Below the pieces are notes generated by a model that saw nothing but the letters and a program-made list of their open reading frames with translations, ran no database searches and was not told the DNA's origin. This document shows, in pieces, positions 1 to 33,340 of a stretch of DNA of 33,340 nucleotides. A program made the translations under genes and the position numbers. Position 1 is the first letter of the stretch; every line of letters starts with the position of its first letter. This DNA is from Cytophagales bacterium (GTDB lineage: Bacteria; Bacteroidota; Bacteroidia; Cytophagales; VRUD01), in NCBI GenBank assembly GCA_019456305.1, contig VRUD01000049.1, forward strand, positions 1 through 33,340. Reading direction: 5' to 3'.

Positions 1-2
1 TT

Positions 3-95
3 GCCACAAAAGCACAAAAACACAAAATCCCACTAAAAATTAACTAATTGATTTTCAGGGTTTTGTGGGATTTAGTGTTTTTGTGATTTGGTGGC
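3..95. repeat. Inverted repeat, 31-bp arms
   Basis: Arms at 3-33 and 65-95 are reverse complements at 28 of 31 positions, with a 31-base A+T-rich loop. The arms are built from CACAAAA-type words. No ORF is associated. It is either a small non-autonomous palindromic element or a strong hairpin; which of these cannot be decided from one copy. Confidence 0.7.
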
Positions 96-223
96 ATTTT
101 TATTTTTTGGACTTATTAGAGTGGACTCAACTTTATTATTAAAATAAAACCTGACAAGGATCAATTTATAACCTGATCCTCATCATTATTCTCTCACTGC
201 ATATCTTAGTATTTTTGTTCATT

Positions 224-1465
224 ATGTATTGGGATCATTTATCACATGATGAAATTAAGGATGTAATTTTTAAAGCAATTAATAAAAATTCTAATTACAA
301 AACAGAACCCGTACTTGGAATTCCCGCTTCTTACCTTGATAAAGAAGAGTTTTATGATGATGCTCCTTTTTTGCAAGATGCCCCTTTTCTTACCTCATTG
401 ATAGCTAATCCGAATCACATAGGCTGCCATACTTTATCATCATCTCAATCTGAACATATTTTTAAAGGAACACAACAAATCGAAGTTGACCTTATCAGGA
501 TATGTGCTGAGGAAATTTTTGGAGGAGAACCTGATACCATTGATGGGTACGTGGCGACAGGGGGTACGGAAGGCAATATCCAGGCATGCTGGATTTATAG
601 AAATTATTTTATAAAAAAATACGGTGCGAATTTGCGTGAAATAACCCTGGTATATTCTGAAGACAGCCACTATTCACTGCCCAAAGCGGCCAATGTATTA
701 AATATAACCTCCATTGAACTAAAAGTTAACAAAATAAACAGGAAGATTGAAATAGTTTTACTTAAAAATGCTATAAAAAAAGCTGTTGAAAATGGTACTA
801 AATATTTCATCGTAGTATTAAATATGGGGACCACTATGTTTGGTTCTGTTGATGATATAGAAAGCATCACCACTTTTTTTTATTCTGAAAATCTGAATTA
901 TAAAGTTCACGTAGATGCAGCTTTTGGAGGTTTTATTTATCCTTTTACCAATCCTGAAAGTAAATACACTTTTAAAAACCCAAAGATCACTTCAATCATT
1001 CTTGACGCTCATAAGTTGCTTCAGGCTCCTTTCGGAACAGGAATATTCCTTATCCGGAAAGGATTCATGCAATATGTGTGCACAGAAGAAGCCCGGTATA
1101 TTCAGGGCAAAGATTATACGTTGTGTGGCAGCCGTTCGGGAGCCAATGCAATTTCAGTATGGATGATTTTGAGAACTCACGGTTCTGACGGCTGGAAGGT
1201 AAAGATCTCAAAGCTTATGGATAGAACTACTCATCTGTGTAATCAACTCAGTGAATCAGGCGTGAGGTTTTTCAGGAGTCCATTCTTAAATATTATTGCT
1301 ATCAAGGCTGAAGATATTTCAGTAAAGCTTGCAAAAAAATACCACCTGGTTGCAGATACTTTTGAAGGGATCCCGCAATGGTGGAAGATCGTGATGATGG
1401 GTCATGTAAAGCAAGGTGTGCTGGACTCATTTATTTCGGATTTAAAAAGCTGGGCTGATACATGA
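224..1465 (+). CDS. PLP-dependent group II decarboxylase-like protein
   Basis: A 413-residue protein that looks like a pyridoxal-phosphate-dependent decarboxylase of the histidine/glutamate/tyrosine decarboxylase superfamily (fold type I). Visible signatures are the cofactor-binding TGGTEGN stretch, HVDAAFGGF with the aspartate that contacts the PLP ring nitrogen, and DAHKLLQAPFGTG with the probable Schiff-base lysine. The frame is open from a TTG at 215, but the ATG at 224 gives the natural start MYWDHLS. The substrate cannot be read from the sequence; an aromatic or acidic amino acid is possible. It stands alone on the plus strand, followed by a palindromic element and hemN, with no clear tie to the benzoyl-CoA genes. 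Confidence 0.8.
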   Translation: MYWDHLSHDEIKDVIFKAINKNSNYKTEPVLGIPASYLDKEEFYDDAPFLQDAPFLTSLIANPNHIGCHTLSSSQSEHIFKGTQQIEVDLIRICAEEIFGGEPDTIDGYVATGGTEGNIQACWIYRNYFIKKYGANLREITLVYSEDSHYSLPKAANVLNITSIELKVNKINRKIEIVLLKNAIKKAVENGTKYFIVVLNMGTTMFGSVDDIESITTFFYSENLNYKVHVDAAFGGFIYPFTNPESKYTFKNPKITSIILDAHKLLQAPFGTGIFLIRKGFMQYVCTEEARYIQGKDYTLCGSRSGANAISVWMILRTHGSDGWKVKISKLMDRTTHLCNQLSESGVRFFRSPFLNIIAIKAEDISVKLAKKYHLVADTFEGIPQWWKIVMMGHVKQGVLDSFISDLKSWADT

Positions 1466-1510
1466 TAAGCCTTTGGAAAAAAAACTAAATTGAAGGAGGC
1501 TTTGCAAAAC

Positions 1511-1697
1511 TCAGGGCTTACCGAAAAATAAGTTCCAGATTTTTGCGCACAAATTTGTTACAGATTTGGCTTATCCGATTGAGCAAAACCGCAGGAATAG
1601 CAGCGTTATTTTGAGGATTTTGCGATTGAGGATAAGTCAAAGATGTGGCAAAGTTGTGATGCAAAAATCGGAACTTATTTTTCGGCAAGCCCTCAAT
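1511..1697. repeat. Large imperfect palindromic element (~185 bp)
   Basis: The outer arms (about 1512-1548 and 1659-1696) share GGGCTT-CCGAAAAATAAGTTCC and a following ATTTTTGC. The inner halves also match in inverse orientation: CTTATCC with GATTGAG on the left against the complement of CTCAATC and GGATAAG on the right. The whole stretch is therefore one near-palindrome that fills the gap between the decarboxylase and hemN. A short minus-strand ORF inside it (1518-1727) is best explained as a by-product of the repeat. It looks like a MITE or REP-type element. Confidence 0.65.
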
Positions 1698-1739
1698 TGA
1701 AAACAAAAAAATACCACAAAGATTCATTGAACATTTTCT

Positions 1740-3260
1740 ATGGATATAAATTTAATAAAAAAATACAACAAACCCGGCCCTCGTTACACAAGCTATCCAA
1801 CAGTGCCATACTGGAATGAGACAGCCCCAACCCAGGATGAATGGAAATATTTAGTTAACAATACTTTTGAGAGATTCAACGAGCCCAATGGGATCAGCTT
1901 ATACATCCACCTGCCTTATTGTGAAAATCTATGTACCTACTGCGCCTGTAATAAAAGAATTACGGTAAACCATCAAGTTGAGGAGCCCTATATAAAGACT
2001 CTTTTAAAAGAATGGGAATTATACCTTGATATTTTTAATGTAGTACCTCTAATCAAGGAAATACATTTGGGAGGTGGAACGCCTACATTCTTTAGCCCTG
2101 GAAATCTAAAAAAACTAATAGAAGGCATTTTATCAAAAGCTAAAATTGCCAAGCCCCCCTTTAATCCCTCCCGACCAAAGGTACCTGCCCGCCACTACGT
2201 TTTGGCAGGCGGGCGGGACAGGCCCAAAGTGGGGGGAACTGGCCAACCCCTATCCCCACCAGGAGGGAAAGAGGATGGCGAAGTCCCCCCCTTTGGAGGG
2301 GATTTAGGGGGGGCTTGTGAATTTGGCTTTGAAGCGCACCCCAACAATACTACTGATGAACATTTGAAAGTTCTTTTCGATTTAGGATTCAGGAGGTTAA
2401 GCCTGGGAATCCAGGAGTTTGACCCAAAAGTGCAGAAGATCATTAACAGGATACAATCGTTTCAAATGGTTGAAAAAGTCACGTCAGAGGCCAGGAAAAT
2501 TGGTTATCAATCCATCAACTATGATTTGATATACGGCCTGCCGCTTCAGAACACCAAATCGATCATTGAAACTGTTGGTAAAGTAAAAAAACTAGTACCT
2601 GACCGAATCGCATTCTATAGCTATGCCCATGTACCGTGGCTAAAGTCAGGACAAAGGCTATTTACTGAAAAAGATTTACCCGATGAATTTGAGAAAAGAA
2701 GGATCTATGAAATTGGCAGGGAACTGCTTGAGCATGCAGGATATCATGAAATCGGCATGGATCATTTTGCTCTAAGGCATGACTCCCTTTACAAAGCAAA
2801 AATAAATAAAACTTTACACAGGAATTTTATGGGATATACGCCAGCAACTACAAAGCTTTTAATCGGATTGGGCGCATCTTCTATCAGTGACACATGGAAT
2901 GGGTTTGCTCAAAATGAGAAGACAGTGGAAAATTATACTAATAGAATTGAAAAGGGGGAATTAGCAATTTTCAAAGGTCATATACTCAATGAAGAAGATC
3001 TGATATTGCGAAAACACATTTTAAATCTCATGTGTCGTTTTGAAACTTCATGGGAATCTACCAATCTGCGGCATCCATCACTTTATGAAGGATTGGATAG
3101 GTTAAAAGAGATGGAAGCAGGCAAATTAATTACCATTAACTCAAAAAATCTAATTGTTCATAAAAAAGGGCTACCATTTATAAGAAACATTTGCATGGCC
3201 CTGGATGCCAGATTATGGAAGAAAAAGCCGAAAGAGAAATTGTTTAGTAGTACAATATAA
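1740..3260 (+). CDS. hemN: Oxygen-independent coproporphyrinogen III oxidase with in-frame insertion
   Basis: Radical-SAM enzyme that decarboxylates coproporphyrinogen III to protoporphyrinogen IX without oxygen, in haem synthesis. Seen directly: the HemN N-terminal motif PGPRYTSYPTVPYW, the cluster-binding CENLCTYC (CxxxCxxC), GGGTPTF, and SLGIQEFDPKVQKIINRIQ. At 506 residues it is about 50 longer than usual for the family. The excess is residues 138-192, a Gly/Pro-rich stretch encoded by a G+C-rich palindromic element (2151-2316), after which the normal HemN sequence resumes with FGFEAHPN. The rest of the protein looks intact, so it may still function. An anaerobic haem route suits the multihaem cytochromes in this window. 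Confidence 0.93.
   Translation: MDINLIKKYNKPGPRYTSYPTVPYWNETAPTQDEWKYLVNNTFERFNEPNGISLYIHLPYCENLCTYCACNKRITVNHQVEEPYIKTLLKEWELYLDIFNVVPLIKEIHLGGGTPTFFSPGNLKKLIEGILSKAKIAKPPFNPSRPKVPARHYVLAGGRDRPKVGGTGQPLSPPGGKEDGEVPPFGGDLGGACEFGFEAHPNNTTDEHLKVLFDLGFRRLSLGIQEFDPKVQKIINRIQSFQMVEKVTSEARKIGYQSINYDLIYGLPLQNTKSIIETVGKVKKLVPDRIAFYSYAHVPWLKSGQRLFTEKDLPDEFEKRRIYEIGRELLEHAGYHEIGMDHFALRHDSLYKAKINKTLHRNFMGYTPATTKLLIGLGASSISDTWNGFAQNEKTVENYTNRIEKGELAIFKGHILNEEDLILRKHILNLMCRFETSWESTNLRHPSLYEGLDRLKEMEAGKLITINSKNLIVHKKGLPFIRNICMALDARLWKKKPKEKLFSSTI
2151..2316 (+). repeat. G+C-rich palindromic element inserted in frame in hemN
   Basis: A 166-bp stretch starting AAGCCCCCCTTTAATCCC and ending GGGATTTAGGGGGGGCTT, so its ends form an inverted repeat of about 20 bp (2151-2171 and 2295-2316). 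A smaller palindrome, CCTGCCCGCC-N10-GGCAGGCGGG, lies inside at 2184-2213. The base composition contrasts sharply with the surrounding gene. It adds about 55 codons without a stop. A related copy lies at about 8562-8680 and shares GGAACTGGCCAA, CCCTATCCCC and AGGAGGGAAA in the same order. Confidence 0.8.
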
Positions 3261-3264
3261 ATTG

Positions 3265-3489
3265 TTACTGCGGTTTGCTTTTTTCCAGTTCCACCTTCTC
3301 AATATCATCTTTGCTCACAGGGGGGTTGGCATCAACTACAATTACAGAAGAATTAAATACCTTCAGATTGCGCAATATCTTTCCACTTTTCAGAACCACT
3401 TTAACAAACTGATACCCCATCCCATTTTCAGGCAATTCAAGCAGGTAGTTGGAGAATTTTTCGGGAAGATCAATAGTTTGAGATATCAT
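3265..3489 (-). CDS. Small hypothetical protein, 74 aa
   Basis: A short protein starting MISQTIDLPEKFSNYLLELP with no membrane segment or signal peptide. The middle (YQFVKVVLKSGKILRNLKVFNSSVIVV) looks like alternating beta strands, and the C-terminus is charged. It ends four bases from the convergent hemN stop. I recall similar small Bacteroidota proteins but cannot name a function. Codon use and amino-acid make-up look like a real gene. Just upstream on the same strand is a restriction-enzyme remnant, so both may be survivors of a defence locus; that is inference. Confidence 0.55.
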   Translation of the reverse strand: MISQTIDLPEKFSNYLLELPENGMGYQFVKVVLKSGKILRNLKVFNSSVIVVDANPPVSKDDIEKVELEKSKPQ

Positions 3490-3566
3490 GATAAGAAATT
3501 TTATAAATTAATACGCAATTGGAATCTTGATTTAAAGTTTTTTTTCACCCTGATACCAATACAAGA

Positions 3567-3728
3567 TTAAGTGTGGACATCCCAACCCAATGCTTCAAAG
3601 AAAGGGTCAATATAATCTACCCGGGTTTGAGTTTCATTGTAGTCACCTCTTTTGTAAATATCAATATTTTCATCAAAGCGTTCAACGAGTTGAGATATAG
3701 TTTTATATGCCTGTTCTTTAGAGGTCAT
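3567..3728 (-). pseudogene. N-terminal remnant of type IIG restriction-modification enzyme
   Basis: A 53-codon ORF from ATG at 3728 to a TAA at 3567-3569. It contains the sequence FDENIDIYKRGDYNETQTRV followed by DYIDPFFEALGWDV. This matches the typical start of Eco57I/type IIG-like restriction-modification proteins, where a region of the form NIDxYKxGxYNETQ...FIDPFFxALGWDV leads into the nuclease domain. The normal protein would continue for around 900-1000 residues; here it stops straight after the GWDV box. It is probably a decayed fragment, though a short standalone peptide cannot be excluded. Confidence 0.6.
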
Positions 3729-3739
3729 TTACCAATTTA

Positions 3740-4174
3740 TTAACCCTTCAAATTTACAATAGCGCTCCCATTTTTCACATCCTCACATAATTCAGCCACG
3801 GTTTTCTCTGACAAAAGCTGCCGGATCTTATTTTTTACTATCTTAAAGTCGTTATGGATCGGGCAGGGATTTTTGTCCGAACACGTTTTGAGCCCTATGC
3901 CGCACTTATCAAATATGTCTAATCCGTCAACGATCTTTACAATTTCCAATAAAGTAAGTCTTTTAGCTGCAACATTAAGGTTAAATCCTCCATTTGGTCC
4001 TTTGGTAGAGTTTAAGATTTTATGTTTTACAAGCAATTGAAGTATCTTACTTAAAAAATGAGCAGGGATTTTTTGCGATTTTGCAATTGCGGTTAAACCC
4101 ACTGCTTTATTGCTACTATGTAGTGTAATGTACAAAACAGCCTGCAGGGCGTATTCACATGAACGGGAAAACAT
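3740..4174 (-). CDS. Rrf2-family transcriptional regulator
   Basis: A 144-residue winged-helix regulator of the Rrf2/IscR/NsrR family. It starts MFSRSCEYALQAVLYITLH, the usual Rrf2 N-terminus, and continues with the helix-turn-helix region (IAKSQKIPAHFLSKILQLL) and the wing GPNGGF. The cysteine set CGIGLKTCSDKNPC (C-x6-C-x5-C, about residues 91-104) is the arrangement that binds an Fe-S cluster in this family, so it probably senses redox state, nitric oxide or iron-sulfur supply. It is on the same strand as dch-oah-had, 93 bases downstream of dch, and is a candidate regulator of the oxygen-sensitive benzoyl-CoA pathway; that role is inferred from position only. Confidence 0.88.
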   Translation of the reverse strand: MFSRSCEYALQAVLYITLHSSNKAVGLTAIAKSQKIPAHFLSKILQLLVKHKILNSTKGPNGGFNLNVAAKRLTLLEIVKIVDGLDIFDKCGIGLKTCSDKNPCPIHNDFKIVKNKIRQLLSEKTVAELCEDVKNGSAIVNLKG

Positions 4175-4219
4175 AGTTTTAGATTGAAGTGAGGCACAAA
4201 GTTACAAAATTATTGCGAA

Positions 4220-4252
4220 TTGTCCTGCCTGTCCCGATCCTATCGGGGAATA
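4220..4252. repeat. Short palindromic repeat of CCTGCCTGTCCCGAT type
   Basis: Between dch and the Rrf2 gene lies CCTGCCTGTCCCGATCCTATCGGGGAATAC, given here as the CCTGCCTG word plus a CCCGATcCTATCGGGG hairpin. It shares the CCTGCCTG word with the palindromes found inside coding genes at 14638 and elsewhere, and could also act as a hairpin between the two transcripts. Confidence 0.4.
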
Positions 4253-4267
4253 CTCCTTTATTCCCTT

Positions 4268-5056
4268 CTAACAATTTTCCCAGACAGGCCTCCTTTTTTC
4301 TAAAAATGAATTAATTCCCTCATTTGCATCTTTTGTTTCCATTAATTGCTTTACGTACATCACTTCCAGCACCGGGAGTTTTTCCATAATGACCTGGTTA
4401 AAGACCGTTCTTGAAGATTTAACTGCGTATCGTAAAGATGAAGCACTTTTGGGAATAATATGTCTTGAAATCCATTCAGCAACTGCTGCTTCCATAGCTT
4501 CTTTATTCTCAAAAACTTCATTGACCAAACCCATTGCCTTTGCCTTCTCTGCCGTAATGATATTCCCTGTAATCAACAATTCTTCAGCATTTGCATTTCC
4601 TGTTTTTAATGGGATCAGCAGAGAAGCAGGCGGGGGGAAAACGCCCAAAACAATTTCAGGTTGACCCACCATCGCTGTTTTATCAGCAAAAAGAAAGTTG
4701 CAGATCAAAGTTAGTTCCATTCCTCCACCAAGACACTGACCGGAAATCTTAGCTAAGGTTGGTATGCCCAGGTCAATAATGATATAAAACAATGCATGGA
4801 AATTTTTTAACATTTCAGCCGCTTGCTCTTTTTTGTGCTCCTCAACACTAGCGCCAAAAGAAAAATTTTGGCCTTCGCCCTCAAAAGTGATGAGCTTTAG
4901 ACCTTTACTTGACTTAAAAGAATTCAATGCTTTTAGTAATTCTTCCATCATTATACTATCCATTACATTGCCTTTGCCATCATCAAGAATGATACGGGCG
5001 ACTGATTGGTCATGCGTATAGTGAAGTTTTATTTTTGTAAACATTTCTTGTTTCAT
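4268..5056 (-). CDS. dch: Cyclohexa-1,5-diene-1-carbonyl-CoA hydratase
   Basis: A 262-residue crotonase-family protein that adds water to cyclohexa-1,5-diene-1-carbonyl-CoA, the product of benzoyl-CoA reductase, giving 6-hydroxycyclohex-1-ene-1-carbonyl-CoA. The diagnostic region is NFSFGASVEEHKKEQAAEML, typical of dienoyl-CoA hydratases of the benzoyl-CoA pathway. It is followed by the oxyanion-hole/CoA region QCLGGGMELTLICNF and GQPEIVLGVFPPPA. Its ATG overlaps the oah stop by four bases (ATGA), so the two are translationally coupled. The order had-oah-dch and the match to the whole subfamily make the assignment strong. Confidence 0.92.
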   Translation of the reverse strand: MKQEMFTKIKLHYTHDQSVARIILDDGKGNVMDSIMMEELLKALNSFKSSKGLKLITFEGEGQNFSFGASVEEHKKEQAAEMLKNFHALFYIIIDLGIPTLAKISGQCLGGGMELTLICNFLFADKTAMVGQPEIVLGVFPPPASLLIPLKTGNANAEELLITGNIITAEKAKAMGLVNEVFENKEAMEAAVAEWISRHIIPKSASSLRYAVKSSRTVFNQVIMEKLPVLEVMYVKQLMETKDANEGINSFLEKRRPVWENC

Positions 5057-6138
5057 ATTTGAAACTGAGGCGAAATCGCTTCAATCAACTCGTCATTCCA
5101 TTCTTTCCCCTCTGCTAACAACTGACGAAGTTTTATAAAATCAACTTCACGATTATCTTTTGGGCCTTCATTAAACGCCCTGAAACCGGCTTTAGCTTCT
5201 GTCATCATATTGAGCGCCAGCCAATCGCGATTGGTCTCTTTATTTTTATCCCAGTGTTCCAGCTTTTTCTTGCGAATGGAATTAATGGTCTTGCTCATGC
5301 AGTTCGGGAAAGTGTACATTAATTTTGTACAAAACTTCTCAATTGCATCATCCAGCAGAGATAAGTCAACTTCCCCGGATTTTAATAATTCTTTCGCTGC
5401 TGCCATTTCATCACCTTTTTTGAATGTACCATATATGATCTCTCCTTTTTCATTTACCCAATTATCAGTGTAAACCAAAGGGTTTGGAATATATCCACCA
5501 TTCACTTTCAGGGCAGGAATAATTTCAGTCAAAAGCCCATGTCTGTATGCTTCATGGGCGCTCCAGGGATCACAAACAGTACAGGAGAACATAGCGCTTT
5601 CAACGCCAACAAATAAATGTAAAAAGTCGGTTGACCCTCCGTCCGGGGCGCTGCCATGCTTAGGACCTGCCTGCCCAAAACGCGCCAGATCCTGTGCAAG
5701 AGAGAAATCACAGGCCATTCCTATCTCCTGTCCTCCGCCAATGCGCATCCCGTTCACCCGGTTAACCACCGGCTTATCACACATCAATATGGCTGAAACC
5801 ATGTCATTGAACAAGCGCATGTATTGCCTGTATTCCTGTGGATTGCCTGCATAGTACTCCGCGTATTCTTTGGTGTTGCCACCTGTGCAGAAAGCTTTAT
5901 TGCCCGCAGCGGTAAATACAACCGCATTCACAGAACGATCATTAGATGCTTCCCCGAAAGCAAGTATGACTTCCTTTACCATTTGGGTGGTGTATGAATT
6001 GTACTGTTCGGGATTATTCAGAATGATCCAGGCATTGTAAATCCCTTCCACAAGTTTACCTTTTTTATCAAGGCATGAACGTTTTTCGAAAATGATCTCA
6101 GCGTAATCTGTCTCTGTTAAATTGTGGTTTACTAACAT
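5053..6138 (-). CDS. oah: 6-oxocyclohex-1-ene-1-carbonyl-CoA hydrolase
   Basis: A 361-residue crotonase-fold ring-opening hydrolase (also called BamA) that converts 6-oxocyclohex-1-ene-1-carbonyl-CoA to 3-hydroxypimelyl-CoA. It is the standard marker enzyme of anaerobic aromatic degradation. Clear family sequence includes FCTGGNTKEYAEYYAGNPQE, RLFNDMVSAILMCDKPVVNR, VNGMRIGGGQEIGMACDFS, FGQAGPKHGSAPDGGSTDFL and WLALNMMTEAKAGFRAFNEG. Length is close to the usual 375 or so. It lies downstream of had across a 234-base gap that holds a strong hairpin, and overlaps dch by four bases. Confidence 0.95.
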   Translation of the reverse strand: MLVNHNLTETDYAEIIFEKRSCLDKKGKLVEGIYNAWIILNNPEQYNSYTTQMVKEVILAFGEASNDRSVNAVVFTAAGNKAFCTGGNTKEYAEYYAGNPQEYRQYMRLFNDMVSAILMCDKPVVNRVNGMRIGGGQEIGMACDFSLAQDLARFGQAGPKHGSAPDGGSTDFLHLFVGVESAMFSCTVCDPWSAHEAYRHGLLTEIIPALKVNGGYIPNPLVYTDNWVNEKGEIIYGTFKKGDEMAAAKELLKSGEVDLSLLDDAIEKFCTKLMYTFPNCMSKTINSIRKKKLEHWDKNKETNRDWLALNMMTEAKAGFRAFNEGPKDNREVDFIKLRQLLAEGKEWNDELIEAISPQFQI

Positions 6139-6245
6139 AGTTTTAAAGTTTTAAAATTGTTTATTAACATAACAATAAATGAGTATTCGCTTTTGTACCT
6201 AATGAAATCAATGTATAATTTAATCTCTGCACTCTGTTGTAAAAC

Positions 6246-6301
6246 TGCATGGCTGCATGAATGCATGGAAGAATCTAATCATGCATTCATGCAACCATGC
6301 A
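6246..6301. repeat. Strong hairpin between had and oah
   Basis: Arms at 6246-6267 and 6280-6301 match at 21 of 22 positions, with a 12-base loop. The arms are made of GCATG/CATGC words (TGCATGgCTGCATGAATGCATG). It sits in the 234-base spacer inside the had-oah-dch block. It could be a REP-like repeat, a processing or stability signal, or a partial terminator; there is no obvious T-tract directly after it on the minus strand. Confidence 0.75.
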
Positions 6302-6372
6302 ATATTTGGAGTGTAGGTATATCTGCGTCTAAAATAATTATAAGTATTTTGCGGATAGCCATATAACTATAT

Positions 6373-7434
6373 TTAAAAATCCGGCACCAGCACCGGGCGT
6401 TTCGTATATTTATGTTCCAGTGTATTTTTGAAAACCTCATTGATCTTTGACATGGGAAAAACCTGTATAAACCTGTCAATTTTGAGTTGATCGCTGGCTA
6501 CCAGGTCAACCACCTCAGGATATAACTCAGGTTTGCATCCCCATGTACCAATAAGCTTTGCGTCAAAAGCCATCAGATTGCTTAATCTTACTTCCAGCTT
6601 ATCCATTGTAAAACCGACAATTGAAAGGGTTGAAGCGAAGGTCAGCAAAGCGAATGCTAACTCCTGCCCTGCTTTTGTGCCTGACATTTCAAATATTTTC
6701 CATCCGTAACGAGATACCTCAAGTTCTTGGACAATTTCTTTAACCTTTTCCTTTATGCTTTTAACATCAAGGCCTTTAATATTTAAGATGGCATCAATGC
6801 CATTATCTTCAGCTATCTTCAGCTTTATATCATCAACATCAAGCGCCAGCACTTTTGCGCCAATTATTTTGGCTATTTGTGCACCATATATCCCTACCCC
6901 CCCTACTCCAACCACAATTGCAAGATTCCCTGCTTCCAGTTCAGATTTTTTTATTACCTGGTAAGGAGTGGATATTGCATCGGCAATCACCGATAGCTGC
7001 TCCAGGGAATATTTCTCCAGCACTTTATCAGGCACACTGCATAGATATTTATAAGGCACCTTGATATGCGAAGCAAAGCCGCCATCAAAGTCATTTCCCG
7101 GCATTTGCTGGTTCCGGCAAATATTGCTTCTGCCCTTTTTGCATAATTCACATTCGCCACAGGGCAATACAGCAGGAATGATCACTTTTTTATTCATCCA
7201 TTCCTTTGGCCCTTTAACCACCGTACCACTGATCTCGTGCCCTAAAGTGAGCGGCAGCTCATGTTTGGTTTTTACCCCAAAATACCAAAAGCTCAGATCG
7301 GTGTGACAAACACCACAGCCGGCTACTTTTACTAACACCTCGCCTGCTGTCAATTCAGACATAGGTTTTTCTGCAAGCACTAAATTTTCTTTAAGCGCTG
7401 TCATTTGCCAGGAGTAGATTTTGTTATTGTTCAT
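6373..7434 (-). CDS. had: 6-hydroxycyclohex-1-ene-1-carbonyl-CoA dehydrogenase
   Basis: A zinc-type (MDR) alcohol dehydrogenase, about 353 residues from the ATG at 7434; an in-frame GTG at 7452 would add six. It oxidises 6-hydroxycyclohex-1-ene-1-carbonyl-CoA to the 6-oxo compound with NAD+. Seen: the catalytic-zinc region CGVCHTDLSFWYFGVKT, the glutamate-containing LTLGHEISGTV, the structural-zinc set CGECELCKKGRSNIC, the Had-like QMPGNDFDGGFASHIKVP, and the Rossmann motif VVGVGGVGIYGAQIAK. Its place directly upstream of oah and dch fixes the substrate. It heads this three-gene block. Confidence 0.92.
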   Translation of the reverse strand: MNNNKIYSWQMTALKENLVLAEKPMSELTAGEVLVKVAGCGVCHTDLSFWYFGVKTKHELPLTLGHEISGTVVKGPKEWMNKKVIIPAVLPCGECELCKKGRSNICRNQQMPGNDFDGGFASHIKVPYKYLCSVPDKVLEKYSLEQLSVIADAISTPYQVIKKSELEAGNLAIVVGVGGVGIYGAQIAKIIGAKVLALDVDDIKLKIAEDNGIDAILNIKGLDVKSIKEKVKEIVQELEVSRYGWKIFEMSGTKAGQELAFALLTFASTLSIVGFTMDKLEVRLSNLMAFDAKLIGTWGCKPELYPEVVDLVASDQLKIDRFIQVFPMSKINEVFKNTLEHKYTKRPVLVPDF

Positions 7435-7520
7435 GTACTTATTAGAAAACACAAATTTATAAAAATAATTCGGATATTTATATCTAAAACTATTTTATTT
7501 TTTTAGCTTTACGCTACTAA

Positions 7521-8075
<555 letters not shown>

Positions 8076-8082
8076 CCAAAGA

Positions 8083-8418
8083 TCATTTGGGTTTCTGCAC
8101 CACAAAAACTTGAAACGGCATGAGCGGCAAACCTATTCTTTTTTCAAAGATCAATTTAGCTCCTTTATCAGTCAATGAAGGAAGGATTGTTACCGGGCGG
8201 CAGCCCAGGCTTAGCCGCGGGAAAAGCCAGATAATTTTTTCCAGGCCATGAGCCAGCCAGCGAATAAAAGGATTTTGTGGTTCAACAGAATGTACCACTG
8301 CGAGCCGTCCTCCCGGCTTAACTACCCGGTAAAGTTCCAGCGCCCCTTCCACTGGGTCATATAAAGGGCAGGTACTATAGGTTGAAAGCACAGCATCAAA
8401 TTCATTAATAATTAACAA
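8083..8418 (-). pseudogene. C-terminal fragment of SAM-dependent methyltransferase
   Basis: The 111-codon frame begins directly in the middle of a class I methyltransferase: FDAVLSTYSTCPLYDPVEGA and then LYRVVKPGGRLAVVHS, corresponding to motifs II-III. It runs to a normal-looking C-terminus. The SAM-binding GxGxG half is absent. The frame begins within a few bases of the stop codon of the pentahaem cytochrome gene, and its only start codon there is a TTG, so the 5' half was probably removed by the rearrangement that placed it here. It converges on the Por fragment, eight bases away. Confidence 0.65.
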
Positions 8419-8423
8419 AAAAA

Positions 8424-9815
8424 TCAGGGTAAATTTCCTTGGGTAATTAAAAATTGCTTCTCAAAAATTATGATAGACAATGGATAATCTTCTAATAAAT
8501 TTGCAATTTCAGCATTTTTTTTACTCATCCTGTGTTTTGAAACTGTAACATTTAAAAACAAGCTACCAGCACCCCCCTCCCCCCCCGAGGGAGGGGCTTT
8601 TGCATCCCATTTCCCTCCTGTAGGGGATAGGGATTGGCCAGTTCCCTTCCCCCAGGGGGGGAGGGGGCGGCTGGGGGGAATTTGATACTCAAACCTGAAT
8701 TCTCTTTCTTCAAGAGGTTTTAAATTGTTATCTGATATTTTTTTTGCTTTAGGATACCATTGCCATTCTTCCCCTATTCTGTATTGTTTTTCTTTTAAAA
8801 TATTACCATCTGTATCCTGGATCTTAAAACTCACAATAAAAAACCTTTCAGGGTCGCCAGTCGGAACAGAATGCCCTGCAAAACTGTTTTTTAATATCAG
8901 CTTATATTTAATTATTTTCCGTATTGTGCCTTCAGTGTTGTCAGGTGTTTCCACCTGGCATTTTATTTCCAAACCATTTAAACCACTCACCTTCATCCCT
9001 TTAAATTTAGGAATACCTGAACCAGGGAAATTATGAAAGTGTGACCTTCTTTCATCAAAACCATTTGCCTGCCCGCCATATACTGCTGCTTCTGCCGGCA
9101 GGCGGGCAATTTCTCTTATAGTAGCCGGCATATGGCATGTAATACAGGTTTTTCCGGCTTTACTTGCCCAGTTATTCTTCCATTCATCACCTGTTTCAAA
9201 AGTGCAGACCAATACCGGATTTAATTCATCAACAACATTATGACAACTCATACAAAGTTTTTCAGACAGAAATTTCTTATCCGCTATGGTTTTATGCGGT
9301 GCATTTGTATTTCCAATCGTGCCAATCACATTGCCGTTCCTGATATGACAGGTTGCACAGCCAATACTTTCCTGCTGTAAACTTTTATCAAAATAAGGAT
9401 TGTTCTTTTTTACCGGTTGCCGGTAATCTGCGTTGATCAATCCTGTAACAATAAATTCCTGCTGATTCTGCAAAGGAGTATGACAATTGATACATACAAA
9501 AATTTTTCCATCTTTTTTCCATTCTGCCTGAAACTGTAAATCCTGAAAAGCGAGTGCATGCGTAGATTGTTTCCATTCACTATAAATTTCCTGATGGCAC
9601 TGCCCGCAATCTCTTGCTTTTAAAGAAGCAAGCCCTTTGGGTATTAATTGGTTAGGAATTGCTTTTTCCCAGTGTTTGGTTAAGGCAGTGGTATCATTAA
9701 TTGTTGATGTTTGTTCATTCCCGTTGTTATTAGTGCAAATTGATAAAACGAAGGTTAATTGAAAAAGGATGATTATTTCAAGGATGAATAGTTTTTTATT
9801 TAAAATCATAGTCAC
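8424..9815 (-). CDS. Pentahaem c-type cytochrome with in-frame repeat insertions
   Basis: A 463-residue exported cytochrome of the c554/multihaem type. Residues 8-26 form a hydrophobic export signal ending in SIC; the residue before this cysteine is isoleucine, so a lipoprotein anchor is doubtful. Five CxxCH haem sites lie at residues 70-74, 108-112, 153-157, 188-192 and 224-228. The C-terminal half looks like beta-rich sequence. Residues about 380-417 (PPSRPLPPWGKGTG...GGEGGAG) come from a G+C-rich palindromic insert, and residues about 237-251 may come from a second. It starts five bases after the thiolase stop and so is probably co-transcribed. A role in periplasmic electron transfer is likely; its partner is unknown. 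Confidence 0.85.
   Translation of the reverse strand: MTMILNKKLFILEIIILFQLTFVLSICTNNNGNEQTSTINDTTALTKHWEKAIPNQLIPKGLASLKARDCGQCHQEIYSEWKQSTHALAFQDLQFQAEWKKDGKIFVCINCHTPLQNQQEFIVTGLINADYRQPVKKNNPYFDKSLQQESIGCATCHIRNGNVIGTIGNTNAPHKTIADKKFLSEKLCMSCHNVVDELNPVLVCTFETGDEWKNNWASKAGKTCITCHMPATIREIARLPAEAAVYGGQANGFDERRSHFHNFPGSGIPKFKGMKVSGLNGLEIKCQVETPDNTEGTIRKIIKYKLILKNSFAGHSVPTGDPERFFIVSFKIQDTDGNILKEKQYRIGEEWQWYPKAKKISDNNLKPLEEREFRFEYQIPPSRPLPPWGKGTGQSLSPTGGKWDAKAPPSGGEGGAGSLFLNVTVSKHRMSKKNAEIANLLEDYPLSIIIFEKQFLITQGNLP
8562..8680 (-). repeat. G+C-rich palindromic element inserted in frame in cytochrome gene
   Basis: A stretch of roughly 119 bp of C/G runs in an A+T-rich gene. Read on the coding strand it shares GGAACTGGCCAA, CCCTATCCCC and AGGAGGGAAA with the hemN insert, and the two are translated in the same frame (GTGQ-LSP-GGK against GTGQ-LSP-GGK). 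The ends (CCCCCCAGCCGCCCCC and GGGGGGAGGGGGGTGCTGG) are roughly complementary. It adds about 38 codons. Confidence 0.75.
9068..9108. repeat. Short palindromic repeat in cytochrome gene
   Basis: CCTGCCCGCC at 9068-9077 and GGCAGGCGGGCA at 9097-9108 flank a 19-base centre. The same two words at shorter spacing occur within the hemN insert and, degenerate, in the mocA-like gene. In the protein it encodes RLPAEAAVYGGQAN after REIA, close to where related cytochromes usually go straight to a Gly/Arg/His-rich stretch, so it may be a small in-frame insertion. Confidence 0.45.
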
Positions 9816-9820
9816 TATTC

Positions 9821-11083
9821 TTATAAGTTAGCATTTTCAAATAACACAGCAGTCCCTTGCCCCCCGCCAATGCAGGCGGAAGCTATGCCGTATTTTACTT
9901 TCCTGAGATTCATTTCTCTTGAAATTGTCAATGAAAGTCGCACTCCGGTTGCAGCCAACGGATGTCCAATTGCAATGGCGCCACCATTTACATTGGCTAT
10001 ATTTCTATCAAACCGTAATTCTTTTTCACATCCTATAATTTGCGCACTAAAAGCTTCATTGATCTCTATCAGTCCGATGTCTTCCATTTTCAAACCTGCT
10101 ATTTTTAGTAACAAGCTGATAGCAGGTACCGGGCCCAGTCCCATTACTTTAGGGTCAATACCGCATGAAGTAGAAGCGGTCACTTTAGTTAATGGTTTTA
10201 AATCGTTAGCGGCAATAAAATTTTTACCAGCCACAACAACTGAAGCTGCACCATCTACGATCCCGCTTGAGTTACCGGCAGTTTGAATGCCATCTTTTGT
10301 AAATACAGGGTGGAGTTTTGACAGCGCGTCCATACCGGTTTGCCTGACATTTTCATCAGTAACAAAATTCTCAACTTTTTTGGGCAGGCGGACCTTTCTT
10401 GGTTTCAATCCATCCACTTCAAAAACGACAGTGTTCAGCGAAACGACCTCATCTTTAAAAAACCCTCTTTCAATAGCTGAAATTGCCCTATCAGATGATA
10501 ATTTGGCAAATTCATCTGCTTCTTCGCGGGTGATATTGTGCTTTTTAGAGATATTCTCTGCCGTAAAGCCCATAGAGAAACCGGCAGCAGTATCATCCAA
10601 TGATTCCCAAAGCATGTCTTTAAAATCCGGCCTGCCCAACTGGTAGCCCATCCTGTTGCCAAAACCTGCCGTGGGAGCTAATGACATATTTTCTGTTCCT
10701 CCGCATAATACCACACCGGCTTTGCCCAGGGTGATCTGTTCGGCACCTGTGATAATGGTCTCAAAACCGGAACCACAGATCCTCTGTACCATGATCGCAG
10801 GAACCTCTTCTTTTACACCTGAATATAACGCAATGTGTCTTGGAAGAAAATAAGCATCTGCTGAGCTTTGCCCTACATTAGCTATTACCACCTGGTCAAT
10901 ATCACCGGCTTTAACCCCGGACCTTTCAAGTGCCGCTTTACAGGCAAAAATGCCCAGGTCTGTGGGTGAAACACGGGCCAATGTCCCGCAGAGTTTACCA
11001 AAGGGAGTTCTTGCTCCGTTTACGAGGTAAATGTCGTCATAGACGATGCCGACACCTTTTTGTTTGTCGTGATAAGCATTCAT
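9821..11083 (-). CDS. Acetyl-CoA acyltransferase (thiolase), probable 3-oxopimelyl-CoA thiolase
   Basis: A 420-residue thiolase that cleaves a 3-oxoacyl-CoA with CoA. Catalytic features are all visible: nucleophile Cys103 in QRICGSGFETI, NEAFSAQI, the histidine in GGAIAIGHPLAATG (about residue 374) and the second cysteine in SACIGGGQGTA (about residue 404). In this setting the natural substrate is 3-oxopimelyl-CoA, giving glutaryl-CoA and acetyl-CoA, but a general beta-oxidation role cannot be ruled out. The gene is followed five bases later by the pentahaem cytochrome. The MITE-like element lies 130 bases upstream. Confidence 0.88.
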   Translation of the reverse strand: MNAYHDKQKGVGIVYDDIYLVNGARTPFGKLCGTLARVSPTDLGIFACKAALERSGVKAGDIDQVVIANVGQSSADAYFLPRHIALYSGVKEEVPAIMVQRICGSGFETIITGAEQITLGKAGVVLCGGTENMSLAPTAGFGNRMGYQLGRPDFKDMLWESLDDTAAGFSMGFTAENISKKHNITREEADEFAKLSSDRAISAIERGFFKDEVVSLNTVVFEVDGLKPRKVRLPKKVENFVTDENVRQTGMDALSKLHPVFTKDGIQTAGNSSGIVDGAASVVVAGKNFIAANDLKPLTKVTASTSCGIDPKVMGLGPVPAISLLLKIAGLKMEDIGLIEINEAFSAQIIGCEKELRFDRNIANVNGGAIAIGHPLAATGVRLSLTISREMNLRKVKYGIASACIGGGQGTAVLFENANL

Positions 11084-11474
11084 TTTAAAATTCTTATATT
11101 TAAACAGTATTTGAAATAAACAGGGGGTAAGAAGGTATTAATCACAGTGAAATAAAATGACGATTGTCAGGTTTTGCTATTTAAATAAAAAAATCTTGCA
11201 AAATATAATACAACCTAAAAATCTAAATTAAAAAAAACAACTTAAATTGTAAGCATTATTAACATCATGCATCAAATTATCAGTTACTGGATGCTGGTTA
11301 CTGGGTGCTGGTTGACCCTATTATTATTAATTTTTGCAACATATTGTCTTAATGCAGCTCTTTATTCACAATAGGACGTACTTTTCCTCTTTTTAATTTA
11401 GATTTTTAGGTACAAATATTTTGTAATATTGTATGTTCGTTTTTTTATTAAAATAAAATGAATATCCTTGCATT
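11084..11474. other. Intergenic region holding a MITE-like element
   Basis: These 391 bases separate the divergent thiolase gene and the small 76-residue gene. About half (11213-11411) is the MITE-like element. The remaining A+T-rich flanks presumably hold the promoters of both genes, but I found no convincing TTTG/TAnnTTTG pair. No ORF or RNA gene is apparent. Confidence 0.6.
11213..11411. mobile_element. MITE-like element, 199 bp with 20-bp terminal inverted repeats
   Basis: The ends are ACCTAAAAATCTAAATTAAA (11213-11232) and its exact reverse complement (11392-11411). The bases just outside are ACA on both sides (11210-11212 and 11412-11414), a possible 3-bp target duplication. The first 118 bases recur without mismatch at 33223-33340, starting exactly at the terminal repeat. 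There is no transposase ORF, so it must be mobilised in trans if it moves at all. Confidence 0.75.
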
Positions 11475-11705
11475 ATGAATACTACTGAATTAGATATATA
11501 CGAACTGTTAAAACTAAAACTTGGTGAAAAAGAAACTAAGGCGCTTTTTTCATTTGTTGGAAGTAAAATAGAGGATCAGCAGGATACATTAGCTACAAAA
11601 CTTGGTATAGAAAAATTAAAAGCCGAATTATTAGTAGTTAAATGGATGTTAGGAGTAGTTTTGGCAGGTATCATTTCTCTTGTATTAAAAGCATTTTTAG
11701 TTTAA
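11475..11705 (+). CDS. Small coiled-coil protein with C-terminal membrane helix
   Basis: A 76-residue protein with charged, helix-forming residues 1-50 (LYELL-type heptads, then DQQDTLATKLGIEKLKAELL) and a C-terminal hydrophobic segment (MLGVVLAGIISLVLKAFLV). This layout resembles small DUF1640/CCDC90-like proteins often found in bacteria, with a coiled coil anchored by one helix. Function unknown. It lies 39 bases upstream of the large LRR gene on the same strand, so the two could share a transcript. Confidence 0.65.
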   Translation: MNTTELDIYELLKLKLGEKETKALFSFVGSKIEDQQDTLATKLGIEKLKAELLVVKWMLGVVLAGIISLVLKAFLV

Positions 11706-11744
11706 TGTAAAGAGTAGGCAAAACTTTTAAATTTAACAAATATT

Positions 11745-14732
11745 ATGAAAAAATTAACTTTAACATTCGCAGCAGCATTATTAATTATTCAATATGCAAT
11801 AATCAATAATCAATCGCAGGCACAGTCCAAAGTCTTCATCCCAGACATCAACTTCCGCTTTTACCTCAATACAAACTATCCCACTTTTATGGATGGTTCA
11901 GGCGACAGTTTGCTAATTGACTCCGCGGCAACTCTGACCAATTTGAATTGCACCGGTCAAAGTATTGCTGACCTTACGGGAGTGGAATACTTTGTTAATA
12001 TTACAAATCTTGATTGTTCTTGGAATCAATTAACTTCCCTGCCCGACCTAACGAATAATACTGCTTTGCAAGGGCTTTTCTGTTATGGTAATCAATTAAT
12101 CTCTTTACCTGACCTTACTGGCAATACCGCTTTGTCGAATCTTGATTGTAATGGCAATCAATTAACCTCCTTGCCTGGTTTTACAAATAATACCGCTTTG
12201 CAATGGCTTGTTTGTTATGATAATCAATTAACCTCCCTGCCAGCCCTTACGAATAATCCCGCTTTGCAATGGCTTTGGTGTTATAATAATCAATTAACTT
12301 CCCTGCCTGCTCTTACGAATAATACAGCTTTAGTGGATCTTTATTGTTATAATAATCAGCTAACCTCCCTGCCTAATCTTACAACCAACACTGCTTTGCT
12401 ACGGATTCGTTGTTATTTTAATCAATTAACCTCCCTGCCTGACCTTTCGAATAATACCGCTTTGATACAGCTTTTTTGTTATAATAATAAATTAACTGCC
12501 CTGCCTGACCTTACGAATAATACCGCTTTGGTTCAGCTTTGGTGTAATTTTAATAAATTAAACTTTTCATCTGCAAGAGAGCTAAGAATAGCTGATACCA
12601 TTTCAACACTTACCATGTATACTTACAGCCCTCAAAACCCTTTTGGTACACCGGCTACTTTTGAACTAGATACAGGAGATACGATCATTTTAAGCATTGC
12701 CAGTCAGGATTCAGCGTTAAGCTACCAGTGGTTCGTGGGAACAGATACCATTGTTGGCGCTACGGATACATTTTTAATACTTGCGAATGTTACTGTGGCT
12801 GAGAGCGGAGTTTATAGCTGCAAGTCTTACGGCACAGCATTAAATAAACCGCCAATGACATGGAATCCGGGCATCAGCAGCTTTGTTTCAGAGTTTTTCA
12901 TAGTAATCGTTGGACCAAGACTCAAAGCCTTCATCCCAGACATCAACTTCCGCGATTTTCTCAATACAACCTACCCCGGTTTTATAATAGGTGATAGCTT
13001 ACTTACCGATTCAGCAGCTACTATCACGGGTTTATTGAGTTGCAGTGGTCTAAATATTGCTGACATTACGGGATTAGAATGGTTTTTTAATATTCAATGG
13101 CTCCATTGTTATAATAATCTATTGACCACTTTGCCTGACATGTCAGCCTTTACAAATTTAAAATGGTTGCATTGCTATGATAACCAATTAACCTCTTTGC
13201 CCGATCTGTCGGCAAGTACAAACATACAACAACTCTATTGTTATAATAATCAATTAACCGCCTTGCCTAATCTTTCATCTCCTAATTTTTCTTTGCAAAA
13301 GTTATATTGTGAATATAATCAACTAACGGCTTTACCTGATCTTTCTTCCCACTTTGTTTTGCAAAGATTGTATTGTAATGATAATCAAATTACCAGCTTG
13401 CCAGATCTCGCCAATACAGACTTAGCGTGGCTTTATTGCTGGAGAAATAAATTAGACTTTTCAGATGCAAGAGAGTTAAGAATAGCTGATGCCATTTTAA
13501 CACTTACCGCTTATGCCTACAGCCCTCAAAACCCTTTTGGCACAGCCGATACTTTTAATCTGAATACGGGCGATACACTCATATTAAGCATAGCCAGCCA
13601 GGATTCTGCGTTGAGCTACCAATGGTTTAGGGGAACGGATACGATAACGGGTGCAACAGATACCCTTTTAATAATTCCCAATGTACTGCTCACTGATAGC
13701 GGAATTTATACCTGCAGGTCTTATGGTACAGCGCTTGGTAGCCCCCCAATGATCTTTGGACCCGGCATCAGCAGCTTTATTTCAGAGCCGCTGACCGTAA
13801 ATATTCTTTCAGCGTCTCTTTCTGCTTCAATATCTTATCAACAAAATGTTTCCTGTAATGGCGGGATGGATGGAGAAGCAGCAGTAACTGTAACTGGCGG
13901 CAGTCCCCCATATACCCTGCAATGGTCCGATTCATCAGCACAAATTACGGACACTGCATATAGTTTGTTTGCAGATATTTATTATGTTGTGGTAACAGAT
14001 TCATTGGGCGCTGTTGACACTGCACTTCTAACAATTACTGAACCACCTGCCATCACCGGAAGCCAAACCCTCACCATCTGTGCAGGTGACAGCGTAATAG
14101 TGGGAACCAGTGTTTACAATACTACCGGAGTTTACACCGATATATTCACAGCATCCAACGGCTGCGACAGCACATTCACCACTAACCTAACCGTTAATCC
14201 ATTGCCAATCGTCAGCTTTACCGGCTTAGACACAAGCTATTGTCTTAATGATGCCGCAGTAACCCTTACAGGCACACCAACAGGCGGAACATTCAGTGGC
14301 ACAGGAATCAGCAGCAGCCAGTTCAACCCTGCCAATGCCGACACGGGAACACACACAATCACCTACACTTATACTGATGGAAACAACTGTACAGACAGCA
14401 TCTCCCAAAATGTAACAGTTAATAATTGTTTAGGCATCAATGATCAATCATCAATAAACAATGATCAATTAAAAGTATATCCCAATCCAAACACAGGTGA
14501 ATTCACCGTAACATTCAAAATAACAGAAAAGCAAAATATCAACCTCAAAGTAATTAACATAAAAGGCCAGGTAATTTATGAAGAAAATCTAAGTGATTTT
14601 ACGGGCCAGTATCAAAATAAAATAAATATGAGTGGCTACCTGCCTGCCGGACAGGCAGGTGCAAAAGGAATTTATAATTTACAATTATCAACTAAGGAGA
14701 AAACTATCAACAGAAAGATAATTCTTGAATAA
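11745..14732 (+). CDS. Secreted leucine-rich-repeat protein with T9SS sorting tail
   Basis: A 995-residue surface or secreted protein. The signal peptide is about residues 1-27 (MKKLTLTFAAALLI, ending SQAQ). Two copies of one module follow: a lead-in of the form FIPDINFR-LNT-YP, a set of cysteine-containing LRRs of about 23 residues (LxCYxNQLTSLPxLTNNTAL), an ISTLT-YSPQNPFGT linker, and an Ig-like domain (YQWFxGTDTI-GATDT). Then come a SprB-like repeat (VSCNGGMDGEAAVTVTGGSP), two further beta modules, and a type A T9SS C-terminal domain from LKVYPNPNTGEF to NRKIILE. Within that domain, PAGQAG is encoded by a 23-bp palindrome. The ligand is unknown; adhesion or binding is likely. It interrupts the minus-strand aromatic-degradation genes. 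Confidence 0.9.
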   Translation: MKKLTLTFAAALLIIQYAIINNQSQAQSKVFIPDINFRFYLNTNYPTFMDGSGDSLLIDSAATLTNLNCTGQSIADLTGVEYFVNITNLDCSWNQLTSLPDLTNNTALQGLFCYGNQLISLPDLTGNTALSNLDCNGNQLTSLPGFTNNTALQWLVCYDNQLTSLPALTNNPALQWLWCYNNQLTSLPALTNNTALVDLYCYNNQLTSLPNLTTNTALLRIRCYFNQLTSLPDLSNNTALIQLFCYNNKLTALPDLTNNTALVQLWCNFNKLNFSSARELRIADTISTLTMYTYSPQNPFGTPATFELDTGDTIILSIASQDSALSYQWFVGTDTIVGATDTFLILANVTVAESGVYSCKSYGTALNKPPMTWNPGISSFVSEFFIVIVGPRLKAFIPDINFRDFLNTTYPGFIIGDSLLTDSAATITGLLSCSGLNIADITGLEWFFNIQWLHCYNNLLTTLPDMSAFTNLKWLHCYDNQLTSLPDLSASTNIQQLYCYNNQLTALPNLSSPNFSLQKLYCEYNQLTALPDLSSHFVLQRLYCNDNQITSLPDLANTDLAWLYCWRNKLDFSDARELRIADAILTLTAYAYSPQNPFGTADTFNLNTGDTLILSIASQDSALSYQWFRGTDTITGATDTLLIIPNVLLTDSGIYTCRSYGTALGSPPMIFGPGISSFISEPLTVNILSASLSASISYQQNVSCNGGMDGEAAVTVTGGSPPYTLQWSDSSAQITDTAYSLFADIYYVVVTDSLGAVDTALLTITEPPAITGSQTLTICAGDSVIVGTSVYNTTGVYTDIFTASNGCDSTFTTNLTVNPLPIVSFTGLDTSYCLNDAAVTLTGTPTGGTFSGTGISSSQFNPANADTGTHTITYTYTDGNNCTDSISQNVTVNNCLGINDQSSINNDQLKVYPNPNTGEFTVTFKITEKQNINLKVINIKGQVIYEENLSDFTGQYQNKINMSGYLPAGQAGAKGIYNLQLSTKEKTINRKIILE
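14638..14660. repeat. 23-bp palindrome in frame in the T9SS tail
   Basis: The near-perfect palindrome ACCTGCCTGCCGGACAGGCAGGT is split here into ACCTGCCTGCC and GGACAGGCAGGT. It encodes LPAGQAG between MSGY and AKGIYNLQL. The usual T9SS domain runs directly from a short hydrophobic turn into KGIY, so this looks like a small in-frame insertion of the same G+C-rich repeat family. Confidence 0.6.
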
Positions 14733-14755
14733 TAGTTGGTCCCAAGTACTCGGGA

Positions 14756-14804
14756 GCAAAAGGCAATTGGCAATTAGAGCACCATATTGCCAACTGCCTT
14801 TTGC
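14756..14804. repeat. Hairpin downstream of the LRR gene
   Basis: Arms at 14756-14774 (GCAAAAGGCAATTGGCAAT) and 14786-14804 match at 18 of 19 positions around an 11-base loop. Just before it is CCCAAGTACTCGGGA (14741-14755), a near-palindrome also present at 32466-32481. It lies between the LRR stop and the convergent hisC fragment, so it could serve as a bidirectional terminator, or it is simply another dispersed repeat. Confidence 0.55.
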
Positions 14805-14811
14805 CAACTGC

Positions 14812-15024
14812 CTATTTCTTCCTATACAGGCATTCAACGATCTTCTTATTTGTTTCAGCATCACCAATACTTATCCGCAACGAATTTTCTTGTCCGAAAA
14901 CATCCAAATTACATACTAATATTCCTTTGTTTTCTAATTGCTTGAATGTTCTTTCTTTGTTTTCATGCCGGTCAAAATACATGTAAATAAAATTTCCCTG
15001 GGAAGGAATTACATTATACCCCAA
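14812..15024 (-). pseudogene. hisC: C-terminal fragment of histidinol-phosphate aminotransferase
   Basis: About 70 codons matching the C-terminal end of HisC-like aminotransferases: LGYNVIPSQGNFIYMYF, then LENKGILVCNLDVFGQENSLRISIGDAETNKKIVECL. In intact HisC this part, containing the conserved arginine in LRISIG, follows about 280 residues with the PLP lysine. Here the frame is open only to a TGA at about 15043, within the end of the tryptophanase gene, and the only start is a TTG. It is a truncated remnant that marks a rearrangement junction at the end of the long operon. Confidence 0.75.
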
Positions 15025-15029
15025 ATTTT

Positions 15030-16424
15030 TTAACTTTTTCCTTCATATACGATTGGTATAAAGTGGGCCGTAAAATGCCTTAAAAATTCCGGCTCATAAG
15101 TTATTTTAATCCCTTCGGTAGTTTCTTTGTCCTGTAATATTTCTTCAAATATGTCTATCACATAATCAATGTGGCTTTGGGTATATACTCTTCTTGGAAT
15201 AGCCAACCTCACTAATTCCATAGCAGTGGGGATGAGTTTGCCATGTTCATCATATTTACCAAACATCACCGAACCAATTTCACAACACCTGATCCCGCCT
15301 TTGATATACAATTCACAAACCAATACCTGTCCGGGATATTGCTCAACAGGTATATGAGGATAAAAAGCTTTTGCATCTATGTAAACGGCATGACCCCCTA
15401 TGGGCATTAGGATGGGTATGCCCATTTTGTGCAATTTTTCTCCCAGGTAATTTGTGCTTTTTATCCGGTATTTGAGGTAATCGCTATCAAATACTTCCTG
15501 CAAGCCGATAGCAATCGCCTCCATATCCCGCCCTGAGAGCCCTCCGTAGGTAGTGTATCCCTCAGTAATGATTAATAAATTAATGCACGCATCAGCAATT
15601 TGTTTGTCTTTCAATGCCAGGAATCCGCCCATGTTAACCATGCCGTCTTTTTTGGCGCTCATAATGCAGCCATCTGCCAGAGAAAACATTTCCTGTGCAA
15701 TTTCCTTGTAGGACTTTTTTTCATATCCTTTTTCCCTGTGATTGATAAAGTAAGCATTTTCAGCTATCCGGCAGGTATCCAGGATAAAAAGAATACCATG
15801 CTTACTGCAAATCTTACTGACATCTCTTGCATTTTCCATGCTTACAGGTTGACCACCACCAGTATTATTGGTAATAGTGAGGATGACAGCACCTATGTTT
15901 TCAACCCGGTGCTTTTGGATAAGCTGTTTTAGTTTTTCTGTATCCATATTCCCTTTAAAAGGATGATATATTGAGGGATTATTTGTCTCAGCTATAGGGC
16001 AATCAAAAGCTTTAGCGCCTGAAAATTCAATATTGGCACGGGTAGTATCAAAATGGGTATTGTTGATAAATACTTTTCTTTTGCCGCCAAGAGATCCATA
16101 TAATATGCGTTCTGCCGCCCTGCCTTGATGAGTGGGTAAAATAAAGGGATAGCCGGTTAAGTCCCGGATCACTATTTCGAGTTTTTCCCAGCTTTTAGCC
16201 CCTGCGTATGATTCATCTCCCTGCATCATAGCAGCCCATTGGTCAGAACTCATTGCTGATGTACCACTATCGGTAAGAAGGTCAATCATCACCTGTTTTG
16301 ACTTTAGCAGGAATGGATTGTAAAACGCTGCTTTTAGAAACGCTTTGCGCTGAGATGGAGTGGTCATTGGAATGGGTTCAACCATCTTTATTTTGAAGGG
16401 TTCTATAATGGTTTTCTGCAACAT
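15030..16424 (-). CDS. tnaA: Tryptophanase
   Basis: A 464-residue PLP-dependent beta-eliminating lyase that splits tryptophan into indole, pyruvate and ammonia. The PLP lysine is Lys259 in MSAKKDGMVNMGG. Tyrosine phenol-lyase is close in sequence, but the specificity residues favour tryptophanase: Asp in FDTTRA (tyrosine phenol-lyase has Thr), GIRCCEIG without the phenol-binding arginine that follows VRSMERG in the other enzyme, and a histidine in LRHFTAHF (Phe in tyrosine phenol-lyase). It is 73 bases downstream of the dehydrogenase/hydratase fusion and is probably the last complete gene of the long transcript. It feeds aromatic amino-acid breakdown beside the benzoyl-CoA genes. Confidence 0.88.
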   Translation of the reverse strand: MLQKTIIEPFKIKMVEPIPMTTPSQRKAFLKAAFYNPFLLKSKQVMIDLLTDSGTSAMSSDQWAAMMQGDESYAGAKSWEKLEIVIRDLTGYPFILPTHQGRAAERILYGSLGGKRKVFINNTHFDTTRANIEFSGAKAFDCPIAETNNPSIYHPFKGNMDTEKLKQLIQKHRVENIGAVILTITNNTGGGQPVSMENARDVSKICSKHGILFILDTCRIAENAYFINHREKGYEKKSYKEIAQEMFSLADGCIMSAKKDGMVNMGGFLALKDKQIADACINLLIITEGYTTYGGLSGRDMEAIAIGLQEVFDSDYLKYRIKSTNYLGEKLHKMGIPILMPIGGHAVYIDAKAFYPHIPVEQYPGQVLVCELYIKGGIRCCEIGSVMFGKYDEHGKLIPTAMELVRLAIPRRVYTQSHIDYVIDIFEEILQDKETTEGIKITYEPEFLRHFTAHFIPIVYEGKS

Positions 16425-16497
16425 GTTAATTTACTTTTAAACTTTTTTCTATAAACCTCCTTTTAGGCAGCAGTTTGAGTTAATTAAGAGAAATTTC

Positions 16498-18516
16498 TTA
16501 TCTATGCACAAATTCAGCTTTTGCCCTGGCTCCTTCTTTCATGAATGTCTCCAGGCCAATTTTCATATCCTCTGTATTGATGCATTCACCAAACAACTTT
16601 GCTTCCAATTCAAGTCCTTCTTCAAGGGACATTTTAGCGCCTTCATAAATTGCTTTGGTAAGAATTCCGTCAATCTTTTTGCTCAGATGACCGATGTTGA
16701 TTTCAGGTACTCCCCCGTTTCCGGCCAGTGGTACTTCCTGAAGTTGTTTAATATCAATTTCTCCGTTTGCAACCTGTCTTATAAGGTTGACAGCTTCTTC
16801 AATAAGCTCTCCTTCAGCCTCTTTATGAACCAAACCAATTTCGGCTGCTTCTTTAGACGAAACTGTACGTCCTGTTCTTAATATTTCACCGGCTTTATCC
16901 AAACCGATCAACCTGGGCAGGCGCTGTGTCCCACCGGCACCGGGAATAAATCCGAGGTTCACTTCGGGCTGGCACACCACAACCGGCATGTTCTTTTTGC
17001 AGATTCGCAATGTACAAGCCATTGCCAGCTCATTGCCTCCACCAAATGCAAATCCATTGTAGGCGCAAACAACCGGCTTTTTAAGATTTTCGATATAGTT
17101 CAAGACACTATGGAAGTTTTTGGAAGATTGGTAGCCCTCTTCGGGAGTTTTACATTGCGCCAGCTCTTTAATGTCAGCGCCTGAAACAAATGCCTTGTTA
17201 CCAAAGCCGGTAAGAACCGTGCCGATGATAGATGAGTCATTCTCAATTTCTTCAAAATGTTTGCGGAGTTCGTTCAGTACAGTGTTGTTCAGAGCATTTA
17301 AGACCCTGGGGCGCTTGATGGTTAGCACAGCAATGTTATTTTTTCTTTTTTTTATCACATTTGAAATTTCCCACTTTCCTGTTTTTGCAGCCACTTTAAG
17401 ACTACCAGGTACTTCAAATCCATAGTGTTCATTGCAAAATGCCTGTACGGCAGATAATGCTTTGCGGACTTCCATTTTATTCATCATTGTAAATGGAGCT
17501 TTTATGACCAAAGCAATTTCACAAGCCATATTAAGGTCGCTTATATCACAAATTCCCAAATCCAGTATATAGGATGCCAGGCCAAAATAAGCGCCCAGGA
17601 ACTGCTTCGTCAACGCTTCTTCTTTTTCGGAAACTACTTCCACTTTTTCATCTCTTGAAGCGATGTCCCAGCCGGTATTGTTTTTCACTGCCTCCTTTAA
17701 AGCGTTGGGCGACCTGAACCAGGGCATCAGCAATTTGTTCATTTCATCAAGCCCGTGGTTGGTGATGGGGTTGCCTCCTGTCAGTGTTAAAGCAGTGAAC
17801 GGACCAACGCCCAATCCCAGGGTTTTCATCGCAACGGCATCAATCTCTTTCACGGTACCGTATCCTTTTTCCAGGCACAAGATTGCGGTCTGGCACAGCC
17901 CTTCAAAGATGGGGTCAATGGCATATCCGTAAGAACTTTTGACCTTTATCGGTATTTTCCCAATGGATTCGTAAAAGCCCAGCAAAGTTTCTACAAGTTC
18001 TTTATCAGTTTTATCAGAAGGGATTAATTCAACTACCGGGTTTCTTTCGGCAGGAAAAAAGTAGTGTATCACCAAACTCCTGCTTTGATCTTTGATGTTC
18101 TTAAAGATCACTTCGGGCTGCATGTGTGATGAGTTGGAGAAGAACAGGCACTTATCATCACAAATGCTTTCCACCTGTTTGAAGATGGCATCTTTGATGT
18201 TTTCGTCTTCAGTAGCCGCCTCCAGCACGATTTCTGAGCCGGAGATTGCCTGGTAATCAGTTGTGTAGGTGATGGAGGTTTTCATGGTTTCTGCCATTTC
18301 CGGCTTGAAAGCGCCTGTTTCAACTCCTTTGGCGATCTTCTTCTCAATTTTTGCTTTTGCTTTTTCAATAGCTTCTTCAGCAATGTCAACTATTACTAAT
18401 TTCACATCATGCTTCGCGAAAACCTTTGCAAAGTGTAATGCAATGTCGGGGCCTATTTGCCCTGCTCCGATTATAGAAAGTTTTGAGATGGAGAGGTTTT
18501 TGTACTGATAGCTCAT
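16498..18516 (-). CDS. 3-hydroxyacyl-CoA dehydrogenase / enoyl-CoA hydratase fusion
   Basis: A 672-residue bifunctional protein with the dehydrogenase first and the hydratase last, the reverse of FadB. Residues about 12-22 hold the NAD-binding LSIIGAGQIG, and HYFFPAERNPVVELIP (about 155-170) holds the catalytic histidine region. From about residue 400 there is a crotonase domain with GADIKEL and both catalytic glutamates (GGGNELAMAC and QPEVNLGFIPGAGGTQRLPR). The dehydrogenase would make 3-oxopimelyl-CoA from 3-hydroxypimelyl-CoA. The hydratase could serve the later crotonyl-CoA step after glutaryl-CoA is decarboxylated. It starts five bases after the upstream stop, in one operon. Confidence 0.88.
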   Translation of the reverse strand: MSYQYKNLSISKLSIIGAGQIGPDIALHFAKVFAKHDVKLVIVDIAEEAIEKAKAKIEKKIAKGVETGAFKPEMAETMKTSITYTTDYQAISGSEIVLEAATEDENIKDAIFKQVESICDDKCLFFSNSSHMQPEVIFKNIKDQSRSLVIHYFFPAERNPVVELIPSDKTDKELVETLLGFYESIGKIPIKVKSSYGYAIDPIFEGLCQTAILCLEKGYGTVKEIDAVAMKTLGLGVGPFTALTLTGGNPITNHGLDEMNKLLMPWFRSPNALKEAVKNNTGWDIASRDEKVEVVSEKEEALTKQFLGAYFGLASYILDLGICDISDLNMACEIALVIKAPFTMMNKMEVRKALSAVQAFCNEHYGFEVPGSLKVAAKTGKWEISNVIKKRKNNIAVLTIKRPRVLNALNNTVLNELRKHFEEIENDSSIIGTVLTGFGNKAFVSGADIKELAQCKTPEEGYQSSKNFHSVLNYIENLKKPVVCAYNGFAFGGGNELAMACTLRICKKNMPVVVCQPEVNLGFIPGAGGTQRLPRLIGLDKAGEILRTGRTVSSKEAAEIGLVHKEAEGELIEEAVNLIRQVANGEIDIKQLQEVPLAGNGGVPEINIGHLSKKIDGILTKAIYEGAKMSLEEGLELEAKLFGECINTEDMKIGLETFMKEGARAKAEFVHR

Positions 18517-18521
18517 GGTTT

Positions 18522-20387
18522 TTATAGGTTTAATACTTTTTTATTTTTCAGTTGTTTGTTAAATATATTTTTGGCGATTATTGCTGCCCCCAGTGAGGTA
18601 ATATATTGCGGGTTTTCGACTATATGCACTTCATTTTGAAACTTTTCTTCCAGGAGTTTTTTCAGGTGAGGATGGTGGGCAATTACACCGCCTATCATGT
18701 AAACGGGAACTGCCGTATCTACTCTTAGCTTTGCCACCCTGTTGGCAATGGAGATATAGATCCCCTTTGAGATGTCTTCAATTGGAACGCCATCAAAGAG
18801 CCATCCCATTATCTCTGTCTTGGCGAAAACGGTACAGAAGCTATTGAGCTCTTTTTTGAAATCGGATTTAGATGCAAGGTCGCTCATTTCCCGGGTCGTA
18901 ATTTCCGCCCGCTCGGCAATCTCTGTGATAAATGCCCCCGTACCTGCAGCACATTTATCGTTCAAATAAAAACTGTCTACCTGATCCCGCTCATCACACT
19001 TTATTACCTTAATATCCTCTCCTCCGATATCAATGATGTTTTTAACCCCGGAATAATGCTTTGCTGCTCCCGCAGCAGCACAATTTATTTCTGTTTTTAT
19101 GATATCGGCATCAGGAAAATGTTTGCGGCCATAACCCGTTGCACAGCTATATTTGACGGGAAAATCCGATTGAATCATCTGCAGCACATGTTTTAAAGCA
19201 ATTTTCTCCCGGTTCAAAGTTTGCAGTGCATGTTGATATATGATTTTCCCGCTATCATCAATTACAGTAAACTTAGTATAGGCAGACCCGAGATCAATGC
19301 CCATAAAACAATGCCTGGCTTTTGAAGGGGTATTTTTCTTATTTTCCTTAAAGATATTTAGACCTGATTCTCCTTTATATGGCAAATTATTATTGCTGAC
19401 AGGTTGGTATAATAATTGTTTTTGTGTAATGGCTTTCACCAAACTTGTAAAGGTGAGATTCAAAGGCGTTTCGATGCGATGTTTTTTACCATATTCAACA
19501 ATTTTACCATTGAAGTAATCTATTTCGGTTTCCCTGTTATTGATCAGGTCAACTGCCAGGGAAGGAAAGTGATCACCGGCATTTTTTAAATAACGCAGGC
19601 ATTTTTTGATAAAGCCAACTCCAAATTTTATTTTTTTTGCTTTAGCCACCTCTACCGCTTCTTCAATAACCCGTTCAATAAGCTGTATGGTATCGGGCAT
19701 TGCCATTGCTTCTGCCATCGTAAATTTTCCAACCCCGCATAAAGCGCTTAATGAAGAATTAAGGATGGTTTTTTCCCAACTTCTTTTTAAAATCTCAAAC
19801 GAATCCACAACCTCGGTTTGCAGCTTTACCTCGTTAAGCCATGCTCCAAAAAACTTTGCTGTTTTCTCCTGGCTATCGTCTATAGAGGCAATATAATTGG
19901 GAGGATTGAAAAAGGTAACTTTTACTACGTTAGGCGCCTGAAGATTGCCTGCAAAATTGAGCACCATGCGCAAGGTTTGAGATTCACCGAAAACAGCGGC
20001 AAGGATTTGTTCTACATCTATTCCATTTTGAGCGCTAAGAACACAGAGCTTGCCGTTTTTAAGCATTGCTGCCTCTTTCACCACACGGGGCATTTGGTGG
20101 GTTTTTAAGGAAAATATCAGCAGGTCCGGATCGTGGCCGGCTAATTCACTGATGGATGTACATATATTTTTGAAAGGGGCTTGTTTGTTTATTACACCTT
20201 CCAGGCGAAGGCCTTCTCTCCGTACCAGGTTGATTTTTATTTTGTCAATATCGCAAAGCACAACTTCACACCCGGCTTCCTGCAGGTGCACTGCTAAGAT
20301 CATTCCTACCGGGCCCAAGCCGATGATGCCGATCTTTTGAGGCGTCTTACCTACAGATCGTTTTATTTTTTTATTACGGATACTCAT
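18522..20387 (-). CDS. Fused ketopantoate-reductase-like dehydrogenase and BadF/HgdC-type activase ATPase
   Basis: A 621-residue fusion. Residues about 17-325 are a complete PanE/ApbA-type reductase: GLGPVG (23-28), the catalytic-type lysine in WEKTILNSSLSAL (Lys206) and TEIDYFNG-IVEYG. Residues about 359-610 are a CoA-enzyme activase of the ASKHA fold: MGIDLGSAYTK phosphate loop, IDIGGEDIK, and the two cluster cysteines in NDKCAAGTGAF (Cys479) and SFCTVFAKTEI (Cys518). Activases of this type form [4Fe-4S] dimers that push electrons into 2-hydroxyacyl-CoA dehydratases or benzoyl-CoA reductases using ATP. It overlaps the preceding dehydratase-like gene by 14 bases. The reductase half could supply a 2-hydroxy acid for the partner enzyme; that is inference. 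Confidence 0.88.
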   Translation of the reverse strand: MSIRNKKIKRSVGKTPQKIGIIGLGPVGMILAVHLQEAGCEVVLCDIDKIKINLVRREGLRLEGVINKQAPFKNICTSISELAGHDPDLLIFSLKTHQMPRVVKEAAMLKNGKLCVLSAQNGIDVEQILAAVFGESQTLRMVLNFAGNLQAPNVVKVTFFNPPNYIASIDDSQEKTAKFFGAWLNEVKLQTEVVDSFEILKRSWEKTILNSSLSALCGVGKFTMAEAMAMPDTIQLIERVIEEAVEVAKAKKIKFGVGFIKKCLRYLKNAGDHFPSLAVDLINNRETEIDYFNGKIVEYGKKHRIETPLNLTFTSLVKAITQKQLLYQPVSNNNLPYKGESGLNIFKENKKNTPSKARHCFMGIDLGSAYTKFTVIDDSGKIIYQHALQTLNREKIALKHVLQMIQSDFPVKYSCATGYGRKHFPDADIIKTEINCAAAGAAKHYSGVKNIIDIGGEDIKVIKCDERDQVDSFYLNDKCAAGTGAFITEIAERAEITTREMSDLASKSDFKKELNSFCTVFAKTEIMGWLFDGVPIEDISKGIYISIANRVAKLRVDTAVPVYMIGGVIAHHPHLKKLLEEKFQNEVHIVENPQYITSLGAAIIAKNIFNKQLKNKKVLNL

Positions 20388-21597
20388 TTAAAACTTTTTG
20401 ACTTTCTAATTGTTCAATAAATGTCTCGATTTTTGTAATGGACTGTCCTTCTGAGAAAAAACGCAGATCACACAGGTCACCTTCTATCACGAGGTATGGG
20501 ATGCCTGTTTCTTCTTTAAGCCGTAAAGGCAAACCAAACCGGGCGTTTGAATTGTTGAAACAGGTTTTTGCATCGTGGAATATAATGCCATCTATGTCAT
20601 ACTCCTCTATCCAGGATTTAAAGAATTCCATCTTTGCTTTTTCACTTCTATTAATGAAAATCTGTGTATAAGCCAATGCAGATGATTCAAAGGGCTTCTT
20701 TTCATCAAAATTGTCAAAGATCCAACTGTTGCAGTAAGTGGAGGCAACCACCGCAGCATTATTTTCTGCGAACAGGTCGGACAATGTTCTTAGCTTACCC
20801 CAGATGGGCATCCCATCCCAAAAGATGCGGGACTCTTCCCGGTCCAGAAAACCTATTCCCTTTTTTACATTGTCTTCTAATTCATTCAGCAGCGCCTGGT
20901 AATAATCTGTTGCCTGCTGCGTGCCTCTGAGGATAACGATCGGCCCCATGTGAATGGTGCCGTCAAAAAAGCTGAGAGGTGACGGAGATGCTTTGGCTGT
21001 TTGCAATACCTTTTGCCATAGCAGAGTAGCTTCATTGCTTAATTTCAAGCATTCACCAAAGTTGTCAATATCAAATTTATTGCCTGAAACATCCTCACAA
21101 ACAGGGATCATTTTTTTGAATTGCTGAACCACCAGATCAATTTCATTCTTGCTCACCTCATCTAAGTATCTCGGGGGGTGTATGCCGGCAATAGGGCATT
21201 TATAGTGATTAGCGTAGAATGTGAACCATTCCTCTACTTCCCTGCACTGGTTGGTATTATAAACAATTAAATCCGGCTTAGGTATGCTCTTTAATCCGTA
21301 ATGTTTTTGGAGCGGTGTTTCCTTGTTAAGAAAAGCTCCGATATCGCTGGTGGTATAAGAACAAATATCACTTGAAAATCCGCATCTGACAGCTGCAGGA
21401 ATATAGTCCCCGGCCGTTCTCGTTGCACCTAGCAAAGCTCCATGATTTTCAGGGAAATAAACTTCAAACCCAAAGGACCTCAACAACTCTGCCGGCCCGA
21501 CACTGGTGCACCATGCAACCTTAGGAGCATTAGCAAAACAGGCGAAGTAATCGTGCATTACTTTTTTTAATAGAGCAGTTGTTTTTATTTTGTACAT
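20374..21597 (-). CDS. 2-hydroxyacyl-CoA dehydratase / BcrB-like subunit
   Basis: A 407-residue member of the HgdB/FldB/BcrB family, which binds a [4Fe-4S] cluster and the CoA substrate. Family sequence includes GPIVILRGTQQATDYYQALL, WDGMPIWGKLRTLSDLF, STYCNSWIFDNF and the C-terminal GIPYLVIEGDLCDLRFF. Candidate ligand cysteines are in RCGFSSDICSYT, the YCNSW box and KTCFNN. Only one such subunit is present here, whereas most dehydratases and benzoyl-CoA reductases use two different ones. It may form a homodimer with the fused activase that overlaps it. Substrate unknown: a 2-hydroxyacyl-CoA or an aromatic acyl-CoA. Confidence 0.82.
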   Translation of the reverse strand: MYKIKTTALLKKVMHDYFACFANAPKVAWCTSVGPAELLRSFGFEVYFPENHGALLGATRTAGDYIPAAVRCGFSSDICSYTTSDIGAFLNKETPLQKHYGLKSIPKPDLIVYNTNQCREVEEWFTFYANHYKCPIAGIHPPRYLDEVSKNEIDLVVQQFKKMIPVCEDVSGNKFDIDNFGECLKLSNEATLLWQKVLQTAKASPSPLSFFDGTIHMGPIVILRGTQQATDYYQALLNELEDNVKKGIGFLDREESRIFWDGMPIWGKLRTLSDLFAENNAAVVASTYCNSWIFDNFDEKKPFESSALAYTQIFINRSEKAKMEFFKSWIEEYDIDGIIFHDAKTCFNNSNARFGLPLRLKEETGIPYLVIEGDLCDLRFFSEGQSITKIETFIEQLESQKVLNEYP

Positions 21598-21615
21598 GTT
21601 TTTTCAGTAATATTC

Positions 21616-22608
21616 TTATTTTTTATCCATTTCTACCACCCATATACCCCTAAGTTGGTTTTCAGCATAACCTTTTGCCATATCTTTTGGGTATAGAGAA
21701 TTTAGTTTTTCGAGAGTTGCTGGTTGTATTTGGGTATTGGGTTTACCGTGGCATTGCATACACATTTTATTGGTGACAATGGGGTAATAACCTACCATTA
21801 TCCCATTTATTTCCAGCACTTGTGACTTTATTTTTCTCCCTTTGGCAAGAATTTGTTTACTAACATCAATATATTTTAATTCAGATTCATTTGCAGCATT
21901 AAGCGGATTTCTGGGTTTATCAGAAACCCTTTTGATTTTTGTATTTAAAGCAATAGCCATACTGTCTGTCAAGGGGTAAGCTCTCTCATTACAAAATTCT
22001 ACCGCGTTTTCTGTCCCCTTACTTTTTATGGCTCCTTTTAGACTTTTGCCCAACACCGATTTGGTTGACATAGCATAGTTTTGCCCTATCTCTTCATAAG
22101 ATAAATCTTCTAAATTTACCTTATGTTTTTGCTTTTCCTCTTCGTAATGTTTTCCATACCAATCCGGAGTTTCAAGTTCCGTACTGTAGATATAGTTTGC
22201 AATTTGACTTAGCTGTTCCTCCGAAAGATTAAATTTTGGCATTAAGCCGAAATGTTCTATCGCTTGCGGTATTTTTACTTTTTCTTCCGTAGGGTCGCTT
22301 ACAAATTCAATAAGAGCATTGGTAAAACTCTCTTTGGGTACTCCTTCATTTACATAGTATTTTTTTATATCTGCCATTGACGGAGCTACTTTATTTTCAA
22401 TATTCACATTAGGGCTATGGCACGAAAAACAACTTGATTCAAGCAATTGAAATCCTTTACTCAAGTCTTCGTTTGTTGTCTCCACCTCAACAGGTTCTTC
22501 ACTCAGATTGACTTGATCTGTTTTTTCCCCGGTACTATTTTGGTTACAGCTAACCAATGCTATTAAAACACCAATTGTTAATACGCTTATTTTTGTTCTA
22601 TTTATCAT
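21616..22608 (-). CDS. Lipoprotein cytochrome with Tll0287-like haem domain
   Basis: A 330-residue exported protein. The lipobox LVSC ends at Cys21, so it is probably an anchored lipoprotein. A cytochrome c domain follows with SCFSCH (CxxCH at 60-64) and a likely methionine ligand in FGLMPKFN. Residues about 150-328 look like the Tll0287-like/DUF3365 domain with its own CMQCH haem site (283-287) and the phrase TNKMCMQCHGKPN. Domains of this family sense redox state or ligands, or carry electrons. It sits in the middle of the aromatic-degradation operon with a 165-base gap before it and 18 bases after it. Its role there is unknown. Confidence 0.82.
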   Translation of the reverse strand: MINRTKISVLTIGVLIALVSCNQNSTGEKTDQVNLSEEPVEVETTNEDLSKGFQLLESSCFSCHSPNVNIENKVAPSMADIKKYYVNEGVPKESFTNALIEFVSDPTEEKVKIPQAIEHFGLMPKFNLSEEQLSQIANYIYSTELETPDWYGKHYEEEKQKHKVNLEDLSYEEIGQNYAMSTKSVLGKSLKGAIKSKGTENAVEFCNERAYPLTDSMAIALNTKIKRVSDKPRNPLNAANESELKYIDVSKQILAKGRKIKSQVLEINGIMVGYYPIVTNKMCMQCHGKPNTQIQPATLEKLNSLYPKDMAKGYAENQLRGIWVVEMDKK

Positions 22609-22773
22609 TTTTTTAATTATTTAAAATAATATCTTTAATATCAATTGTTCTATTTTAAGCTTTCTTTCTCCTCATGAGCAATGAATCAATACTAATTGTT
22701 TAGGTCAAGTTTTATACATTTTTCTTAATAAAGCACAACTAAAAACTAATAACCATTAACATATAACTTCCTC

Positions 22774-24483
22774 TCACAGCCTGACCACAAACACTTCTTC
22801 AGTAACAGGAAAATCAGCTCCATAAAGATTCTCCAAGTGTGCCCTGTAAGTTTTTATCACATTATTTGGAGCTACTTTCATTGATGGCGTTAACGTATTG
22901 TTCTCAATTGAAAGTTCATCGTCAATGAGCATTGCTGCTTTGACGCGGGCAAACTTTTGACCGATTGCGCAGTTGGCATCATTCAGACAGCCGTGCAAAC
23001 ATTTTGCATACTCATTCATCGTCTTGGGGCAGAAACATCCTTCTAAAGGGGTAACCTCATAACCGGGGTTATTCAAGAGATCACGATTTGGGAAAAGCAA
23101 AGCAACCGGATATTCTTCTCCTTTTCCTGTTACCAAAGCATAAGCAATGTAATGACACTTTTTTTCGATCAGCTTCTCCAGGTCAGTTGGGATCACCTTT
23201 TCTCCGTTAGAGAGCTTGAATATCCTGTCTTTGCGAGTGATCAGTTTCAGCCCGGTTTCGGTAAATTCCCCCACATCTCCTGTGCGAAACCAGCCATCTT
23301 TGGTAAATACATCTGCGTTGGCTTCTTCATTATTATAATATCCCGCCATGACATTGGGGCCTTTTACCTGTATCTCTCCATCATCTGCAATGCGAATACT
23401 CACTTCCGGAATGGGTTTTCCTATTACCCCTGTTTCCCTTTTTATTTTCGGATCGGTAAGCGTACAGCAGGGAGATGTTTCAGTGAGACCCCATCCTTCT
23501 ATGACGGGGATATTCCTTTTTTCAAATTCGAGGGAGAGTTTTTCAGACAGGGGCGCTGCAGCAGTGAAAATGAACTTCAACCCTGAATGGAAGAAGAGAG
23601 CTTCTGCTTCCTTGCTTTCTTTTGTCAGATCTACTAATGCCTGGTAAACTTTGGGTACACTAAAAAAAATGGTTGGCTTTATTAGTTTCCAATTTTCCAT
23701 TATGACCTTTGGGTCTTTACCATAACCGGATTCAAGCGAAAGTGTTGCTCCATAGCACAAAGCCGTGAAGAGCTCAAAAATACCCCCAAAACTGTGGTGC
23801 CAGGGCAGGTAGGATAATAAACGGTCATTTTCATCAATATCCCACAAGGTTTTCCGGGCGGCTTGCTGGGATAAGATGTTTTTGTGTGTTAATTGTACGC
23901 ATTTGGGCGTGCCCATAGTACCTGATGTGTACATATTTAAACATATCTCATCAGGTTGAGCATCAGTGTTGAATGTAAAATCGGGGGAGGACTTTTCCTT
24001 TAGTAACTCAGTGAAGGGCTCCATGTTAGGAAATCTTTTATCTTCTATATTGTCAAAGACAAATATTTGATTTAGCAATAGATTTGGGTCTATATTGTCT
24101 AATTGATGCTCTCCCGAAACAGCAAGATACTTTGCATCAGAATGATTGATTAACAATTCAGCCGTATCTTTTTTGAACCAGGCAAAGATGGGGACGGCAA
24201 TGCCACCGGAAGCCATCACTGCCAGTTCAAGCTCAAGCATTTCAAGGCGGTTGGGTGAGAAAAGAACGATTTTATCGCCCTTTGAGAAGCCAAACCGTTT
24301 TAAATTAAAGGCAATGTTCTCTATGTCGTTGTAAAACTCATTCCAACTGATGCCTTTATATTCTCCCTCTTTTTTTTCCTGACAGGCGATCTTATTTCCC
24401 AACCGCTGCACATTTTGCTGAAGCATTTGAGCAATGTTGGGAATGATCTTGTCTGATTTTTTATCTGATTTGAGAAGTTTCAT
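22774..24483 (-). CDS. AMP-forming acyl-CoA ligase, candidate benzoate-CoA ligase
   Basis: A 569-residue adenylate-forming enzyme of the long-chain acyl-CoA synthetase group. It has the ATP loop YTSGTMGTPKCVQLTHKN, GWGLTETSPCCT, and GWFRTGDVGEF with the ribose-binding aspartate. The C-terminal part has an odd cysteine-bearing segment (EGCFCPKTMNEYAKCLHGCL) and LTPSMKVAPNNVI. By sequence it is nearer to fatty-acid ligases than to the classical benzoate-CoA ligases of about 520 residues. Because it starts three bases after bcrD, it is the best candidate in the window for activating benzoate or another aromatic acid. The substrate is an inference from position. Confidence 0.82.
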   Translation of the reverse strand: MKLLKSDKKSDKIIPNIAQMLQQNVQRLGNKIACQEKKEGEYKGISWNEFYNDIENIAFNLKRFGFSKGDKIVLFSPNRLEMLELELAVMASGGIAVPIFAWFKKDTAELLINHSDAKYLAVSGEHQLDNIDPNLLLNQIFVFDNIEDKRFPNMEPFTELLKEKSSPDFTFNTDAQPDEICLNMYTSGTMGTPKCVQLTHKNILSQQAARKTLWDIDENDRLLSYLPWHHSFGGIFELFTALCYGATLSLESGYGKDPKVIMENWKLIKPTIFFSVPKVYQALVDLTKESKEAEALFFHSGLKFIFTAAAPLSEKLSLEFEKRNIPVIEGWGLTETSPCCTLTDPKIKRETGVIGKPIPEVSIRIADDGEIQVKGPNVMAGYYNNEEANADVFTKDGWFRTGDVGEFTETGLKLITRKDRIFKLSNGEKVIPTDLEKLIEKKCHYIAYALVTGKGEEYPVALLFPNRDLLNNPGYEVTPLEGCFCPKTMNEYAKCLHGCLNDANCAIGQKFARVKAAMLIDDELSIENNTLTPSMKVAPNNVIKTYRAHLENLYGADFPVTEEVFVVRL

Positions 24484-24486
24484 TTT

Positions 24487-25326
24487 TTAACCAACTGTTA
24501 TTGCTTCTTTTTCTTTTAACTTGAAATATCTATACCCGCCCCACAACGCTGCTCCAACTGCACCGGAATAAATTGCATCGGGATGGGACCTGATCTCCAT
24601 ATCGGCTTTACTTTCTTGTGCTAATTCCTGAACTGCCTGAACCATCCCTTTGTTCATTCCCATTCCCCCTGTTAAAATTATGGGCGATTCTGCTTTTAAG
24701 GAGGATAGCAACCTGACAGCCCTGTTGGCGATTGATAGATGTATGCCTTTGATAATATCGGGTGTGGAAATTCCCCTTGAAACCGAATTGATCACATCGG
24801 TCTCAGCCAGGACGGCACAGATGCCGGAGGGTGTTTCAGGGTCTTTTGCCTGAAGTGAAATATCGCCTACTTCGTCAATTGCCAATCCCAGGTAACGGGA
24901 GATATTCTCAATAAACTGCCCCGAACCGGAAGCACATTGCCCTGTCATTTTATAATCCAATACCCTTCCCTGTTCGTTTATCTTTATTGCTTTCACGTAT
25001 AAGCCACCCATATCTACCACAGTTCTGACGCTTGGGTCAAAGAACAGCCCTCCTTTTGCATGGGTGGTCATGCTGTAAAAATGTCCTTTCTTCCGTCTAA
25101 CCATCTCACCCTCACCGGTAGAGGCAAGGTAAGCGAGGTCCTCGTATTTTAAATTGTTCTTGTCTAACAAGTAATTGATGAGTTCATCGGCTACTTCAGT
25201 GGGGTTGCGTTTCCTGATTTTTTCTACCTGTTTGTCAATCAGGACAGGGTTGTCAGAATAATTCATCAACGCTGTTTTGATGTAACTGCCGCCAACGTCT
25301 ATGCCCAACGTATATGATTCTTTCAT
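24487..25326 (-). CDS. bcrD: Benzoyl-CoA reductase subunit D (ATPase)
   Basis: A 279-residue ASKHA ATPase subunit of the class I benzoyl-CoA reductase. It has the phosphate-1 loop LGIDVGGSYIKTAL, VDMGGLYVK, TGQCASGSGQFIENISRYLG with cluster cysteine 131, and Cys170 in SGICAVLAETDVINS, then LTGGMGMNKG. Together with BcrA it forms the [4Fe-4S]-bridged electron-activating half of the enzyme and hydrolyses ATP to drive ring reduction. It is separated from bcrA by a lipoprotein gene and 180 bases of non-coding sequence, which is unusual. The ligase gene follows three bases later. Confidence 0.92.
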   Translation of the reverse strand: MKESYTLGIDVGGSYIKTALMNYSDNPVLIDKQVEKIRKRNPTEVADELINYLLDKNNLKYEDLAYLASTGEGEMVRRKKGHFYSMTTHAKGGLFFDPSVRTVVDMGGLYVKAIKINEQGRVLDYKMTGQCASGSGQFIENISRYLGLAIDEVGDISLQAKDPETPSGICAVLAETDVINSVSRGISTPDIIKGIHLSIANRAVRLLSSLKAESPIILTGGMGMNKGMVQAVQELAQESKADMEIRSHPDAIYSGAVGAALWGGYRYFKLKEKEAITVG

Positions 25327-25506
25327 GTTTTTAGGTTTATGTAAAAAATAGTGTTATTGCTATGTAATTTTTCCCTCGAAACAAACTCGCCAAAATGCTA
25401 AAACCCTTTAATGATAGACCTTTTGACCCATTTGCTTTGCACAGCGTTAGCTCCTAGTGGGCGATTTCTGGCTATCTATAAAAAGTGGTACGTTTAATTT
25501 AATGTC

Positions 25507-25971
25507 TTACTTGGTAACAAATCGAAATTCGTGTAGGTCTCCGCCATTTTCAAAACTGTACCACATTTCATTTTCTTTAAGTTTTAAAATAGTGCTATTC
25601 GTATTTGTAACAGTACTATTATTGTTTGTAAGCTCGATACTACTTACACTCTTAATTACGAGATTATCTTTTTTATCATCAAATTCCCAGTTTCCCGTTT
25701 CTGAGAAAAAATCACCGTCCTTGTCGACATAAGAACGAGTGTATGAGCCACTTTTTGTATATTCTTCAGTATAACCACTTATTAATAAACTGGAAGTTGC
25801 CTCGGTTCCGTTCCAGTAATATTTGTCAAGTTTCCACAGATTCACCACTCTTTTAGTTTTACTTCTCAAACTTATAGCAGGGCCTTCGTCATATTTCTTA
25901 CATCCTGTCATACAAATTATTGCTAATCCGGTTATTAGAAGTCCTTTTAGTGTTCTTTTAATTGTTTTCAT
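25507..25971 (-). CDS. Lipocalin-like lipoprotein
   Basis: A 154-residue lipoprotein: MKTIKRTLKGLLITGLAIIC followed by the lipobox MTGC with lipidated Cys24. Then comes a short linker and a beta-rich body (LWKLDKYYWNG, GNWEFDDKKDNLVI, MWYSFENGGDLHEFRFV) like the small lipocalin-type proteins common in Bacteroidota. It starts 21 bases after the bcrA stop and lies between bcrA and bcrD. No role in benzoyl-CoA reduction is known for this type, so it is probably an insertion into the operon. It supports a Bacteroidota host. Confidence 0.78.
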   Translation of the reverse strand: MKTIKRTLKGLLITGLAIICMTGCKKYDEGPAISLRSKTKRVVNLWKLDKYYWNGTEATSSLLISGYTEEYTKSGSYTRSYVDKDGDFFSETGNWEFDDKKDNLVIKSVSSIELTNNNSTVTNTNSTILKLKENEMWYSFENGGDLHEFRFVTK

Positions 25972-25992
25972 GTTATTTATTTAGTTATCAGT

Positions 25993-27438
25993 TTAATTTA
26001 CTTGTTTTTTTATTTGGTCTGTTTGTTCTTCTTTTCTTTTAGTTTGTTTCGCTGGTAAATCAACATCAATATTTCTTCTCGCGAACATAGCTCCACCGAG
26101 AGCGCCCATAAAAATGGAATCGGTATGTATATTGATAGTTAAATCTTCTCCATAGCTGTCGTGAACCATCTGTGACACATATTTGAGGACTGCCTGATTT
26201 CTCGCCACACCTCCGGTAAAAGTAAATTCATTCTTCACTCCTCCGGAGCGGGCTAATAATGACATGGCGCGCATCACAATGGCTTTGTGCAACCCGGCAA
26301 GTATGTTTTCGCGTTTTTCTCCTACGTTTAGCAGCTCTCTTACTTCAGCGCCGGCAAATACAGTGCAGGTTGAGCAGATGTTCACTTCTTTTTCCGCCTC
26401 CATGGCAAGGGGTCCCAATTCGTTCAAAGAAATGCTGAATTCATCGGCTATATAGCCAAGGTAGCGTCCGCACCCTGCCGCACACCGGTCGTTCATGTGG
26501 AAACTCGTTACTAATCCATAGCTGTCAACCTGTATGGCTTTTGTGTCTTGTCCGCCAATGTCCAATACCGTCCTGGTGTTTGGGAAAATCGCATGAGCGC
26601 CAAAGGCATGACACAGTATCTCGGATTTGATACAATCTTCGGGGAAGGGGAGGAGCGCCCTGCCGTAACCGGTGCCCACCATATTGGCAATATGTATCTT
26701 TTCATTGGCAACGTTGTCAATGTGCTCTCTTAAAGAATCGGATACTTTCTTATAATTCCCCTTTAATAAATTCAGTTCCGCATCAAAATGAACACTTCTG
26801 TCTTCAGTGGAGGTCTTGGCTAATCCCGCATATTTTTCATTGAGAATCTCCATTGACTGGTAAACCAGCTCTTGAAAATCAAATTTAACCATTTCATTTT
26901 CAACGGGTGTGATACTTTTGTCGTAAACGAGCATTAACGGCTCAAAGTAATCCTTTTCAAGTTTTCCTACTTCCTCATTGTATCTTTCACTGATAATATC
27001 GCGAAAAAACTGATTTTTAGTTCCGAGGTCACCATCTATAAATTCTTTTTTGATTAACGGCTCAATAGTGCCTATGATATTGTCAATGTGTTTCTTGATA
27101 TCTTCTTTTACTTCGTCTGAAAACGTTTCAGCCGATATTTTTAATTGTTTATACAAACTATCCAATCGTTTTTTAAATTGAAGGTATTGAAATACGGACT
27201 TTATATCTTCGATATATTTTTTATACTCGGGATGGGTTATTATTTCATTTTCCAGGTTTTGCTCCAGCAGGTTAAACCTGGCGTCATAAACGGCTTCTTT
27301 TTTTGCAATATCCGCAGCTATTTTATAATTGGCCCGGGTATTTGTTATGCCCCTGCCTGTGATTTCGTCTTTTTCGTTAATAATAACCGCTTTGCAAGTA
27401 GTTGATCCCAGGTCAATTCCTAAATAATATTTGTTCAT
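25993..27438 (-). CDS. bcrA: Benzoyl-CoA reductase subunit A (ATPase)
   Basis: A 481-residue ATPase subunit of class I benzoyl-CoA reductase (BcrA/BzdQ type). The nucleotide loop GIDLGSTTCK (7-16) is split from the rest of the ATPase by a long, mostly helical and charged insert at about residues 45-245. After it come VGTGYGR, DIGGQDTK, and the cysteine set NDRCAAGCGRYLGYIADE (Cys319, Cys323) and ICSTCTVFAGAEV (Cys355, Cys358). Cys319 and one of the latter pair should bridge the [4Fe-4S] cluster with BcrD. The tail is Lys/Gln-rich. Its start overlaps the bcrB stop by four bases. Confidence 0.93.
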   Translation of the reverse strand: MNKYYLGIDLGSTTCKAVIINEKDEITGRGITNTRANYKIAADIAKKEAVYDARFNLLEQNLENEIITHPEYKKYIEDIKSVFQYLQFKKRLDSLYKQLKISAETFSDEVKEDIKKHIDNIIGTIEPLIKKEFIDGDLGTKNQFFRDIISERYNEEVGKLEKDYFEPLMLVYDKSITPVENEMVKFDFQELVYQSMEILNEKYAGLAKTSTEDRSVHFDAELNLLKGNYKKVSDSLREHIDNVANEKIHIANMVGTGYGRALLPFPEDCIKSEILCHAFGAHAIFPNTRTVLDIGGQDTKAIQVDSYGLVTSFHMNDRCAAGCGRYLGYIADEFSISLNELGPLAMEAEKEVNICSTCTVFAGAEVRELLNVGEKRENILAGLHKAIVMRAMSLLARSGGVKNEFTFTGGVARNQAVLKYVSQMVHDSYGEDLTINIHTDSIFMGALGGAMFARRNIDVDLPAKQTKRKEEQTDQIKKQVN

Positions 27439-28730
27439 GCTACTGTAGTTTTTTGTTTTCTAATTGACTTACGCTGTTCTAACATCTGGAAGAAAGAATC
27501 CAGCCGGTTCTTAATATTTGAGTAAGAGAAATATCTCGGATCCACCAAATCGGATTCAATAAATCCTACGGGAATTTCCAGCTTTTCCTCTATCTCCCGC
27601 ATCATTAGCAATTGACCTGCAGAGAAAGAGTTGCAGCTCTTAATGGAGTTTGTCAAAAATCCGTCAGCGCTGTATTCTTTAATGCATTTTGACAGTAGAT
27701 CTACGCGCTGCGGCAGGTTGAAGTTGGTGTAACAGTTCATGCAGTATTCCGACAAGCTTTCGAGCGGCCGGCCGGGGTCATGCCTGAAGCCGAGGTCGTA
27801 AACACCACCCACCTTGGTGTAAGATGATGCCACGATCACAGCTCCCATGTCGTAAAACAGTTTCCAGAATTCGCGGAAGTTGGTCCAGTTGGGAGGGCCT
27901 TCTACTACGAGGCGGAAGCGTTCTTCCTTTATTTCGCCTTCAGGGGTAACCGGGCCCAAACCCTTTTCAATCCGTTCCTGAATTTCATCATGCAATGCCT
28001 GGTAATAATCCACTGCTTTTGTTGTCCCCCTGAATCCGATATTGATGGGACCTATATAGTAAACACCCGCGAAATAAGCATCAATGGGGGAAGGTTTGTG
28101 TTTGGGGGTGTCAAAAATGTCGGTGATCAAATCTTGTGCTTTGGCAGCATTTGCGAGAATACCTTTCAATTTTTCCTCATCATATTTTATTCCGGATACC
28201 TTTTCCATCTTGGGAATTACTTCTTCTTTGAATTGCTTTACCATATACTGAGTCATCTCTTCGGTGATCTTACCTGCCTCTTTATAAGGCGTATGTATCA
28301 TAGCTACCTCTGCGTTGGGATAGAGACGGTCAAGAGTTTCAAACCACTTCATAAAAGTAAAGCAGCCGGTATAGCTCAACAACAGGAGATCAGGATCGGG
28401 AATTTTCTCACCGGTAGGGCCGATATTTCCATTTAGCATCATTCCTACATCACACTTGACATAAGTGCAAACATCTTCAGAATGGGCGTTCTTTTCGGCT
28501 TCCCGGATGTAACCGCCTGATTTTTTTCGCATTGCCGACTGCAAGGCATTGATCTCAGGATAAACAGGCAGCATGTCGAATGTTTGTATCAACTCCGAAA
28601 GGTTTCCCGGGATGAAAGTATAAACCACCTTTTTCCCCGTCTCTTTTGCGGTGCTTAGATCTTTAAACAAACCGCCAACCATCTCCTTCTGGATGATCAT
28701 GCTTTTTTCTTTTGTTATTTCCTTTGTCAT
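27435..28730 (-). CDS. bcrB: Benzoyl-CoA reductase subunit B
   Basis: A 431-residue subunit of the ring-reducing half of class I benzoyl-CoA reductase, of the HgdB family (BcrB/BzdO). Typical sequence includes YIGPINIGFRGTTKAVDYYQ, VVEGPPNWTNFREFWKLFYD, and SEYCMNCYTNFNLP and IKSCNSFSAGQ carrying conserved cysteines. It ends with PVGFIESDLVDPRYFS. With BcrC it binds benzoyl-CoA and [4Fe-4S] clusters and delivers two electrons to the ring. It lies 76 bases downstream of bcrC; that spacer contains a small CGCAGAT/ATCTGCG inverted repeat. It overlaps bcrA by four bases. Confidence 0.93.
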   Translation of the reverse strand: MTKEITKEKSMIIQKEMVGGLFKDLSTAKETGKKVVYTFIPGNLSELIQTFDMLPVYPEINALQSAMRKKSGGYIREAEKNAHSEDVCTYVKCDVGMMLNGNIGPTGEKIPDPDLLLLSYTGCFTFMKWFETLDRLYPNAEVAMIHTPYKEAGKITEEMTQYMVKQFKEEVIPKMEKVSGIKYDEEKLKGILANAAKAQDLITDIFDTPKHKPSPIDAYFAGVYYIGPINIGFRGTTKAVDYYQALHDEIQERIEKGLGPVTPEGEIKEERFRLVVEGPPNWTNFREFWKLFYDMGAVIVASSYTKVGGVYDLGFRHDPGRPLESLSEYCMNCYTNFNLPQRVDLLSKCIKEYSADGFLTNSIKSCNSFSAGQLLMMREIEEKLEIPVGFIESDLVDPRYFSYSNIKNRLDSFFQMLEQRKSIRKQKTTVA

Positions 28731-28806
28731 AGATGATGGTATTTAAATATTATAATAAATTAATCAGCGCAGATCATATCAAACCCGCGTTATCTGCGTT
28801 CTATTA

Positions 28807-29991
28807 TTACACAACAATCGGTTCATCTTCCCAGAGCTTAATGGAGTCAGAAAAAGCTCCTACCTGTTCTTTAATAACCTTAAACTGCCCTATGTTTTCA
28901 TGATACTGAAAGCTGATATATCTCATGTTGTTATCATCACATGATTTTTGCAATATCGGGCTATCAAGCAAGGCAGGGTCACAGAAACTGGGCGCTGCGA
29001 AGATGATTCCATCTGCATTCCTCTTTTTCACTACCTGGGCCAGGCGTTCTTCTTTTGGATTGTCCACATCGTAAACAGAAGAGGAAAAAGCGCTCTTGTT
29101 CAGGTATGCCTCTGCCAGTGCATTGAGTGGGTCATCGGTGTTTTCCTCTACGTCTCCCTGTATCCATCGCGAACCCAGCATAAAATCATCATCTACAACA
29201 TAACAGCCCGCGTTTTCAATGGTTTTTATCAAGCCGATGGGCGGCTGCTCGCAAAAAGCGCCTGAAACAACAACCCTGATATTATCCATCGGTTTTCCTA
29301 TGTCTTCCTGTATATGGGTATAAACATCTTCTAACATCTCATTATGTTCTTCAACAGGTATTACCATACCGGCACGAATGATATGATATATATCTTCAGT
29401 AGAAATTCTCCAGGGAAATTCCTGGCGGATGTCATAGATCTGTTCTATTAATTGCCTGTTTTTGTTGTAAAGCTGTATTGAATCGTTTAATCGCTCTGGT
29501 GTAACTTCTACATTGTTGATTTTGTAAATCTTATCAAGAACATGCTGCATTTCTTTCTTATAAAAGACGCCTCCAATATCGGACTGAAAGTTCTGAGGAA
29601 AATCCAGGTATTTGATAAACGTACCCTTTTTTAATAACAGGAACATGCCGGAAAGGTTGCGAATAACATCACAGATAGAGGGAAATACAAAACCGTCAAA
29701 GCCATTGAGATTGCCATCCAGCGCCATTTCTATAATGCCTCTCGGTATATGGCAGATGTATGACTGATAATAAGCATCTCCTTTTATTATTTGTTTTCTG
29801 TCACCCGTCCCCATTATGCCGACAGCCAAACCACCTGCAGCATGAACAATTTCGCGGGGAAAATAAATTGGAAGATAACCAACCAAAATACGCGTTGGAT
29901 CTTGTTTCTTCCATTCTTTGGCTTTAGAGAAGTTAAGGTCAAAGGCAAGCTCTTTACTTGATGCTACTATTTCTTTAAGAGAATAAATCAT
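28807..29991 (-). CDS. bcrC: Benzoyl-CoA reductase subunit C
   Basis: A 394-residue subunit (BcrC/BzdN) that pairs with BcrB in the substrate-binding half of class I benzoyl-CoA reductase. The match covers the whole protein: ILVGYLPIYFPREIVHAAGG, YICHIPRGIIEMAL, FVFPSICDVIRNLSGMF, VVVSGAFCEQPP, DDDFMLGSRWIQGDV and FAAPSFCDPALLDSP. Cysteines in these boxes are the expected cluster ligands. It is the first gene of the long minus-strand operon and lies about 40 bases downstream of a good Bacteroidota-type promoter. Confidence 0.93.
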   Translation of the reverse strand: MIYSLKEIVASSKELAFDLNFSKAKEWKKQDPTRILVGYLPIYFPREIVHAAGGLAVGIMGTGDRKQIIKGDAYYQSYICHIPRGIIEMALDGNLNGFDGFVFPSICDVIRNLSGMFLLLKKGTFIKYLDFPQNFQSDIGGVFYKKEMQHVLDKIYKINNVEVTPERLNDSIQLYNKNRQLIEQIYDIRQEFPWRISTEDIYHIIRAGMVIPVEEHNEMLEDVYTHIQEDIGKPMDNIRVVVSGAFCEQPPIGLIKTIENAGCYVVDDDFMLGSRWIQGDVEENTDDPLNALAEAYLNKSAFSSSVYDVDNPKEERLAQVVKKRNADGIIFAAPSFCDPALLDSPILQKSCDDNNMRYISFQYHENIGQFKVIKEQVGAFSDSIKLWEDEPIVV

Positions 29992-29999
29992 TTTAATTA

Positions 30000-30031
30000 T
30001 TTGGATATTTATACCTTATTATCTATATTTG
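30000..30031 (+). promoter_or_regulatory. Bacteroidota-type promoter for the mocA-like gene
   Basis: TTTG at 30000-30003 and TATATTTG at 30024-30031 (consensus TAnnTTTG) are separated by 20 bases. This matches the -33/-7 pattern used by the primary sigma factor of Bacteroidota. Transcription would start near 30038, about 57 bases before the ATG at 30095. Confidence 0.6.
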
Positions 30032-30037
30032 CCGATA

Positions 30038-30069
30038 CAAAGATATACTTAACTTTTTTTAATTGCAAA
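30038..30069 (-). promoter_or_regulatory. Bacteroidota-type promoter for the bcr operon
   Basis: On the minus strand, TTTG (30069-30066) and TATCTTTG (30045-30038) are separated by 20 bases, matching TTTG-N20-TAnnTTTG. Transcription would start near 30031, giving a leader of about 40 bases before bcrC. It lies back to back with the promoter of the divergent gene, only six bases apart, so one bound regulator could control both directions. Confidence 0.65.
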
Positions 30070-30094
30070 TTTTTTTAAAATAAAATTAATTTTA

Positions 30095-30793
30095 ATGGGT
30101 CATAGAAAAGAATTTGGCGTTGTAATTCTAGCTGCGGGGCGCTCCAAACGGATGGGTTATCCAAAGATGCTTTTACCATTTGAACAGCACCTGCCCACCA
30201 AATGCCTATGGCAGGCAAGTCAAACATTCCTTGGTCATCTTTGCAAAATCTATAAAGATTTTGGTTGTAAAAGACCTGTTGCAGTAATCAATAAATACAT
30301 GAAAGGGAGTCAATACCATTCCCATATTGATAAGATGCAACCCCATGTTCAATTTTTATTGAATGACAACCCGGAAGCCGGCAGGTTTTACTCAATTCAA
30401 CTTGCACTGAAAGCTCTTCCAATCGTTTCCTATGTCTTTTTACAGGATGTAGATACGCCTTTTATCACCAAAAATACGTTGGAGTTATTGTTTTCCGGTA
30501 GAACACCATCGGGCTTTGTTGTTCCGGCCTATCGTAATACGACCGGGCATCCTGTTTTACTGGGTCAAAAAGTTATTCAATATATAAAAAATCACCCTTA
30601 TCAAAATGTTATTTTAAGAAATGTATTGGGACAATTTTATAAAAAGGTTGTTCAGGTACCTGACGATGGTATACTTATTAACATCAATACACAGAGGGAT
30701 TATTTCAAATACTTTGATGATGAAAAAACTATTCGATCAAATTCAAACATTAATTGCAAAGAGAGAAGAAGCTGCATTGTGTACGGTGGTTAA
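30095..30793 (+). CDS. MocA-like molybdopterin nucleotidyltransferase
   Basis: A 232-residue NTP-transferase of the MobA/MocA group, which attaches CMP or GMP to molybdopterin to finish the molybdenum cofactor. Seen: VVILAAGRSKRMGYPKMLLPF (nucleotide-binding signature), the metal-binding FLQDVDTPFI and TGHPVLLG. Just after LLPF there is an unusual HLPTKCLWQASQ stretch encoded by a degenerate palindromic repeat (30190-30216), probably a small in-frame insertion. The last 25 or so codons overlap the start of xdhC. Paired with XdhC, it points to maturation of a molybdenum hydroxylase such as 4-hydroxybenzoyl-CoA reductase, which is not in the window. Confidence 0.82.
   Translation: MGHRKEFGVVILAAGRSKRMGYPKMLLPFEQHLPTKCLWQASQTFLGHLCKIYKDFGCKRPVAVINKYMKGSQYHSHIDKMQPHVQFLLNDNPEAGRFYSIQLALKALPIVSYVFLQDVDTPFITKNTLELLFSGRTPSGFVVPAYRNTTGHPVLLGQKVIQYIKNHPYQNVILRNVLGQFYKKVVQVPDDGILININTQRDYFKYFDDEKTIRSNSNINCKERRSCIVYGG
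30190..30216. repeat. Degenerate palindromic repeat in frame in the mocA-like gene
   Basis: CCTGCCCACC-N10-GGCAGGC has the same two words at the same spacing as CCTGCCCGCC-N10-GGCAGGC in the hemN insert (2184-2210). It encodes LPTKCLWQA straight after the conserved LLPF motif, where family members normally have only a few residues. Confidence 0.5.
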
Positions 30794-31559
30794 AACAAAA
30801 GGCTCTGTACCTATGAAAGCTGGCGCCCGGATGCTTGTATGGGGGTGTGGCAAAATATACGGAACTGTTGGTGGAGGTGCTTTTGAAAAAGCTGTTATTA
30901 ATCAGGCAAAAGAAGTTAAGTACCATCAATGCCCACAATTGTATCAACATCATTTGACTAAAGATCATGATATGTATTGCGGAGGAACGGTAACCGTTTA
31001 TGTAGAGCCAATTCCGATACCTTATCAATTATATATATTTGGCGCGGGACATATAAGCAAGGCGCTTTGTGCTCATGCCATACAACTTGATTTTGAGATC
31101 ACGGTGATAGATGACCGTAAAAACATATTCAATGACTGGAAATTTCCCAATGTTCACTTCATCAATAAAAACCCTGCCGAAACTATACCCGACTTAACGT
31201 GGGATAAACGGACTATGGTGTTGATCATAACTTATAGTCATCTGCTGGACGGACAGATCCTGGCACAAGCCATTAAACTACCTGTGTGTTATACAGGCAT
31301 GATTGGCAGTAAGCGAAAAGCAGCTATCATACGTAAACTTTTTTTACAAAATTCAGCTAGCGCTGAAGAACTTGACAAAGTGGATTTGCCTGTCGGTATA
31401 AACATCGATGCAGTTACGCCACAGGAACTGGCAATCAGCATCATTGCCCGATTGATCCAGGTGAAAAACAAGGAAAAGCATTTTATGAAAAATGGAAAAT
31501 GGGAGATGGAAAATGGAAGGGACCTTGCCGGGATAAAAAAAACTATTCGGGGCATTTAG
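30720..31559 (+). CDS. XdhC-family molybdenum-enzyme maturation protein
   Basis: About 279 residues from the ATG at 30720 (MKKLFDQIQ; another ATG at 30717 precedes it directly). XdhC/CoxI proteins sulfurate and insert the molybdenum cofactor into hydroxylases of the xanthine oxidase family. Seen: TKGSVPMKAGARMLV, YGTVGGGAFE, the Rossmann-type LYIFGAGHISKALCAHA, and TGMIGSKRKAAII near the end. The C-terminal KNGKWEMENGR comes from an A/G-rich simple repeat and is probably a read-through extension. It overlaps the mocA-like gene by about 74 bases, so the two are co-expressed. Confidence 0.85.
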   Translation: MKKLFDQIQTLIAKREEAALCTVVKTKGSVPMKAGARMLVWGCGKIYGTVGGGAFEKAVINQAKEVKYHQCPQLYQHHLTKDHDMYCGGTVTVYVEPIPIPYQLYIFGAGHISKALCAHAIQLDFEITVIDDRKNIFNDWKFPNVHFINKNPAETIPDLTWDKRTMVLIITYSHLLDGQILAQAIKLPVCYTGMIGSKRKAAIIRKLFLQNSASAEELDKVDLPVGINIDAVTPQELAISIIARLIQVKNKEKHFMKNGKWEMENGRDLAGIKKTIRGI

Positions 31560-31650
31560 CATTCAGCCCTTTGAACTGTGATGAAAGTCTTGGAAAAAAT
31601 TTAGAACTATGAAAAATAATTCCGGTTTTTCAGTTATTAACCGTTAAAAA

Positions 31651-32382
31651 ATGAAAATAGCTATTATAACAGGCGCTGCCAGAGGAATAGGAAAGGCGAT
31701 TGCCAGAAGATTGGTGTCGGATGGTTGCTTTATTGTGGTTGTTGATGTTGACAAAATCGAAGGTAAGGCATTAGCGAAAGAATTTGGCGATGAGCAGTCG
31801 CACTTTGTTTGCTGTGATGTTTGCAAGGAGAATGAGGTAAAAGCATTGTTTAAAAAGATAATTGATGAACATCAAAGGGTGGATGTGTTGGTAAACAATG
31901 CAGGGATCATACGGGATAATATGATCAATAAGATGCCTGTCGAAGATTTTGATATGGTCATAGATGTCAACTTAAGAGGCACCTGGCTGATGTGCAGGGA
32001 AGCTGCAATTGTAATGCGCGATCAGAAAAGTGGCAGGATTGTAAATATCTCTTCGAGAGCATGGTTAGGCAATAGGGGTCAATCCAATTATTCAGCTTCG
32101 AAAGCCGGTGTGATCGGGCTTACGAGGGCATTGGCCCTGGAATTAGGCAAGCACAATATCCTGGTAAATGCCGTTGCACCGGGTTTAATTGACACACCCT
32201 TAACACAAGCATTGGCAGGAGATGTCCGGCAGCAGTTAATTCAGCAACAACCTACCAAAACAATGGGTAAGCCGGAAGATATCGCAAATGCTGTTGCTTT
32301 TTTAATTTCTGAAGATACCAATTTTATCACCGGACAAACGCTGTATGTTGATGGAGGCAAAAGTATAGGTGCCGGGATTTAA
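31651..32382 (+). CDS. Short-chain dehydrogenase/reductase, FabG-like
   Basis: A 243-residue NAD(P)-dependent reductase. Classical SDR features are all present: TGAARGIGKAI, VLVNNAGI, catalytic serine in NISSRAWLG, YSASKAG with the Tyr-Lys pair, and the C-terminal ITGQTLYVDGG. FabG proteins reduce 3-oxoacyl-ACP, but close relatives act on 3-hydroxyacyl-CoA, so a role in aromatic acyl-CoA breakdown is possible. It lies 91 bases after xdhC on the same strand. Confidence 0.85.
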   Translation: MKIAIITGAARGIGKAIARRLVSDGCFIVVVDVDKIEGKALAKEFGDEQSHFVCCDVCKENEVKALFKKIIDEHQRVDVLVNNAGIIRDNMINKMPVEDFDMVIDVNLRGTWLMCREAAIVMRDQKSGRIVNISSRAWLGNRGQSNYSASKAGVIGLTRALALELGKHNILVNAVAPGLIDTPLTQALAGDVRQQLIQQQPTKTMGKPEDIANAVAFLISEDTNFITGQTLYVDGGKSIGAGI

Positions 32383-32420
32383 TTTATGATTTTAGATTTA
32401 CGTTAGTAGTCATTGAAAGG

Positions 32421-32511
32421 TGAGTCCACTCTAAAAAGTAAAAAATTGAAAAGAAATCGTTTCTTCCCGAGTACTCGGGAAGAACCAAAAACACTTTTTA
32501 GAGTGGACTCA
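32421..32511. repeat. Palindromic element with nested hairpins
   Basis: A perfect 19-bp inverted repeat (TGAGTCCACTCTAAAAAGT at 32421-32439, complement at 32493-32511) encloses a perfect 24-bp palindrome at 32461-32484 with the core CCCGAGTACTCGGG. The outer word TAGAGTGGACTCAA also occurs at 117-130, and the inner word is nearly repeated at 14741-14755. It fills the gap between the SDR and hemolysin-III genes and carries no ORF. It may be a small mobile palindrome or a terminator. Confidence 0.75.
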
Positions 32512-32537
32512 AAGGTATAAACGAAAACATTGATTGT

Positions 32538-33194
32538 ATGAAAAATATAGAAGGAATAGAATACTACCCACCATTAGAAGAAAAAATTAACATCATTTCT
32601 CATGCTATAGGTTTCGTTTTAGGCATTGTTGGTTTGGTATTTTTAGTTACGCATGCAATTCTGCACGGAAACGTTTGGCATATTGTTAGTTTTAGCATTT
32701 TCGGAGCAAGTTTAATAATATTATATGCTGCTTCTACTTTTTACCACAGCGCTAAAAAGCCAGAGTTGAGAAGCAGATTGAGAATAATTGATCACATATT
32801 TATTTATGTTCTCATTGCCGGAACTTACACCCCTTTTACACTTGTCACTCTACATGGTAGAATAGGTTGGGTGATTTTCGGTATTGTTTGGGGGGTGGCA
32901 TTAATTGGAATAATATTGAAACTTTTCTTTACAGTGAAATATAGTTTAATTTCGACTATAATGTATGTATTAATGAGTGGGATTATCTTTTTCGCCATAA
33001 AACCATTAATTAATAATTTACTTTTAGAAGGTTTAATTTGGCTTATTGCAGGAGGAATATCTTACCTAATTGGTGCAATTTTGTACAGCATTGAAAAAAT
33101 AAAATTCAATCACGCCATCTTCCATATATTTGTTTTAATTGCTAGTTTTTGTCATTTTATGTCGGTGTTCTTTTATGTTTTACCAAGTGAATAA
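32538..33194 (+). CDS. Hemolysin III / PAQR-family membrane protein
   Basis: A 218-residue integral membrane protein with about seven hydrophobic segments. Family motifs are EEKINIISHAIGFVLG, STFYHSAKK, LRIIDHIFIYVLIAGTYTPF and the C-terminal HAIFHIFVLIASFCHFM. The histidines form the metal site of the PAQR/CREST superfamily. The name hemolysin III is historic; most members are not known toxins and may act in lipid or membrane homeostasis. It has no visible link to the aromatic genes. Confidence 0.9.
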   Translation: MKNIEGIEYYPPLEEKINIISHAIGFVLGIVGLVFLVTHAILHGNVWHIVSFSIFGASLIILYAASTFYHSAKKPELRSRLRIIDHIFIYVLIAGTYTPFTLVTLHGRIGWVIFGIVWGVALIGIILKLFFTVKYSLISTIMYVLMSGIIFFAIKPLINNLLLEGLIWLIAGGISYLIGAILYSIEKIKFNHAIFHIFVLIASFCHFMSVFFYVLPSE

Positions 33195-33222
33195 ATCAGC
33201 ATCTGTTTGGAGATGAATTAAC

Positions 33223-33340
33223 ACCTAAAAATCTAAATTAAAAAAAACAACTTAAATTGTAAGCATTATTAACATCATGCATCAAATTATCAGTTACTGG
33301 ATGCTGGTTACTGGGTGCTGGTTGACCCTATTATTATTAA
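33223..33340. mobile_element. Second copy of the MITE-like element, cut by the window end
   Basis: These 118 bases are identical, as far as I can align them, to 11213-11330 in the same orientation. They start at the same terminal repeat ACCTAAAAATCTAAATTAAA. The remaining 81 or so bases of the element would lie beyond the window. Confidence 0.8.

Follow-up and report, generated by a model that had tools for sequence, protein, structure and literature searches.

The palindromic insert in hemN

In the window (the whole 33,340-nt stretch of DNA that was analysed), bp 1740-3260 of the + strand encode a 506-aa oxygen-independent coproporphyrinogen III oxidase, HemN, as identified by the profile TIGR00538, which matched above its cut-off (411 bits) in two pieces around an insert, and by the closest PDB relative, 1OLT of E. 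coli, which aligned to HemN residues 2-128 and 193-503 only. The insert, at bp 2151-2315 (+ strand), was 165 bp long and coded for 55 aa (KPPFNPS...GGDLGGA) with the reading frame kept; it was located between conserved blocks, in the gap at 1OLT residues 128-140, and a single-sequence AlphaFold2 model of HemN had a pLDDT of 32 and was unusable. Its G+C content was 63.6%, versus 39.5% for the window. Folding of bp 2140-2330 as RNA gave -104.5 kcal/mol (z = -6.1), a value reached by 0/200 shuffles, and folding of the insert region as DNA gave z = -4.2. An earlier note on this DNA had described an in-frame, G+C-rich palindrome of about 55 aa in an otherwise normal HemN, and the coordinates, size and frame that it gave were right to within a base. 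The comparison with HemN relatives that it had proposed revealed that the insert was missing from all 29 proteins from same-order genomes that were aligned with MAFFT (29/29), with the regions on both sides aligning, and by this alignment the insert had a length of 53-55 aa.

The insert has a left terminal arm, AGCCCCCCTTTAATCCCTCC (bp 2152-2171, + strand), and a right terminal arm, GGAGGGGATTTAGGGGGGGCT (bp 2295-2315, + strand), which together form the inverted repeat I16 and have the family ends AGCCCC...GGGGCT. It was found to be composite. A smaller palindrome of a second family, CCTGCCCGCCACTACGTTTTGGCAGGCGGGC (bp 2184-2214, + strand), is nested in the left half of the main element and has 8 copies genome-wide (up to 3 mismatches), at least two others of which also lie in frame in genes, and a type-A core with its right hairpin (...GGAACTGGCCAACCCCTATCCCC..., bp 2223-2314, + strand) follows as an nhmmer cluster scoring 71 bits. 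It was also noticed that a 69-nt inverted repeat (77% complementary), with a sequence unrelated to that of the insert, is located at bp 1508-1698 just upstream of hemN.

A second copy was located at bp 8566-8674 on the - strand, being 81% complementary to bp 2234-2302 over 69 nt. This type-A copy, SRPLPPWGKGTGQSLSPTGGKWDAKAPPSGGEGGAG, contains inverted repeats I1 and I7, scored 66 bits with nhmmer and is read through by an ORF of 467 aa; its host, a multihaem cytochrome gene (bp 8424-9815, - strand, 463 aa) with Pfam Cytochrome_C554, Cytochrome_C7 and MtrC-like domains, carries it in frame close to the C-terminus. The sharing of sequence blocks with a copy in an unrelated gene, also claimed beforehand, was thus borne out, and since a 191-bp query had 56 matches in the genome, the likeness of the two copies is not due to chance.

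Several other features of the window were recorded. The region at bp 4268-30000, in this Bacteroidota-like genome, resembles, as recognised from translations only, a cluster for anaerobic degradation of the benzoyl-CoA type, containing several BcrA/BcrD-like ATPases, BcrB/BcrC or 2-hydroxyglutaryl-CoA dehydratase-like subunits, enoyl-CoA hydratases, an alcohol dehydrogenase and an acyl-CoA ligase. A leucine-rich-repeat protein (bp 11745-14732) has near its C-terminus a short in-frame YLPAGQAGAKG (bp 14637-14665), which looks like another small in-frame palindrome, of the CTGCCGGCAGGCAGG type. A 149-bp direct repeat (90% identical) is present at bp 11182-11330 and bp 33192-33340, the latter copy ending at the contig end, and probably belongs to yet another family of repeats, at which the assembly broke off.

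A family of paired hairpins and its host genes

The genome (4.25 Mb in 159 contigs, 98% complete) was found to contain 80 matches to the right-end motif CTTTGGGGGGATTTAGGGGGGC with up to 3 mismatches, and a profile search (nhmmer) of the stretches around copies gave 64 clusters, a census that is limited by search sensitivity and may miss diverged copies. As judged from the type IX secretion genes found, the genome probably belongs to Bacteroidota, perhaps to Cytophagales. The unit consists of two inverted hairpins of the CCCCCCAAAGGGGGG type, with runs of G and C, flanking a spacer; each of the two ends forms a hairpin of its own, and the element termini are the inverted repeats AGCCCCCC...GGGGGGCT. 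These end hairpins recur as inverted pairs 75-87 bp apart, with lengths of 99-111 bp, and two-ended copies are mostly 99-177 bp long, the exceptions being a 54-bp solo, one 73-bp copy and one 87-bp copy. The two main variants were type A, AGCCCCCCTCTAACTCCCCCCAAAGGGGGGAGAACTGGCCA...GGCAAAGTCCCCCCTTTGGGGGGATTTAGGGGGGCT, of 108 bp, and type B, with the CCTAAATCCCCCCAAAGGGGGGACTT hairpin at both ends, of 99 bp; some copies had longer nested arms or a replaced right end containing GATGTCCAGTGGACATC. No Rfam family matched the element, nor did any entry of the plasmid collection.

Among the hosts, NCBIfam profiles identified transketolase, PcrA, DeoC, asparagine synthase (two element copies), PrmC, PheT, MutL, AtpG, AlaS (two), LigA, HolA, XseA, HemF, UvrA, GlmM, acyl-CoA dehydrogenase, MurF/Alr and HemN, so that both coproporphyrinogen oxidases, HemN and HemF, carry inserts. 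LigA is the sole full-length copy in the genome and is split between profile positions 149 and 151, the only other match being a weak fragment of 55 positions. Genes for DNA repair and replication recur among the hosts (mutL, L107; ligA, L111; xseA, L115; uvrA, L119; holA, L114; pcrA, L095); this recurrence is an impression, and a link between a weakened repair state and the spread of the element is possible.

Many core enzymes with insertions of 35-60 aa might suggest that the host genes are dead or duplicated and that the repeats mark pseudogenes. However, the frames are intact throughout, LigA has one full-length copy, HemN gives a single match at E<=1e-60 within the genome, and many of the genes hit are normally essential and single-copy, such that their loss would leave the cell inviable. 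We regard this explanation as extremely unlikely, and rejected the pseudogene or artefact reading on the grounds of the intact frames and the single-copy LigA.

In-frame placement and signs of translation

Inspection of the 64 clusters showed that 60 lie in frame inside genes (about 55 proteins), bearing out genome-wide the placement that the earlier note had suggested counting. Fifty-nine were scored by an ORF test, in which the copy had to lie within a through-reading ORF of 150 aa or more and be flanked on either side by 15 codons or more, and the other one, at a contig end (L123), appears from our own reading of the sequence to lie in a GyrA-like C-terminal tail. Of random windows of 120 bp (100 bp with a margin of 10 at either end) from the same regions, 68% passed the test (1509/2208), and the comparison with 60/64 gave a Fisher p of 1.7e-6. 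The four remaining copies were found just past a gene end, between two genes, in an rRNA leader and beside a gene end; the one in the leader is a half element (L118:2467-2521) about 80 bp upstream of a 16S rRNA gene. Insert positions along the host genes ranged from 0.07 to 0.90 in relative terms. A coding-statistics test ignoring the element revealed no copy with coding flanks in different frames. Lengths were divisible by three in 37 of the 40 two-ended copies when measured between outermost ends, and in 31/31 by a stricter boundary rule; the three copies that are not multiples of three, that in hemN included, keep the frame all the same. Given the open frames per copy, the probability that no copy closes the host frame by chance is about 1e-16; as the copies share ancestry, the figures in this paragraph are guides and not exact values.

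The choice of frame was also biased. Where a copy of 85 bp or longer offered more than one open frame, the most hydrophilic one was in use in 27/40 cases, against an expectation of 12.8 (p = 1e-5, the lowest value that 100,000 resamplings can give). The type-A copies had one orientation relative to the gene in 13/13 cases (p = 2e-4), the other strand also having an open frame. Such biases in frame and orientation would be expected from selection on the peptide, and insertion coupled to orientation would also give part of them. By this evidence the inserts are probably translated. The stable hairpins sitting in the middle of conserved genes could instead be passed over by ribosome bypass or taken out by RNA processing, as in mitochondrial byp-like elements, but neither bypass nor excision needs an open frame, a length divisible by three or a hydrophilic frame, all three of which were seen, and we therefore consider untranslated inserts very unlikely.

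Also very unlikely is that the repeats serve the host, for instance by providing flexible linkers or by forming mRNA hairpins that tune expression or stability. The consistently hydrophilic peptide and the stable fold speak for such a role; however, the hosts are diverse and unrelated, the positions are scattered over the range given above, the family is confined to this lineage, and HemN relatives do without the insert.

Probable mobility, distribution and relation to known elements

In several pairs of copies, stretches of 95-110 bp were 100% identical between unrelated loci with unrelated flanks, for example those in mutL (L107) and hemF (L116), and identity over such lengths in unrelated genes indicates recent spread. 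No target-site duplication above chance was detected, a direct repeat of at least 2 bp being present at 4/40 junctions versus 2.4 in shuffles, and one of at least 3 bp at a single junction. The genome has 7 matches to Y1 transposases, which were considered as a dedicated mobiliser and rejected: none of the seven genes is bracketed by element ends (0/7), and only one (L272) has an element in its vicinity, about 1 kb off and inside another host gene. No dedicated transposase was detected.

Taken together, it is highly probable that the insert is a non-autonomous mobile selfish palindrome that now resides almost only in protein genes and is tolerated as a translated hydrophilic loop. Copies would reach new sites via a trans-acting activity, perhaps a Y1/HUH transposase working on single-stranded hairpins, the most natural guess in that such an enzyme acts on hairpins without target duplication. 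Copies breaking the frame would be removed by selection and those kept would be multiples of three in length, with an open frame; the ribosome would read them as a hydrophilic segment rich in Pro, Gly and Lys (SPPKSPQRGDFP...GKVPPLGGFRGA or SPPLTPPKGGRTGQ...GKVPPLGGFRGA), and the host protein would tolerate this segment as a loop, with a presumably near-neutral effect on the enzyme.

Outside this genome, a search for the end motif at up to 2 mismatches gave just one degenerate match in 290 further genomes from the order, at up to 1 mismatch the motif was missing from 394 genomes of the phylum sample, and the exact 28-mer had no match in the genome contigs searched (own genome left out). The looser motif, AAGTCCCC N3-9 GGGGATTTAGGGG, was widespread, occurring in Cyanobacteria, Bacteroidota, Poribacteria and others, mostly as a single or short double hairpin in intergenic DNA, with 10/87 places in long ORFs versus 77% of random windows. 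Four motif-rich genomes of the same order had it in ORFs in 0/14, 0/11, 0/12 and 4/30 cases (4/67 in total). In one same-order genome (G123), in which most copies are intergenic, a 24-bp hairpin with this motif is present twice in frame (L354:1576-1600 and 2029-2053; KVPFGDLGA) within a single long ORF whose reading resembles methionine synthase.

On viral contigs the motif was found on 57 stretches, with 28 of 63 occurrences in ORFs (about 18 of them distinct) and peptides such as PPKSPKGGL. On the contig IMGVR_UViG_3300002175_000217 (L388:3627-5027), a portal gene (PHROG 64) contains the exact hairpin of our genome, AGCCCCCCTAAATCCCCCCAAAGGGGGG, read in frame as SPPKSPQRGEG; two relatives with 81% identity have a different sequence in the loop concerned. 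At least six related viral contigs (L400, L404, L431, L434, L439 and L446) share a gene that has the hairpin in frame (KETTPKSPEGTLVE). A match to the type-A core on one viral contig was dismissed as chance, the hairpins being missing. Intragenic copies thus also occur elsewhere, but only in this genome and, partly, on viruses is that location the dominant one.

Insertion followed by purifying selection alone predicts more than 4/64 intergenic copies, and the account therefore needs, in addition, either gene targeting or a loss of copies between genes. It is possible, though on balance we doubt it, that the element prefers genes at the time of insertion, for example through single-stranded DNA exposed by transcription with the orientation set by transcription, instead of being brought to 94% by selection alone. 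The in-gene fraction above that of random windows and the single orientation of the 13 type-A copies would agree with such a preference, and near-identical young copies are also in genes, so that decay of older copies between genes does not account for the pattern. However, selection for the hydrophilic frame explains the orientation bias equally well, and with the hairpin motif almost wholly intergenic in same-order genomes, any targeting would be specific to this lineage.

The earlier note had likened the insert to the protein-invading palindromes of Rickettsia, and this holds for the effect, namely an in-frame insert and a family spread over unrelated genes. The Rickettsia palindromic elements RPE-1 to RPE-10 measure 100-150 bp and, through in-frame insertion, lengthen the products of many conserved genes that are unrelated to one another by 30-50 aa (Ogata 2000; reviewed in PMC10969869 and PMC2229807); R. 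conorii has 44 copies, nearly half of them in ORFs (PMC10969869), and Rickettsia PheT also carries a palindromic insert (PMC3767692). Our element shares with RPEs the palindromic repeat, the long stem-loop, the in-frame position in unrelated conserved genes and PheT as a common host, whereas it apparently occurs in another bacterial lineage, has hairpins with G/C runs and lies in genes in 60/64 cases versus about half in R. conorii. REPINs are doublets of REP sequences forming hairpins and moved by RAYTs, extragenic and next to a RAYT gene (Bertels and Rainey 2011, PMC3116915). They resemble the element in the inverted pair of REP-like hairpins, the variable spacer, the size of about 100 bp, the single hairpins as apparent remnants and the recent copying, but here just 4/64 copies are intergenic and no Y1 gene is bracketed by the element. 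The anatomy of two inverted hairpins and a spacer fits REPINs better than RPEs, and the element is best read as RPE-like in effect and REPIN-like in build.

For GTAG/CGTC REPs, too, copies within ORFs have been reported, from Opitutus terrae and R. conorii among others, with DNA repair genes (uvrA, uvrD/rep and ligase) as frequent hosts (Di Nocera 2013, PMC3733652). Most of these REPs are intergenic, with GTAG or CGTC tags (PMC3733652). Repair-gene hosts (uvrA, pcrA, mutL, ligA and xseA) are a likeness to these, whereas a tag or its complement was near the ends of just 6-8 of the 64 copies per string. With MITEs the element has terminal inverted repeats in common, but not target-site duplication. 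No description of such elements in Bacteroidota was found in the limited collection of literature searched, nor was a name for the looser hairpin motif, and a search with the literal motif returned no relevant paper.

Repeats that invade proteins have been regarded as something peculiar to Rickettsia and Wolbachia, apart from scattered cases among REPs. It is possible, though less likely than not, that the element is specialised for residence in proteins, with insertion biased to genes and to one orientation and with variants that are nearly all multiples of three and free of stops in a hydrophilic frame, and that the lineage moved from an ancestral intergenic REPIN niche to an intragenic one. 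As the hairpin type is common to several phyla and lies in frame in phage genes, phages may move it between hosts. The decoration of about 55 proteins by one family in a 4.2-Mb genome, apparently of Bacteroidota, with almost no intergenic copies and with hosts covering replication, repair, tRNA charging and ATP synthase subunits, makes this a large new case of protein-extending selfish DNA. It provides a natural experiment on the tolerance of proteins for insertions of 30-60 aa, in which the identical copies form a set of recent insertions and the same-order genomes that keep the hairpin intergenic form a contrast set, and the old question of whether targeting or selection lies behind the in-frame location thereby becomes testable.
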